Origin: Candidatus Woesearchaeota archaeon CG10_big_fil_rev_8_21_14_0_10_37_12
Lineage (GTDB): Archaea; Nanobdellota; Nanobdellia; Woesearchaeales; ARS49
Assembly: GCA_002762795.1 (NCBI GenBank)
Contig: PCYA01000009.1
Span: forward strand, 125,899 to 176,232
Direction of reading: 5' to 3'
Length of the DNA stretch: 50,334 nt
Part shown: one piece after another, positions 1-50,334 of the stretch
Numbering within the stretch: position 1 is the stretch's first letter
Layout of the letters: each line of letters begins with the position of its first letter
Notes under the pieces: generated by a model
What the model was told of the DNA's origin: nothing
Databases searched by the model: none
Seen by the model: only the letters and a program-made list of their open reading frames with translations
Made by a program: the position numbers and the translations under genes

Positions 1-14
1 TTGACAAACTATTG

Positions 15-43
15 AAAAAATAAAAAGCCCTCAAGTTGAGGGC
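15..43 (-). terminator. Intrinsic-type terminator downstream of ftsZ
   Basis: Read on the minus strand, an 8-bp stem (TTGAGGGC with GCCCTCAA, 27-43) is followed directly by a T-rich run (TTTTTATTTTTT, 15-26). It lies about 65 nt after the ftsZ stop codon. A stem plus U-tract is what a U-dependent archaeal terminator looks like. The strand choice rests on the side where the T-run lies. Confidence 0.65.
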
Positions 44-51
44 CAAAGGTC

Positions 52-97
52 GGCCTTCAGTGTGCAAAAGCACTTTGGGGGGTGGTATATGAAGGCC
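52..97 (-). other. Stem-loop in the ftsZ 3' UTR
   Basis: GGCCTTCA (52-59) pairs perfectly with TGAAGGCC (90-97) and encloses an inner GTGC-AAAA-GCAC hairpin (62-73). It lies between the ftsZ stop and the terminator hairpin, so an ftsZ transcript would end in two stacked structures. It may protect the 3' end or be a small structured RNA. Strand and role are inferred. Confidence 0.4.
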
Positions 98-107
98 AAG
101 AAAATAA

Positions 108-1163
108 TTAATTAATCAATTCTATGCCCAGTTCATCAACTTCATTTTTCAAAACTGTTCTGTCAACTGTTGAACCAATAATTTCAGGGCTTTGCACTCC
201 AGTGATAATTGTCATTACCATCAATTTGCCTTTCATATCATCAGAAACACGAGCTCCCCAAATTACATTCGCATCTTCATCTAAAGTTTCAGTAACAAGC
301 TCGCCAACTTGATTAATGTTATCCAAAGTCATATCAGGCCCGCCACAAATATGAATCAATGCACCAGTTGCACCTGCATAATTAATGTCCAATAATGGAT
401 TATTCAACGCACCTTTAACTGCCTCATCAACTCTATTGGTCGTATCAGAACTTCCAACACCAATAGCAGCCACACCACCATTAGTCATAATCGCCTTCAC
501 ATCAGCAAAATCAAGATTAACAAGAGATGGAACTGCAATTGTTTCAACAATGCCTCTAATCATCGTTGCAACCAATTCATTTGCAACAGAAAACGCCTGT
601 TGAATAGGAAGATTACCAGCAATCTGCACTAAACGATTATTATCAATAACAACAACTGTGTCAGCACTCTTACGCAAGTTCTCCAGACCAAATTCTGCTT
701 TGTCAACTCGTGCACGTTCAATATCAAATGGCATGGTAACAGTACCAATAACAATCGCGCCAAGATCCTTTGCTAACTGTGCAACAACAGGAGCAGCGCC
801 AGTACCAGTACCACCGCCCATTCCAGCACACACAAAAACCATATCACTGCCTTTCAACACTTCTTTTAACTCATGCAATGATTCCTGCGCAGCATCTGCA
901 CCTTTCTGAGGAAAGCCACCACAACCAAGCCCTCTTGTAAGCTCTCTACCAATAATAAATTTCTGATCAGCCTCACTGATTTTCAAATGCTGCTGATCTG
1001 TATTAACAGCAATGACCTCAGCACCTTTAACACCTTTCTTGTACAACCAAGAAACCATGTTATTGCCAGCTCCTCCACAACCAATCACACGAATATTTGC
1101 CTGACCCACACCCACTTCAAGATGTGCGTTGTTTTTTTGCGCGTTTTGAATCAAAAATTCCAT
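108..1163 (-). CDS. ftsZ: Cell division GTPase FtsZ
   Basis: This is a tubulin-fold GTPase that polymerises into the cytokinetic ring. Glycine-rich nucleotide-binding segments are visible (GCGGAGNN near residue 28 and the signature GGGTGTG at about 116-122), followed by the T7-loop-like NLDFADVK. The protein is about 351 aa, normal for archaeal FtsZ, and lacks a long C-terminal tail. I chose the ATG at 1163 over one 45 nt upstream because a GGGGGG ribosome-binding stretch lies about 6 nt before it. The short N-terminal extension before IRVIGCGG is typical of the family. The gene is monocistronic here, with its own promoter (1203-1236) and a terminator (15-43). Confidence 0.95.
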
Positions 1164-1202
1164 ATTGTTCCCCCCTTTTTTTTCAGTTTTGTTTTTTACT
1201 CC

Positions 1203-1236
1203 CTCCAAGTAATTGATAAAAATTAAATACTTGGAG
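1203..1236 (-). promoter_or_regulatory. ftsZ promoter enclosed by a perfect inverted repeat
   Basis: CTCCAAGTA (1203-1211) and TACTTGGAG (1228-1236) form a 9-bp perfect inverted repeat. The AT-rich 16-nt spacer contains a TATA-like element (minus strand ATTTAATTTTT), 50-65 nt before the chosen ftsZ start. A palindrome flanking TATA suggests an operator that would block TBP/TFB. If the start of transcription is upstream, it could instead be a leader hairpin. Confidence 0.5.
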
Positions 1237-1476
1237 TGTTAACACTACTTCAGAAGGTGTTGTGATTGCGCCAAACAAGATCAACACTATATCGATTCAG
1301 AACGTAAAAACTACAATGTGTTCAAGGTCGCCAAACTTTGAACATACCAAATAACCTACGACACGACTTTCGCCAAAAAGTTTGTGTACAAAAGTTTTCT
1401 AAATCGTTTTTATTTATAAATATTATCAGAAAAGAAACTTCATGTTGGAGTTATAGTGCTTTATTTCGAGTGGAAG
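1237..1476. other. Intergenic region, no gene seen
   Basis: This is AT-rich DNA between the divergent-side ftsZ promoter and the end of the next minus-strand gene. I see short reading frames only, and one weak AACAC...GTGTT palindrome near 1240-1260. I see no convincing RNA gene or repeat. Confidence 0.5.
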
Positions 1477-2388
1477 TTAAAACCAAGTTCTTGGATCATA
1501 AATCAATTTTCTTTTACTAGTGTGTGGCTTTGCAAGTTTTTCACAAGTTCCTTCTCCATTTAAATAATCGCAAAGCCTTTTAAGATTCTCTATGCGATGT
1601 GTTGGCGTGCGGTTCCGTATAGTTTGTTCTGGACTTAAGCTAGGGAGTTTTCCTGGCTCATAATCCCACTGATCCCCTTGAAATTTTAAAGTTGTTCTAT
1701 AAACTCCTCCATTAAAACGAATTAAACCAAACAAGTTTAATATGTCTCCTGCTTGTTCTGTTATTGATTCGTATCTGTTTCTCCAAAAATCAACATCTCT
1801 ATCGGGAGTGCTTAACAAACTTTCAACAGATGTTCTTCTTGTGGCATGATTGTATTCAATTATTGAGCCGACTGCTGAACTTGTTAATCTTGCTAAAGCA
1901 TTTTTTATATTATCGGGAATTTCTAAATCACATAGACGTTGGTAATTCTCGTTCATACAAACTCTTTCAACACCCCTTGCTGTGAATCTTTGACTGTCTC
2001 TTAAGAAATGCGTGTTTCCAAGATCCACAAGCGACTCCCCTTCCATAACTTGCCTAAATGCTTGTTCTCCTCCACTCTTTCTAACTTCAAAACCTGCTGT
2101 GCGGAGAATATTCTTCGGGTCAGAATAACTTCCCACACCTAGCACCATCTCGCGTTTTGCATCATGCAATGCAACTACTGCGGACATAAGTGGCTGGAGC
2201 CCTGAGCTGCCTTCATACCCTTGTATGGCAAGAATTGCAGCATTCGCTTGATCTATCTGCTTAATCAGTTCCTCGAAACTTCTTACTTCTCCTCGTGGGT
2301 TAAATCCAAAAAGTTGGTCCAAGCTATTTGATTGCGCATTAAACAACGCTATTCTGAGCAAAGGAATGTCGTGAAATCTGTCCAGCAT
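1477..2388 (-). CDS. Hypothetical protein (303 aa)
   Basis: I do not recognise this family. The protein is soluble, with no signal peptide or membrane segment. The first half alternates hydrophobic strands and glycine turns (AILAIQGYEGSSGLQP, then MVLGVGSYSDP), suggesting an alpha/beta fold. The second half is mostly helical, ends in a basic tail and includes a tryptophan- and tyrosine-rich stretch near residue 250. Codon use matches the surrounding genes. It is transcribed toward ftsZ but separated from it by 313 nt, so it is probably an independent unit. The AT-rich 58 nt between this gene and the nitroreductase stop could hold its promoter. Confidence 0.6.
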   Translation of the reverse strand: MLDRFHDIPLLRIALFNAQSNSLDQLFGFNPRGEVRSFEELIKQIDQANAAILAIQGYEGSSGLQPLMSAVVALHDAKREMVLGVGSYSDPKNILRTAGFEVRKSGGEQAFRQVMEGESLVDLGNTHFLRDSQRFTARGVERVCMNENYQRLCDLEIPDNIKNALARLTSSAVGSIIEYNHATRRTSVESLLSTPDRDVDFWRNRYESITEQAGDILNLFGLIRFNGGVYRTTLKFQGDQWDYEPGKLPSLSPEQTIRNRTPTHRIENLKRLCDYLNGEGTCEKLAKPHTSKRKLIYDPRTWF

Positions 2389-2446
2389 GATTTAATCAAC
2401 CATTGTAAGACTTATAAATCTTTCTTTTTTAATTACTGATAAGTAG

Positions 2447-3079
2447 TTATTTTTGCATTTTCTCAGCAAACTTCTTAATAGCTTTTTTCCCTGCCTGCAC
2501 TGCTCTCAGAACATGCTCCCCATACCATTCCATATACGAAGCAATATCTTTAATGCGATTACCCCACGCGCCAAGAAACACAACATTTTCCATAGGCATT
2601 CTGATTGGTATTGGAACTTTCTCATCAGCATAACCAAACGGTAAAATTGCAACAATAATCGCATCGACAGGAATCTTCAATGTACGACGAACATGCTCTG
2701 CTTCAAACGCGCCAACCCAACAACTCGCAAGCCCTTGCGCATGCGCAGCAATCAACATATTTTGCACAGCAGCAGCACCATTCTGCACACTAAAACTTTC
2801 GCCTTTTTCACCATAAAACCTTTTTGTTTTCTCAGGTTGTGTACAAACAACAATAATAACAGGAGCACGACTAATCCAATACTGCTCAACACAAGCTTTT
2901 GCAAGTGATTCACGAACATTTTCATCAGTAACCAACACAAACTTAACATCCTGTAAATTGCCTGCACTAGGAGCATGAATTCCTGCATCAAGAATATTAC
3001 CAATTTTTTCAAACTCAACAGGAATATCCATAAACTTCCTAATACTTCTTCTTGTCAGAATACATTCAATCGCGTCCAT
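2447..3079 (-). CDS. Nitroreductase-family flavoprotein
   Basis: This is an FMN-dependent oxidoreductase of the nitroreductase fold (210 aa), acting in the cytoplasm as a homodimer that uses NAD(P)H. Visible family marks are the N-terminal phosphate-binding RRSIRKF (residues 10-16), HAPSAGNLQ near 36-44, and the helix and loop VQNMLIAAHAQGLASCWVG near 105-125. The real substrate cannot be read from sequence; archaeal members include proteins acting on quinones, F420-like cofactors and nitroaromatics. The C-terminal extension is basic and helical. A 7-nt tandem repeat block (3126-3167) separates it from the ligase gene upstream. Confidence 0.88.
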   Translation of the reverse strand: MDAIECILTRRSIRKFMDIPVEFEKIGNILDAGIHAPSAGNLQDVKFVLVTDENVRESLAKACVEQYWISRAPVIIVVCTQPEKTKRFYGEKGESFSVQNGAAAVQNMLIAAHAQGLASCWVGAFEAEHVRRTLKIPVDAIIVAILPFGYADEKVPIPIRMPMENVVFLGAWGNRIKDIASYMEWYGEHVLRAVQAGKKAIKKFAEKMQK

Positions 3080-3125
3080 GACTTTTTTATTATTGATTTA
3101 GTATTAAAACTTTTGGAAGTATTTT

Positions 3126-3167
3126 AGTAGAGAGTAAAGAGTTTAGAGTAGAGAGTTAAAAGATTGA
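3126..3167. repeat. Heptanucleotide tandem repeat, 6 units
   Basis: Six consecutive 7-mers of the form AGTARAG/AGTTTAG run without a break in phase (AGTAGAG, AGTAAAG, AGTTTAG, AGTAGAG, AGTTAAA, AGATTGA). The block starts 7 nt past the ligase stop codon. The same repeat type is seen at 42127-42224 and 50286-50313. Confidence 0.75.
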
Positions 3168-3173
3168 ATTTTA

Positions 3174-4934
3174 TCATTTTTTTCTTCCTCTTTGTGAGTC
3201 GTACAACGAATTTACATCATTAATCGTACTTGCGTCTTTTGCCCTTCTGTCTTCACGCAAACGAATAAAACGAGGAAAACGCAACGCAAAACCAGATCCA
3301 TACTTCGGAGATTCCTGAATTTCTTCATACTCAACCTCAATAACAATTTTTGGTTTCACACGAACTTCCTTTCCAGAATCTTTTGTAATAAAAGGTTTTA
3401 ACATTTTTGTGAGCTGATTAAAACTTACACCCTCTTCATCTTTTTCTTTAATTCCAGTACCAACTTTACCAACCTCAAGAAAATCATCTTTATCCCTGAC
3501 AGCAACAACAAAAGAGGCCAGCCAGTCACCTCTCTTGCCCTCACCCCACTCAGCACCAACAATCACAACATCCAACGTTTCCATAGCTTCCTTTATCTTA
3601 ACACCATAACCAACACGAGAACCAGGCTTGTAAATACCATCAAGATTCTTACCCATCAAACCTTCATTACCAGAAGCAAGAGACTCCCTGAAAAAACTCT
3701 CTGCCTTTTTCGCACTTTCTGTTACAATCTGATCAGCACGCTTTAACTTCCACGGATAATCTTTGATAATTTTATCAAGCAGTTTTCTTCGCTCTTTAAA
3801 CGGCTCTTTCAACAAACTTTCGCCACCATACTCAATCACATCAAACACATTCACTTCAACAGGAAACTGCCTTGCCATACTTTCAATATCATATTTTCTC
3901 TTAATACGCTGACTCACTTTCTGGAACGGCAAATACTTTTTTGTTTCAGGATTAAAACCAACAGCTTCAGCATCAAGAATAAAATTATCTCCTTTCACAT
4001 ACTCTTCAACAAACTTAACAACTTCAGGAAACTGCTTTGTAACCTCGTCAAGACTTCTTGTAAACAAGGCAATTTTGTCTTTTTTTCTATGAATCTGCAA
4101 ACGAAAACCATCATACTTATACTCAAAAGCAGCAGGCTTGCCAAGACGATTAAACGCATCCTCAAAATCCTTCGCTTTAGGATACAACATGACTTTAATC
4201 GGTTTTCCCGGACTCAACGAAACTGTTTCCAAACCTGATTTTCCTTTTTCTTTAGCAAGAATTGCAATCTCGCCAAAATCATTCATCACATCAAAAGATT
4301 CCTGCACGAGTTCTACGACAGTATTATATTTTTCTCTGGAACTATCAGTAAACACCAAATCATTTTTTTCCTCATCATAACTCGCACCTGTTTCTTTACC
4401 AAAAAAAGCCCACACGATAGCATCACGAACAGTACCTTCACCCAAACCAACACGCAACTCACCAATAACAGTTCTTACAATATACTTTGCCTCCTTAGAA
4501 TTAGCACTTGTTAACAACTCTGCAACTAACTGTACTTTCCTGTCAACAGTTCCAGCACCTTCTAACTCAGCAAGCTTTTGCAAATTTTCAAACACTTTTT
4601 TTGCAGTTAATGATTGAGAAAATAATGTCGATTGCGTTTTTTTACCAATTAACTGCTCAGCAGCTTCACCAATATCTCCTGTTTTCTTCCAAATAACTTC
4701 AACTTTATCAGAAGAAGCACCAGATGATCTGCTAATAGCTTTTACAATAAGCCTGCCAGCCATACCAAGTTCACGCTCATCCCAATTCGCAAACACTTTA
4801 CCTTGCACAAGCAACAAAACATGCTCAAGATCACTCGCCTTCTTTAAAAATTCTGAGAGTATGTGTGTTTTTTCCAAACGTTTTGTTGTTGACTCTAATT
4901 GTTCATAAACTTCAACAAGGGAAGAGTATTTCAT
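3174..4934 (-). CDS. lig: ATP-dependent DNA ligase
   Basis: This replicative and repair DNA ligase seals nicks through a covalent AMP-lysine intermediate. At 586 aa it has the usual archaeal LigB length. An all-helical DNA-binding domain comes first (about 1-210). The adenylation domain carries motif I KYDG with the nucleophile lysine near residue 272, a motif IV-like NEGLMGKNLDG, and motif V-like GVKIKEAM. The OB-fold domain ends with PKIVIEVEYEEIQESPKYGSGFALRFPRF, a typical ligase C-terminus. The start ATG is the first in frame and begins with the helical domain as expected. The gene stands alone, with a long non-coding stretch upstream. Confidence 0.96.
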   Translation of the reverse strand: MKYSSLVEVYEQLESTTKRLEKTHILSEFLKKASDLEHVLLLVQGKVFANWDERELGMAGRLIVKAISRSSGASSDKVEVIWKKTGDIGEAAEQLIGKKTQSTLFSQSLTAKKVFENLQKLAELEGAGTVDRKVQLVAELLTSANSKEAKYIVRTVIGELRVGLGEGTVRDAIVWAFFGKETGASYDEEKNDLVFTDSSREKYNTVVELVQESFDVMNDFGEIAILAKEKGKSGLETVSLSPGKPIKVMLYPKAKDFEDAFNRLGKPAAFEYKYDGFRLQIHRKKDKIALFTRSLDEVTKQFPEVVKFVEEYVKGDNFILDAEAVGFNPETKKYLPFQKVSQRIKRKYDIESMARQFPVEVNVFDVIEYGGESLLKEPFKERRKLLDKIIKDYPWKLKRADQIVTESAKKAESFFRESLASGNEGLMGKNLDGIYKPGSRVGYGVKIKEAMETLDVVIVGAEWGEGKRGDWLASFVVAVRDKDDFLEVGKVGTGIKEKDEEGVSFNQLTKMLKPFITKDSGKEVRVKPKIVIEVEYEEIQESPKYGSGFALRFPRFIRLREDRRAKDASTINDVNSLYDSQRGRKK

Positions 4935-5304
4935 AAAAGAAAAGAAGTCAACCTTAGTATAAATAGTTTTCAGTAAAGAGATGAGACGTGCTCCTCTGGC
5001 GCACTTCTTTAAGCGAGGTACTCTCCTTAGACCTCACCTGTGAATCTTAAAATAGAAAGCCCTGAAGCCTCACCTGCACATCTTAAAATAGGAAGCCAGA
5101 CTAATGAGCTTTCGTTTTTATGTTGCTTGCGCTATTGCCTCAAACGCAATGGCTTATTGTGCTTTTCTTCCTCGATACTCCCTTAATCCACCAAGCCCCG
5201 CTATTGTGACTCTGCTTCGCTACGTCCCAAAATATTGATTTCGCTATTGAAAAATCAATACACCCTCTTGAAGGCAAACATAAAAACCTTTTTCCGCTTG
5301 TTGA
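4935..5304. other. 370-nt intergenic region with a short duplicated segment
   Basis: No gene is visible. The region contains a near-identical pair of 30-nt segments (5032-5061 and 5068-5097; about 26 of 30 positions agree, period 36), a GCnATTGC/GCAATnGC hairpin near 5135, and a TTGATTT/AAATCAA hairpin near 5236-5260. It is less AT-rich than neighbouring spacers. The ligase promoter must lie at its left edge. Confidence 0.5.
5032..5097. repeat. Imperfect direct repeat, two copies of about 30 nt
   Basis: Both copies begin CCTCACCTG and contain ATCTTAAAATAG followed by AAGCC. They differ at about four positions and are spaced 36 nt apart. With only two copies this is a small tandem duplication, not a CRISPR array. 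Confidence 0.55.
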
Positions 5305-5718
5305 TTATTTCCACAACGAAAACTTTCTCGTCAATTCTTTTACTTGTTCAAAGTCGCCAAACAAAAAAATACCCCAATATTCAAGATCTTTCTCTTCTTT
5401 TTTCTTAGTTCTATCTAATTGTTCTTTATACGTTTCAGCTATCATGGTGTCTATGAAATCATTAAATTTGATCTTTTTTTCTAACGCTTCTTGGCGCAAT
5501 TTTCTTATTTGAGAAGATTTTGCTTTCAGTACTATTATTGGCATTCCAGAAATTGTCGAATGGAAACCATCTTGCGCATCAACGTACGTAGTTAAGAACG
5601 CATCATCTTTGCCTAAGGTTGCACCCATGCCAAACGCCATGTGCGCCAGCGCATTCATCGCTCTGCCAGGTTCAATTTTCTCACTTAATACTGCAACAAT
5701 TTTATTTTTCCACTCCAT
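5305..5718 (-). CDS. DUF2000 family protein
   Basis: This 137-aa protein matches the pattern of the DUF2000 family, a small alpha/beta fold related to peptidyl-tRNA hydrolase II. The N-terminal strand KIVAVLSEKIEPGRAMNALAHMAF is followed by GMGATLGKD, a middle MPIIVLKA strand and a helix LRKLRQEA-like segment (here SQIRKLRQEALEKK). The biochemical role of the family is unknown. It lies 49 nt downstream of the HTH_10 regulator gene on the same strand, so the two may be co-transcribed. The C-terminus is charged, with a KKKEEK stretch. Confidence 0.75.
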   Translation of the reverse strand: MEWKNKIVAVLSEKIEPGRAMNALAHMAFGMGATLGKDDAFLTTYVDAQDGFHSTISGMPIIVLKAKSSQIRKLRQEALEKKIKFNDFIDTMIAETYKEQLDRTKKKEEKDLEYWGIFLFGDFEQVKELTRKFSLWK

Positions 5719-5767
5719 GAACTGGTAAATTTTGCAAAAACTATAATATTCTTTAGTAGACTATGGA

Positions 5768-6403
5768 CTATTCTTTTTCTAAGAAACTTTTCAGAATTTT
5801 ATTCTCTGCTTTTCTCAGATGAGACAAAAAAACTGTTTTTGGCACGTTTATTAATTTTGCAATTTCTGTTGCAGTCTTTTTTCTTGGCCAATCAAAATAA
5901 CCAAAATGATTTGCGTACATCATAGCTTCTCTTTGTTTTTGCGTCAATGCAGTTGTTATTTTTCCTTCAGTTATTTCTTTTATTGATATACTATGATATT
6001 TTTTTAGTTCATTATACACGGTTGTCAAATTTTTTCTTTTACTTGTTCCTAACGTCCACTTTTCAAAACCACCCTCAAATCTTATCGGCACAACCGGGAA
6101 ACATCCATTCTCAAAAAACATATCTGAAAACTGCTTTCTTTTTTTATGCCCTTCTGTTAACACCCTCATAAACAACAAATCATCTTTGCTAAGAACCTCT
6201 GCAGAGATGACTTCTTTTCTCTTTTTAAGATATGTTATTACTTTGTTAAATTGGCTTTCATCACCACTTACTTTTAAGATATGGACGACATTTCCTTTCG
6301 TCCAATGACAATCAACTGCGCTAAATGACAAGCCAGGAAATTCTTTACTTATTTCAGAACCCCAACAACCTTTATGAACAATATCAAAACGTGTTTTGAA
6401 CAT
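5768..6403 (-). CDS. Transcription regulator with C-terminal HTH_10 (Bat-type) domain
   Basis: The last 60 residues, starting at LTQKQREAMMYANHFGYF and continuing through PRKKTATEIAKLINVPKTVFLSHLRKAENKIL, are a textbook archaeal HTH_10 domain of the bacterio-opsin-activator type. The first 145 residues match the ligand- or partner-sensing half of such regulators but carry no named motif that I recognise. It contains three cysteines near the N-terminus and middle. The protein (211 aa) is cytoplasmic and probably regulates nearby genes, including the DUF2000 gene downstream; that is an inference from position only. Confidence 0.82.
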   Translation of the reverse strand: MFKTRFDIVHKGCWGSEISKEFPGLSFSAVDCHWTKGNVVHILKVSGDESQFNKVITYLKKRKEVISAEVLSKDDLLFMRVLTEGHKKRKQFSDMFFENGCFPVVPIRFEGGFEKWTLGTSKRKNLTTVYNELKKYHSISIKEITEGKITTALTQKQREAMMYANHFGYFDWPRKKTATEIAKLINVPKTVFLSHLRKAENKILKSFLEKE

Positions 6404-6427
6404 GTGCTCCTATTCTTTCTTGCTTAT

Positions 6428-7507
6428 TTAACTTTTACTAGAACAACCTGAACTAGAAACGGAAACAGAACTTGCTACACCTCTTGAACATGATGAAACA
6501 GCAGACGTGCTGGAACTCACACTAACTGAATAATTCTTTGGAGCAGCAGATCCAGTATATGCAACGCCTCCTTTTGGAGATTTATAATTCGTTGAACCTG
6601 TTGCTGAAATAACAATTGTTTCTGTTGGATTTGTGCTTGTTCCAGAATCATACGCGCTACCTCTGATCACATCAGACAAATCCTCTGGACCATTTGGTAT
6701 GGTAAACGTACCAGCACCATAATTCTGATGCACACTCTGATACCTATGCTCTGCAATTTTTGCAAGCGCTTGATACTCAGTTGCACGCTCTGGATGCTGT
6801 GCAGACATTTCAGAAAAATAACCCATTAACAAACTCTCAACATCTTTTTCCTTTGTAATAGTATCATCAAACCTCTGACCTCTTTGACCCCAAGCATGAG
6901 CAAGCTCATGAAAAACAGCATACTTTTCCATTAATTCCACAGGAACACCATATTGCACAGCAGACTTACTTGCCTCTTTCTTAAAATCAGGACTACCAGA
7001 CAAAACAGCAGTAGCACTATCACCATACTCAGTCAGCTTAACATGCGCAAGTTCACTACCAATACGACTCGTCGTAATACCTGTAATCTGATAAGGAACA
7101 CGACCCTTGCTTTGCAAATACGATTTAAACATTTCAGCATCATCACTCACCATATGTTTTCCAGCAACATGCTCAAAATAACCCTGCGAAGAAGTTTGCT
7201 TTGAATGTCTTGCTGCAACATCAACAGATTCCTGCTGTAATTTTTGTTCCAAATCTTCCGAAACATATGCGAGCTTCTTTAATGCATCATATGCGGGATT
7301 TTCAACATCTTTTGGAACATATGCTTTTGCCTCACCAAAATAATGCGGAGCAACTCTTTTAACCTGATTTGAAGGGGTACCAATCTGAACTATTGGTTCT
7401 TTTACTTTTTGTTCCTCAGCCCTTAAAGTACCAAGACGAGCTTCCAAAATATCATCCTGTGCAGTACGCCCCATTCCAGAGCCTCTAAGTTGTGACATTG
7501 CCATCAT
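6428..7507 (-). CDS. Putative zincin metalloprotein with Ser/Cys-rich tail
   Basis: An HELAH motif near residues 198-205 (VFHELAHAWGQRG) is the HExxH zinc-binding signature of zincin metallopeptidases. A downstream glutamate in the helix VESLLMGYFSEM could be the third ligand. The protein has no signal peptide or membrane segment. The last 45 residues are a low-complexity serine/valine tail with three cysteines (SSCSRG, SGCSSKS), unusual for a cytosolic protease. An ATG four codons in is an alternative start. No family beyond zincin-like is recognised, and the substrate is unknown. It is divergent from the transglutaminase-like lipoprotein, with about 95 nt between the two starts. Confidence 0.65.
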   Translation of the reverse strand: MMAMSQLRGSGMGRTAQDDILEARLGTLRAEEQKVKEPIVQIGTPSNQVKRVAPHYFGEAKAYVPKDVENPAYDALKKLAYVSEDLEQKLQQESVDVAARHSKQTSSQGYFEHVAGKHMVSDDAEMFKSYLQSKGRVPYQITGITTSRIGSELAHVKLTEYGDSATAVLSGSPDFKKEASKSAVQYGVPVELMEKYAVFHELAHAWGQRGQRFDDTITKEKDVESLLMGYFSEMSAQHPERATEYQALAKIAEHRYQSVHQNYGAGTFTIPNGPEDLSDVIRGSAYDSGTSTNPTETIVISATGSTNYKSPKGGVAYTGSAAPKNYSVSVSSSTSAVSSCSRGVASSVSVSSSGCSSKS

Positions 7508-7603
7508 ATTACTACATAGAAAGACATTTGAACATAAAAATAATAACTGACAAAAAAGTCAAAATCAGATACTTTTTAATAGCGGCTATTTCTTACACTC
7601 ACC

Positions 7604-9181
7604 ATGAAAAGTCATATAATTTTTTTCATTGTATTTCTAGTAGCATTGACTGCATGTCAAACACAAACAATAAACATAGAACTGCCAGCTTCTCAACAAC
7701 CTCCTTGCGATGGTCAGCTTATCTGCCAACAAGGAGCATTATTCTGCAATCAAAACGGACAACTCACTCTGATACAAGATTGTCAACAAGGATGTCAAAA
7801 CAACCAATGTGAAGAAGGATCAGTTCAACAACCAGAATTAGTACAAAGACAGCAAACAATTCAAGAGCGGGTAAAAACAGAACAAACTGAACAAGAACAA
7901 ATGCAACAAGAAATAAAACACCCAATAACAACAGATCAACAAATAATGCCCAAAACATCAGTTCAACAAGACATTATTATCCCTACAAACGCAAATTGTC
8001 CAACAGGATTTCTACTCGACACAGTAGATGTATCTTACTTAACTGGACAATCAATATGCAAACCAGCATTAATGAATATGATGACAACAACAAATGTTAA
8101 TGATTATTTAAGCAATAAAATACATTTTGGAACAGTTGTCTGGGATGACTGGAACACATACTTGCCATTAGTGCAAAAAGTACAAGAACTTACAAACGGA
8201 AAAACAACAGACAGAGAAAAAATAATTGCAATAACCAACTGGGTCAAAAAATCAAAAGATTACAGCTGCCCAGTATTTCCACCGCCAAAAGACCTTGATG
8301 GATGCGCACAAACACTTGCAAATAATGGGGCGCCTTTTAACCAGATATTTGACAATCCAAAAGGAGTATGCTTAGACGCAGCAGTTATTACAACAGCCAT
8401 GCTTCGCGTAGCTGGAATACCAGCCGCACCAAAAATGTACCACTTTGATCACATCGTAACAGCATATTATGTTAACGGAAGATGGGAAAGCATTGACACA
8501 ACATTCTGCTTTGACAAAACAAACTGCCCAGACTTACAATTCAATACTGCTAACGCAGACAATAAACTGCACTTTTTATACCAAGCAAACGGTAAATTCA
8601 ATGAACACGATGAACTTGAGAAATCAGGAACATTTTGCGAGCACGATTTTTGTATAAACCACCCTTTTATTACTGTAAAACTCATGCCATTTGTTACTCA
8701 AAACAAAGCAACAATCATCTACCCAGCAACACGATTCATCAACTTACCAACAGGAAAACAACTCCTTTGCTCCCTAGAATTTAAAGACATGAGCTGCGAT
8801 ACTACTGGGTGTACTTTCTTCCAACAAGAAACAGACACGCAAAAACTGGCCATGGAAGGACAAACACAACAAGAACTTTGGGACACAGAAATAAAACTCA
8901 GTTATGAATTATTTGATTTGCGAAACATTGGCTATAACAAAATAGAACTACCAACACACAAACCAACAGGAGAACAAAATCAATTCAGATTTGTTTGTAA
9001 AACACTATTTCCAATGGAATATTATGTAACTACAGAATTCAGTTTACAACCAGGAGAACAAAGAGTCCTCACTTACAAGGATTTACAACAAGAAATAGCA
9101 ACAGACAAAGAGTTCAATTATATTAAACAACACATTAAATCAATTACTGAAGATATAGGAATAACTGTTTCTAATAAATAA
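7604..9181 (+). CDS. Lipoprotein with transglutaminase-like domain
   Basis: An N-terminal signal peptide ends in the lipobox LTAC (cysteine 18), so the protein is probably lipid-anchored outside the membrane. A small Cys-rich segment follows (CDGQLICQQGALFCNQNG to CQQGCQNNQC, residues about 34-68), then a Gln/Glu-rich linker to about 120. The core is a transglutaminase-like papain fold: the nucleophile cysteine in KGVCLDAAVITTAMLRVAGIP (about 256), the histidine in FDHIVTAYY (about 280) and the aspartate in WESIDTTF (about 296). Many archaeal members are thought to be cell-surface peptidases or cross-linkers. The C-terminal 200 residues look like beta-rich domains and keep extra cysteines. 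Confidence 0.8.
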   Translation: MKSHIIFFIVFLVALTACQTQTINIELPASQQPPCDGQLICQQGALFCNQNGQLTLIQDCQQGCQNNQCEEGSVQQPELVQRQQTIQERVKTEQTEQEQMQQEIKHPITTDQQIMPKTSVQQDIIIPTNANCPTGFLLDTVDVSYLTGQSICKPALMNMMTTTNVNDYLSNKIHFGTVVWDDWNTYLPLVQKVQELTNGKTTDREKIIAITNWVKKSKDYSCPVFPPPKDLDGCAQTLANNGAPFNQIFDNPKGVCLDAAVITTAMLRVAGIPAAPKMYHFDHIVTAYYVNGRWESIDTTFCFDKTNCPDLQFNTANADNKLHFLYQANGKFNEHDELEKSGTFCEHDFCINHPFITVKLMPFVTQNKATIIYPATRFINLPTGKQLLCSLEFKDMSCDTTGCTFFQQETDTQKLAMEGQTQQELWDTEIKLSYELFDLRNIGYNKIELPTHKPTGEQNQFRFVCKTLFPMEYYVTTEFSLQPGEQRVLTYKDLQQEIATDKEFNYIKQHIKSITEDIGITVSNK

Positions 9182-9246
9182 CATATGAATAATTTTGCAG
9201 TTCTATATAGAAACAATTATATTCTCTGAAAACATACCATTCAGGC

Positions 9247-9513
9247 ATGGCACAAACAGAACAAGCAGGAAATTATAACCGAGTTTTGTATACTGAAAAG
9301 AGACATGGTATTCGTTTAGTTTATGGAGTAATAATAATTGACCCAACTGGCAAAGAGGTTTCACGGACAAAATATCATGGCAGAAAAGTATTTGAAAACT
9401 ACTTAATAACTACTCGAGGAAGATTTGCTAGAACGTCTATCCAAGACAATTATAAAAACGATTCAAGCATAGAAGAACTTGTAAAATCAAGTGAAGAAAC
9501 GACAGAACCTTAA
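9247..9513 (+). CDS. Small hypothetical protein (88 aa)
   Basis: I do not recognise this protein. It is soluble, with an N-terminal beta-strand pattern (NRVLYTEKRHGIRLVYGVIIIDPTGKEV) and an acidic C-terminus. A TATA-like stretch (CTATATAG) about 40 nt upstream supports expression. The last 4 nt overlap the convergent binding-lipoprotein gene. Codon use matches the neighbours. Confidence 0.5.
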   Translation: MAQTEQAGNYNRVLYTEKRHGIRLVYGVIIIDPTGKEVSRTKYHGRKVFENYLITTRGRFARTSIQDNYKNDSSIEELVKSSEETTEP

Positions 9514-10481
9514 TCTTTTAGCTTAATAACAGCACCATTCTCAATTTTAAACAAACCAATATTTCTCGTGCTGATACCTTCATCGTCAAACTTATCAGAT
9601 GTTTCTAAACCATTTTTAACACAAGCATATTCTCCATTACACTGTTCAATCGCATTAATCAAAATATCAGCAGCTTGATACGCTAAACTATACGTTCCGC
9701 CTTTTTCATCATCAATACCATCAGGATACGAAAAAATAACTCCCTCAACAAGATCACGCACAAAAGGCATCTCTACAACATACGTTCCATAAACTGGAAC
9801 ATCATTTTCTTGCCCTCTTAACTTTACTAACCCATTGTAGATAAAAAATGACAAATCACTAACAAAAACTGCATCAGGATTTAATGCCTGAATTTTCGTT
9901 AATGCTAATTGCGTATCATCAGGAGTATCTCCACGAAGCTTTACATTCTCTAAAACATCCCCTTCAAAATGCTCAAGAAATGCACTTGCAAGCGTTTGTG
10001 AAAACGCATTATCGTAAGAAATTACAACAGCAGTTTGATAACCATCTCTTGTGATTTTATCAGCCATAAATGCACTTTCCTGTTCTAACGAATATTGAAT
10101 CTGAAACAACTTCTTATTGCTCATCTCCCACAAATCATGTGTTGCAGCACTCGGAATAATCGCAAGCTGATCCTTGCTTGCCAACTCTGTAGCAACAATT
10201 TGCTGCGGAGACCCGCAACCTGGCCCTAGAATGAATTGCACATCATCAACTTCTGTCAATCTCTTGTACGCAGTTGATGTCTTCACATTATCACACACAG
10301 TATCTTCAACAATAAAACTAACACGTCCTTGATTTGCATCTTCAATACCCTGAATGATTTGTTCACCAAACGGAGCAAATGCACCAGACATAGGCACAAG
10401 TACGCCAACTTTTACTTTTTCCTCTTGCGCACACGCTGTAAGAAACATAACGAAAATCAACATAAATCCAGTAAATCGCAT
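9510..10481 (-). CDS. Branched-chain amino acid type substrate-binding lipoprotein
   Basis: This is a periplasmic-binding-protein type I fold of the Leu/Ile/Val receptor family (323 aa). The signal peptide ends in LTAC (cysteine 17), and the mature part starts KVKVGVLVPMSGAFAPFGEQIIQGIEDAN, the standard first strand and helix. The conserved GPGCGSPQQIV segment lines the ligand cleft in this family. It would bind an amino acid or similar ligand at the outer membrane face. No permease or ATPase gene of an ABC transporter lies in the window. Two related proteins occur at 20265 and 42895. Unlike those, this one has no TrmB neighbour and no CTAAGGGGGA motif upstream. Confidence 0.85.
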   Translation of the reverse strand: MRFTGFMLIFVMFLTACAQEEKVKVGVLVPMSGAFAPFGEQIIQGIEDANQGRVSFIVEDTVCDNVKTSTAYKRLTEVDDVQFILGPGCGSPQQIVATELASKDQLAIIPSAATHDLWEMSNKKLFQIQYSLEQESAFMADKITRDGYQTAVVISYDNAFSQTLASAFLEHFEGDVLENVKLRGDTPDDTQLALTKIQALNPDAVFVSDLSFFIYNGLVKLRGQENDVPVYGTYVVEMPFVRDLVEGVIFSYPDGIDDEKGGTYSLAYQAADILINAIEQCNGEYACVKNGLETSDKFDDEGISTRNIGLFKIENGAVIKLKD

Positions 10482-10582
10482 GTTGTGTATTGCTTTTTAA
10501 TACTATTAAAACTTGTCGTTAGCTTTATAAACCAGCATTTGTGCAAAACTAATATTGCCCCTGTAGGCTAGCTTGGATATCG

Positions 10583-10681
10583 GGGAAATAAACAAAAGCT
10601 CCTGTAGGCTAACTTGGATAGACTGCACGGTTGCGGTCCGTGTGATCGGGGTTCAAATCCCCGCAGGAGCGTTTATTTCCC
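10583..10681 (+). repeat. 11-bp inverted repeat enclosing the inner tRNA-Arg
   Basis: GGGAAATAAAC (10583-10593) is the exact complement of GTTTATTTCCC (10671-10681). Only AAAA separates the left arm from the acceptor stem, and nothing separates the right arm. In RNA this makes an almost continuous 18-bp helix with one bulge, closing the inner tRNA into its own domain within the insertion. Confidence 0.85.
10598..10671 (+). tRNA. tRNA-Arg(GCG), complete, nested inside another tRNA-Arg gene
   Basis: Acceptor GCTCCTG pairs with CAGGAGC; the anticodon arm is CACGG-TTGCGGT-CCGTG with U33 and anticodon GCG (reads CGC/CGU). The variable loop is TGAT, the T-arm is CGGGG-TTCAAAT-CCCCG and the discriminator is G. 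The D-loop has TTGGATA, giving the G18-G19-A20 expected of an arginine tRNA. The D-stem is weak in both tRNAs of the locus. The gene is flanked by an 11-bp inverted repeat (GGGAAATAAAC/GTTTATTTCCC) whose right arm begins at the discriminator base, so a long helix would stack on its acceptor stem. Confidence 0.88.
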
Positions 10682-10684
10682 AGA

Positions 10685-10730
10685 ACTTGAAAACTCATAT
10701 ACAAAAATTTAAAAGTGTGAGTTTTCAAGT
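10685..10730 (+). repeat. 13-bp hairpin abutting the second exon of the outer tRNA-Arg
   Basis: ACTTGAAAACTCA (10685-10697) pairs perfectly with TGAGTTTTCAAGT (10718-10730), with wobble pairs continuing inward. The stem ends exactly at the inferred insertion/exon border (10730/10731). Its loop contains a TATA-like AATTTAAAAG (about 10705-10715), about 20-25 nt before exon 2, so the second half might also have its own promoter. Confidence 0.8.
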
Positions 10731-10816
10731 GACTGTGCGGTTGCGGTCCGTATGACCTGGGTTCAAATCCCAGCAGGGGCGTTTCTTTTTTAAACTCCTA
10801 ATTTATTCTCATAAAT

Positions 10817-11911
10817 ATGGTTGAAATAACCCCAGAAATACAAGAACAATTAGACGAACAAAAAAAGAACTGCATTTTCTGTAAAATTATTTCTGGAGAA
10901 CAAGAATCCAAACAAGTCTATCAAGACAAATTTATTCTAGGAGCACTGGACATTAATCCTGCAGTAAAAGGACACGTATTGTTAATGCCAAAAGAGCATT
11001 ACCCAATCATGCCATACATACCACCAGAAACATTCAAACAAATGTTTGGACAAATCGCACCATTAATCAATGCCGTAAAAAAAGCAATGATGACAACAGG
11101 AGCAAACGTTTTTATTGCAAACGGAGGAATAGCAGGACAACAAAGCCCGCACTTTCTTATACACTTACTCGCTCGAGAAAACGGAGACGGACTAAACCAC
11201 TTCTCATTCGATAAAAAACAACACATAGAAGAACAAAAAACAAAAGAAGCAAACGAACTAATAGCACATAATTTACCCTTAATGCTACGCAATCACTTTA
11301 CAAGAAATCCAGCCAAATGGCACACAGAAAAAAACCTCACAATAGCAAAACACTTACAAGAAATAAACAAACAAAAACAAATCGTCTACGCAGACGAAAA
11401 AGCAATAGTATCAGTAGCACAAACACCACAAGCAACAGGACACCTTATTGTTTACTCACAAGAAGAAGAAAAATACTTTGAAAACTTAAACAATGAAAGC
11501 GCAGCACACTTATTTTACGTAGCATCATATTGCGCAACAGCAGTATTTGAAGGACTAGGCGCACACGGAACAAACATCATACTCAAAACAGGAGAAAGCG
11601 GAGACAACAAAGACGGCAAGCTTGAAATTCACATACTTCCAAGATACGAAGAAGATGGTCTGGACTTATTATGGAAACCAATGGAACCAAAACCAAACCT
11701 AGATGACATACAATCAAAAATAAAAGACGAAACATTTCTTGTAGAATATGCAATGAAAGAAGAAGAAAAACCGCGAGTGGTTGATCTGGATAAAGACATT
11801 CAAATAATAACTGAGAAAAAAACAAAGAAAACTGAGGAAAAGGAAGAAAATAAAACTGATAACAAAGAAGATGAAATTAGTGAAGCGATAAAACAGTTGA
11901 AGAGCGAGTGA
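10817..11911 (+). CDS. Tandem HIT-like protein with degenerate active sites
   Basis: The first HIT domain (about 15-135) opens with a zinc-type CIFCKI and has the typical HVLLMPKEH strand. Its signature reads SPHFLIHLLAR where the family has HxHxH, so the central nucleophilic histidine is leucine. A second HIT-like repeat follows (about 175-300, with YADEKAIVSVAQTPQATGHLIVYS), whose signature is KLEIHILPR, again keeping only the last histidine. A charged Lys/Glu tail completes 364 aa. Known HIT proteins hydrolyse or transfer nucleotides; this one probably binds but may not cleave them. It starts 36 nt after the tRNA-Arg locus and may share its transcription. Confidence 0.8.
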   Translation: MVEITPEIQEQLDEQKKNCIFCKIISGEQESKQVYQDKFILGALDINPAVKGHVLLMPKEHYPIMPYIPPETFKQMFGQIAPLINAVKKAMMTTGANVFIANGGIAGQQSPHFLIHLLARENGDGLNHFSFDKKQHIEEQKTKEANELIAHNLPLMLRNHFTRNPAKWHTEKNLTIAKHLQEINKQKQIVYADEKAIVSVAQTPQATGHLIVYSQEEEKYFENLNNESAAHLFYVASYCATAVFEGLGAHGTNIILKTGESGDNKDGKLEIHILPRYEEDGLDLLWKPMEPKPNLDDIQSKIKDETFLVEYAMKEEEKPRVVDLDKDIQIITEKKTKKTEEKEENKTDNKEDEISEAIKQLKSE

Positions 11912-11942
11912 AGTTAAACTTTTTTTCCCAAGATGTAACTTT

Positions 11943-12140
11943 TTAGTTCAGTTTGTTTTTTGGTGTAGTCTTTAAGATAGGCAGGTGTTCGGTGTTTATT
12001 TGTGGTAGGTATTTTCTGTTAAAGAAACTTGCTCTTGCGTAGCTTGCCACGTTTGGGAAGCCGAACAGTTTTGAGTCGTGAGAGAGTTGCACGTACTCTT
12101 GTTTGGTTAGTCTTATTTTTAGTGTGTGATTTCTTGGCAT
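11943..12140 (-). CDS. MobC/ribbon-helix-helix-like small protein
   Basis: This 65-aa basic protein has the pattern TLKIRLTKQEYVQLSHDSKLFGFPNVASYARASFF, resembling the RHH-type DNA-binding domain of MobC and related plasmid accessory proteins. It lies 4 nt downstream of the HerA-like ATPase gene on the same strand, so they form one operon. The combination of an RHH protein and a DNA-pumping ATPase suggests plasmid or conjugative ancestry. The assignment is by pattern only. Confidence 0.6.
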   Translation of the reverse strand: MPRNHTLKIRLTKQEYVQLSHDSKLFGFPNVASYARASFFNRKYLPQINTEHLPILKTTPKNKLN

Positions 12141-12144
12141 TTTT

Positions 12145-14091
12145 TTAGATTCTTGGAATAATAATTCTCAGATCTTTATGAGGGTAAAGTTGGTGTTTTT
12201 TAAGTTCAGAAAGTATGGTATTGTGTGCTGTTTTGTTTGTTACTGCGATGATAATTTTTCGATTTTCTTGTAAGTGTGTTATGATATGTTTGAACCAGTG
12301 CTTTGATTTTCCTGTTTCTATTTCGATAACGACTTCTTTGTTGACCAGAATATCTGGACGGCATGTTTTGAGTTGTGTTTCTTTTTCAACAGTGTGCCCT
12401 GCTTTTTCTAGTTCTTCAAATATTCGTTGTTGGTAGTATTGATGTTCTGACCCGCAGGACTGGAATATTTCTTGTTGTTGTGTTTGAAGTCTTAAGTAGA
12501 ATGTTCCTTTTTTTGTTGAGTTAAGAAGGTTCTTTTTTCCTTTTTTATCTCTAATCTCGGTTTCTTGTAGTAATTGTTTTTCTATCAATTTTTTCTTTAT
12601 CGTGTTACCTGTGGCATTACTTAGATTACAGTTTTTGTAGTGTTGAATAGTGGTATGGATTGGATTGTTTTGTGTGCTTTGAAGAAACATTATCTCATTT
12701 TCGTTAAGCAATGGATAATCTATCAGTGTTTCTTTTTTAGTTGTTTGTACGTCAAGTTTTCTTCTCTTGTTCATGTGTTCTTTGACGTCATTATCTGTTA
12801 TTTTTCCTTTGTTGACAGGGTAATGTGGTATTTGTATGAGAACGGGTTTTGGCCAGCGTTCCTGTTGCCTCATTACTGCCATTCCAACTGGAAGTTTTGA
12901 GAGGTGTTTTCTTTCTTCGTCGTTAAGTATGACTGCGTTTCCTATGGTGTTGATATCTGAGTGATGTTTTTGGTTAAGCGCGATGGTTGTTGAGGTATTT
13001 GCGAAAGCGACATCGCTTAACTTTGAAGCAAGTTGATCAATAATGATGATACTGGTTCCCAGCTCTCTTTCTTCGCGAAGCAATTTTTCTAGAACTCCCT
13101 CTTCTTCTCCAAGTTTTTTTCTTGGCAACAAATGATGCGCTTCTTCTATAATGAGTACATCTTGCAGTTTTTCTCTGTTTGGATTTGAGAGTTTGTGTTT
13201 GTGCCGATATTCTAACAGTAGTGCTATTAAGAATTTTTTGTCGTGTTGCGATATGGCGTCAACTTCGAAAATTACTTTTTTGTTAAGAAGGTTTTCTAGT
13301 TGTAATAGTTTTTGTGTATTGAGTGCTTTTCCCATTGTTCCAAAATTTAACATTTTGATAGCTCTCATTGTTGACTGCAACCATTGGCTTTCGCGCGATT
13401 TTGTCGTGTATGATTCAAGCCACTGCTGCACGTTTCTAAACGTTGGGTACTTGTCAACAGCTTCTGAGTAAACACCAAAATTTTTATACAAGTTATCAAT
13501 ACATTTAACGAGTAGGCTATGCGCTCCCTCTCCTAAGAAAAATGTTTTGCACAATAATGCAACAACAAGACGTATGTGATTGTGTGGAGAATTTATTGGA
13601 ATGAGTGGATTAAACATATCAAGGTTAGCAACATCCCTGCCTACAGTGTAAATCAACAATTCTTTGTGTTGTTCAAGCAAGTCCCGATAGTTTCTTTTAA
13701 AATCAAATATCCAAAAAGGCTTGTTGTGTTTAATGAGTTGATCTATGAGATGAAAGCAAGCATTTGTTTTTCCAGAACCGCTTCTTCCAACAATTGCAAT
13801 GTGTGACAACCATTCTTTTTCTTGAAGAAAGAAGTCATAGAGTTTCTTATTGCCATAGAGAACAGTTCCAATATTATATGTTCCTTTTTTAGCTACCTGT
13901 TCTGGAGGTGGTGGAAAAAGTACTTGAGTAGTGTAATCTAATTGTATAGTTTCTGTTGCTTTGAGTTGTAAATACTGCAATATTTGCTGTTTTCCTTTTG
14001 CATCTTCTGCAAGAAAAGCAATCCACCAATTTTTACACTCATTCGCGCCAAGTATTGGTTCTAGTTTTCGTAGTAATTCGTTTATTTCCAT
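12145..14091 (-). CDS. HerA/VirD4-type DNA-translocase ATPase with C-terminal nuclease-like domain
   Basis: This P-loop ATPase of the HerA/FtsK/TraG class moves DNA through a hexameric ring. Walker A is GRSGSGKT near residue 110 and Walker B is DVLIIEEAHHLLP near 315. A glutamine-rich basic region follows, then a C-terminal domain with RPDILVNKEVVIEIETGK. That resembles the core of PD-(D/E)xK nuclease folds, although the last catalytic position is shifted. The ATG at 14091 overlaps the stop codon of the upstream gene (ATGGAAATAA), so translation is probably coupled. An in-frame ATG 78 nt upstream would add an implausible basic extension. I favour a conjugation or virus-like element component over the chromosomal HerA-NurA repair pair, because Mre11/Rad50 are absent and recombinases lie nearby. 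Confidence 0.8.
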   Translation of the reverse strand: MEINELLRKLEPILGANECKNWWIAFLAEDAKGKQQILQYLQLKATETIQLDYTTQVLFPPPPEQVAKKGTYNIGTVLYGNKKLYDFFLQEKEWLSHIAIVGRSGSGKTNACFHLIDQLIKHNKPFWIFDFKRNYRDLLEQHKELLIYTVGRDVANLDMFNPLIPINSPHNHIRLVVALLCKTFFLGEGAHSLLVKCIDNLYKNFGVYSEAVDKYPTFRNVQQWLESYTTKSRESQWLQSTMRAIKMLNFGTMGKALNTQKLLQLENLLNKKVIFEVDAISQHDKKFLIALLLEYRHKHKLSNPNREKLQDVLIIEEAHHLLPRKKLGEEEGVLEKLLREERELGTSIIIIDQLASKLSDVAFANTSTTIALNQKHHSDINTIGNAVILNDEERKHLSKLPVGMAVMRQQERWPKPVLIQIPHYPVNKGKITDNDVKEHMNKRRKLDVQTTKKETLIDYPLLNENEIMFLQSTQNNPIHTTIQHYKNCNLSNATGNTIKKKLIEKQLLQETEIRDKKGKKNLLNSTKKGTFYLRLQTQQQEIFQSCGSEHQYYQQRIFEELEKAGHTVEKETQLKTCRPDILVNKEVVIEIETGKSKHWFKHIITHLQENRKIIIAVTNKTAHNTILSELKKHQLYPHKDLRIIIPRI

Positions 14092-14450
14092 TTTGCAAGT
14101 TTTGTTTTTGATTGTTCTTCTAGAATGATTTCTTCGAGCATGAGACGCAATTGCATTTTTTCTTTCCACAATTCAAGCTCAACTTCTCGTCTTTGTTCAG
14201 CAATTTTATCTAGCGCCTGATAAATAGAGTTAGCACGAGAAGTGTCAACAGGGTAACAGAATCTGCGCTGCGTTATCTTCAATAATTGATTGTCCAGTTT
14301 TACTTCTTCAAACAACAAGCATTCAATCTGCTTTTTGTGAAGCTCTTCACGCTCTTCGATTAATCCCTCAATAAATTCTTTCTTATGTGTTGTCTGTTGA
14401 AGTTTTTCTTGCAACCAATTGTTAGCATTTAGACCAATCATGTGACTCAT
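14082..14450 (-). CDS. Coiled-coil accessory protein of the mobile region
   Basis: This is a 122-aa, almost entirely helical protein rich in Glu, Lys and Leu (LIEEREELHKKQIECLLFEE, EQRREVELELWKEKMQLRLMLEE), predicted to form coiled coils. It has no known domain. Its stop codon overlaps the ATPase start, so it is the first gene of a three-gene operon with the HerA-like ATPase and the RHH protein. By analogy it may be an adaptor or stability factor for the ATPase. That is inference from position. Confidence 0.6.
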   Translation of the reverse strand: MSHMIGLNANNWLQEKLQQTTHKKEFIEGLIEEREELHKKQIECLLFEEVKLDNQLLKITQRRFCYPVDTSRANSIYQALDKIAEQRREVELELWKEKMQLRLMLEEIILEEQSKTKLAKWK

Positions 14451-14623
14451 TCAAACAACAAGAATTAATATTCGTATAAGGGTAAACTTACCACCATTTC
14501 TTTTGATGAGATGTACTGGACACTGGACAAGCATGTGCGTAAAACATAATTGTTCACTGACTCAGTTGGTGAAGAGGGGGTAGTTATACTACTATTCCTT
14601 CTACACAAAAAACAAAAAAGAGG

Positions 14624-14637
14624 TTTTTGTGGCCCTC
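14624..14637 (+). repeat. 14-bp direct repeat, left copy
   Basis: TTTTTGTGGCCCTC occurs here and again at 17773-17786 in the same orientation. The two copies bracket the RHH gene, the tyrosine recombinase and the cassette-like units, as attachment sites of an integrated element would. The left copy is also part of a TTTGTGG/CCACAAA hairpin (14626-14650). Confidence 0.45.
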
Positions 14638-14681
14638 AAAAGCCCACAAACATTAAACCATGAAAAATATCAAACTAGAGC

Positions 14682-14912
14682 ATGATCCAACGAAAATACA
14701 CGAGAAGAGAAAACGTCAGCCTACCAGTTGGTCTGCTTCACCAAGTTGACAGAGCAATCGAACAATCAGAACTCTTCACCTCCCGCGCAAGGTTCATAGA
14801 AGAAGCCACCAAACAACAACTATACAAACTATTCCAACTCAAAATAATAATGTACGGAATAAAAAACACAAAAGAAAAAACTGAAGAACAACAAAATCAG
14901 AAAGAGACTTGA
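14682..14912 (+). CDS. CopG-like ribbon-helix-helix protein
   Basis: The 76-aa sequence RRENVSLPVGLLHQVDRAIEQSELFTSRARFIEEATKQQL has the strand-helix-helix spacing of CopG/Arc repressors. One short strand contacts DNA, and F/I positions pack the dimer. A Lys/Glu-rich tail follows. It lies just inside the left 14-bp repeat and convergent to the tyrosine recombinase, so it could control excision or copy number of the element. A GTAG-TTATA-CTAC palindrome about 90 nt upstream is a possible operator. Confidence 0.7.
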   Translation: MIQRKYTRRENVSLPVGLLHQVDRAIEQSELFTSRARFIEEATKQQLYKLFQLKIIMYGIKNTKEKTEEQQNQKET

Positions 14913-14927
14913 CGCCGGACGACGGAG

Positions 14928-16001
14928 TTACTTTATTTTGTCAACAACTTTTTGTAATTCTTCAGTGTTGCAATCGCATATTTCTGTTATTGGTACAAGT
15001 TCTTCACATTTGCATCTTTGAACTTGCATGTTGTTTTCCTTGATGTTGTTAGTTGTTTTTATGTTGTTTAGTTGTAAGATCATGTCATTGGTATCTTTTG
15101 CTGTCATGTGTATGTATACTGATGGCATTTTGCTTTCTGGAACCCATCCCATGTAATTACAAAGTTGATAACCTGTTAGAAAGTGCGATAGGAATGTTCC
15201 TCTTCCATGTCTGAAACTATGCGGGTTAACTTTCTTAGTGAGTCCTGATTTTTTTGCAGTTTTTTGCAGTAGTTCGTATAATCTTTGGTGCGATATTTGT
15301 TTTTTCAGTTTTCCTTTTGTGTTTATCCAGACTGGAGAATCTGGTTTATCTTTGAGTGGGTGTTCTTGAAACCATTTTTTTAAGTAATATGTAGAATATA
15401 CTACTCGTACTGGTCTGAAACCAGTTTTTCCTTGCACGTTAAGTAATGCTCCGTTTTTATCAAAGCTTACATGTCTTATGGCAAGGTTTCCTATTTCTCC
15501 TATTCTGCAACCAGACTCTCCCAAACAAGCAATGAATGCTTTATCACGAATACTTTTAGCAGTTGTAACAAGAGTTACTATGTCGTCTGCTGTTGGAAAC
15601 TCATTAGGCATTCTTCTTGGCGATTTATTTTTTGAGATACTGATGTTTATCCAACTTACGATTTCAGGATATTCTTTTGTATTTCCGTAAAGCCATTTGA
15701 AAAAAAGTTTGATTATTACTTTATATGATTGAACAGTCCAAGGCGAATACTGTTTACAAGATAGTTGCTCAAGAATTTTTTCAATATCTTGCCTCTCAAC
15801 AATTTCAAAGTCTTTCCCTAACAATTCACTTAATTGTTTCAAATAACACAAATACTTAATCACTCTTGGTTTTGAGATTCCATTAGCTAAAGAAAACCTA
15901 GCAAATGATTGGATATGTTTTTTATTACTTTCACAAATATTGCTTTCTTCCAAAAGTATAAACGAACGTTCCAACTTTCTATCATACTTATGAATATCAA
16001 G
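14928..16001 (-). CDS. Tyrosine recombinase (integrase)
   Basis: This is a DNA breakage-rejoining enzyme of the phage integrase/XerA type (357 aa from the chosen start). An N-terminal SAM-like core-binding domain covers about 10-110. The catalytic set is complete: R167 (GCRIGE), K193, H262 and R265 (PHSFRH), W287, and the nucleophile Y297 (SVYIHM). A TATA box (CTATAAAC, about 16026-16033) sits 25-28 nt before the ATG at 16001, which favours a leaderless start there and rejects a 46-residue extension into repeat DNA. The gene points away from the cassette-like units whose first core lies 76 nt upstream, the same relation as intI and attI in integrons. I do not see the extra segment before the HxxR box that defines IntI. 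Confidence 0.9.
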   Translation of the reverse strand, partial: LDIHKYDRKLERSFILLEESNICESNKKHIQSFARFSLANGISKPRVIKYLCYLKQLSELLGKDFEIVERQDIEKILEQLSCKQYSPWTVQSYKVIIKLFFKWLYGNTKEYPEIVSWINISISKNKSPRRMPNEFPTADDIVTLVTTAKSIRDKAFIACLGESGCRIGEIGNLAIRHVSFDKNGALLNVQGKTGFRPVRVVYSTYYLKKWFQEHPLKDKPDSPVWINTKGKLKKQISHQRLYELLQKTAKKSGLTKKVNPHSFRHGRGTFLSHFLTGYQLCNYMGWVPESKMPSVYIHMTAKDTNDMILQLNNIKTTNNIKENNMQVQRCKCEELVPITEICDCNTEELQKVVDKIK

Positions 16002-16040
16002 CATACACTCAAAAGAGCAAATCAAGTTTATAGTGCTTGC

Positions 16041-16126
16041 AGTACTCAACGGGCCACAAAAAGAAAACAATTTGATGTTGGGCGACGGCATTACTGCGTT
16101 GGTAGCAGAGTGTTTCAGGGTATTCG
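16041..16126. other. attI-like site: core copy 1 with conserved leader
   Basis: GTTGGGCGACG starts at 16077, and 48 nt from 16079 to 16126 are identical at 47 positions to 16847-16894. An AGTACTCAAC element lies 26 nt before the core. The sequence left of the core is unrelated to that of the other copies except for this element. A hairpin GAGTGTTTCAG/CTGAATCACTC (one mismatch, about 16109-16142) lies within and after the conserved block. Confidence 0.6.
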
Positions 16127-16227
16127 CAGACTGAATCACTCTTCGCTATGTGTGAATGGAAGGGTATTCAGAGGGATTCTGTGAATGCCAAGGAAGATTA
16201 ATAAGGTGAGTTGAATCGCTTAGGAGT

Positions 16228-16497
16228 ATGGATAATTTGGATGTCAAGCAAATCTGCAAAGAACTAGCAGAGTTACTGAATGAAGCAGCTTGTGAAGTGA
16301 CTGAACCAGTGAGGAGTAGTGCAGCAGCTTTGAAAGAGCAATACTGGGATGCACGGCCAGTTTTGCCCAAAATTGTTATTGAAGCACTTGATGTTCTCAC
16401 ACTTCTAGAGGCTGACGTGCCAAGCCCACCGTTACCTTCATCGGCACGTTTGCGAGAGTTAGCTGAAAAACTTCAACGTCTCAGTGATTCTTGTTGA
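16228..16497 (+). CDS. Cassette unit 1 helical protein (89 aa)
   Basis: No known family recognised. The predicted protein is helical, with a pattern shared with the 92-aa product of unit 2: LDV near the N-terminus, a leucine-rich helix (CKELAELLNE), a PV-S segment, Y--A-PVL in the middle, then paired leucine helices. The shared pattern over the full length shows that the two are paralogs. A GGAG sequence precedes the ATG by 2-3 nt, and a TTAATAAG TATA-like box lies about 28-30 nt upstream. It overlaps the convergent gene by 17 nt at the 3' end. Confidence 0.6.
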   Translation: MDNLDVKQICKELAELLNEAACEVTEPVRSSAAALKEQYWDARPVLPKIVIEALDVLTLLEADVPSPPLPSSARLRELAEKLQRLSDSC

Positions 16498-16729
16498 TCT
16501 CGCCACCAGCGTCGTTCTTCTCAGGATTCAGCCAACCGTGGAAATGCTTGTCGCCACCTTCTTTGTAAATGATGTTCTCGAACTTGTCACTTTCCTTGTC
16601 GTACTTGGTCTTCTCGAAGACTCCAGGGAAGAGTTCCTTTGGTTCGCTCCACTTTGGTGCTTCGCGGATGACGTCGAGACGGCAGTTGCAGCGACCCATA
16701 CCATGGACAGGGCAGTAAACTGAAGACAT
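16481..16729 (-). CDS. Cassette unit 1 CPxHG small protein (82 aa)
   Basis: The N-terminus reads SSVYCPVHGMGRCNCRLD: CPxHG followed by two more cysteines, the arrangement of a small zinc-binding knuckle. The remainder is charged and rich in Lys, Asp, Phe and Gly (DKESDKFENIIYKEGGDKHFHGW). Codons are strongly biased to AAG, GAC, TTC and ATC, in contrast to AAA, GAT, TTT and ATT elsewhere, so the gene was probably acquired from a higher-GC source. The unit 2 counterpart shares the N-terminal CPxHG knuckle and position. Function unknown; a toxin-antitoxin or defence role with the convergent partner is only a guess. Confidence 0.6.
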   Translation of the reverse strand: MSSVYCPVHGMGRCNCRLDVIREAPKWSEPKELFPGVFEKTKYDKESDKFENIIYKEGGDKHFHGWLNPEKNDAGGEINKNH

Positions 16730-16800
16730 TGAACAATCCTTACTAAAAGCTGTTTGGCGCGGTTGATTTTACCTCGTTTACGTTTGTGTCAAGAATTTTT

Positions 16801-16894
16801 TCTTAAGTACAATCCTGCGTCTTATTCAATACTCAACCTTGAATGCTGGGCGACGGCATTGCTGCGTTGGTAGCAGAGTGTTTCAGGGTATTCG
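16801..16894. other. attC-like site: unit 1 tail plus core copy 2
   Basis: The tail contains TTAAGTAC (16803-16810) and AATACTCAAC (16828-16837), an imperfect inverted repeat. ATTCAA and TTGAAT lie around the second arm, and the core GCTGGGCGACGG starts at 16845. The first base pair triplet GCT differs from GTT in copies 1 and 3. From 16847 the 48-nt block matches copy 1 at 47 positions. Confidence 0.6.
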
Positions 16895-16995
16895 TACACT
16901 GAATAACTAGCAGTTATGCGTGACTGGCATGTTATTCAATGGTATTCGCGAAAAGCCAAGAAAAGCTAATAAACTCCAATGGGTACAACTTAACT

Positions 16996-17274
16996 ATGAC
17001 CGAGCTTGATGTTGCTAAGTTAAGGACAGCTTTGATTGAGCTATACGAACAATATGCTAAAAATCCAGTCGATTCTGCAATGAAAAACAGAGCAATACAA
17101 TTACATTTGGATTATGTTTGGGCAAATCCAGTTCTGAGCGAAGTCATGTGTCGTGCTGTGAATTGGCTCGTTGAACTGGTAAGGGATACTGACTCTGAGA
17201 GACCAACTAAAGAGGGTGTTATGACTCTTATTTCTGAGTTAAGACAAGAAGAAAAAGCAGAGAATACGCCCTGA
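16996..17274 (+). CDS. Cassette unit 2 helical protein (92 aa)
   Basis: This is a paralog of the unit 1 forward protein: TELDVAKLRTALIELYEQY aligns with DNLDVKQICKELAELLNEA, and DYVWANPVLSEVM aligns with EQYWDARPVLPKIV. By eye roughly a quarter to a third of positions agree. It is all-helical and soluble, with no known domain. I chose the ATG at 16996 because it aligns with the unit 1 start and keeps the same distance (about 30 nt) from a CTAATAAAC TATA-like box. An upstream in-frame ATG at 16939 would run into the conserved non-coding border. Confidence 0.6.
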   Translation: MTELDVAKLRTALIELYEQYAKNPVDSAMKNRAIQLHLDYVWANPVLSEVMCRAVNWLVELVRDTDSERPTKEGVMTLISELRQEEKAENTP

Positions 17275-17317
17275 CGCGAGACGTCTTCTCGTAGTCTGCT
17301 TATTGTGCGGTGAGCGA

Positions 17318-17608
17318 CTACTTACTCGTCCGGTCTTTGCCCTGCAAGCCGAGTTGCTTGGCGTGATAGTCAACCAGAGCAGCTTCGTAGCCGTTCAACT
17401 TGTGAAGAATTTCATCACTGCCAATAGCCTTGACAGTGCCACCGGAAACAGCGTTGCCGGACTTGTCGCTGTGAATGTGAACTGACGCTCCGGAAGCATT
17501 GAGATCGTAGAGAGTCAGTTTGCGACGATCTTCTGCAATCTTCATCTTTTCGATGTGTTCAGCAGGACACCACCCGTCGCACCACAGACCATGTTTCGGA
17601 CAACTCAT
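17318..17608 (-). CDS. Cassette unit 2 CPxHG small protein (96 aa)
   Basis: It starts MSCPKHGLWCDGWCPAEH, giving CPxHG plus two further cysteines, like the unit 1 counterpart; the rest is different. The C-terminal half holds SGASVHIHSDKSGNAVSGG, a likely beta hairpin, and a helical DEILHKLNGYEAALVDYHAKQLG. GC content and codon choice are higher than in host genes. It converges on the helical gene with a 43-nt gap. The shared knuckle on different bodies suggests swapping of the C-terminal part. Function unknown. Confidence 0.6.
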   Translation of the reverse strand: MSCPKHGLWCDGWCPAEHIEKMKIAEDRRKLTLYDLNASGASVHIHSDKSGNAVSGGTVKAIGSDEILHKLNGYEAALVDYHAKQLGLQGKDRTSK

Positions 17609-17703
17609 GATTTGTTCCCTGTTGTTAGAGTTATCAGGCTAGATCAGATGTTTACACTTGCTGGCGAGAAGTCAAGACTATGTTTTTGCTCTGCGAATCA
17701 CGT

Positions 17704-17762
17704 ACCAAGTTAAGTATCGTTTTCTGTCTTGCGCAATACTTAACGTTGAATGTTGGGCGACG
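17704..17762. other. attC-like site: unit 2 tail plus core copy 3
   Basis: GTTAAGTAT (17709-17717) and ATACTTAAC (17736-17744) are perfect complements. Pairing continues outward as CAA/TTG if one G is bulged, giving 12 bp with a single extrahelical base. The core GTTGGGCGACG (17752-17762) follows after GTTGAAT. After the core the sequence no longer resembles copies 1 and 2. ACTTAAC, GTTGAAT and GTTGGGC fit the integron consensus triplets RYYYAAC and GTTRRRY. Confidence 0.6.
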
Positions 17763-17772
17763 AGGTCTTTGT

Positions 17773-17786
17773 TTTTTGTGGCCCTC
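17773..17786 (+). repeat. 14-bp direct repeat, right copy
   Basis: TTTTTGTGGCCCTC is identical to 14624-14637. It lies 10 nt beyond the last cassette core and 45 nt before the serine recombinase start, so it could be the right boundary of the tyrosine-recombinase element. Confidence 0.45.
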
Positions 17787-17831
17787 GCAGGTCTGCAATG
17801 TTGATAAGTCGCGTTGATCTTTTTGGGTTTG

Positions 17832-19436
17832 ATGAACAAAGCGATCATGTATGTTCGGCGTAGCACAGACATGCAAGAAGCAAGTTTGGAAGATCAGCGC
17901 AAAGCTATTCGACAATATGCTGCTGACAATAATTTTTCTCTTGTTAGAGAGTTTTGTGATGATGCTATTTCTGGAAAGACTGCTGAGGATAGGCCTTCTT
18001 TTCAGAGCGTTGTTGATTTTGCTAGAACGAACAAAAATGAACCGTACACTTTGTTAGTGTATGATGTGACTCGTTTTGGACGTTTTGAAAACCCAAAAGA
18101 AGCAACTTACTGGGAAGTTGAACTAGAAAAAAATAACATGTCAGTTCATTACGTAACAGAAGGATTCAACAACGATGGAAGCTTAGGATCATACATTACG
18201 AAAGTTGTCAAAGATGCAGAAGCATCAGAATACATTAAAAAATTATCAAAAACAACAAGCAGAGGTATACGAAGCGCTGCCGAACGAGGTTACTGGACAA
18301 GAGCACTAGCACCATACGGATATTCAAGAGCAGTCGTAGAACCATCAACAAACAGCATCGAACACGTTCTCAAAAAAGATGAAGCTAATGCTATCAAAGG
18401 CAAAAGAATCAAACTGGTGCGTGGAAGCGAAACAGAAATTGAAATTTTACGCGAAATTTTCCATATGTACGCTGACAGAGAACAAGGATTGTCATCAATC
18501 ACCAACTATCTTAATCACAACCACATTCCCACTCCGTCAGGCAAAGGACACTGGCACAAAGCAGGCGTACGCAACATTCTCAGAAACCAAACATATCTGG
18601 GAATGACCGTACTATATGAAGGAAGCGGAGATGAAGTTGTTGTAGAAGGCACACACGAAAGATTGATTGACGAATCAACATTCAATCGAGCACAAAGAAG
18701 ATTACATGAAGCATCTTTCGCTACAAGAGGAGGCTACACAACTCAATATTTACTTACAGCGCTTCTTGAATGCGGACATTGTGGTTACACCCTTCACGGC
18801 GCGGGCGTAAAAAACGGAAAACTATACTACAAGTGCAACGGTTACAGCAACCGCGGAAAAGAAGTATGTCACAGTCCAATCTACCCAGCGGAATTATTAG
18901 AAACTCCAGTCATTGAAAACATAGAAGAACAAATCAGCTCTGCAAATTGGCCAAGCATAGTTCAACAATCCATTGATTTAGTAATAGGCAGAAGCAGCCG
19001 GGAACATTCTTCAAAAACACAAGAAGCACAACAGCAATACGAGAAAAACAAGAGAAGAGTTGAAAATTTATTAGCATCAATAGCAGACGGAGTTCCAAGA
19101 AAAACAGCAATCCACGCAATACAAAGAATAGAGCGAGAACAAGAAGACCTAGAAAAAATACTGCGTAACGCAGACACAGAAACACATGCACGCAGTACAT
19201 ACGAACACCAAGCAAGATTCCTAACAGAACTCCCACAAAACTGGACAACATACTTAGCACAAGCAACACCACAAGAAGAAAAAAGACTGGTACGTTTTTT
19301 TCTGCAAAAAGCAACAGTAAATTATGCGCCGCCAAACATAACTTACAATTTTTACAGCACACCATGTATTGACAGAAAAAATACTGAACCACCAATCACA
19401 CAAATAAAGAAAAAACTAAAACTTAGACGTAAATAA
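17832..19436 (+). CDS. Large serine recombinase
   Basis: This site-specific recombinase of the large serine class is 534 aa from the ATG at 17832. The N-terminal resolvase domain begins NKAIMYVRRSTDMQEASLEDQ, with catalytic Ser11 and the arginine pair before it. YDVTRFGRF and EASEYIKKLSKTTSRGIRSAAERGYW fit the DxxRFxR and long E helix. The recombinase domain follows (NILRNQTYLGMTVLYEG), then a zinc ribbon (CGHCGYTL near 314 and YKCNGYSNRGKEVC) and a coiled coil. Such enzymes integrate phages and transposons without tRNA-targeted cores. It is complete and could be active. It sits directly right of the cassette region, so two unrelated recombination systems meet here. Its own att sites are not identified. 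Confidence 0.9.
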   Translation: MNKAIMYVRRSTDMQEASLEDQRKAIRQYAADNNFSLVREFCDDAISGKTAEDRPSFQSVVDFARTNKNEPYTLLVYDVTRFGRFENPKEATYWEVELEKNNMSVHYVTEGFNNDGSLGSYITKVVKDAEASEYIKKLSKTTSRGIRSAAERGYWTRALAPYGYSRAVVEPSTNSIEHVLKKDEANAIKGKRIKLVRGSETEIEILREIFHMYADREQGLSSITNYLNHNHIPTPSGKGHWHKAGVRNILRNQTYLGMTVLYEGSGDEVVVEGTHERLIDESTFNRAQRRLHEASFATRGGYTTQYLLTALLECGHCGYTLHGAGVKNGKLYYKCNGYSNRGKEVCHSPIYPAELLETPVIENIEEQISSANWPSIVQQSIDLVIGRSSREHSSKTQEAQQQYEKNKRRVENLLASIADGVPRKTAIHAIQRIEREQEDLEKILRNADTETHARSTYEHQARFLTELPQNWTTYLAQATPQEEKRLVRFFLQKATVNYAPPNITYNFYSTPCIDRKNTEPPITQIKKKLKLRRK

Positions 19437-19441
19437 TTGAA

Positions 19442-20197
19442 TTACTCCTTACTAACCTTCCACAAAATCTCAAAATAAGACTTGAAACTTTTTGCCAAAG
19501 ATTCATCACGAATCACTAACCCAAAAGGCTGCTTCAAAACAAACATCATAAAAACAGAATCTTTGAAAACATCTATAAAATTAGGACTAACTAACTTGTT
19601 TGGCAAATAACGCACTTTGGTTCTTTCAAATTTGGTTCTTTTCTTGCCATATTCTCTGGCATTGTGGTTGTAAATGATTCGCATGCCAACACCACGAGTT
19701 TCTCTTCGCTTATGAAAATCCATAAACCAAGCTTCCCAGCGCTCATTCGCAATCTTTGGCGCACCAAGAACAAGCAGTTCATCGCCTTTTTTCAACGTTT
19801 TAATCAACTCCTCACGAATAGTTTTAAGTCCTTGGAATCCGTCGTACAATTCAGCGACTTTTTTAGTTCCAACACTTAAACGCATTGCAGAAAGCTTAGG
19901 GATAACCGTCTCAGCCTCTTTTTGCAATACGTTAAGCTCATCTTTTTTCTTTTCCAAAAAATCTTGAATTCTGTTTGGATCACCAGCAGAAAAATGCTTT
20001 GTACTATTTTTTACGAAATAACCAACGAAACCTTTTTCAATTAGTTTATCGAGGATATCGTACAACTTTGATTTTGAAACTTTACTTTGTCTCCCAATAG
20101 CAGTTATTGTACTTTCTCCCAGTTCAATAAGCGCAAGATAAACCTTGACTTCTCCATCAGTAAGCCCTAAACTCCTCAGCAAATGTTTCTCATCCAT
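19442..20197 (-). CDS. TrmB-family transcription regulator
   Basis: This 251-aa protein has an N-terminal winged helix (LRSLGLTDGEVKVYLALIELGESTITAIGRQSKVSKSKLYDILDKL), a coiled linker, and a C-terminal effector-binding domain with TrmB-type YDGFQGLKTIREELIKTLKKGDELLVLGAP. TrmB proteins usually sense sugars, but this one is divergent from an amino-acid-type binding lipoprotein. Its sequence is clearly paralogous to the regulator at 44120, which has the same kind of partner. CTAAGGGGGA lies in the short divergent intergenic region (20207-20216), just before this start codon. It probably regulates the neighbour and itself. Confidence 0.88.
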   Translation of the reverse strand: MDEKHLLRSLGLTDGEVKVYLALIELGESTITAIGRQSKVSKSKLYDILDKLIEKGFVGYFVKNSTKHFSAGDPNRIQDFLEKKKDELNVLQKEAETVIPKLSAMRLSVGTKKVAELYDGFQGLKTIREELIKTLKKGDELLVLGAPKIANERWEAWFMDFHKRRETRGVGMRIIYNHNAREYGKKRTKFERTKVRYLPNKLVSPNFIDVFKDSVFMMFVLKQPFGLVIRDESLAKSFKSYFEILWKVSKE

Positions 20198-20206
20198 AGT
20201 ATCCTA

Positions 20207-20216
20207 CTAAGGGGGA
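20207..20216. promoter_or_regulatory. Shared CTAAGGGGGA motif, copy 1
   Basis: CTAAGGGGGA is followed by GATTATGTTAATATAG, a TATA-like stretch for the forward lipoprotein gene. The identical 10-mer plus a nearby GATTAT occurs at 44076-44085, between the second TrmB/binding-protein pair. It is a candidate TrmB operator overlapping the BRE. Confidence 0.5.
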
Positions 20217-20264
20217 GATTATGTTAATATAGTTTTCCATTGCACTGCTTATTTGGTGGTATCA

Positions 20265-21395
20265 ATGAAACAAACAATCTTCGTATTTATTTTGTTATTT
20301 TCTATCGCATGCACACAGACTTTTGAAACAACAGAATAAACAACAACAAATCAACCAATTGTTATCGGAGCACTCTTTCCATTAACAGGAGGATTATCAA
20401 CATATGGCGAAGTAGCACAAAACTCTGCATTACTTGCAATGCAAGATATTAATGATGCAGGCGGAATTAATGGTAGAAAAATACAAATAGATTTTCAAGA
20501 TCATAAATGCAACCCTAAAGAAGCAACATCAATATTTGAACAACTTGTGAACGCCAAACAAATCAAAATTTTCACATCTGTCGCATGCAGCGGAACAGTA
20601 TTAAGCATTGCACCACTTCTAGAACAAAATAATGCATTGCTTCTTGGAACTATTACAACAACACCAAAAATAAGCGGAATTTCACCTTTTGTTTTCAGAA
20701 ACTGGGCATCAGACGACCAACAAGCAAGATTGTACGCTAAGGAGATTAAACAGAAAAACTATCGAAAAATTGGAATTATCCACGAACAAACAGACTATGC
20801 ACAAGGACTTGTATTATCTATTCAAAAATATCTTTCTGATACGGGTATTGAGTTTATTGTTGAATCATTTTCTTCTGATACAACAGATGTTAAAACACAA
20901 CTCACTAAACTTAAAGCAGCAAATGCAGACGCATATTTCTTAAGTCCGCAAACAGTTATTGCAGGAGACCTTGTATTAAAACAAATGAAAGAACTTGATT
21001 TTAAACCAACAGTCTTTTTTGTGAACGATAATGTTATGAAAGCAACAGAACTCAATCAAAAATACTCAGACATATTGGACAGGGCAATAAGCGGAGATTA
21101 TATCTTGCCTAAAAACGAAGAAAACATTGCTTTTCTAAAAAAATATAAAAAAACCTACGGAAAAGACTGCACACAAGAAAACATTTGCGTCAGTGTATAT
21201 GATGCAATAAAAATACTCGCAGATGCAATTGAAAATAACGAGCACTCTGCAAAAGGTGTTCAGGAATATTTGAGTAATTTGTCCTATGACGGACTAAGCG
21301 GACACATCAGCTTTGATGAAAACAATGACAGAAAAGACGCAACATACTCATTATTTGTTATTAAAAATGGGACTGGAATGTTGATAGCCTCTTAA
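20265..21395 (+). pseudogene. Binding lipoprotein interrupted by an in-frame TAA
   Basis: From the ATG at 20265 the frame encodes a lipoprotein signal (FILLFSIAC, cysteine 16). Codon 25 is TAA (20337-20339). The same frame then continues directly as a Leu/Ile/Val-type binding protein (NQPIVIGALFPLTGGLSTYGE onward) to 21395, about 376 codons in all. The stop lies in the flexible linker after the lipid anchor, so only one base separates this from an intact gene. Restart at Met59 would lose the anchor and the first strand. It could be a recent nonsense mutation, a sequencing or assembly error, or stop readthrough. Length, domain content and divergent TrmB neighbour match the locus at 42895-44875. 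Confidence 0.75.
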
Positions 21396-21424
21396 TTTAC
21401 TTTTTTAAAAATCACTATTAAGCG

Positions 21425-22264
21425 TCACTGAAGATCGTTATACGCCTGCCGCGTTGCATCCGTAGGTTGATATTTATCTAATCTTGAAGATACAATATCT
21501 GCTTTTTTCATTGTACGCAACGCAAACACTTGTTTTAATTCTTCCTGAGAAGTATTTGGAGCAAACAAATATGCAAACGTAATAACGTCATCTAACACTT
21601 CCTTTGAACGAGGCTTTAAACTTCCCCTGTATTCAACTAGCGCGTCAACCTGATCTTGCAAATTTGAAAAACCCTCGTGCTGCTGGACATCATCAGGCGT
21701 TGCCGGAATAACCATTGGCAAAGGAGACGCATCAAGAACATTCAGCAACTCAACTAATAATGAAGAATGCGCGTATGAAGAAGAAGGATCATTAATCTCA
21801 CCATTAACTTCAACATCTTGCAAAGCAACAGCACCGTTTCTTAGTTCTTCTTCAAGCGCGGACCATGCTAACGGCAACGCATTATTAACAGCATGATAAA
21901 TAAACGCAGGCTGATAAACCTTACGCCTCGCATCAATATAACCTATCTCTTTACCTTCAAAACGATGACTTGGCTGTTTTCCCCTTCGCTTTACTGCTCT
22001 ACCTTTAAACAAAGAGTCATCCGTAACACCATCAATAATCTTTAATCCCTGCCAAATTCCTTCAACAGAATCAGCTCTTCTAGCCTCATCACCTGGAATA
22101 GGAATCGCGTATTTTGCATTGTGAGAAAAAGGACTGAAATAAGAAAATGGTCTGTGTCCTTTGCTTGACACATCGATAACTGTTGTTCCTTCTGCTAACT
22201 GTACTGGTTTCTTGTTCGGATTTGGAACCCACAAAAAACACTTAGACTCGTCTCTTGCACTCAT
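21425..22264 (-). CDS. Conserved hypothetical protein with SVEGIWQGLK motif
   Basis: The first half reads LWVPNPNKKP..VIDVSSKG...FSPFSH..IPIPG..A.SVEGIWQGLKII. I associate this pattern with an uncharacterised family found in bacteria and phages (possibly DUF6939, not verified). The central part has basic YIDARRKVYQPAFIYHAV and the C-terminus is helical. There is no signal peptide, membrane segment or known catalytic motif. The 279-aa gene is monocistronic and convergent with the interrupted lipoprotein gene. A role in nucleotide or NAD metabolism would be a guess. Confidence 0.6.
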   Translation of the reverse strand: MSARDESKCFLWVPNPNKKPVQLAEGTTVIDVSSKGHRPFSYFSPFSHNAKYAIPIPGDEARRADSVEGIWQGLKIIDGVTDDSLFKGRAVKRRGKQPSHRFEGKEIGYIDARRKVYQPAFIYHAVNNALPLAWSALEEELRNGAVALQDVEVNGEINDPSSSYAHSSLLVELLNVLDASPLPMVIPATPDDVQQHEGFSNLQDQVDALVEYRGSLKPRSKEVLDDVITFAYLFAPNTSQEELKQVFALRTMKKADIVSSRLDKYQPTDATRQAYNDLQ

Positions 22265-22397
22265 ACCATATGAATAAAAAAATTCATTTATTTCAATGGA
22301 AGGCTAAACCTACTAATTCTTTTTCTACACTAAAATTAAGCTTGCTCACACCCACCTTTTTAGTGAATTTTAAATACTTACAAAATATTATAAAACT

Positions 22398-23027
22398 ATG
22401 AAAAAATTACGAAAGAGACGCAATCTGAAAAAAACAAGGGATATAGCTGACGCTTTTGCATTTTTCAAGCTAGCACATGAAGGGCACACGTATCCTGAAG
22501 ACGGGCGCCCATATTGGCCACATATTTATCGCGTTGGATGCTATCTTCAAAGAGTTATAAAAATTTACGGTGAACTAGATAAAGACGTTGCTAAATGCGT
22601 TGTTACTGCTGGTTTTGGTCATGATAGTTTAGAAGATACTGCACTCACTGCCAAAGAAATAGAATCAAAGTTTGGAAACCTTGTTTTAGAGCTTATTGTT
22701 GGAATGACAAATCAACAAGGAGATTCTCAAACAGCATCGTATGTTGAACAGATTTGTTCTGGAAGGGAAGAGTTACGTTTGATAAAACTCTCCGACTTGT
22801 ATGATAACTATACAACACTTGCCTGCAATCCAAATGAAGACCAAATTATTTCTTTGGGAAGGCGTGTTTTGCCAATAATGGAACCTATGTACGATCGCAT
22901 TAGAACAACTAAGTTCAGAAAGTATCCAAAAACAGGAAACTACTTGTTAACTTCAATGCAAATAGCTCATGATCTTGCAGTATTTAGAATTAACGCAGCA
23001 TCAAATTATGAAACTACTTTAAAGTAG
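22398..23027 (+). CDS. HD-domain phosphohydrolase, RelA/SpoT hydrolase-like
   Basis: This 209-aa helical protein has the HD_4 motif set: PHIYRVG near residue 41, and GFGHDSLEDT near 74-83 supplying the HD pair and the ED that binds Mn in SpoT/MESH1-type (p)ppGpp 3'-pyrophosphohydrolases. A later conserved LIKLSDLYDN near 126-136 matches the LKLADRLHN segment of those enzymes. No synthetase or regulatory domain is attached. The substrate could be ppGpp or NADPH, as for MESH1. A TATA box (TTTTAAATAC) lies about 30 nt before the ATG, implying a short or no leader. The next gene (23063) follows on the same strand with its own TATA. Confidence 0.78.
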   Translation: MKKLRKRRNLKKTRDIADAFAFFKLAHEGHTYPEDGRPYWPHIYRVGCYLQRVIKIYGELDKDVAKCVVTAGFGHDSLEDTALTAKEIESKFGNLVLELIVGMTNQQGDSQTASYVEQICSGREELRLIKLSDLYDNYTTLACNPNEDQIISLGRRVLPIMEPMYDRIRTTKFRKYPKTGNYLLTSMQIAHDLAVFRINAASNYETTLK

Positions 23028-23062
23028 TAACATTTATATATTTGCAAGTACTTGTCTTTTCT

Positions 23063-23647
23063 ATGATATATGAAGCAGACATAAAAGACGTGACTGATTT
23101 TTTACAAGGAGAGGCAATTCCTTTTTATGTTCATTCAGGAGTTGCACTTGTATTGCATGGAATTGCTGGCGAAACTGATGATTTTGACTTGCGAGTCTTC
23201 CATAAAGATTTGTCACAATTATGCGAAAAACTAACTAAATTAAAATTAGGTACAGTAAAATTAAGAAGATTCATGAGCTATGATGGTGGAGCATATGAAA
23301 GCCAATGTGTTGAAATCGTCGGTCGCACAGCAATAGATATTTGTTCAAGAATGCAGTTCAACAATGATCTTGGATCATTTGAATTTCCTTATGAGGAACG
23401 GTTATTCAGAGAATCAGTTCCAAAAAAATTTGGAGATTTGGTTCTCCCAACAGCACGTCTTGAAACACTTATGTTATATTATCTATCTCTAAGACGAGGA
23501 GAGTCTGATGGTAAACAAGATGAACGCCAGATAAGAGCAATAATGAGTCACAAGGATTTTGATGAAACAGCATTCAGACAAAAAGCAGAATATCTGCCAA
23601 TCAAAGAATCTCTTTTGAAACTATACGAAGAACGTAAAGACAAATAA
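23063..23647 (+). CDS. Nucleotidyltransferase-fold protein
   Basis: VHSGVALVLHGIAGETDDFDLRVF (about residues 23-46) resembles the GG-A-x-LHG-R-T-D-D-hD-h core of minimal nucleotidyltransferases such as AbiEii/COG-type uncharacterised NTases. The usual GGxA is HSGVA, and the acidic pair falls in DDFDL. A helical C-terminal half follows, with LETLMLYYLSLRRGE. The protein (194 aa) may be an RNA- or protein-modifying enzyme or a relative of NTase toxins. I start it at the ATG at 23063 because the TATA box ATTTATATATT lies 22-32 nt upstream; a TTG start 21 nt earlier would overlap that promoter. Confidence 0.65.
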   Translation: MIYEADIKDVTDFLQGEAIPFYVHSGVALVLHGIAGETDDFDLRVFHKDLSQLCEKLTKLKLGTVKLRRFMSYDGGAYESQCVEIVGRTAIDICSRMQFNNDLGSFEFPYEERLFRESVPKKFGDLVLPTARLETLMLYYLSLRRGESDGKQDERQIRAIMSHKDFDETAFRQKAEYLPIKESLLKLYEERKDK

Positions 23648-23754
23648 AAACACACAATTCTATTTTAAACCAGATTGCCACAATTTAATTCTGAACTTCA
23701 AATCCATACGTTCTCTTCATAAAGTCTATTAAAAAGCAATACTATCCTTTCTTC

Positions 23755-23863
23755 GGAGATGAAAAACAACAACCCTTTTTGAGAATAACGGAGGTGATAC
23801 TCAAAACCCTGTCTCAGGTGTAACGAGAGACGCAAAAAAGCATTGAAAAACCTGCGTCTCTCG
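23755..23863 (+). ncRNA. Candidate structured RNA with three hairpins
   Basis: Within a 294-nt gene-free stretch, three consecutive stems can form: TTTTGAG/CTCAAAA (23777-23806, with an interior TAACGGAGGTGATA), CCTG/CAGG (23808-23818), and a perfect 11-bp CGAGAGACGCA/TGCGTCTCTCG (23824-23863). A TATA-like CTATTAAAAAG (23727-23737) lies about 25 nt before 23755, and an A-rich tract follows. No reading frame fits. I do not recognise an RNA family. Confidence 0.45.
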
Positions 23864-23941
23864 AAACATAGAAATAAAAAAACATAACTGAAAATTGCTT
23901 CATTTCAATGGAATGCAAAATCCACCGATTTTTTTTTCTTT

Positions 23942-24286
23942 TCAAACAAAACCAACGAAACCCATTAATTCATCAGCAGTATATTGGTTGAGATAGAGAT
24001 CATATATTTCTTTTGCAATACGTACTGAATTGCTGTTTTTTGTTTCTTCTGTAATGATAATTATGCCAAAATGATTTTTCTTTTTGGATTTAGAATCTTT
24101 TAGAAAAGTACTTTTATCCCTGGTAATTAATACGCTTTCTAAACTCATAGCAACAATTAATTGGTCTTCATCGTTTAGCTCGCGATTATTCAATTCAACA
24201 GCAGTTTTTACCTTAAATCCTAATGAACTTAACATTTGTCCAACAAGAGGATTTACATCTGCATCAAGATAACATTTAGCAAACAT
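23942..24286 (-). CDS. DUF5615 PIN-like toxin
   Basis: This 114-aa PIN-like ribonuclease candidate has CYLDADVNPLVGQMLSSLGF, whose aspartates match the N-terminal metal-binding acid of DUF5615. ELNDEDQLIVAMSLESVLITRDKSTF then supplies the central acid and TxD/TRD-type signature. These proteins are the toxin half of VapBC-like modules that cut RNA. The antitoxin-type DUF433 gene lies 7 nt upstream on the same strand, the usual antitoxin-first order. Transcription is presumably autoregulated by the pair. Confidence 0.8.
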   Translation of the reverse strand: MFAKCYLDADVNPLVGQMLSSLGFKVKTAVELNNRELNDEDQLIVAMSLESVLITRDKSTFLKDSKSKKKNHFGIIIITEETKNSNSVRIAKEIYDLYLNQYTADELMGFVGFV

Positions 24287-24293
24287 TTAATCT

Positions 24294-24578
24294 TCACTCT
24301 TTTTTAATATTACCTCTACACAAAATAGTCCCTGGCTTATTTCTAGCTGCAATGTACCCTTCAATTTCAGCAATATTTGTAGTGTAGTACTTGATTGCTT
24401 CATGAGCAGCATCCATCGTGAATCTATCATGGTGTGTCTTAATAAGATATTCAATTCCAGTCATATCTCTTCCACGGTCAGTATCAAGAACAATGTTTGT
24501 TACAGTAATACGTGTATGCACTATTCTTGGTTCATGTTCTGGTGACTCACGCACAATATAATTATAACCTGGAATCAT
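24294..24578 (-). CDS. DUF433 antitoxin
   Basis: EPRIVHTRITVTNIVLD followed by RGRDMTGIEYLIKTHHDRFTMDAAHEAIKYYTTNIAEIEGYI is the DUF433 pattern: a winged-helix DNA-binding protein acting as antitoxin to PIN-like DUF5615 toxins. The chosen ATG (24578, MIPGYNYIV, 94 aa) has a GAGGAGA ribosome site 5-6 nt upstream; an earlier start would place coding sequence over that site. It is the first gene of the two-gene toxin-antitoxin operon. The C-terminal basic tail probably contacts the toxin. Confidence 0.82.
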   Translation of the reverse strand: MIPGYNYIVRESPEHEPRIVHTRITVTNIVLDTDRGRDMTGIEYLIKTHHDRFTMDAAHEAIKYYTTNIAEIEGYIAARNKPGTILCRGNIKKE

Positions 24579-24645
24579 TTTCTTTCTCCTCATCAACTTT
24601 TGAACTATTTTTATCTTCTACACCTCTCAATAATCCATTTCTTAC

Positions 24646-26112
24646 TCAATATAAGTTACTTTCCTTTCCAAGCTGCTTCATAATAGAAAGCGCAACACTT
24701 TTGCCAACAATACGAGCAAGTGAATCAACAGGAACTTTTCTTAACGCGCCGAGGTCTTTCAAACCAGCATTGAATAGCTTTCTTGCACGAACTCTACCAA
24801 CTTGTTCCAAACGAATCAATGAGAGTAGTTCTTCTCTTATACCATATTTCAAACGCAAACGAGCCTTTGTAATTTCTTTTAACAGCGGCTGATAATTCTG
24901 CAATCTTGCAAGCTCATGACACGCATACAACAACCAATCAGCACGATCAATCTTGGACTTTGTTTCACCAGGACGACTATCATACGATTCAAGAATCCAC
25001 TCTTCATCCTTTTCATCAACCCAATCAAGCAACATCAACGCAGTCTTGAAACTCTTCAACCAATCGTCATATTCTGGCTCAAACATGCTCGGCTCTTTCT
25101 GCAACAAATAAGATTCAGCTTCAATATACTTTTCCTGAACATCCTCATATTCTTTCTGCTTAACAGTAAGCAATGGTCGCATTTCAAGCGTGTTGCAAAC
25201 CAAATGAAAGAAAGAAATTGTTTTTACTGTAGTGCTTTTTGCACGCTCTAAGCCAATCAGCAAATGATGCGCAGTTAAAGGGTCAACATACAATTCAGCA
25301 ACACGCTTGCCAAGATTTGTTGCACGAAAACCTTCCTGCACTTTCTGAATAAAATTCCAATCAATAAGCAAATCAAGAACGCGCTCAATGATTTGTTCCA
25401 TTTTATCCAAGTCTTTGTATTGATGCGCCCAAAACGTTTGCTCAAAAAACTCAATAATGGATTCATTGGAATGAACAATACGCGAATTAATCAACGAAAG
25501 AACATAAACACGAAGCACAGGTTCAACAGCAAGCTTACTGTAAATATCTTCTGGAACACCGTTAATGTATTTCTCAATCACAGAATCTCGCTCGTATTCT
25601 GAACTTGTTATTATGATTGCCTCACCAACACTATCAAACTTCGGACGGCCAGCACGACCAGCCATCTGCAAATATTCAAGCACAGGAATGGGCATCATAC
25701 CATGATGACCAAACCTCTTTACGTCGCGAATAATTGCGCGAAAAGCAGGAAGATCTAAACCTGCAGCAAGCGTAGGAGTGCACGCAATAATTTTCACTGC
25801 TCCATCTCTAAAACCATTCTCCACCAATTCTTTTTGCTTCGGAGCAAGCCCTGCATGATGAAACGCAACACCGGTTTTTGTACAAAATGCTAACCGATCA
25901 CATTGCTTCGTTGGTTTAGAAAGTGCAGCAAGTATTTTTTGACTTAACTCCTCTGTTACAGCGTTTGACTGCTTTACTTTTTTAGCAACATCCTCAGCCA
26001 CTTTTTCAGCACTTCTTTTTGCATTCACAAAAATTAATGCCTGTTTGTTCTTTTCCAAAGTATCAAAAACAAGATTAATCAAAGGATCACGAGTTTTTTC
26101 AGAGATAATCAT
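24646..26112 (-). CDS. Hel308-like helicase lacking the first RecA domain
   Basis: The protein (488 aa) begins at the linker before RecA domain 2 (KTRDPLINLVFDTLEKNKQALIFVNAKRSAEKVAED). It contains motif V (CTPTLAAGLDLP), motif VI (QMAGRAGRP), the winged helix, the ratchet domain (ADWLLYACHELARL) and the C-terminal helix-hairpin-helix (LEQVGRVRARKLFNAGLKDL). Motifs Q, I, Ia, II (DExH) and III of an intact Hel308 are absent, so it cannot hydrolyse ATP alone. The missing half is not upstream: a tRNA-Ile gene starts 24 nt before the start codon. Either the helicase is encoded as two halves elsewhere in the genome, or this is a truncated remnant. The remaining frame is intact, which favours function. 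Confidence 0.82.
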   Translation of the reverse strand: MIISEKTRDPLINLVFDTLEKNKQALIFVNAKRSAEKVAEDVAKKVKQSNAVTEELSQKILAALSKPTKQCDRLAFCTKTGVAFHHAGLAPKQKELVENGFRDGAVKIIACTPTLAAGLDLPAFRAIIRDVKRFGHHGMMPIPVLEYLQMAGRAGRPKFDSVGEAIIITSSEYERDSVIEKYINGVPEDIYSKLAVEPVLRVYVLSLINSRIVHSNESIIEFFEQTFWAHQYKDLDKMEQIIERVLDLLIDWNFIQKVQEGFRATNLGKRVAELYVDPLTAHHLLIGLERAKSTTVKTISFFHLVCNTLEMRPLLTVKQKEYEDVQEKYIEAESYLLQKEPSMFEPEYDDWLKSFKTALMLLDWVDEKDEEWILESYDSRPGETKSKIDRADWLLYACHELARLQNYQPLLKEITKARLRLKYGIREELLSLIRLEQVGRVRARKLFNAGLKDLGALRKVPVDSLARIVGKSVALSIMKQLGKESNLY

Positions 26113-26135
26113 ACTGGCTTTTGTTTAGCGAAAAA

Positions 26136-26255
26136 TGACCCCGCTGAGATTTGAACTCAGGACCTCTCGATATCTATAAAAGCTTCGCTTTTCTACTGAG
26201 TTAAGCGAAACTTAACATATCAGTCGAGTGCTCTACCAGGCTAAGCCACGGGGTC
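26136..26255 (-). tRNA. tRNA-Ile(GAU) with a 46-nt intron at 37/38
   Basis: On the minus strand the exons are 26255-26218 and 26171-26136. Acceptor GACCCCG pairs with CGGGGTC, discriminator A. The anticodon arm is CTCGA-CTGATAA-TCGAG after splicing, anticodon GAT. The D-arm is GCTTAGCCTGGTAGAGC and the T-arm CTGAG-TTCAAAT-CTCAG. The intron (26172-26217) contains two 6-bp hairpins, GTTAAG/CTTAAC and AAAAGC/GCTTTT. The central helix of the bulge-helix-bulge pairs three of four bases (CTG with TAG). Confidence 0.9.
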
Positions 26256-26318
26256 TATAAAGAAGCAAGCCTACTGCTGATTTTTAAAGGTATCGCTAGC
26301 ACTCTTTTTTCAGAACTA

Positions 26319-28091
26319 CTAACACTTCTCCCCAGAAATAGACAACAAGTTTCCTTCTGTTATGCTATTGAACACGTCAATAATATCTGCTCCTGAATAC
26401 ACACCATCTTTATTATGATCAGCGTAAATTTTGCACATTCTTTCAACATCAGGAGATAAACATGAGTGACCAATTAACATGCTTCTCAAATATGCAATCA
26501 CATCAGCACGTGTTAATTTATTATCTTCATCAAAATCTAAATCTACAATGCATGGTTGCACGCTAAATGCAAATGTTGTTTCTCCAACAAGACCTTCACT
26601 ATCGGTGGCCTGTAATATAATTGTATAATTTCCTGCATCAAACAATCTTGTAAGAGTTGGTCCTGTGCCAATTAAATCACTATTGTAAAACCATTTTAAA
26701 TTTTTGTCTAGTATGTTTTCCTCATCGCTCACAGAACTGGTTAATGTTACCCTGAATGAACCCATAATTGTAGGTGTTGATATTTCTGGAACAGGAGGTT
26801 TGTTCAAACCAAGATCAACACTAGCACGTGATAAAGCATTCTTCACATCAACACGCGGAAAACCTTCAACATCTGTTCCGGACATCTGCAAAATAGACTT
26901 TAATTCGGCAGGTTTTAAGTTTGGAGCAACTTGCAACAACAACGCAATAACTCCCGAAACGTGTGGTGCTGCCTGAGATGTTCCAGACAATTGTCTATAT
27001 CCCCCACCTTTCTGCACACTTGTGATTGTGTAACCAGGTGCAAGCACTGTTCCAGACGCTCTGTTTGAGAAACTTGCAATCTGATCATCTTTTGTAGAAG
27101 CACCAGCAGCAATTGCTAACGGGCTACACGCAGGATAATTTAACGTATTTGGAACTCCATTATTTCCTGCTGCAAACACAACAGGAATGCCAGCATTAAC
27201 CACGGCATTAATTGCAGAGTCAAGATACGTCGGACAAGAATTTAACGCGTGATTCGCGCTATCACCAAAACTACCACTTAACACATCCCCTTCATTTTCA
27301 ATACAGTCATTCATACCTGCAACAACATCACTTAGCTTGCATCCATTCGCATTACAAATTTTTATTGCCCTGATCGTTGCTCCAGGAGCAACACCAACAA
27401 CAGCTCCATTTGCTCCAACCACTCCGGCAACATGCGTTCCGTGACCAACAGAATTATCATCAACAGCAAAATCACCTATTGATTGACCATTTGAACAACA
27501 ATTAGGCGAGCAAAAACATTTCTGCTCAACACGATCTCCAAAAGCTTCATGCGCTGCATCAATACCAGTATCAAGCACACAAACCTTGATATTATCTCCT
27601 GTGATATTAGTGCCATTCATCTCTAGCGCATGCGCATATGCTGCATTAATTAATGGAACGCTTTCGCTTAACGTTAAATTTAATTCAATATTCTCTTGAA
27701 CGTTTGCAACTAACTCATGTTTTTGAAGCTCTTTAATTCCCCCAGAAGATGCTGTAAGCACCATTGCAGGAAGATGATCTGGGAGAAAAATCACTTCAGC
27801 ATCAACAGATTCTAAAGAAAACAAACGTTCAAAAAAAGTCGGATTGTTTATATCATTCAACACTTCTTGCTGTGCTTGCTTGATGTCTTCTACGGGTAAA
27901 CTCTCAACTTGGCTTTCAGCTGTAATTGCACCAGTAATAGCATTATCTGCAGCTTTTGCTTTTAACATAACTACAACTTGTTCAGGAGTTTCTTCTGCGA
28001 AAAACTGACCAGTAATGGAAGGTTTAAACACAACTATTGATAAAAAAGCAAGCATAATTGTTGCCAATAAGATTCTAAATCGTCCTTCCAT
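26319..28091 (-). CDS. Exported subtilisin-like serine protease with dockerin-like C-terminus
   Basis: This is a 590-aa S8 peptidase. An N-terminal hydrophobic signal (LLATIMLAFLSIVVF, about 8-22) is followed by a propeptide to about 165. The catalytic triad is intact: Asp174 (VLDTGID), His218 (GHGTHVAG) and Ser372 (SGTSQAAPH), with oxyanion Asn310. A cluster KCFCSPNCCSNG near 191-202 could form disulfides or bind metal. After the protease comes a PKD-like beta domain (about 435-515). It is followed by two EF-hand-like dockerin repeats (DFDEDNKLTRADVIAYL, ADHNKDGVYSGADIIDVF). It would act outside the cell, perhaps docked to a cohesin such as the protein at 39589. RBS AGAGGT lies upstream. Confidence 0.9.
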   Translation of the reverse strand: MEGRFRILLATIMLAFLSIVVFKPSITGQFFAEETPEQVVVMLKAKAADNAITGAITAESQVESLPVEDIKQAQQEVLNDINNPTFFERLFSLESVDAEVIFLPDHLPAMVLTASSGGIKELQKHELVANVQENIELNLTLSESVPLINAAYAHALEMNGTNITGDNIKVCVLDTGIDAAHEAFGDRVEQKCFCSPNCCSNGQSIGDFAVDDNSVGHGTHVAGVVGANGAVVGVAPGATIRAIKICNANGCKLSDVVAGMNDCIENEGDVLSGSFGDSANHALNSCPTYLDSAINAVVNAGIPVVFAAGNNGVPNTLNYPACSPLAIAAGASTKDDQIASFSNRASGTVLAPGYTITSVQKGGGYRQLSGTSQAAPHVSGVIALLLQVAPNLKPAELKSILQMSGTDVEGFPRVDVKNALSRASVDLGLNKPPVPEISTPTIMGSFRVTLTSSVSDEENILDKNLKWFYNSDLIGTGPTLTRLFDAGNYTIILQATDSEGLVGETTFAFSVQPCIVDLDFDEDNKLTRADVIAYLRSMLIGHSCLSPDVERMCKIYADHNKDGVYSGADIIDVFNSITEGNLLSISGEKC

Positions 28092-28251
28092 TGAAACCTC
28101 TTTTCATAATGCTTATTTGTTCTATTTAAAATGTTTACTCTAACACGTTCGAGAAAAAGGATAAGTACCACTCCAACGTTACAAAAAAACGAAAGCTTTA
28201 TAAGGGCAGAGGGCATAAACTTGATATATAAAGAGTGTGTGTAGGGGACAA

Positions 28252-31200
28252 ATGGCTAAAAAACCTGATAGTGGAGTAACAGACAGGAGAATTCTTGAAA
28301 CAGTGTTAAAAGCAAATGGACTGCCTCAAGATCAAGCTGCTAAATACGCAAGCAATTATGTTGCGAGAGCAGAACAAGAAGGACAAGAGGTTATTGATTA
28401 CTTAACTGCAAATGCACCTAATGTTGCACAATTAGTACGAACACACTTTGACGATCTTGGAAGACGCAGAATAGCAGCACGACAAGCAGCAGGACAAAGC
28501 GTTCCAGACGGTATGGATAGAGTTCTTGAATTAGGAGCAGAAGGGTTCATGCCAGCAGAACAACCACCATTACCAGACGTTGACACAAGCAGGATGAAAT
28601 TTTCTGTTTGGAAGCAATACGTTGGCGGAGGAAATGACCGCTTAGCTTTAGAAGCAATTTTACGTGTTGATGAAGCAATGGTTCGAGACGCGCTTAACGG
28701 GAAAAAAATAGATCCAACAAAACAACACGTTGTTGACCAATCATTAGCTACAGTTGCAAAAGCAGTACAACAAGGAATGCCATACGCAGTCGCACTATCT
28801 CAAACACCGCTATGGAAAGGTCTTGAACAACCCCTAATAAGACGATCAATCGCAGAAAATCCTGATGTAACAGCAGAACTAAGCCAAGCAGCCAGCAATG
28901 TTGCACAAAAAAGATCAGGAACTTCACAAGTAAGATTACCTCCACCAGTAAGACTACCAACAACTTCCAACTTCAGAACAGCCCCAACTCAACAAATATA
29001 CGAAGATGGACCTGCTGGAACACAAATGGACATGTTGGGCGCAGAATTACCAGCAGACTTCGAAGGACCAGAAGGAACTCAAGTAGAAGGTTTTGGAAAC
29101 TCATTTTACGATGATGGACCTGGACTTGGTCCAGGACACACAATGGTACTGCCTGAACCTAAAGGACGCTTTGCAGAATTTGGTGGTAGAAAACTTCCAA
29201 CAGGAGACCGAACAGAACTCGAACAAGATCATACTATAGACGACGCAGGGTTCTCAGCAAAACTTGCACGATACTTAGCAGATGAACAAGGCAGAGAAAA
29301 TGTTCGAAACAGCATACACGTTGCAGCACAAAAACTCACAAAAAGAGGAACAGCCGAATTACAAGAACGCGTTGAAGCAGCAGGAGATGCAAAATTCAAA
29401 GTAGAAGAAAAACTTGCAGAAGGAGGAATGGGAGTAGTATACGTAGCAACACAACCAGGACTATCACGAATGGTCGTCTGCAAAACAATCAAATCAATGC
29501 CAAAAGGCACAGCAGACATGGAAGCAACACTAACACGCAGAGTAACCAGATTTGAAAAAGAAACCAGAACACAAGCAGCAGCGGCAAACGCCACTGTTGG
29601 AGTTGTACAAGTATACGAAACAGGAATCGCAGATGGTTCAGAAGGACTAGAACAAGGAACACGATACGCACTATTCGAACTCGTAGAAGGACAAAACCTC
29701 AAAGAATACTTAGAAGAACAAACATACATAAGCCCACGCGAAGGAGCAGAACTAATCAAACAAGCAGCAAAATCCTTAGCACGCGTACACGACGCACGCA
29801 TCAACAAAACAGGAATTTCTGCACGAATAGTACACAGAGACATCAAACCAGACAATCTAATCAGACAACCAGACGGAAGAATACGAATCACAGACTTCGG
29901 ACTCGCAGCAGACATCGGAGCACTCGTCAGCAAAAAAGACAAACAAGAACAAGAACAAGAACAAGGCGTAGTAGGAACAAAAAGATACATGGCACCAGAA
30001 CAAGCACCATTCGCAGACGACGGAGAAATATACATATACGGAGACACAGGAGAATTCGTAACACCAGCACCAGTAGATCACCGATCAGACATTTACAGCT
30101 TAGGAGCAACACTCTACGAAATACTCGCAGGAAAATCATTCAAAAAAATACCTGCACAAGACATAGACCCAGCAAACCTTGTTGATGCAAGATCGCCTGT
30201 TTCAATGAACGGCAACAGAACTGTTTACAAATTCAAACACGAAAGCTTCCAATGGAAACTCGCACACAACAAATACAAAACAGGAGATCCACACAAAATA
30301 TCCGGAATCAACAAACGACTCGCAGCAATCATCAACAAAGCAACAACTGATGTTGATGAAAGGTATCAAACAGCAGATGAACTTGCAGATGATCTTGAAG
30401 CATACTTAGCAAGCGAACCAATCAGAGCATATAAAGAAAATATTGCTGAAAAAGGGCTACGAACTATTCGCAAACATCAACGCGTAGCAGTAGGAATAGG
30501 ATTAGCAGTAACAGCAGCTGCAATTGGATTTCCAACAGTATCAGCAACAATACAATCAGCACGCGCAGGAGAAGCAGAAGCACTCGCAGAAGCAAGACAA
30601 TCTGAAGTAGTAGCACTTGAAGCAAGTGCAGCACAACAAGCAGCACAATTAGCATTAGCAAAAGAACAAAAAGCACGAGAAGCAGAACGCGCACTAGCAG
30701 CAGAACGCAGCCTTGAAGCAGCACGAGAACAAGAAAAATTGCTTGCACAACGAAATAAAGCATTAGAACAAAAAATTGCAGCAGTAGCAGCAAGCAAGTT
30801 CAACGATCAAGGTCATGACTTCTTACGCAGAGGAGAATACAATCAAGCAAAAACAGCATTTGAAGAAGCAATAGACCAAGGATTCACAGAAGCTTACTTT
30901 GGCTTAGGAATTGCTCACTATGACTCGTATGATATAAAAAGCGCATTGGAAGCGTTTGCTCAAGCAGAAACAAAACGCGCAGAATTTTGGATAGGAATGA
31001 CTCACATCGAGTTAGCTGATGACCACAATCAAGGAAATAAAACATTCGAAACACTTATTGAAAAATATGCAAAAGAAATAAACTTAAGATCCGCACAAGA
31101 CTCAACATCTTTCCTGAGAGAAGCACAAAAAACAGGAGATGTCCATGATCTCTTAGCATTAAGCTACCTTGCATTCAACAAAGGAAGAACACAATTTAAC

Positions 31201-32205
31201 AAAAAACAAAAACAAACAGCGCACGCTTTATTCGAGGCAGCAATAGACCTCGCAGAAAAAGCACACAATACAGAACCAGGACACGGACTGCCTCTTTACT
31301 TCTTGTCAATGTATCATTCTGCAGGAAACAACACAGCAGGATCATTCCAAACAACAGGCTTGCAACCGTTTAGAGACTATCACAAAGCATTAGACTTAAT
31401 TGCGCAAGCACGTGCCACAGATAAACTCAATCCCAGATATGTTGAACATTCAGCAGCTCTTAATATGGAATTAGGAAATCTTGAAGAAGCAATAAAACTT
31501 GCAAACATTAACATTGCTCGATTACCACAAGTGCCAGGTGTTTATCTCACAAAAGCACTAGTAATAGGGAAACAAGGCGATAACAGAACAGCAGTCAATA
31601 TAGCAAATCAAGCAGCAGAGATGAACCCAGAGGGATTCAAATCAATTCCTGCTAATTTAATAATAAGAGGAACATTGTACGCAAGCCTTGGTTGGGATTA
31701 CTATGGAAATAAACAAATACCTCTTGCAGACTCTTCATTCAGAAAAGCAAGAGATGATCTTGAACAAGCAATACGACTTGATGAAACACTTTCAATAGCT
31801 CACTCAGAATTAGCAGTTGTATTAACATACCAAAGAAATTTTGATAGAGCAATACGAGAACATGAAAAAGCGTTGATATTAGATTCTTCGCCACGTGCTT
31901 ATGGAAATAGAGGGAGCACTTTAGAGTGGTGTGCTTTCTTCCAAGGGGATGACAGCAAATTAGTTGCTGCACTGAACGATTATAAAACAGCAAGCCAAGG
32001 CGGAGAACTAAGAGGACACTTGTACGGAGGAAGAGTAGCAAAAACACTGCATGAAAAACACTACAAAGAAACTGGCAGAAACTTCAAACAAGAAGCAATT
32101 GAAAATCTTACTACTTATATTACATCAAATGAACAATACATGAGAGACCAAGCACAACAATGGCTTGACGAACTCAGAGATATTGCAAAAAAGAACACAA
32201 ACTAA
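28252..32205 (+). CDS. Giant Ser/Thr protein kinase with transmembrane segment and TPR array
   Basis: The 1317-aa protein has an N-terminal region (1-380) with a helical repeat-like part and acidic low-complexity sequence. The Hanks-type kinase domain (about 385-700) carries AEGGMGVVYVA, the ATP lysine in VVCKTIKS, HRDIKPDN near 528, DFG near 548 and APEQ near 581. One membrane helix (VAVGIGLAVTAAAIGFPTVSA, about 747-768) precedes an Ala/Glu coiled coil. TPR-like repeats run from about 850 to 1300 (FLRRGEYNQAKTAFEEAI and others). This layout resembles bacterial PknB-like sensors of planctomycetes, with the kinase inside and TPRs probably outside. The ATG at 28252 is preceded by GGGGAC. A TATA box (GATATATAAAG) lies about 30 nt upstream. 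Confidence 0.92.
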   Translation: MAKKPDSGVTDRRILETVLKANGLPQDQAAKYASNYVARAEQEGQEVIDYLTANAPNVAQLVRTHFDDLGRRRIAARQAAGQSVPDGMDRVLELGAEGFMPAEQPPLPDVDTSRMKFSVWKQYVGGGNDRLALEAILRVDEAMVRDALNGKKIDPTKQHVVDQSLATVAKAVQQGMPYAVALSQTPLWKGLEQPLIRRSIAENPDVTAELSQAASNVAQKRSGTSQVRLPPPVRLPTTSNFRTAPTQQIYEDGPAGTQMDMLGAELPADFEGPEGTQVEGFGNSFYDDGPGLGPGHTMVLPEPKGRFAEFGGRKLPTGDRTELEQDHTIDDAGFSAKLARYLADEQGRENVRNSIHVAAQKLTKRGTAELQERVEAAGDAKFKVEEKLAEGGMGVVYVATQPGLSRMVVCKTIKSMPKGTADMEATLTRRVTRFEKETRTQAAAANATVGVVQVYETGIADGSEGLEQGTRYALFELVEGQNLKEYLEEQTYISPREGAELIKQAAKSLARVHDARINKTGISARIVHRDIKPDNLIRQPDGRIRITDFGLAADIGALVSKKDKQEQEQEQGVVGTKRYMAPEQAPFADDGEIYIYGDTGEFVTPAPVDHRSDIYSLGATLYEILAGKSFKKIPAQDIDPANLVDARSPVSMNGNRTVYKFKHESFQWKLAHNKYKTGDPHKISGINKRLAAIINKATTDVDERYQTADELADDLEAYLASEPIRAYKENIAEKGLRTIRKHQRVAVGIGLAVTAAAIGFPTVSATIQSARAGEAEALAEARQSEVVALEASAAQQAAQLALAKEQKAREAERALAAERSLEAAREQEKLLAQRNKALEQKIAAVAASKFNDQGHDFLRRGEYNQAKTAFEEAIDQGFTEAYFGLGIAHYDSYDIKSALEAFAQAETKRAEFWIGMTHIELADDHNQGNKTFETLIEKYAKEINLRSAQDSTSFLREAQKTGDVHDLLALSYLAFNKGRTQFNKKQKQTAHALFEAAIDLAEKAHNTEPGHGLPLYFLSMYHSAGNNTAGSFQTTGLQPFRDYHKALDLIAQARATDKLNPRYVEHSAALNMELGNLEEAIKLANINIARLPQVPGVYLTKALVIGKQGDNRTAVNIANQAAEMNPEGFKSIPANLIIRGTLYASLGWDYYGNKQIPLADSSFRKARDDLEQAIRLDETLSIAHSELAVVLTYQRNFDRAIREHEKALILDSSPRAYGNRGSTLEWCAFFQGDDSKLVAALNDYKTASQGGELRGHLYGGRVAKTLHEKHYKETGRNFKQEAIENLTTYITSNEQYMRDQAQQWLDELRDIAKKNTN

Positions 32206-32536
32206 ACTCTTAAAATTATCTTAATCTATAATTAAATTCGCAAGAAATAGAAAACAACAAATCAGAACACAAACAAGCATACGACACGTTGGAAAACTGC
32301 TTAGCACAAATGAACAGTCCTGTGTAGGGCTCTGTAGAAAATCTCGCTTCGCTCGGTATTGCCACCAATTTGCTTTGCACTTCTTTTCTCTGAAACAGAC
32401 ATTCCCCGCCGGGGTCATCCCCCTGGTCTGTGTGTTTCTTTACTTTGAAAAAGCTCACAAAACAGGTGACAACACTACATTTTCTATAGAGTCCCTGTGT
32501 AGAAAACCTTAATAACACAACTTATCTAACAACACT
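32206..32536. other. 331-nt intergenic region with GC-rich hairpin
   Basis: No plausible gene. The best structure is CAGAC...GTCTG (about 32396-32430) enclosing CCCC-GCC-GGGG, unusually GC-rich for this window. CTGTGTAG recurs (about 32319 and 32494), the second time as CTGTGTAGAAAA, close to CTGTAGAAAA at about 32331. It could be a 3' structure of the kinase transcript or an RNA gene; I cannot decide. Confidence 0.4.
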
Positions 32537-33082
32537 ATGCAAATCATAATGATGCATGGACTTCCAGCAACAGGAAAATCAACAATCGCAAAAGAAATAC
32601 AGAAAAACCTGCCAAATTCAGTCATCCTCAAATCAGCAACCTACAGACCCATAAAACACAATACTTCTTATTTTGATGAAACACTTTCTGAAATTTCTCA
32701 ACAGAAAGATGAAGCTTATAAAACACTAATTAATGATGCCAAAAAAGCAATAAGTGCAGGAAAAATACCAATACTTGACGCAACATTTCATAAAAAACAT
32801 AGACGAAACTGGGTCTATAAATTAGAAAAAGACGGAATCACCATTAAGATATTATCTACCAGATGCTCTGATAAAACCATAACAAAACGCATAGGAAGCA
32901 GGAAAAACAAAAAAAATGCAGATTCTATGTTAAATCAAAAAAAAGCGTTTGACATTATGAAACTACAAGCAGACCCTCTTACTAAAGACGAAAACACACT
33001 AAAAACAACACTGAAAATTAACACCGATAAACCAGTAGACTCTAACGAGGTACTAAATTGGCTGAAAACTATTTCATCATAA
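32537..33082 (+). CDS. P-loop kinase, polynucleotide-kinase/zeta-toxin-like
   Basis: Walker A GLPATGKST is at residues 9-17, after IIMMH. ILDATFHKKHRRNW near 75-90 matches the D-x-T-x(n)-R segment of AAA_33 kinases (polynucleotide 5'-kinases, zeta toxins, tRNA/Sec kinases). RIGSRKNKKNAD supplies basic lid residues. Length is 181 aa. Its 3' end overlaps the HAD-family gene by 25 nt, so the two are translationally linked. In T4-type Pnkp, kinase and HAD phosphatase are fused in this order, which suggests nucleic-acid end repair. A free zeta-type toxin is less likely because no antitoxin is adjacent. Confidence 0.75.
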   Translation: MQIIMMHGLPATGKSTIAKEIQKNLPNSVILKSATYRPIKHNTSYFDETLSEISQQKDEAYKTLINDAKKAISAGKIPILDATFHKKHRRNWVYKLEKDGITIKILSTRCSDKTITKRIGSRKNKKNADSMLNQKKAFDIMKLQADPLTKDENTLKTTLKINTDKPVDSNEVLNWLKTISS

Positions 33083-33747
33083 GTTTCGACTTTGACGGCG
33101 TCTTAGCCCATGGACTAAACGTCAAAAGAAAATATGCAAAAAAATGGTTTGGCGTAGACCTAGAATTACACCAAACAAAAAAGGAAGGATTCAACCAATT
33201 AATGACTTCAACCGGAAAATCTGACGTGAACTACAGATCTTTGATGGACCCTCTTAACGAACAACACATCATGGAATACGAGTTACCTAAAAACTGTGTA
33301 CAAGTCTTATCAAGACTGTACACTAAGAATTGCAGATTTGTAATTATCACATCCAGAAACAATCATGACTACCCTTACGCAGTAGCTTTTGTAAAAGAAA
33401 AATTTGCAGGATTAATCAAGTACATTCACAACACATCAAACGAGCCAAAAGGGCGCTTTGTCGGCAAATTAAAACCACGAATACACATCGATGATGATTT
33501 AAGCAAACTAAGAGAACTAAAAGAGTATCCAATAGAGTTAATTTATTACCGACAGCCTGAAAACACGGGACAAGACATATCAGTTCATGAAAAAAACAGA
33601 ATCTTGGAAGCAAACTCATTTCAAGAAGCAGAGATTATTATTGAACAAATTAGAAAAACTCATGAACGCGTTTGTCAACAAGAACAAATTGAAAACACTT
33701 GGAGAAACGTAGCATTAATATTTGATAAAACGAGAGCTATTTTTTAA
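33058..33747 (+). CDS. HAD-family phosphatase-like protein overlapping the kinase
   Basis: ISFDFDGVLAHG (about residues 8-19) is HAD motif I with the DxD pair. FVIITSRN near 97 is motif II, and RIHIDDDLSKL near 141 is motif IV. The cap region is small. The protein is 229 aa. No ATG lies near the front of the frame, so translation probably begins at the TTG at 33058, inside the kinase gene, by coupling. With the kinase it forms a two-gene equivalent of a polynucleotide kinase-phosphatase, which would remove 3' phosphates while the partner adds 5' phosphates. The C-terminal 60 residues are helical and unassigned. Confidence 0.7.
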   Translation: MAENYFIISFDFDGVLAHGLNVKRKYAKKWFGVDLELHQTKKEGFNQLMTSTGKSDVNYRSLMDPLNEQHIMEYELPKNCVQVLSRLYTKNCRFVIITSRNNHDYPYAVAFVKEKFAGLIKYIHNTSNEPKGRFVGKLKPRIHIDDDLSKLRELKEYPIELIYYRQPENTGQDISVHEKNRILEANSFQEAEIIIEQIRKTHERVCQQEQIENTWRNVALIFDKTRAIF

Positions 33748-33748
33748 C

Positions 33749-34027
33749 TCACTCTGAAAAATATCTTTTTATTTTCTCAATAGCAAGATCTGTTATATTT
33801 GCAAAAAATTGTTTTGCTCGTTCATAAGCTGTATGGCGGTCTTTTGATACTTCTCGAATCAAATCTGATTCAAGCGCAGACCATAATGGGGTTCGAGCAA
33901 GCGCTTGTGCATATTGTTGTCATTCAGTTGTACGATTGCGCGCGTAGGTTAGAAGCCCTTCGATTTGTTGAGGTAAAAAACCATACAAGTCCTTTCTTTT
34001 TCCTTGTTCGGCACAATACCCTTTCAT
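33749..34027 (-). pseudogene. Small gene related to the giant kinase's N-terminal region, with in-frame TGA
   Basis: From the ATG at 34027 a 92-codon frame runs to a TGA at 33749-33751, but codon 36 is also TGA (33920-33922). The part after the internal stop reads QQYAQALARTPLWSALESDLIREVSKD. It resembles GMPYAVALSQTPLWKGLEQPLIRRSIAEN in the giant kinase (about residues 175-205). A TATA-like AATATTTTAAAT and an AATCACT/AGTGATT palindrome lie just upstream of the ATG. It may be a recently inactivated gene or contain a sequencing error. Recoding of TGA as Trp (one base from TGG) is unlikely, since other genes here use TGA as terminator. Confidence 0.6.
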
Positions 34028-34198
34028 AATCACTGTTAAGTGATTAAAATATTTAAATTTTTCGTTTACTTTTTTTTTGGGATCTTTCTAGTTCAAAGTT
34101 CGCTATCGTACTCAATTCTTATACTGCTTTAAGAATTATATACCAAACAGAGAAATTCCCTGAAAACACCCTAAAACTAGCAAAAAGGAGCTGGTTTT

Positions 34199-35755
34199 AT
34201 GGGATTAAGAAACCAATTAGAAATTACAATTCAAAGAGCAAACGAACTTATTAAACAGTACACTGCTGAGGAACAATCTCCAGAGTATGATATAAAACTC
34301 AAAGCAGCAACATATTCAGCAAAACAAGCTCTTGATGAACTGGACAATTATGAAACAACACAACACAGAACTGAAAAAACAAAAAAACGTTTTTCGCGTT
34401 TCAAACAATTTATAGATGAGGAAAAAGAAAAACTAGAAAGCTCTTATCCAGACATTCGTGCTGAACAAATTGCTGCACGAGGAAGATTAATTGCAGAATG
34501 GAATGACAAAAATAAAGCAGCGCTTGATGAATTATTAAGTGTACAAAGTCCAGATTTTCAAACAAGATATCAACGAGCAGAACAAACAGGACAAGCACAC
34601 CTACAAACACTCGAACAAATCATTACTAAAAGAAGAAAAAGAAAAACCCATGAAAAAAGAGGATCTACAAGTTCATTACCTTCACCAAAATCGTTGTGTT
34701 TAAATGACAGGCTTGACTTTGCAATACTGAACGCTTATGCTGAGAAACAAAGGTTAGCTCAGACTAGAGAAGACGCGTTTTATTCAAATATCGTAAACAA
34801 AATCATTGAGGACGCTGAAACAGGAAGCGAAATATTGAAAAGAATGCGCGCTGCAGAAGAAAAATTTGCAAGAGTCGAAGAACACAGGGGAATACAAAGA
34901 AAGCTAGAAAAAAGAATAGCCCAGAAGAAATGTGAAATAGCACAATATGCAGACCTAGCAGAAAGCACAAGAGAAAAATTATCAAGATGGCAGCTACATA
35001 ATAAAGAACTTGAAACTAAAGTAAACAATTTTAATGCAAAATATCACGAGAAAATAAGAGCTGCTGTTCTTGAGGGAGAAGATTATGACCTCAATGAAAC
35101 ATACATGCGAGATTGCCAAAGAGCACAACAAATTGTACAAAATCTTGAAGCGTATGTACGTAACATTCATTCAAATCAGGAATTAAGAAAAACCTTTTGG
35201 AAAACAATCGACTGGTTAAGAAAACACTTGTTTTATGCAACTGCTGTAGCAATATGCGAAATAGCAACTCTTGGCTATTCATACTACGCTCCAAATGTTG
35301 CACAAAAACAAGAAACAACCCAGCAAGTTATGAGCGAACTATTCCGCTCGCACCATGATTTGCGTTATGCAGTTTCAACAAAAAACAGAACGCATTTTGC
35401 AACATTTAATACGTTCAGCATACAACCGCGTTCAGAAGCAATAGAACCATTCAAAATAGACATTGAATATGATTCCTCCACCGGAGAATCTGCTCGCATT
35501 ATTATAAATCGCCTTTGGGACGGAATAAAATCAGACCACTCCGGAAAAAAATTCACTGAAATTGACGAAGCAAACTTTTTAAAAGATCTTGTTAATCATG
35601 GAGTACAATTAGGAATTAAAACAGAGCTTGGTTATTACGCTTCATGGACGGGCAGATGGAACACGCTTAGATTACAGGATAAAGATGCGTCCATTGGATT
35701 AATCACAATAGAAGGAGCAAAAGCATACAGAGGAGCATACATTTCAGGAAAATAA
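34199..35755 (+). CDS. Coiled-coil membrane protein of unknown function
   Basis: The 518-aa protein is highly helical and charged through residue about 335, with long coiled-coil stretches (AEEKFARVEEHRGIQRKLEKRIAQKKCEIAQYADLAES). One hydrophobic segment near 343-363 (LFYATAVAICEIATLGYSYY) is a likely membrane helix. A beta-rich C-terminal domain of about 150 residues follows (IEPFKIDIEYDSSTGESARIIINRLWDG). No signal peptide is present, so the coiled coil is probably cytoplasmic and the C-terminal domain external. It begins with a good ribosome site (AAAAAGGAG). No family recognised; a structural or sensor role is plausible. Confidence 0.65.
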   Translation: MGLRNQLEITIQRANELIKQYTAEEQSPEYDIKLKAATYSAKQALDELDNYETTQHRTEKTKKRFSRFKQFIDEEKEKLESSYPDIRAEQIAARGRLIAEWNDKNKAALDELLSVQSPDFQTRYQRAEQTGQAHLQTLEQIITKRRKRKTHEKRGSTSSLPSPKSLCLNDRLDFAILNAYAEKQRLAQTREDAFYSNIVNKIIEDAETGSEILKRMRAAEEKFARVEEHRGIQRKLEKRIAQKKCEIAQYADLAESTREKLSRWQLHNKELETKVNNFNAKYHEKIRAAVLEGEDYDLNETYMRDCQRAQQIVQNLEAYVRNIHSNQELRKTFWKTIDWLRKHLFYATAVAICEIATLGYSYYAPNVAQKQETTQQVMSELFRSHHDLRYAVSTKNRTHFATFNTFSIQPRSEAIEPFKIDIEYDSSTGESARIIINRLWDGIKSDHSGKKFTEIDEANFLKDLVNHGVQLGIKTELGYYASWTGRWNTLRLQDKDASIGLITIEGAKAYRGAYISGK

Positions 35756-35764
35756 AAATCCCAA

Positions 35765-35914
35765 CCACCGCAAGCGGTGGGGTGCTAAAAAATCTCCGAT
35801 TTTTGGCACAAGAAAAGCTTTGCTTTTCTTTGTATTTTTAAAGTTATGATACCCCATCGATCGCAAGAAAAACAAGGACGAACCCAACCGCCCCAAGGAG
35901 CGGGGTATCATAAC
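35765..35914 (+). ncRNA. Strongly folded intergenic element with four hairpins
   Basis: Four hairpins in 150 nt: CCACCGC/GCGGTGG (35765-35780), TGCTAAAAAATC/GATTTTTGGCA (35783-35808), a 9-bp AAGAAAAGC/GCTTTTCTT (35810-35830) followed by a T-rich run, and a 13-bp GTTATGATACCCC/GGGGTATCATAAC (35843-35914). The last loop holds CGATCG and a CCGC/GCGG stem. The first three could be a compound terminator of the gene at 34199. The last could be separate. Strand unproven. Confidence 0.45.
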
Positions 35915-36038
35915 AAATCATAATTTATTCATTCTCTAGTAATTCTTTTCTTTTCACAAACATTTAAATATCAGCTTTCTGTAATAACGTTAAACATAAA
36001 CGGGTTTGATTAAATTGTTTACAAGAGGGGTGACTAAT

Positions 36039-38456
36039 ATGAAAGCAAAATTGTTCTTTATACTAATTACATTACTTATCATCCTTGCAGTTATTCCACT
36101 TGCATTTGCACAAACACACAGCGCAAACGGAGGACATGAAGCACCAGGAGCGCCATTATTGGTCGGTTCGATATTTAGTACTAGCAAAACAGCAATCTCT
36201 CCTGAAAACGAGATTTATGTAAGATATTTGGGCAATACTAGCAATGTTTCTTTACGTATACTCTACCTTAATGAGTCAACTTGTGTTCCTTTTCAATCAA
36301 ATGCAACAGCGAGCGTTGCACCCCTGGAAATCGTTAACTTAACACCCACAATACCTGGTTTACCCTCACCAACAAATGAAAGTTACCCTTTCTTGATTTT
36401 TGTCGAAGATCAAAGCAATAACAGTCTTCTTGATGAAGCTATCATTGGAATAAAATACATAAACAACAAAACAAGCGCAGAAAACCTCTGGCAAATAAAA
36501 GCACCAAATGTTAATGATGGATCAACCATTTCAACAGCAGGAATTTTCGGATCAAACAGCACGGCATTTGGATTATTTCCAAGAAACATCCTTACACAAT
36601 TATTTTTAACCACAAGTAACACCAGCGCCCAAACAGGAGTTACTAATGTTCAAAACTTCTTAGCACTTACAACGTTCAATACATCAGTAACTGCTATTGC
36701 TTTTGATTCAAGACATGATCAAGGTGGAGATGCTGATGAAAACAACGAAACTTATGATTGTTCTGATATTGTTTCAACAGTAGCAGCGCTCAGTTTTGCA
36801 AATACTGGAACCGGAGGAATTCAAGAAAGAATACCTCCTGCTGCAACAAATACAGGTTTCAGAACAACTGCAGGAGTATCATCACTTACAACAAACCAAA
36901 CCAATGGCCGTTTATTTGGCGAGTATCTTCTTAACTCAAGCCCTGGCGGACAAGGACTTATGAATTTTATTCCTGCAAGCACTACCGCAGGAGACTCATT
37001 TAATCTTACTTATGCAGCAACATCACCCCTATCAGTATTTGGCACTCTGTCAACACCACAAGGAATATTTGACCCACAAGGATTGTTCACAGGAGCAGAT
37101 GATAACTTCCAAACAGGACTTGGCGATGGTGCAATATTAATCGGCGTTCAAAAAGGAATAACAGGAGCTACAAACATTACTGACTTTGACACCCTATTTA
37201 CAGTATACAACTCAGGAAGCTCTGCAAAAACCTACGAAGTTCAAGTTCGCTATCGAGGAGGAAATAACGGAGAAGGCTGCTTTGCAAGCGACTTCCACCT
37301 GCCAGTAGAAGCAAACGGCATTGGATACTTCAGAGCAAGCGAAGTAACACCAGGACCACAAGTATTATTTGGATTACAACCATTATATTCAGCAGTAGCA
37401 ATATTTGACCCACAAGCATCCGGAACAATGTACGCAACAGCAACATACCTTATCGGTCAAATCGCTCCCGAATGTAATGACGGAGTTGACAATGACGGAG
37501 ACGGTGGCACTGACTACGATGGAACGACAATCGATTCAAACTGTACAACTGCACAGCACAATAACGAAACAGGCACAACAAATCAACCACTTAACTTAAC
37601 TGGAATAGCAGCACTTGCAAGCGGCCTAACTTTGGACAGAGTTTCTTATGATTCCAATAATAGGCAATTCTTTTTCCCTGCAGCAGAAAGTGGACAAATG
37701 ATGATCCCTACAATTAAAGGAGGAGATCCTGCAGACTTTAACGTAATAACAGTAAACTTAAACGCTTTTGATGATATTACTACAACCACGCAAAATAAAC
37801 CAGTAAAAACAGTCATTGCAGATGAACAAGGAAATGAAATATCCAGACGCATAGGAAGCCAAACATGCGCAGTAGCAGTTACTAACAAAGCATCATTCGA
37901 TGGAGACATCGTGACCGGAGAAGCATTTAGAAACGTGTTTAATACCTCTCCGACAATGCTTTCATACACGTTTGAATATGATTCTGCAACACAATTTGCT
38001 GGCTATTACTTCTTTAACCCAAACGGATTAGACATCCCTTCAGGAGGATCTCAAGAAGGACTACCAAACGTTACAAACGTATCAGTAACACCACTATTCC
38101 ACGCAGGAGAAATCCACGGAAAAATAATAACAACAGGAGTCACAGGACAACGAGGAGACAACCACACATTCCTAGTTGCAGTAACACCAGGAGTACAAAT
38201 ACCCACAAGTGAACAAATCAATGCAACATTGCTTACTATGGCAACAGGAGGAAGTGTACTAGGCAGTCAAGGTTTTGAACCAGATACTGCAATTTGCTCA
38301 AGAAGCATCACACTGAGCTCAGCACTTGCATCAGGACGCACAATCATATTTGAGCTAACTGGTTGTGCCGTTGATCCAACCACTCTTTCACCAGGTTATG
38401 TAGTCAGAGTTGAAAGCGCCACACTAGGAACAGGCGAGACACCTGTACTAACCTAG
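36039..38456 (+). CDS. Exported surface protein, first gene of a three-gene operon
   Basis: An 805-aa secreted protein starting at the ATG at 36039, which has GGGGTGA upstream (an earlier in-frame TTG is unlikely). A Sec signal peptide, FFILITLLIILAVIPLAFAQ, is cleaved after about residue 23. The mature part is beta-rich with many N-x-S/T sequons, as in archaeal S-layer or surface glycoproteins. Near 485-510 it contains CNDGVDNDGDGGTDYDGTTIDSNC, an Asp-rich calcium-loop motif also seen in the next gene. It has no catalytic motif. No C-terminal anchor is seen, so it may be held by its operon partners. Confidence 0.75.
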   Translation: MKAKLFFILITLLIILAVIPLAFAQTHSANGGHEAPGAPLLVGSIFSTSKTAISPENEIYVRYLGNTSNVSLRILYLNESTCVPFQSNATASVAPLEIVNLTPTIPGLPSPTNESYPFLIFVEDQSNNSLLDEAIIGIKYINNKTSAENLWQIKAPNVNDGSTISTAGIFGSNSTAFGLFPRNILTQLFLTTSNTSAQTGVTNVQNFLALTTFNTSVTAIAFDSRHDQGGDADENNETYDCSDIVSTVAALSFANTGTGGIQERIPPAATNTGFRTTAGVSSLTTNQTNGRLFGEYLLNSSPGGQGLMNFIPASTTAGDSFNLTYAATSPLSVFGTLSTPQGIFDPQGLFTGADDNFQTGLGDGAILIGVQKGITGATNITDFDTLFTVYNSGSSAKTYEVQVRYRGGNNGEGCFASDFHLPVEANGIGYFRASEVTPGPQVLFGLQPLYSAVAIFDPQASGTMYATATYLIGQIAPECNDGVDNDGDGGTDYDGTTIDSNCTTAQHNNETGTTNQPLNLTGIAALASGLTLDRVSYDSNNRQFFFPAAESGQMMIPTIKGGDPADFNVITVNLNAFDDITTTTQNKPVKTVIADEQGNEISRRIGSQTCAVAVTNKASFDGDIVTGEAFRNVFNTSPTMLSYTFEYDSATQFAGYYFFNPNGLDIPSGGSQEGLPNVTNVSVTPLFHAGEIHGKIITTGVTGQRGDNHTFLVAVTPGVQIPTSEQINATLLTMATGGSVLGSQGFEPDTAICSRSITLSSALASGRTIIFELTGCAVDPTTLSPGYVVRVESATLGTGETPVLT

Positions 38457-38464
38457 GAGGCGCT

Positions 38465-39592
38465 ATGAAACGCGCTATTCTCATTTTTTCTTTGATTCTC
38501 ATTATTATTAGCGTGAGCGCGCTCGCAACATCCATACTACCAGGACCTCCAGGACCAAACAATGAAAGAAGAGGATTAATGATCCCACCTATTGTCACAG
38601 GAGATGATCAAGGATACATATCAGTTCCAGGAACAAATGCTGAAGGTATAGGAGGAGAGGATGATCCTGATCCAGAACTGCCAGGAGGAGGTGGATTTGG
38701 AGGAGGCGGCGGCAACCCACCACTCACACCAATAGCGTTTCCCTTACGACCACAAAACAATCAGATAAGTGGAGCAATAACTATCAAAACACCAACAACA
38801 GATGTAGTGCAAGGAACAAACATCCAAGCACTAATCTTTGCATCAAGCTTAGACTCATCAAGCATACAATCAAGCACAATCACAGGAGCAATAGTAAGCC
38901 CAGCAGAACCAACACAAAAAAACGCATACACAATAGCAATAATTCTTATTATCGCATTAACACTCCTAGGCATACTAGCACACCTAAACATATCCATACA
39001 CACAAAAGTAGCAATTGTTTCAGCACTATTCTTCATCGTAACATTTGCAACATTAAATGTTTCAGGACCACCAACAGGGCTTATCTCGTATCAGCCAAGC
39101 AACACATTTACTCCATTATATGTAAACAATCCTTTCACAATTTACTGGACAGGAGGAGGACCAGTAAGCTTCCTTCCAGCAAACAACACACAGTGCTCAG
39201 ACAGCATTGACAATGACGGAGATGGCTTAAATGACACTAACGATCCTGGCTGTCACACAGACGGAAACGCAAGCAATTCAGCAACTTACGTTTCAATAGA
39301 TGACCTTGAACAAGACATGATTGAGTATAACCTCTATACTTCAGACAATCGAGCACACATCAGCGAAGTAGTACAACTTGTACGCTATATCAACGGAACA
39401 AGAAGTTTCCTAATACACTGCACAGACTCAACATGCAGCACAGGAACATTCAACTGCACAGGAAGTCCTGATGTAAACGATGACAGCTCAGTTAATTCCT
39501 CAGATGTTACTTACTTACAAACAGTAGAACTTAATGGAGGCAGCCTCATATCATCAGATGCAGCACCATCAGGAGCAATATGTATAACATGA
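38465..39592 (+). CDS. Surface membrane protein with Ca-loop and dockerin-like C-terminus
   Basis: This 375-aa protein has a signal peptide (ILIFSLILIIISVSALA). A proline- and glycine-rich low-complexity stretch follows (PGGGGFGGGGG, about 75-85), then two hydrophobic segments near 158-176 and 182-198 (IAIILIIALTLLGILA, VAIVSALFFIVTF). The outer part holds CSDSIDNDGDGLNDTNDPGC, an Asp-rich calcium loop, and ends with SPDVNDDSSVNSSDVTYLQTV, the pattern of one dockerin repeat. Its ribosome site TAGGAGG overlaps the stop codon of the previous gene. The last codons overlap the next start (ATGA), so the three genes are co-translated. Probably part of a surface complex. Confidence 0.75.
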   Translation: MKRAILIFSLILIIISVSALATSILPGPPGPNNERRGLMIPPIVTGDDQGYISVPGTNAEGIGGEDDPDPELPGGGGFGGGGGNPPLTPIAFPLRPQNNQISGAITIKTPTTDVVQGTNIQALIFASSLDSSSIQSSTITGAIVSPAEPTQKNAYTIAIILIIALTLLGILAHLNISIHTKVAIVSALFFIVTFATLNVSGPPTGLISYQPSNTFTPLYVNNPFTIYWTGGGPVSFLPANNTQCSDSIDNDGDGLNDTNDPGCHTDGNASNSATYVSIDDLEQDMIEYNLYTSDNRAHISEVVQLVRYINGTRSFLIHCTDSTCSTGTFNCTGSPDVNDDSSVNSSDVTYLQTVELNGGSLISSDAAPSGAICIT

Positions 39593-41127
39593 AATTAAAA
39601 CTAGCACTACTACTCATTGGATTTTCACTACTTGCAGGAATGGTGAATGCACAAACAGGCAATCAGTTTACATTCACACCTTCCTCAACTCTTATTAATG
39701 TTACAGCAGGAGGAACATTTTCATTTAACATAACTATTACTGGGAATGCAACTGTAGAAACAAGCGGTACTGTGGCTATTAACATTTCTCAGTTAAACAC
39801 ATCAGGAAGCGTGCAAAACGTAATTTCTTTTACAAACGCAACAAGCACACACGACCTTTTTACAGGCAGCCAGTCCGGAAATGTTGTCGTTTTAGGTCTT
39901 GTTCCGACATCAGATGTTAACTTTTCTATCGTAACTGTTAACTTCACCCTTAATTACAGCGTTCCTTTTGCTGCAACTGCAGGAAACTACACACTTGTAC
40001 TCACAAATGAAACTGTAGCTGATTCAGGAGGAACTCCTCTGTCAATAAACTCATTCGGTTTACTTGATACATCTATTTCAAGCAACATAACCATTAACGT
40101 TTCCGCAGGATCAATAAATGATAGCTTGACTAAATACTGTACTATCAATCCATCAACAATTGCTCAAGGAGAAAACTTTTCTGTGTCATATTTGATTGTT
40201 CACACAGCATCAGGAACAGCAGGAGGCAATGTTGGAGGAGTTTTTGAACAAAACACCTACAACACAACAGCATTTAACGTAACTGCCGCAGCTGCCTCAA
40301 ACGCATCGTATGTATTTCAAAATTCAACACTTAATAACAGTCCAATAACTACATCACTAACAACACTCACTCAACCAATCGTAAACACCAATGGTACTGC
40401 AACACTTTACTCTATTAACTTTACAAGCTCAAACACTACGACAAACGTAGGAGCTTACCAGTTTGGGATAATTGAAACCACTTTGGAAGCTACAAACTCA
40501 ACAAACAGCCCAATCAACGACACTGCAGTAGAAAATTGTACATTAACTGTAACGACACCAAGCAGCGGATCAACAGGCACAACTCAATCCGGTGGAAGCA
40601 ACACAGCAACATCATATTATACTGCACTCAAAAATGCCGCAGGAATTTGTAATGTGTGTGCAGGAATATCAGGAGATACAACATATTCATGCTGCAGCTG
40701 GACAAGCCTTGGTTCAAGATTGTACTGTCAAAGACTTGGAGAAGAACTTGCAAATAACAGCAATAACATACTTAACCAAGGAATCTGCAAAGTTGAACCC
40801 ACAACACAATTACCAGTAACAGTATTGCCACAAAGATCAGAACCACGAGCGCCTGTAGGACAAGCAACAACCACTACACAAACAATAGCTGCTGAGAAGC
40901 CTGCACCAAAAGCAGAAATACCAACACCACAAAAAACAAAAGAACAAATAACATTTGAGTCACAAAACAATCTGCCAAAATTAATAGGCATTGCTTTGTT
41001 CCTAATATTATTGGCTGCAACAATTGCCGGAGCAGTGTACAGACGCAGTCATCCACCAGGCAACGAAACATACAATCCTACACACTTGCCCACAACATTA
41101 TCACATATGTGGCCATTTAGACACTAA
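39589..41127 (+). CDS. Cohesin-like surface protein with C-terminal membrane anchor
   Basis: The ATG at 39589 overlaps the previous stop (ATGA), giving 512 aa. A signal peptide (LALLLIGFSLLAGMVNAQ) is followed by a beta-sandwich, TFTPSSTLINVTAGGTFSFNITITGN to AGNYTLVLTNETVADSGGTPLSI. Its strand order and final Gly/Asp turn look like a cohesin domain. A second related domain with cysteines follows (about 180-330), then a Cys-rich segment CNVCAGISGDTTYSCCSW. A Pro/Thr linker leads to a C-terminal membrane helix (IGIALFLILLAATIAGAVY) before RRS. It is very rich in N-glycosylation sequons. With dockerin-like tails on the neighbouring protein and on the subtilase, it may serve as a surface scaffold. 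Confidence 0.72.
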   Translation: MKLKLALLLIGFSLLAGMVNAQTGNQFTFTPSSTLINVTAGGTFSFNITITGNATVETSGTVAINISQLNTSGSVQNVISFTNATSTHDLFTGSQSGNVVVLGLVPTSDVNFSIVTVNFTLNYSVPFAATAGNYTLVLTNETVADSGGTPLSINSFGLLDTSISSNITINVSAGSINDSLTKYCTINPSTIAQGENFSVSYLIVHTASGTAGGNVGGVFEQNTYNTTAFNVTAAAASNASYVFQNSTLNNSPITTSLTTLTQPIVNTNGTATLYSINFTSSNTTTNVGAYQFGIIETTLEATNSTNSPINDTAVENCTLTVTTPSSGSTGTTQSGGSNTATSYYTALKNAAGICNVCAGISGDTTYSCCSWTSLGSRLYCQRLGEELANNSNNILNQGICKVEPTTQLPVTVLPQRSEPRAPVGQATTTTQTIAAEKPAPKAEIPTPQKTKEQITFESQNNLPKLIGIALFLILLAATIAGAVYRRSHPPGNETYNPTHLPTTLSHMWPFRH

Positions 41128-41462
41128 GCAACCTTTTGTCCATAACTTGCTTCTTTAACAGTTTTTAGATCACTAAACAAATCTTTATAATTCACTGCAA
41201 TAATTTCCTCAAACCCATCATAACTTCTAATCAACATATTATCCTCACGCCAATATGTACAACCCACAGCTGTCAGACATTCACTGCCTTTGAATGGAAT
41301 AAACTCTTCACATTTCGTCCTAGGATCAATATACACAAGCAAATCATCATCAGGATAATACCTGAAACAATCGCTTAATCTAACATCATTGTTCTGTACA
41401 GCCTTAACAGCTTCTTGCACCAATTCTTCTATTGGCTTATCAGTTATGTTTGTTTTTACCAT
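41124..41462 (-). CDS. Hypothetical protein (112 aa)
   Basis: Not recognised. The soluble protein has an N-terminal helix (PIEELVQEAVKAVQNNDV), YYPDDDLLVYIDPRTKCEEFIPF and CLTAVGCTYWRED in the middle, and an aromatic strand near the end. It has four cysteines. I prefer the ATG at 41462 (MVKTNITD) because the 22-residue upstream extension is hydrophobic and irregular. It is convergent with the surface operon, overlapping its last gene by 4 nt. Confidence 0.55.
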   Translation of the reverse strand: MVKTNITDKPIEELVQEAVKAVQNNDVRLSDCFRYYPDDDLLVYIDPRTKCEEFIPFKGSECLTAVGCTYWREDNMLIRSYDGFEEIIAVNYKDLFSDLKTVKEASYGQKVA

Positions 41463-41648
41463 GCAAAACACAAGATAACTGCCTTTAAAGGGGCTTTCGG
41501 TGAAAAATACGAATACTTTCCGCGTCAAGACATAAACTTTACGTGATTTTCGAGGGAGTTAATATAAAGAAATATTTTTATCTTCTTATTTAAGAAGCAA
41601 TAAAAAATTTCATTATCTTTAAATATGATCAATTTATCTTTTTGTTAA

Positions 41649-42131
41649 ATGACAGAATTACTGGATGTAGTGGATGAGCAAAACAACATTGTGGGCGTTG
41701 CATTAGAAAAAGACATTTACGAACAAAGACTCAACCATCGTATCGTGCACGTGATTCTACTTAATGATAAAGGAGAACTTTGCTTACAACAGCTATCAGC
41801 GCATGTCAAATATTGCCCAGGACACTGGACCAGCAGCGCAACAGGAACAGTCAAACAAGGAGAAAAGTATGATGATGCAGCAAAAAGAATCCTAACAGAG
41901 CAGCTTGGAATTTACGCTCAACCAATAAAACTTACCGAAACACCATACGACCATTACAAAATGAGAAAATTCATGAACATTTACCGAGCTCTAGATAACG
42001 GCCCTATTAAATTCAGCAACAAATCTTTAGTAACCAGATGGTTCAGCATACCAGACATAAAAGACATGGTACAAAAGAATCAGCTGATACACCCAGAATT
42101 AGCCCACGTGATGGATGTGCTGTACAAGTAA
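41649..42131 (+). CDS. NUDIX hydrolase, isopentenyl-diphosphate-isomerase-like
   Basis: The 160-aa protein starts with the IDI-like LLDVVDEQNNIVGVA and RLNHRIVHVILLNDKGELCLQQ. The NUDIX box GTVKQGEKYDDAAKRILTEQLGI keeps the first Glu, the Arg and one of the later Glu residues, but has Ile where RE is usual and Gln for the last Glu, so metal binding may be altered. Most members of this YfcD/IDI-like group hydrolyse small nucleotides; true isomerase activity cannot be claimed. A TATA box (CTTTAAATATG) lies about 30 nt before the ATG. The last codon and stop (AAG TAA) fall inside the first unit of a heptad repeat. Confidence 0.8.
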   Translation: MTELLDVVDEQNNIVGVALEKDIYEQRLNHRIVHVILLNDKGELCLQQLSAHVKYCPGHWTSSATGTVKQGEKYDDAAKRILTEQLGIYAQPIKLTETPYDHYKMRKFMNIYRALDNGPIKFSNKSLVTRWFSIPDIKDMVQKNQLIHPELAHVMDVLYK

Positions 42132-42224
42132 ACAGTAAGAAGTATGAAGTAAACAGTAGGAAATAGACAGTCCACAGTAAAAAGTAAAGAGTAGAGAGTT
42201 CAGGGTGAAGAGTAAACAGTGATT
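42127..42224 (+). repeat. Heptanucleotide tandem repeat, 14 units
   Basis: Fourteen 7-mers in perfect phase (consensus AGTARAS; e.g. AGTAAAC, AGTAAGA, AGTATGA, AGTAGGA, AGTAGAG) start within the last two codons of the NUDIX gene and continue as non-coding DNA. Variation is mainly at positions 4-7. It is the same repeat type as at 3126-3167 and 50286-50313. Confidence 0.85.
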
Positions 42225-42259
42225 CTTTATGAGATCATGCTTACTTACCAATTCTAATT

Positions 42260-42892
42260 TTATTTTTTCTTAGCAACAAGAAATAATTTGTTAAATGGAA
42301 ACTCAAATTTTTTGTTTGCTTTTCTCCTGTCAGTCCACAAAATCTTAAAACCAGCTTTCTTCAAATAAGTCACTATCTCTTTTTCACTAAATAAATTAAT
42401 AAACATCTTTACTTTTTTATTATACGCAACAGGATACAAGCCATCTTTTTGTTTAACTGATGTTGGTTCTTGCAGAGACAAATATAGCAATCCGTTCTTT
42501 TTTAACACATGATAGAATCCTTTCAAAGCATCAAGCACATCATCCTCAGAGATATGAATAAGAGAATAATTTGCAAAAATTCCATCAAAACATCCAGAAG
42601 AAAATTTCAAATCGCGCAAATCCATCTTGCGCACATCCAACTTCGGAAATCTTTTTTTAGCTAATTTAATCATCGCAGGAGAAATATCAATGGCGACAAC
42701 GTTAAGCCGGTGCTTGCTCACCAAATCATTCGTAACATTTCCAGACCCACAACCAACATCCAATATTTTCTTTTCTCTATTAAAATTTCTCAAGAACCTC
42801 TCAATAAACTCATTATCAAAGTTCTCAGACTTCACAGTTTTTGCATACGCAGACGCGATAATCTTGTATGCTTTATCAACAATCGCTTTCAT
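42260..42892 (-). CDS. SAM-dependent class I methyltransferase
   Basis: This 210-aa Rossmann methyltransferase has motif I ILDVGCGSGNVTNDL (about 39-53), the acidic ribose-binding end of strand 2 in NVVAIDISPAMIKLAKKRF, motif LDVRKMDLRDL, and motif IV FDGIFANYSLIHIS. It belongs to the type 11 (UbiE-like) group. The substrate is unknown. It starts 2 nt after the stop codon of the binding lipoprotein, so it is the second gene of that operon and under the same control. The link between an amino-acid-type receptor and a methyltransferase is unusual. Confidence 0.85.
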   Translation of the reverse strand: MKAIVDKAYKIIASAYAKTVKSENFDNEFIERFLRNFNREKKILDVGCGSGNVTNDLVSKHRLNVVAIDISPAMIKLAKKRFPKLDVRKMDLRDLKFSSGCFDGIFANYSLIHISEDDVLDALKGFYHVLKKNGLLYLSLQEPTSVKQKDGLYPVAYNKKVKMFINLFSEKEIVTYLKKAGFKILWTDRRKANKKFEFPFNKLFLVAKKK

Positions 42893-42894
42893 TT

Positions 42895-44010
42895 TTACTG
42901 CGTATAATCCACAATTTGCCCATTTTTCACAATACTCAACTTGTACGTTCTAATGCCGTCTCCATTTTCATCAATTCCTATCTTGCCAGAAACACCATCA
43001 TAATCTTTAATGCTGTACAAATACTCTTTAATTGCTTCAGTATCTTCCCCATGCTTCGCGATTGCATCAGCTAAAATAAATACGCCGTCATACGCTTCTG
43101 CAGTCCAAAAGCCAAACGGCAAACCATCAACATTGTATTTTGTTTTGTACTTCTCAATAAAATCCTTTGTATCAGACATATCTTCATCAAACAACGGACC
43201 TGGGAAAATAACTCCTTCATGCAAAACTTTATTTTCTTCAAATGAAGCACTATTGCCGAGAATATCATTTCCAAAAACTTTGATACGAACATCTAACTCT
43301 TTTAATTGTTTTAACAGCAATGCTGCAGCATCAGGACTTTGTGGAGAAAGAAATACAGCATCTGCCCCGCTGTTTTTCACTTTCGTCACAATTGTACGAA
43401 AATCTGCTTCTCCAGGAACATACGATTCGTACATGACAATTACTCCGCCATCTTTCGGAAATGCTTCTTTCAATGCTTTAGCAATTGGTTCAGCATATTG
43501 TGTTTCTTCGTAAACAACAGCCAGTTTTAACAAGTTTAATTTTTTTGCAGCATCTGCAATAAGCGGAACTTGGTGTGTGTTCACAGGAGATGTTCTGAAC
43601 ACATAATCGCCCATATCGGACAAATACGGAGATGTCGTAATTGATGCTAACATAATTACTTTATTCTCTTCAACTATTGGAGCAATAGCTACACTTTCAG
43701 GGGAGCAATGACCTCCAAGAATAAATTTTACTTTATCAACATGGATCAACTTGTTCACAGCAGTAACTGCATCATTCGAGTTACATTTTCCATCTTCTGC
43801 AATTAACTTGACTTGCTTTCCATTAATACCTCCTGCCGCATTCAGATCATCTATGCCTAATGAAACAGCTTCATAAGAACCATACTTTGCAATAGGGCCA
43901 GTCATCGCACCGATAAAACCTATCTTCACAACACCCTCTTCTGAAGATACGGGGTTGCACGCTGCTAAAATAATCACACTTGCCATTATTAAAAATTGAA
44001 ATTGTTTCAT
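42895..44010 (-). CDS. Branched-chain amino acid type substrate-binding lipoprotein
   Basis: The 371-aa lipoprotein has a signal peptide ending IILAAC, followed by a PBP type I receptor domain: VVKIGFIGAMTGPIAKYGSYEAVSLGIDDLNAAGGINGKQVKLIAEDGKCN. This is the classic LivJ-like start. HCSPESVAIAPIVEENKVIMLASITTSPYLSD follows in the hinge. It would bind an extracellular amino acid-like ligand. The ATG at 44010 has GGAGGGTGG upstream. It is divergent from a TrmB regulator, with CTAAGGGGGA between them, and followed by a methyltransferase. It is closely related to the interrupted copy at 20265. No ABC permease is nearby, so it may act as a sensor or serve a transporter elsewhere. Confidence 0.9.
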   Translation of the reverse strand: MKQFQFLIMASVIILAACNPVSSEEGVVKIGFIGAMTGPIAKYGSYEAVSLGIDDLNAAGGINGKQVKLIAEDGKCNSNDAVTAVNKLIHVDKVKFILGGHCSPESVAIAPIVEENKVIMLASITTSPYLSDMGDYVFRTSPVNTHQVPLIADAAKKLNLLKLAVVYEETQYAEPIAKALKEAFPKDGGVIVMYESYVPGEADFRTIVTKVKNSGADAVFLSPQSPDAAALLLKQLKELDVRIKVFGNDILGNSASFEENKVLHEGVIFPGPLFDEDMSDTKDFIEKYKTKYNVDGLPFGFWTAEAYDGVFILADAIAKHGEDTEAIKEYLYSIKDYDGVSGKIGIDENGDGIRTYKLSIVKNGQIVDYTQ

Positions 44011-44075
44011 AGTCACCACCCTCCAATTTTCCTCTTGTTAATGTATGTTCTGTACTATATAAATAATTCTTCCAC

Positions 44076-44085
44076 CTAAGGGGGA
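44076..44085. promoter_or_regulatory. Shared CTAAGGGGGA motif, copy 2
   Basis: CTAAGGGGGA lies between the divergent lipoprotein and TrmB genes. On its right GATTATAAAG (about 44089-44098) is the TATA box of the TrmB gene, 22-31 nt before its ATG. On its left TTATTTATATAG (minus strand, about 44053-44064) serves the lipoprotein. Its position over both BRE regions would let one repressor control both genes. Confidence 0.55.
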
Positions 44086-44119
44086 AAAGATTATAAAGTC
44101 AACTTATTTTCAGAGTTCT

Positions 44120-44875
44120 ATGAATATCGAACCACTCAGAGAACTCGGACTCACAGAAGGAGAAATCCGCGTCTACATCGCACTCATTGGACTCGGAGAA
44201 ACAACAACCGGGCCACTCGTCGACCAATCTGGCGTTTCAGTATCAAAAGTGTACGTGATCCTGGACCGGCTTGCGAAAAAAGGACTTGTGAGTCATGTAC
44301 TCCGCAAAAAAACAAAACACTTCAAAGCAGCAGATCCGGACAGATTACTTGTTTATCTTAACGAAAAGCAACACAAACTCAGAGAACAGGAAGCAGGGTT
44401 AAAACATCTCATACCACAACTCCAACTCAAACATGATACTGCATTAACAGAAGAAACTGCACAAGTTTACGACGGTATGAGAGGCGTACAAACAGCACGT
44501 GAACAAGCGCTCAAACGACTAAAAAAAGGAGACCAAATGTGGCTCGTTGGAATTGCGCGAACTCCCTACGAAAACCTCATATCATACTTCGCAGACTATC
44601 ACAAACGAAGAATCTCTAAAGGCATACTTTGTAATTATCTGTACAATGATTACTCGCGAAAACCATTCGGAGAAAAATCAGCAACTTATCCATTAAGTAG
44701 AGTACGTTACATGCCAAAAGGAATAGTTACACACACATGGTTTGAAATATATGGAGACAACGTAGTGATAGGTTTGCGTAAAGGAAAAACTTTTTCAGTT
44801 GTTATTAAAAATAAAGAAGTAGCGAATTCTTTTGTAGAATATGCAAAATTGCTTTGGAGTTTAGGAAAACCTTAA
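44120..44875 (+). CDS. TrmB-family transcription regulator
   Basis: The 251-aa protein has the winged helix LRELGLTEGEIRVYIALIGLGETTTGPLVDQSGVSVSKVYVILDRL, a coiled linker, and the effector domain with YDGMRGVQTAREQALKRLKKGDQMWLVGIA. It aligns along its whole length with the regulator at 19442 and has the same length. Both are divergent from a LivJ-like lipoprotein, so the regulator and receptor appear to have duplicated as a unit. The gene is probably leaderless, given the TATA box about 25-30 nt upstream. It overlaps the convergent transporter gene by 4 nt. Confidence 0.9.
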   Translation: MNIEPLRELGLTEGEIRVYIALIGLGETTTGPLVDQSGVSVSKVYVILDRLAKKGLVSHVLRKKTKHFKAADPDRLLVYLNEKQHKLREQEAGLKHLIPQLQLKHDTALTEETAQVYDGMRGVQTAREQALKRLKKGDQMWLVGIARTPYENLISYFADYHKRRISKGILCNYLYNDYSRKPFGEKSATYPLSRVRYMPKGIVTHTWFEIYGDNVVIGLRKGKTFSVVIKNKEVANSFVEYAKLLWSLGKP

Positions 44876-45558
44876 ACAGGTACAGCACCTAGCAACAAAC
44901 CAATTACATAACCAACGATTGCAGCAGTCATGCCAACAATCATCATCTCAATACCAGACCTTACTGGATGCACTCCTGTGAACGTTCCTTTCATCGCACC
45001 AGAAGCAAATAACACAACGGTTGAAATTGCCAATGCTGCCCAAACAGCAGAAAAAACAGGCAAGAACACAAACGCAATCAATGGAACTAACGAGCCAACA
45101 ATTGCTGCAAAACCAACAACAGCAGCATCTCTCACAGGATGCGCAAACTCCTCTACTTCATTTGCTTCATAAGTAACAAGAACTCTATGCAACTCTTTCT
45201 TATTTCTCATCACATGCTGAATGGCTTTGTTTAACAACGTTCCTTGCAAACCACACTTACCAAACAGGTCATTCAATGTTGCTCTTGTTTCCACGGGATT
45301 TTTTTTAACACGCTTTTCAAGCTCAATACGTTTCTTTCTGTAAAATTCTTTCCCAGCTTTTGCACTCGTGTACGCAACAGCAGCCATTGAAATAGATTCT
45401 GCAAACGTTGCAGCAAGACCAGAAATAAAAACAATATACTTACTCGACGTTGCCGTTGCAACAGCCAAAACAATACCAAGCACATTCACTAAACCATCTT
45501 GACCGCCTAAAATAATATCTCTAATAATTGCAGAACCGTGATCATGATTTTCTTTCAT
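44872..45558 (-). CDS. VIT1/CCC1-family Fe/Mn transporter
   Basis: The 228-aa membrane protein starts in HGSAIIRDIILGGQDGLVNVLGIVLAVA, the family's first helix with conserved Asp and Gly-rich D-G-LVN motif. The second helix (FISGLAATFAESISMAAVAYTSAKA) follows, then a cytoplasmic helical loop rich in Glu/Lys that would bind metal in VIT1. Three further helices occur near 140-225 (VGFAAIVGSLVPLIAFVFL, VWAALAISTVVLF, MIVGMTAAIVGYVIGLLLG). It would export or sequester Fe(II) or Mn(II). It is the second gene of an operon: its ATG overlaps the stop-side of the peptidase gene reading frame (ATGA), indicating coupling. Confidence 0.88.
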   Translation of the reverse strand: MKENHDHGSAIIRDIILGGQDGLVNVLGIVLAVATATSSKYIVFISGLAATFAESISMAAVAYTSAKAGKEFYRKKRIELEKRVKKNPVETRATLNDLFGKCGLQGTLLNKAIQHVMRNKKELHRVLVTYEANEVEEFAHPVRDAAVVGFAAIVGSLVPLIAFVFLPVFSAVWAALAISTVVLFASGAMKGTFTGVHPVRSGIEMMIVGMTAAIVGYVIGLLLGAVPV

Positions 45559-46484
45559 AAGTTCACCAACTTTTTAATTTCCTGAATTATCTCTGCCTGA
45601 TATTCTGAAGATGAATGATTTGCCAACGTAAACAACAATTTTGATTTTGGCAATACTTTGTGTAATTCATAAGCGTATATTGGCGGACAAACCATATCAA
45701 AACGACCATGAACTATCCTTGCTGGAATGTGTTTTATCTTATTAATATTTTTCACAATGTAATTCTTTGGCAGAAAACAATCATTTAGCAAATAATGCGC
45801 TTCAAGTTTTGCAATTGCACGCGTTTGCTTACTTGCAGAACCCTTCACGTTCGGATTTGCAACTAAACACATGATTTTTCTTTCGTACGTTCCAAATTCT
45901 TTACAATACTTTTTTGCAATTTTTTCACTCTTGGAATGCATCATCTTTTGGTAATATTTTACAGGATGATTCTGCTTTCTTTTTGGAACTAGCTTTAGTA
46001 GATTATTCCAAACTTCAGGAAAAAACTGTGCAGTCCCTCCTTTCATAAAATAATCATTCTCTTCTTTTGTACCTAGAAATACACCAGAAAGAAGCATTCC
46101 CTTAACGTATTCTTGATGTTTGATAGCAAAACATAAACTCAAACAAGCACCCCATGAATGACCCCACAAAAACACTTTTTTTAACTTGAGAAAATCAAGA
46201 AACAATTTCATATCCTCAACTAACTTTCGCGTTGTGTTATTTTTCGTGCTTGCAAAAGGTTTGCTTTTACCACTACCTCTTTGATCTAACGTTAAAACAT
46301 TGAATTTTTTTGGATCAAACCAAAGATGCTTATTGCCAGAACCTGCACCAGGACCACCATGCACCCAAAACAACGGCTTGCCTTCCGGATTACCATACAA
46401 TGCATAATAGAGTTGATGATTATCAGAAACAGGCAAATAACCAGATTTGTAAGGTTTGCGAACAGGATACACCCTCTTTTTCAT
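45555..46484 (-). CDS. pip: Proline iminopeptidase-like alpha/beta hydrolase
   Basis: This 309-aa S33-family serine peptidase has the oxyanion loop HGGPGAGSG (about 43-51), LDQRGSGKS, the nucleophile elbow GHSWGACL (Ser near 111), the catalytic Asp in HGRFDMVCP and the His in LANHSSSEY. DQRGSGKSKP and HGGPG are typical of prolyl aminopeptidases, which remove N-terminal proline from peptides in the cytoplasm. A slightly divergent lid leaves room for other peptide or ester substrates. It is translated with the VIT1-type gene through a 4-nt ATGA overlap: the VIT1 start at 45558 lies upstream on the minus strand, and this stop is at 45555. Confidence 0.85.
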   Translation of the reverse strand: MKKRVYPVRKPYKSGYLPVSDNHQLYYALYGNPEGKPLFWVHGGPGAGSGNKHLWFDPKKFNVLTLDQRGSGKSKPFASTKNNTTRKLVEDMKLFLDFLKLKKVFLWGHSWGACLSLCFAIKHQEYVKGMLLSGVFLGTKEENDYFMKGGTAQFFPEVWNNLLKLVPKRKQNHPVKYYQKMMHSKSEKIAKKYCKEFGTYERKIMCLVANPNVKGSASKQTRAIAKLEAHYLLNDCFLPKNYIVKNINKIKHIPARIVHGRFDMVCPPIYAYELHKVLPKSKLLFTLANHSSSEYQAEIIQEIKKLVNL

Positions 46485-46509
46485 AGCTGTATGAATATTC
46501 TTGTTAGTT

Positions 46510-47352
46510 TTAAAGTTTGTCTATTTCTGGCTTGTTATCAGTCAGTGCAAATGTATTTTTACTATCTTCAATAATATCAAAATTTAATTCTTGAATCATA
46601 AACCCTTCGTCATAATGTGAGAGCTGCTGTAGCTTTCCATGCAACGGAGCAGCAATTATTGAATGGCCTGCAAGAAACTCTACGTTCTCAGAGCTTTCAC
46701 GGTTTCCTGCAGCATTAGCAGTAACAAAAAAAACTTCATTCTCAATAGCCCTTGCCTGAGGAATAATAGTTAATGCTTTAAACGCACTATCAATAGGGAA
46801 CTGACTTTTTATTACACTCTTATTATGTTCATACTCGTTTGACCAATAAATATAATGCATTGGACAAAAAATAATTTTCGCTCCTTTTCTGCTTGCCTCA
46901 TTAGTTAATTCAGGATAGAAAAAATCGCGACAAATAAGCACGCTAATTTTTCCGAACTCTGTTTCAACAACACTTATTTCTTTCCCAGGAATTAGCGCAT
47001 TTTTTTCATCTCCAGGAAGCAACGCGCACTTTTTCTGACAACAAATAAATTCTCCTTTTTTGTTGATTATAAATCCACAATTATAAAATACGTTTTCTTG
47101 TTTTTCTAAAAATGCAATTACAATATATTGCTCATATTTTCTTGCTAAATCTTGCAAGGAGGTCTTTAACAGTTGCGTTTCTTCATGATTATATTTTTCA
47201 AATAAACCGTTGCCAATTGCGTATTCAGGAAATACAATAAAATCACAATCATTCTTTTTTGCAATTTCTAAAAATGATTCAATATGTTCTAACTTATTCT
47301 TGTTTACATCTTTTTGCACAACCATTACTTTGGGGTTTTTTCCAAAACTCAT
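46510..47352 (-). CDS. Carbon-nitrogen hydrolase (nitrilase superfamily), coupled to NadE
   Basis: This 280-aa nitrilase-fold amidase has the Glu-Lys-Cys triad visible as FPEYA (about 45-49), KKCALLPGDEK (about 107-117) and VLICRDFFYPEL (about 142-153). The start at 47352 overlaps the nadE stop codon (ATGA), so translation is coupled. In glutamine-dependent NAD synthetases the same fold is fused to NadE as the glutaminase that supplies ammonia. Here the two parts could form a split enzyme. A stand-alone omega-amidase-like role is the alternative. There is no signal peptide; a 24-nt longer start is rejected because it lies within nadE. Confidence 0.85.
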   Translation of the reverse strand: MSFGKNPKVMVVQKDVNKNKLEHIESFLEIAKKNDCDFIVFPEYAIGNGLFEKYNHEETQLLKTSLQDLARKYEQYIVIAFLEKQENVFYNCGFIINKKGEFICCQKKCALLPGDEKNALIPGKEISVVETEFGKISVLICRDFFYPELTNEASRKGAKIIFCPMHYIYWSNEYEHNKSVIKSQFPIDSAFKALTIIPQARAIENEVFFVTANAAGNRESSENVEFLAGHSIIAAPLHGKLQQLSHYDEGFMIQELNFDIIEDSKNTFALTDNKPEIDKL

Positions 47353-48263
47353 ATTAACCACTTTTGAACACGCCATTTATGCAATTCTTGAACAAGCTCA
47401 TCTTCTCTTAATAGCTTATCATACCACAATTTGACATCTAATTGATCATCATGACTTACTTCCCACCAACGCCCAACAAATGTTTCTACGCGCGAAATTA
47501 CTCTTTCAACGTATTTTAAGTCCTCATTGAGTGCTTCAGCAATTTCTTCGCGATTTTTCCCAACAAGCCAGTTGAAAAGCACAGGGTCTAAACGTTCATA
47601 ATTGGTGAATACTGCGCCTTCACGAAGCTCAGAACTTACTTTTGGGCGCTTAATTATATTTTCAGGCACTCCGATTGCGCGCGCAAATGAATACACTTCT
47701 GTTTTGAATAAATCTGCAATCAGACGTATCTGACCATCATACGCTCCGGGAGTCCATTGACCACTAAGATTTTCTGAAAAATTTGTCGTGTCAATAGAAA
47801 CAGCACCAAGTTTTGCTTCAAGAACATACGTAGCAAATCCTCTTGCAAGACAAATACGCTCATCTTCAAGAATAGGAATTTCACTTCCAGAAACTGTAAC
47901 ATACGATGCTCTTAAAATAGGACTAACTTTCACTTCCTTAGCATTAACTGCAAATTCTTTTGCTATTTTTCTTGCGTAGTGTAAGTCTCTCTTTTCTCCT
48001 TCATACAAATCAGAATTATCTCTTGTACAAATCACTGCGTGTACTTGTTCTCTTCTTAATCCCCTGTTATCAGCATAATTGCACGCGAACTTTAAGGCTG
48101 TAACAGAGTCAACTCCTCCAGAAAGTGCAACAAATAATCCTGGTTCAAAACCTTCAACTGGAACAATATCTCTTTTTCGATCTCTTAACCGGTCAAGCAA
48201 GCCATAATACTGTTCAGTGTGTCTTTCTATATATCCATCTGGTAAAGTATTCAAATCAATCAT
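47349..48263 (-). CDS. nadE: NAD synthetase (NadE)
   Basis: This 304-aa PP-loop ATP pyrophosphatase amidates deamido-NAD to NAD. FVALSGGVDSVTALKFA (about 46-62) is the SGGxDS loop. DTTNFSENLSG and IRLIADLFKTEVYSFARAIGVPENIIKRPKVSSEL match the NAD synthetase deamido-NAD and ATP site segments. A C-terminal helical extension (about 235-304) is longer than in minimal NH3-dependent enzymes. I prefer the ATG at 48263 to a GTG three codons earlier. It is followed by a coupled nitrilase-fold gene that may provide glutaminase activity. It is divergent from an Lrp regulator. Confidence 0.88.
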   Translation of the reverse strand: MIDLNTLPDGYIERHTEQYYGLLDRLRDRKRDIVPVEGFEPGLFVALSGGVDSVTALKFACNYADNRGLRREQVHAVICTRDNSDLYEGEKRDLHYARKIAKEFAVNAKEVKVSPILRASYVTVSGSEIPILEDERICLARGFATYVLEAKLGAVSIDTTNFSENLSGQWTPGAYDGQIRLIADLFKTEVYSFARAIGVPENIIKRPKVSSELREGAVFTNYERLDPVLFNWLVGKNREEIAEALNEDLKYVERVISRVETFVGRWWEVSHDDQLDVKLWYDKLLREDELVQELHKWRVQKWLI

Positions 48264-48316
48264 TGTTATCACTAATTTATTTAAAAATTAGCAATTAAAT
48301 AGACCTTTTTATAAAA

Positions 48317-48355
48317 ATGTCTTAAAATGTCGAAAGAAATAAAAAGATGTCTTAA
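48317..48355. promoter_or_regulatory. Direct repeats ATGTC between nadE and the Lrp gene
   Basis: ATGTCTTAA (48317-48325), ATGTCGAAA (48328-48336) and ATGTCTTAA (48347-48355) are spaced 11 and 19 nt apart, in the divergent intergenic region. Repeats on the same helix face are usual for Lrp-type operators, so the regulator may bind here to control itself and nadE. The link is inference. Confidence 0.45.
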
Positions 48356-48367
48356 TTATTCTTCTTT

Positions 48368-48853
48368 ATGCCTGTGAAAACAACTCTTAAATCAAGAATT
48401 TTAGACAAAAAAGACAAAGAAATACTCATGCTTTTGCAAGAAAACAGCAGAGAAAGTCTAACAAACATTGCGAAGAAAGTAAACTTGTCCATAGATGCAG
48501 TTAATAAACGAATCAAAGAAATGCAGAGAAAAAACCTATTTGAGTTTAGTGTAGTTATCGATCCCCACGCATTAGGATTTGAACTTATTGCAGACGTAAA
48601 AATCAAACTAAAAAACATAACAGAAAAAGACAGAGCATCATTTATAGCTTATCTTTCCGAACATCCGCGAGTTATAGATTTGTTTGGCATAATGGGGGAC
48701 TTTGATCTCACTTGCGTTATCATTGCTAAAAATGGTGATGAACTTGACAAACTAACAACAGAAATACGACAAAAATACTCAAAGATAATCTCTGACTGGA
48801 AAAGCGTACTTGTGCTTAAAACATACAAACTTGAAAAATATGACTTGTTTTAA
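48368..48853 (+). CDS. Lrp/AsnC-family transcription regulator
   Basis: This 161-aa protein has the N-terminal helix-turn-helix ILDKKDKEILMLLQENSRESLTNIAKKVNLSIDAVNKRIKEMQRKNLF. It is followed by a RAM (ligand-binding, oligomerising) domain with VVIDPHALGFELIADVKIKL and the central glycine-containing VIDLFGIMGDFDLTCVIIA. These proteins sense amino acids or related metabolites and form octamers or dimers of dimers. Divergent orientation to nadE and repeated ATGTC boxes suggest control of NAD synthesis and of itself. Confidence 0.9.
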   Translation: MPVKTTLKSRILDKKDKEILMLLQENSRESLTNIAKKVNLSIDAVNKRIKEMQRKNLFEFSVVIDPHALGFELIADVKIKLKNITEKDRASFIAYLSEHPRVIDLFGIMGDFDLTCVIIAKNGDELDKLTTEIRQKYSKIISDWKSVLVLKTYKLEKYDLF

Positions 48854-49128
48854 TACATATTATCAATCAAGTGTGCATATCTTAATTCAGCACCGCATTG
48901 ACATACAGCAATTGGTTCCCTGCTTGGCAAACGTTCAATACCACCAACAAGCTGACCAGTCCACGAACAACCTTTCACCTCACACGCCTCACGTGGTGTG
49001 TACTGAATTTGCGAACCTGTAGAAACAAAATTTCCAGTGGTTGTTGCAGGCAACGCGTATAAAACAAACAATGTGATGGCAGTTATTGCAACAATAGCAA
49101 AAATTCCTGTATTATATAATTGATTCAT
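48850..49128 (-). CDS. Small membrane-anchored Cys-containing protein (92 aa)
   Basis: It starts at the ATG at 49128, which has GAGGTG upstream; a longer frame of 110 aa would bury that site. An N-terminal membrane helix (GIFAIVAITAITLFVLYAL) is followed by an outer segment with CEVKGCSW and CQCGAE, four cysteines that may form disulfides or bind a metal. No family recognised. It is convergent with the Lrp gene (4-nt overlap) and divergent from the exchanger gene. Confidence 0.6.
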   Translation of the reverse strand: MNQLYNTGIFAIVAITAITLFVLYALPATTTGNFVSTGSQIQYTPREACEVKGCSWTGQLVGGIERLPSREPIAVCQCGAELRYAHLIDNMY

Positions 49129-49217
49129 AAAACACCTCTTTAACAACATCAGTCTTTTACATTTATTAAACCTTTTGCTCAAAAAAGCTTTTATACTCAG
49201 CTCAGAAACAAAATGAC

Positions 49218-50141
49218 ATGCTTCAAGAGGTGATAATATTTCTAATTGCCTGTCTGTGCCTTGTCAAAAGCGCACAATACGCAGTTACTGCAGTAAGCCA
49301 TTTAGCACGATTCTTCCGATTAACAGAATTCGTAACCAGCTTTATTCTTGTAGCAGTCATAAGCTCATTGCCCGAAACATTCATAGGAATAATTGCAGCA
49401 CTAAAAGGCGATGCAGGAATGAGTTTTGGAACAATCTTTGGCGGAACCATAGCCGACTTAACACTTGTTCTTGGCCTGATTGCACTTGCAGGAAACCCAA
49501 TCAAAATAGAAAGCAGCATAATAAAAAAAGACCTTTATTTTATCATTCTAACAATACTTCCAATTTTTTTGGGACTTAACGGAGTCATATCTCGTATTGA
49601 TGGAGTTATTCTTTTGCTTGCAGGAATAATTTTTATTATCACACTTCTTAAAGAAAGACAATACTTTCACAAAGAATACTTCGACGGAAATCATGCACTA
49701 AAACAAGGAACATTATTGCTGATAAGCCTCGCAGTATTGCTTGTTAGCTCGCATTTTATTGTAGAAACAGCCAATATATTTGCAGTAGGACTCGGCGTTC
49801 CAACATTAATTATTGGTTTAGTTGTTGTTGCACTGGGAACAACACTACCAGAACTAACATTTTCGTTGCAAAGCATTCGCAAAGGAAATGCAAGCTTGGC
49901 AATCGGAGATATTCTTGGCTCTGTAGTTGTAGATGCGTGCATACTTCTTGGAATCATTGCCCTTATTCAACCAATCACTATCAGCTTGTTCTCTTTGTCC
50001 TTAGTAGGAGTCTTCCTCGCATTTGCTATTATATTCTCACTCTTATTCATGCGAACAGACGGAATATTATCCAAAAATGAAGCAATGGCACTCATATTCT
50101 TCTACATAGCATTTGTAGTTGTACAGGTTATTGTGCGGTAA
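49218..50141 (+). CDS. CaCA-family cation/calcium exchanger (YrbG-like)
   Basis: The 307-aa protein has about ten hydrophobic helices in two inverted halves. Alpha-repeat 1 is ISSLPETFIGIIAALKGDAGMSFGTIFGGTIADLTLVLG, and alpha-repeat 2 is ALGTTLPELTFSLQSIRKGNASLAIGDILGSVVVDACILLG. The PE glutamates and the following G-N-x-x-D/DI-type segments coordinate Ca2+ in NCX family members. It would extrude Ca2+ against Na+ or H+. The ATG at 49218 follows the TATA-like CTTTTATACTC by about 20-25 nt. The gene is followed by tRNA-Leu, 40 nt downstream. Confidence 0.92.
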   Translation: MLQEVIIFLIACLCLVKSAQYAVTAVSHLARFFRLTEFVTSFILVAVISSLPETFIGIIAALKGDAGMSFGTIFGGTIADLTLVLGLIALAGNPIKIESSIIKKDLYFIILTILPIFLGLNGVISRIDGVILLLAGIIFIITLLKERQYFHKEYFDGNHALKQGTLLLISLAVLLVSSHFIVETANIFAVGLGVPTLIIGLVVVALGTTLPELTFSLQSIRKGNASLAIGDILGSVVVDACILLGIIALIQPITISLFSLSLVGVFLAFAIIFSLLFMRTDGILSKNEAMALIFFYIAFVVVQVIVR

Positions 50142-50181
50142 GTTTTATAAATAAAAGTAAAACTTTCTCATGTATTAAATT

Positions 50182-50279
50182 GGCACGGTAGCAAAGTCTG
50201 GTCAAATGCGCTGGACTTAAGAAGCATTAAGCTATCCAGTCTCTTAGTGGGTTCGCAGGTTCAAATCCTGCCCGTGCCA
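50182..50279 (+). tRNA. tRNA-Leu(UAA) with a 12-nt intron at 37/38
   Basis: Acceptor GGCACGG pairs with CCGTGCC and the discriminator is A. Anticodon stem CTGGA/TCCAG and loop CTTAAG-A give anticodon TAA. The long variable arm (about 15 nt) and T-arm GCAGG-TTCAAAT-CCTGC fit a class II leucine tRNA. The intron AAGCATTAAGCT (50222-50233) forms a canonical bulge-helix-bulge: exon CTTA pairs perfectly with intron TAAG, and each bulge has 3 nt. The loop is only 6 nt. Confidence 0.92.
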
Positions 50280-50285
50280 TTAATT

Positions 50286-50313
50286 AGTGAGCAGTATACA
50301 GTAAGCAGTTTGT
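50286..50313 (+). repeat. Heptanucleotide tandem repeat, 4 units
   Basis: AGTGAGC, AGTATAC, AGTAAGC and AGTTTGT run in phase 7 nt after the tRNA-Leu gene, followed by a degenerate unit. This is the third site of the same repeat family in the window. Confidence 0.65.
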
Positions 50314-50334
50314 AGCTGCAATTACCAAATAGTT

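What the first reader, a model, noticed from the sequence alone, without database searches (positions are those of the whole stretch)
10557..10781. A complete tRNA-Arg gene inside the D-loop of another tRNA-Arg gene
Seen: the two outer pieces (10557-10579 and 10731-10781) align to the inner tRNA (10598-10671) with no gap or excess base, and rejoin to a 74-nt tRNA. Where the outer and inner tRNAs differ, the changes are paired: acceptor 3-70 is T-A inside and C-G outside, and the Levitt pair 15-48 is A-T inside and G-C outside. Both of these pairs join bases on opposite sides of the 151-nt insertion. A long-dead fragment would not be expected to keep them. Known: archaeal tRNAs can have introns at non-canonical sites, split genes and trans-splicing. 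Inference: one transcript could yield two arginine tRNAs, the intron of one being the other. I know of no described tRNA-in-tRNA gene. Caveat: a canonical bulge-helix-bulge is not visible (three of four central pairs at best).
Basis: partly seen in the sequence, partly recalled or inferred. Interest (0 to 1): 0.92.

Follow-up and report, generated by a model that had tools for sequence, protein, structure and literature searches.

The report
tRNA gene inside another tRNA gene
In a family of tiny groundwater archaea, hairpin-shaped repeats have invaded the loops of tRNA genes, and in this genome a working arginine-tRNA gene sits inside a second arginine-tRNA gene that is probably, but not certainly, dead.

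Summary
10557-10579 and 10731-10781 join exactly to a 74-nt tRNA-Arg(GCG) with every acceptor, anticodon and T-stem pair intact. A complete tRNA-Arg(GCG) lies in the 151-nt insertion. It is not an isolated oddity. I found nested same-isoacceptor tRNAs in five of 26 genomes of this Woesearchaeota family, including a second, messier doll (tRNA-Ser) in this genome. The insertion is a two-hairpin element whose first hairpin carries the inner tRNA. Related two-hairpin repeats interrupt D-, T- and variable loops of other tRNA genes and also lie outside tRNA genes. The splicing reading is weakly supported. No complete bulge-helix-bulge (BHB) exists at any nested site, whereas T-loop interruptions with no intact neighbour carry the central splice helix (14 of 16, against 7 of 39 beside an intact copy). 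The genome encodes one short, alpha4-like splicing endonuclease. Most outer genes elsewhere are damaged, while every inner tRNA is intact. Best reading: a mobile-type hairpin element interrupted the outer gene, and the inner tRNA, transcribed from the outer promoter, replaced it. The outer gene here is intact, so recent insertion or real function cannot be separated without RNA data.

The parts
10523..10533 (+). TATA-box-like promoter CTTTATAAACC about 29 nt upstream of the outer 5' piece; no such box precedes the inner tRNA
   Evidence: sequence; similar boxes precede the outer 5' piece in G007, G013 and G023
10557..10579 (+). outer tRNA-Arg(GCG), 5' piece (positions 1-21, to A21)
10580..10593 (+). 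hairpin element stem 1, 5' arm TC-G-GGGAAATAAAC
   Evidence: fold
10598..10671 (+). inner complete tRNA-Arg(GCG), intact
10671..10684 (+). hairpin element stem 1, 3' arm GTTTATTTCCC-A-GA (its first G is the inner discriminator base)
   Evidence: fold
10685..10730 (+). hairpin element stem 2: ACTTGAAAACTCATAT / GTGTGAGTTTTCAAGT, 16 bp, abutting the outer 3' piece; same basal arms (ACTTGAAAAC/GTTTTCAAGT) as the stem around the tRNA-Ser(CGA) in this genome
10731..10781 (+). outer tRNA-Arg(GCG), 3' piece (positions 22-73)
10782..10792 (+). T-rich run TTTCTTTTTTA after the outer 3' piece, likely terminator (inferred)
   Evidence: sequence

Best explanation
The locus is an ancestral tRNA-Arg(GCG) gene whose D-loop (21/22) was interrupted by a two-hairpin repeat element carrying a complete tRNA-Arg(GCG) copy in the loop of its first hairpin. 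Shown: the nesting, the two-hairpin anatomy, recurrence in relatives, related hairpin elements in other tRNA loops and outside tRNA genes, and lack of a complete splice motif. Inferred: transcription starts at the outer promoter, the inner tRNA is cut out by ordinary 5' and 3' end processing and is the working tRNA, and the outer halves are discarded and decay. How the same-isoacceptor copy got into the hairpin is unknown. Local copying (template switching or RNA-mediated insertion) filtered by selection, because an insertion that kills an essential tRNA survives only if it brings a replacement, would explain why the inner and outer isoacceptors always match.
For: Same-isoacceptor nesting: Arg-GCG in G000, G007, G023; Arg-CCG in G005, G013; Ser-GCT in G005; Ser-CGA in G000. 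Both hairpins recognisable at the Arg sites, the tRNA in either hairpin. Two-hairpin elements found by script and by covariance model, in tRNA loops and outside tRNA genes. No complete BHB at 8 nested/two-hairpin sites, against 4/4 central helix plus T-stem in 9 T-loop introns used as comparison. In six genomes T-loop interruptions without an intact neighbour had a 4/4 central helix in 14/16, those beside one in 7/39 (Fisher p = 2e-6). Damaged outer copies: G007 acceptor 6/7 and T-stem 3/5; G023 T-stem 4/5; G013 anticodon arm broken, G005-Ser T-stem 4/5 (sequence; ARAGORN rejects both); both G000 Ser copies. All inner tRNAs intact. Single EndA of 174 aa.
Against: The G000 and G005-Arg outer tRNAs have every acceptor, T and anticodon pair intact. 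The stem around each inner tRNA would hold the outer halves together in RNA, as a functional intron might. A non-BHB processing route cannot be excluded by sequence. No transposase was identified, so mobility is inferred from dispersion only. Elements outside tRNA genes share fold and short motifs rather than long identity. The compensated class is mostly duplicated 3' ends, so that contrast is indirect for nested genes.
Confidence: 0.62

Rival explanations
1. The outer tRNA is functional: the 151-nt insertion is an intron at 21/22, removed by the splicing endonuclease or an unknown activity, so one transcript yields two tRNA-Arg(GCG).
For: All outer stems are intact and all 9 differences to the inner tRNA keep pairing, two of the changed pairs spanning the insertion. 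Promoter upstream and T-run downstream of the outer gene. The insertion folds compactly and puts the splice points side by side. BHB introns in T-loops are common in this family.
Against: No complete BHB: central helix 3/4 at best, H' 1 bp. One short EndA of alpha4-like size, whereas only (alpha-beta)2 and epsilon2 enzymes remove relaxed BHB introns efficiently (PMC6379350). The same anticodon is supplied by the inner tRNA. Most outer genes elsewhere are damaged.
Confidence: 0.18
2. The fragments are scars of integrase-type elements: recombination at tRNA T- or D-arms regenerates an intact tRNA and leaves a partial copy, with only a minimal element left between.
For: Many tRNA genes in the family carry a copy of their own 3' end 50-250 nt downstream, or a 5'-end copy upstream. 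Archaeal tyrosine recombinases reconstitute the target tRNA and can use the T arm or the 5' half (PMC8371274). An integrase gene lies at 14931-16139 in the window.
Against: In the D-loop and T-loop nested Arg genes of G000 and G005 the two outer pieces add up to one tRNA with no overlap, whereas integration duplicates the shared core. Similar hairpins sit beside different tRNAs, each with that tRNA's own 3' end, so a fixed attP cannot explain them. The elements are about 50-200 nt and contain no room for genes.
Confidence: 0.15
3. Assembly artefact or chimaeric contig.
For: The genome is a draft in 19 contigs.
Against: The locus lies inside a 178-kb contig, the outer and inner copies differ by 9 pair-preserving changes, and the arrangement recurs in other genomes at other loop positions.
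Confidence: 0.02

Closest known systems
Mobile double-hairpin elements and GC clusters of fungal mitochondria; repetitive hairpin-forming elements of sponge mtDNA; short palindromic repeats of Volvox organelles (PMC4478555, PMC2800124, PMC2670323)
   Same: Short one- or two-hairpin repeats, dispersed, found in structural RNA genes as well as intergenic DNA. In Volvox they are inserted within one another, and some composites fold into tRNA-like shapes.
   Different: Here they lie in an archaeal chromosome, sit in D-, T- and variable loops of tRNA genes, and can carry a whole tRNA gene in a hairpin.
Archaeal BHB tRNA introns at non-canonical positions (D-loop, T-loop)
   Same: They interrupt tRNA genes in the D- and T-loops. 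True examples occur in this family, such as the T-loop introns of initiator Met and Lys(TTT) in G013.
   Different: The nested insertions have no complete BHB, are larger and contain a complete tRNA.
Integration of mobile elements into tRNA genes by tyrosine recombinases (PMC8371274)
   Same: An intact tRNA remains and a partial tRNA copy is left nearby.
   Different: Here the element is tiny and the outer gene is split into two complementary pieces around a full tRNA.
Split, tri-split and permuted tRNA genes; tRNA-Thr(GGU) disruption by mobile elements in Caldiarchaeum (PMC3293823)
   Same: tRNA pieces separated in DNA; mobile DNA proposed as the cause of disruption.
   Different: The pieces are in normal order, in cis, with a second complete tRNA between them.

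Membership tests
archaeal BHB tRNA intron | 4-bp central helix with two 3-nt bulges at the exon-intron junctions | tested here: not met
   central helix 3/4, H' 1 bp for G000; none of 8 nested or two-hairpin sites is complete, against 9 comparison T-loop introns
archaeal BHB tRNA intron | exons join to an intact tRNA | tested here: met
   joined 74 nt, all acceptor, anticodon and T-stem pairs present, ARAGORN tRNA-Arg
archaeal BHB tRNA intron | splicing product in RNA | not testable with these tools
   no RNA data available
mobile double-hairpin / repetitive hairpin-forming element | short element made of one or two adjacent hairpins | tested here: met
mobile double-hairpin / repetitive hairpin-forming element | many dispersed copies, also outside the gene in question | tested here: met
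   model R1 matches in G000, G007 and G013, contexts read; weaker matches share fold only
mobile double-hairpin / repetitive hairpin-forming element | presence/absence polymorphism between close relatives | tested here: inconclusive
   at the tRNA-Arg(GCG) locus G004 is plain and G019 of the same genus has a 5'-fragment plus hairpin; no second genome of the G000 genus was available
tyrosine-recombinase integration at a tRNA gene | core sequence duplicated at both ends of the element | tested here: not met
   the outer pieces 1-21 and 22-73 do not overlap
split or permuted tRNA | pieces transcribed separately or in reversed order | tested here: not met
   normal order, same strand, one promoter-like box; transcription itself not tested

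The most novel reading that the evidence does not exclude
One transcript yields two arginine tRNAs: the inner tRNA is the intron of the outer one, and the two-hairpin insertion is a new, non-BHB class of archaeal intron whose hairpins host tRNA genes.
Probability: 0.15. Interest if true: 0.95.

Novelty: new variant of a known kind. Interest (0 to 1): 0.66.

Why it matters
tRNA genes are among the most constrained genes, yet in this archaeal family many carry hairpin insertions, duplicated 3' or 5' ends, and in some cases a complete working copy nested inside an older copy. That gives a series from intact to dead outer genes in which to study how tRNA genes are disrupted, replaced and perhaps turned into intron-containing or split genes, an open question in archaeal tRNA evolution. 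It also shows hairpin repeats of a kind known from organelles in the loops of chromosomal RNA genes. If the outer tRNA proved to be made, it would be the first tRNA-in-tRNA gene known to me and a new RNA-processing route.

Tried and rejected
(1) Chance and misassembly: rejected. (2) Classical BHB intron at 21/22: tested, not met. (3) The idea that genus g7, with few detectable tRNAs, would show two-hairpin insertions in essential tRNAs: instead the interrupted tRNAs without an intact neighbour have ordinary BHB-type T-loop introns. (4) An exact-sequence scan for the nested junction in named genomes found nothing; a tRNA-Arg 5' pattern then gave names of relatives. (5) Searches of the paper library for nested tRNA genes found no described case; the library lacks most subscription papers. 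(7) Phylogenetic ordering of inner and outer tRNA from 74 nt is not resolved: the inner is nearest G004/G019 (6 differences), the outer about equally near several (8-10).

Full report
OBSERVATION. The window holds TTTATAAACC, then 23 nt of a tRNA-Arg, a 151-nt insertion containing a complete tRNA-Arg(GCG), then the remaining 51 nt of the first tRNA and a T-run. The pieces join to 74 nt with 7/7 acceptor, 5/5 anticodon and 5/5 T-stem pairs. The nine differences to the inner tRNA preserve pairing; 3-70 and 15-48 link bases on opposite sides of the insertion. A structural finder returned this locus, and a closely similar finder gave nothing in 1.8 Mb of shuffled sequence.

ANATOMY OF THE INSERTION. 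It folds as two adjacent helices: TC-G-GGGAAATAAAC/GTTTATTTCCC-A-GA around the inner tRNA, then ACTTGAAAACTCATAT/GTGTGAGTTTTCAAGT directly before the outer 3' piece. Similar signatures (TC...GA followed by ACTYG...CRMGT) recur at other interrupted tRNAs.

RELATIVES. The genome is a draft of 1.35 Mb in 19 contigs. Contigs of several relatives match by length and position named Candidatus Woesearchaeota MAGs from groundwater; one relative (G004) is deposited as Aenigmatarchaeota. In 353 genomes of the order, a pattern of two Arg(GCG/CCG) anticodon loops 66-96 nt apart hit four members of this family, which with G000 (gap 100) makes five, plus one hit outside the family judged to be chance, since the reversed-pattern control also gave a few hits. 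Nested cases seen: Arg-GCG in G000, G007, G023 (D-loop); Arg-CCG in G013 (D-loop) and G005 (T-loop); Ser-GCT in G005 (T-loop, tRNA in the second hairpin); Ser-CGA in G000 itself. Inner and outer always share the anticodon. In the G000 Ser locus two Ser copies are interrupted in the T-loop and variable arm and their ends no longer pair, while the intact Ser-CGA sits inside ACTTGAAAAC...GTTTTCAAGT, the same arms as stem 2 of the Arg locus.

A WIDER PATTERN. In G005, G007, G013 and G023 many tRNA genes are followed by a second copy of their own 3' end, from the T-loop to the end, with hairpins and often an antisense T-arm in between; a few have a 5' copy upstream. The two-hairpin element also occurs outside tRNA genes, sometimes between flanks that pair with each other, as if in a hairpin loop (L189, L165), and in composite hairpin repeats. 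Elements outside tRNA genes share fold and short motifs rather than long identity, so common descent is likely but not proven.

IS THE OUTER tRNA MADE? Arguments for: intact stems, promoter placement, compact fold. Arguments against: (i) no complete BHB at any of eight nested or two-hairpin sites, while nine T-loop introns used for comparison show it; (ii) in six genomes, T-loop interruptions without an intact tRNA within 450 nt have a 4/4 central splice helix in 14 of 16 cases, those beside an intact copy in 7 of 39 (Fisher p = 2e-6); (iii) one EndA gene, 174 aa, an alpha4-like size inferred from length, and a review states that only (alpha-beta)2 and epsilon2 enzymes remove relaxed motifs efficiently (PMC6379350); (iv) outer copies in G007 and G023 have broken pairs, those in G013 and G005-Ser are not recognised by ARAGORN, and both G000 Ser copies are dead, whereas all inner copies are intact. 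Paired differences between inner and outer show that both were once functional tRNAs. They do not date the insertion.

ORDER OF EVENTS. Gene neighbourhoods place the nested Arg locus of G007, G023 and probably G000 at the position where G004, G011, G012, G014, G022 and G024 have a plain tRNA-Arg(GCG). So the outer gene most likely is the old resident and the inner one the newcomer, by inference. G019 has a duplicated 5' piece plus hairpin that its congener G004 lacks, so such changes are recent in at least one case.

MECHANISM. Shown: nesting, anatomy, recurrence, absence of a complete splice motif. Inferred: insertion of a mobile-type hairpin element into a hairpin loop, survival because a same-isoacceptor copy came with it, transcription from the outer promoter, release of the inner tRNA by normal end processing, decay of the outer pieces. 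Not explained: how the copy entered the hairpin, and which enzyme moves the element.

COMPARISON. Hairpin repeats that spread in mitochondria and plastids behave similarly (PMC4478555, PMC2800124, PMC2670323); in Volvox one palindrome is inserted within another and some composites fold like tRNAs. Tyrosine recombinases leave tRNA copies but duplicate a core (PMC8371274). Library searches found no described tRNA nested in a tRNA.

VERDICT. Real, recurrent and unusual. The dual-product gene is possible but less likely than replacement of an interrupted gene.

Noticed in passing
L077 minus strand, oriented 16840-17420 (G000 contig C10): A second nested locus in the same genome: two dead tRNA-Ser copies with hairpin insertions in the T-loop and variable arm, and an intact tRNA-Ser(CGA) inside a hairpin with the same arms as stem 2 of the Arg locus.
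   Followed up: yes
G013, G023, G005, G007 tRNA loci: A large share of tRNA genes have one or more copies of their own 3' end 50-250 nt downstream, with an antisense T-arm (GGATTTGAAC) and hairpins between; some have 5'-end copies upstream.
   Followed up: partly
L193:13775-13880 (-), L131:362-475 (-) in G013; L070, L071, L069 in G006: Initiator Met, Lys(TTT) and several other tRNAs have T-loop introns with a perfect BHB (TTCA/TGAA).
   Followed up: partly
L132:9666-9785 (G013), L159:4583 and L162:19725 (G023), L026 (G000): tRNAs with a long variable arm (class II) but a GAA anticodon, which reads Phe codons, and discriminator G; in G013 and G023 they also carry T-loop introns. Identity unclear.
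   Followed up: no
window 11946-16139 (-): NikA-like small protein (weak match, below the Pfam cut-off), HerA/TraG-like ATPase and phage-type integrase: probably an integrated mobilisable element 1.2-5.4 kb downstream of the nested tRNA.
   Followed up: no
L091:3853-3969 (G021): Two tandem 5' pieces of tRNA-Arg; only the upstream piece (GTCCCCG) pairs 7/7 with the 3' end (CGGGGAC), so the upstream piece may be the functional one.
   Followed up: partly
L209, L212, L218 (G007); L219, L221 (G013): Composite intergenic repeats of several nested hairpins sharing GAGCACA and GGAATTCCACC modules, several in more than one copy.
   Followed up: no

Follow-up and report, generated by a model that had tools for sequence, protein, structure and literature searches.

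The window, by which we mean the whole 50,334-nt stretch of the genome of Candidatus Woesearchaeota archaeon CG10_big_fil_rev_8_21_14_0_10_37_12 analyzed here, carries on its reverse strand an open reading frame of 488 aa (24646..26112), which profile searches, Pfam, PDB comparisons and AlphaFold modelling identify as the C-terminal half of the helicase Hel308, from RecA2 to the HLH domain (hereafter, C-half). The RecA2 domain occupies residues 1-162 (25627..26112; the limits are approximate and come from a Helicase_C match at residues 70-157 and the alignment with PDB 2zj2). It contains the sequence TPTLAAG (residues 112-118, 25759..25779), which we take to be motif V and which is the site of intein insertion in several relatives, and motif VI, QMAGRAGRP (residues 149-157, 25642..25668), whose conserved R153 and R156 presumably serve as arginine fingers. 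Motif IVa, FHHAGL (residues 84-89, 25846..25863), was located by its definition in PMC10484726, the accessible part of which reports that this motif in RecA2 modulates both unwinding and annealing. RecA2 is followed, in the order kept by Hel308, by the winged helix (HTH_61, residues 163-256, 25345..25626), the ratchet domain (Helicase_dom4_arc, residues 300-424, 24841..25215) and the helix-hairpin-helix (HHH_5, residues 431-482, 24667..24822), all on the reverse strand and assigned by Pfam, the last with a score of 20.8 bits that is below the cut-off of 27 bits. No DEAD domain was found in the 488-aa protein by the Pfam scan.

The C-half covers positions 224-707 of 739 of the NCBIfam profile PRK02362 and positions 231-698 of 704 of NF040935 (Hel308; 308.3 bits), and it aligns with positions 228-702 of 720 of Pyrococcus Hjm (2zj2). 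The earlier note, made from the window sequence, had placed the start of the protein at the boundary of RecA1 and RecA2, and both PRK02362 and 2zj2 bear this out. Its statement that all downstream domains are intact holds for RecA2, the winged helix, the ratchet domain and the HLH; what is missing is a C-terminal PIP-like motif. The accessible part of PMC2636818 describes a PIP box at the C-terminus of PfuHjm, and a PIP-like tail (KRKGQxSLxxF/Y/W, a loose pattern) closes 63 of 78 C-halves at loci from named genomes; the same loose pattern is absent from the window's protein. The best PDB fold matches of the C-half alone are all Hel308/Hjm, the archaeal structures being 32-38% identical over its length. 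The AlphaFold model of the isolated C-half (mean pLDDT 87.2, pTM 0.59) is confident within domains and not between them, and differs from intact Hel308 by an rmsd of about 12.

Directly upstream of the C-half, on the same strand, lies an intron-containing tRNA-Ile(GAT) gene (complement 26136-26255), which the default tRNA scan missed and which ARAGORN reported once introns were allowed; it scores 56.9 bits against the Rfam tRNA model, whose gathering score is 29. The end of the tRNA is 24 nt from the start of the C-half, the distance given in the earlier note, which leaves a spacer of 23 nt. There is no TATA-like box in this spacer. The nearest ones are TTTATA (26175-26180, reverse strand), which is located within the 46-nt tRNA intron (26172..26217) and stands 68 nt ahead of the C-half ATG, and the box-A-like TTTAAA upstream of the tRNA (26283..26288, reverse strand), 176 nt before the ATG. 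The latter is likely the promoter of the tRNA-Ile gene and perhaps of the C-half too. In the source genome, the C-half would be transcribed either from the tRNA-Ile promoter or from the TATA-like site inside the tRNA gene.

The N-terminal half and the position of the break

The source genome (1.35 Mb in 19 contigs, 99.1% complete) contains 11 DEAD matches, one of which is located in a 220-aa frame on a contig other than that of the window. This frame holds a 217-aa gene (G000:C4:70182-70832) whose product begins with MNINLPESAL, ends with LIFEN and carries Walker A (TPTASGKT), DEIH and SAT motifs. It matches positions 5-218 of PRK02362 and positions 8-212 of 704 of NF040935 (227.2 bits), and its best PDB matches are Hel308/Hjm. 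This is the separate DEAD-box half that the earlier note had proposed to look for (hereafter, N-half). Together, the two proteins span the Hel308 profile with about 5 positions of PRK02362 between them, and neither reaches alone the NF040935 cut-off of 1200 bits. Thus, RecA1 with Walker A and DExH is encoded by a gene apart from that for RecA2 with motifs IVa (F/YHHAGL), V and VI, and no single polypeptide of the source genome combines them: a full-length Hel308 was not found, and the C-half query otherwise matched two weak paralogues only.

Where the break falls can be seen from comparison with intact genes. The N and C matches are consecutive in 20 intact genes of other orders in the class and are separated by about 5 to 20 residues, and the N-halves terminate 0-12 residues past the profile match in all 48 cases. 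The break therefore falls in the RecA1-RecA2 linker, and nothing conserved has been lost. Tails that short leave no room for an intein half at the break, and none of the 48 N-halves carries an added interaction domain that could explain how the halves hold together. No intein domain was found by Pfam in either half of the source genome, and no N- and C-terminal intein parts flank the junction.

Inteins are found inside the C-half of several relatives. In seven Woesearchaeales loci (L235, L236, L237, L239, L240, L242 and L243) an intein is inserted at motif V (TPTL^C ... HN^S), with Pfam confirming Intein_splicing and LAGLIDADG_3 in L235 and L240, and in L241 an intein is inserted at motif VI (QMAGR^C ... 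HN^S). Another C-half, L238 (G305:C56), is extended at its C-terminus by a fused Methyltransf_30 (MnmC-like) domain, and a Methyltransf_30-like gene is also present downstream of the C-half at some other loci. The long C frame of L232 is due to a 5' frame extension. We had considered the long C-half frames of the order as candidate full-length genes and rejected this, since the loci examined hold inteins, a fusion or a frame extension.

Hel308 is split throughout the Woesearchaeales

Among 57 genomes (the source genome, 25 of its family and the rest from the same order), a C-half match was obtained in 54 and an N-half match in 54, some of them paralogues only. Each half was then used to search 367 genomes drawn from across the class. 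For the 151 of these that belong to the Woesearchaeales, an N-half was found in 142, a C-half in 139, both in 131 and neither in one (G113). The N match is lacking in 9 genomes and the C match in 12, the case with neither half included, and these are nearly always different genomes; genome incompleteness is the likely reason. Among the matches listed for the order, each of the 132 N frames measures 212-299 aa; of the 120 C frames, 112 measure 332-598 aa, the 8 longer ones being accounted for by inteins (G284, G369, G198, G250, G220 and G051), a fusion (G305) and a 5' frame extension (G231). In other orders of the class, 15 of 18 N matches and 26 of 30 C matches among those listed fall in frames 687 aa or longer. 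Of the short frames in other orders, that of G093 (L231) holds the N part and the start of the C part within one frame, and in G092 and G099 the C match starts at base 1 of another contig. The full-length proteins from other orders (L191-L210) are homologous over their whole length and are encoded by one open frame of 687-755 aa, apart from L210 (648 aa), which is clipped by a contig edge. In a phylum-wide draw of 279 genomes, none of the matches listed fell outside the class.

An alignment scan of named genomes with the C-half gave a consistent picture: the best 80 loci, which are the top hits and not a random sample, are mostly titled Candidatus Woesearchaeota, the remaining titles including some Nanoarchaeota, Nanoarchaeia, DPANN, Euryarchaeota or uncultured archaeon. 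One assembly (isolate NC_groundwater_437) has two C-half loci on different contigs (L184 and L186), which is either a second copy or a mixed bin. In nine picked genomes with both halves on one contig the gap between them ranges from 3.3 kb to 421 kb, with all strand combinations; two of the nine are single-contig genomes, with the halves 37 kb and 142 kb apart. An assembly or frameshift artefact is rejected on these grounds: the halves are far apart even in single-contig genomes, and the position of the break does not differ within the order. What is observed is what a naturally split gene should present, i.e., two unlinked complementary genes, intact orthologues in outgroups and one common breakpoint.

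Both halves are conserved. All 48 N-halves share the Walker A motif, the SAT motif and, within DEIH, the D, E and H without exception, and their WRP residues vary little or not at all. Among C-halves, R153 and R156 of motif VI are invariant in 18 of 18 and in 33 of 33, and across the 33 the residues of motifs IVa, V and VI are fully or almost fully conserved. dN is 0.07-0.28 and dS is 1.1-2.8, the latter given only where it was computable and being near saturation. In a quick phylogeny of 48 N-halves together with the RecA1 domains of 20 intact genes, the free topology required two changes between the split and the intact state rather than one. Constraining the split sequences to one clade was not rejected (p-AU 0.77) and gave a better likelihood than the free tree. 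A single origin of the split is thus allowed by these sequences, not proved.

The tRNA next to the window's C-half is not an isolated case. An upstream flank of at least 5 kb was available for 45 of the 80 named C-half loci, and 33 of these 45 have a tRNA within it, with tRNA-Ile(GAT) or tRNA-Asn(GTT) present within 5 kb upstream in 27 of 45. Within 500 nt upstream, any tRNA is found at 16 of 71 named loci and tRNA-Ile(GAT) or tRNA-Asn(GTT) at 12 of 71; downstream, tRNA-Arg(GCG) is found within 5 kb at 14 of 46. The rough random expectation for an Ile or Asn tRNA near the C-half is less than 1% of loci, relatedness being ignored. ARAGORN mislabels some intron-bearing tRNA genes (its Ser(AGA) calls at L171 and L173 resemble Ile and Asn), and the Ile/Asn counts are thus probably lower bounds. 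Not every C-half has an adjoining tRNA and the tRNA orientation varies: where the upstream tRNA is no more than 400 nt away, it is on the opposite strand at 5 of 15 loci. Neither tRNA-Ile(GAT) nor tRNA-Asn(GTT) was found in the available flank of any of 20 N-half loci or any of 20 full-length loci, a few of these flanks being short.

In 20 genomes of other orders, a tRNA-Asn probe matched in 13, tRNA-Asn was confirmed in 11, and tRNA-Ile(GAT) was beside it in none of the flanks of about 1.5 kb. At one of these loci (L246) tRNA-Asn is followed by a gene called Ile(TAT), which could reflect an older Asn-Ile-like pair; in L252, whose family is the same, that place is taken by a gene called Ser(TGA). 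The link of the C-half to tRNA-Asn and tRNA-Ile looks like a trait of the order that probably dates from near the split. The gene neighbors (FtsY-like genes beside 10 of 20 N-halves; genes we presume from sequence to be SecF/SecD-like beside 11 of 20 full-length genes) gave no sign of which half kept the ancestral place.

Proposed origin and working of the two-gene helicase

At each step of the motor, RecA1 and RecA2 close on ATP and open again, and the linker between them would therefore be expected to matter. The explanation we favor, to which we assign a probability of roughly 0.87, is that Hel308 underwent one ancient fission that has been kept since the two proteins assemble into a working Hel308 with the ATP site completed in trans. 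Hel308 would have been broken a single time, no later than the common ancestor of the Woesearchaeales, in the RecA1-RecA2 linker, and the two pieces would have reached unlinked loci, where each is now an ordinary gene. Most likely, the halves join non-covalently into one motor. According to the accessible part of PMC2636818, domain 1 of the Hjm structures bears Walker A and B, and domains 1, 3 and 4 form a DNA tunnel. In the split enzyme, ATP bound to RecA1 of the N-half would face the motif VI arginine fingers of the other polypeptide, and DNA would pass through a tunnel walled by both halves, with one wall and half of the ATP site contributed by the second protein. The paired halves are predicted to have the helicase activity of a Hel308, ATP-driven 3'-5' unwinding of forked DNA, and to act in fork and recombination repair, as do other Hel308s.

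The fission may have involved a rearrangement at a tRNA locus. Only the C-half is tRNA-linked, unlike the N-half or the intact genes, which makes such a rearrangement a plausible cause of the split. The earlier suggestion of recombination at the tRNA thus survives as a possible cause of the fission, and fails as an account of a damaged gene. A more elaborate version, which we regard as doubtful, is that an SF2 helicase has been turned into a two-subunit motor, in which the C-half, in most lineages held at PCNA through its tail, would be an ATP-free binding or annealing module on DNA and RecA1 a separate on-switch, the activity being set by the supply of the small ATPase subunit. In this version the break came from a rearrangement of the tRNA-Asn/tRNA-Ile locus, and tRNA promoters would still drive the C-half in some lineages.

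It is unlikely that the two halves are uncoupled, with the C-half being an ATP-independent DNA-binding or annealing factor and RecA1 a separate nucleotide-binding regulator or belonging to another partner. The physical link between the halves is only predicted, one half is present without the other in 19 of 151 genomes of the order, and C-halves with the PIP-like tail could act at PCNA alone. However, motif V and VI residues, expected to read the ATP bound to RecA1, have stayed invariant or nearly so, and the halves co-occur in 131 of the 151 genomes. The uncertain domain placement in the model of the isolated C-half also hints at coupling, as it would be expected if RecA1 were needed to order the C-half.

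Restoration of the full-length protein by trans-splicing, either through a split intein or through joining of mRNAs by the tRNA-splicing endonuclease, is very improbable. The inteins within the C-half of relatives and the intron of the neighboring tRNA-Ile might suggest it, but the N-half tails leave no space for half an intein, both genes have start and stop codons of their own, a TTTAAA precedes the N-half ATG by 30 nt, and the tRNA often does not adjoin the C-half or is on the other strand. The idea that the window holds a decaying truncated gene, made by recombination at the tRNA-Ile that ends 24 nt upstream and already devoid of the PIP-like motif, can be dismissed: C-half frames are open and conserved across the order, the N-half is present elsewhere in a genome in which no full-length Hel308 was found, and dN is far below dS. 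The other reading in the earlier note, a split helicase with the N-half encoded elsewhere, is the one supported, and the same split is common to the order.

Compared with the structurally characterized archaeal Hel308/Hjm proteins (PDB 2P6R, 2ZJ2/2ZJ8 and 2VA8) and human HELQ, which is related to Hel308 (PMC10484726, accessible part), the Woesearchaeales version is alike in its five-domain order and motifs and differs in being made from two unlinked genes, without the covalent link between RecA1 and RecA2. Split genes as such are known in DPANN. The accessible part of PMC3655853 lists ten for N. equitans and eight for Nst1, including those for reverse gyrase and a large helicase-related protein and not including Hel308, and proposes intrachromosomal recombination as the cause. 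The likeness is that a DPANN gene exists in two pieces whose products are expected to assemble post-translationally; those splits, however, concern two genomes and some differ between them, whereas that of Hel308 is order-wide. Dph1/2 is split in some Woesearchaeota (PMC6349945, accessible part), and no helicase is mentioned in the accessible main text of an archaeal fusion and fission screen (PMC11237513). The literature searched, which covered few subscription papers, yielded no report of Hel308 being split in these archaea.

In N. equitans, C/D box sRNA genes are located beside split genes and were offered as a cause of splitting, and a dicistronic tRNA precursor is cut by RNase Z (PMC3491384, accessible part). 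The small-RNA neighbors of Hel308 are instead tRNA genes linked to the C-half only; after N. equitans, this would be the second case in which split genes are connected with small-RNA loci, here over a whole order. A natural order-wide split of the linker allows a direct test of the extent to which the covalent link is necessary, and the split Hel308 can serve as a simple molecular marker for the Woesearchaeales. Annotation pipelines may label each half as partial, both being far under the NCBIfam Hel308 cut-off.

Elsewhere in the window, a tRNA-Leu(TAA) gene with a 12-nt intron (50181-50280) is visible only when introns are allowed. A DUF5615 protein gene (114 aa) and, just upstream on the same strand, a gene for a 100-aa protein occupy positions 23942-24596; the two resemble a toxin-antitoxin pair, with no antitoxin family matched.
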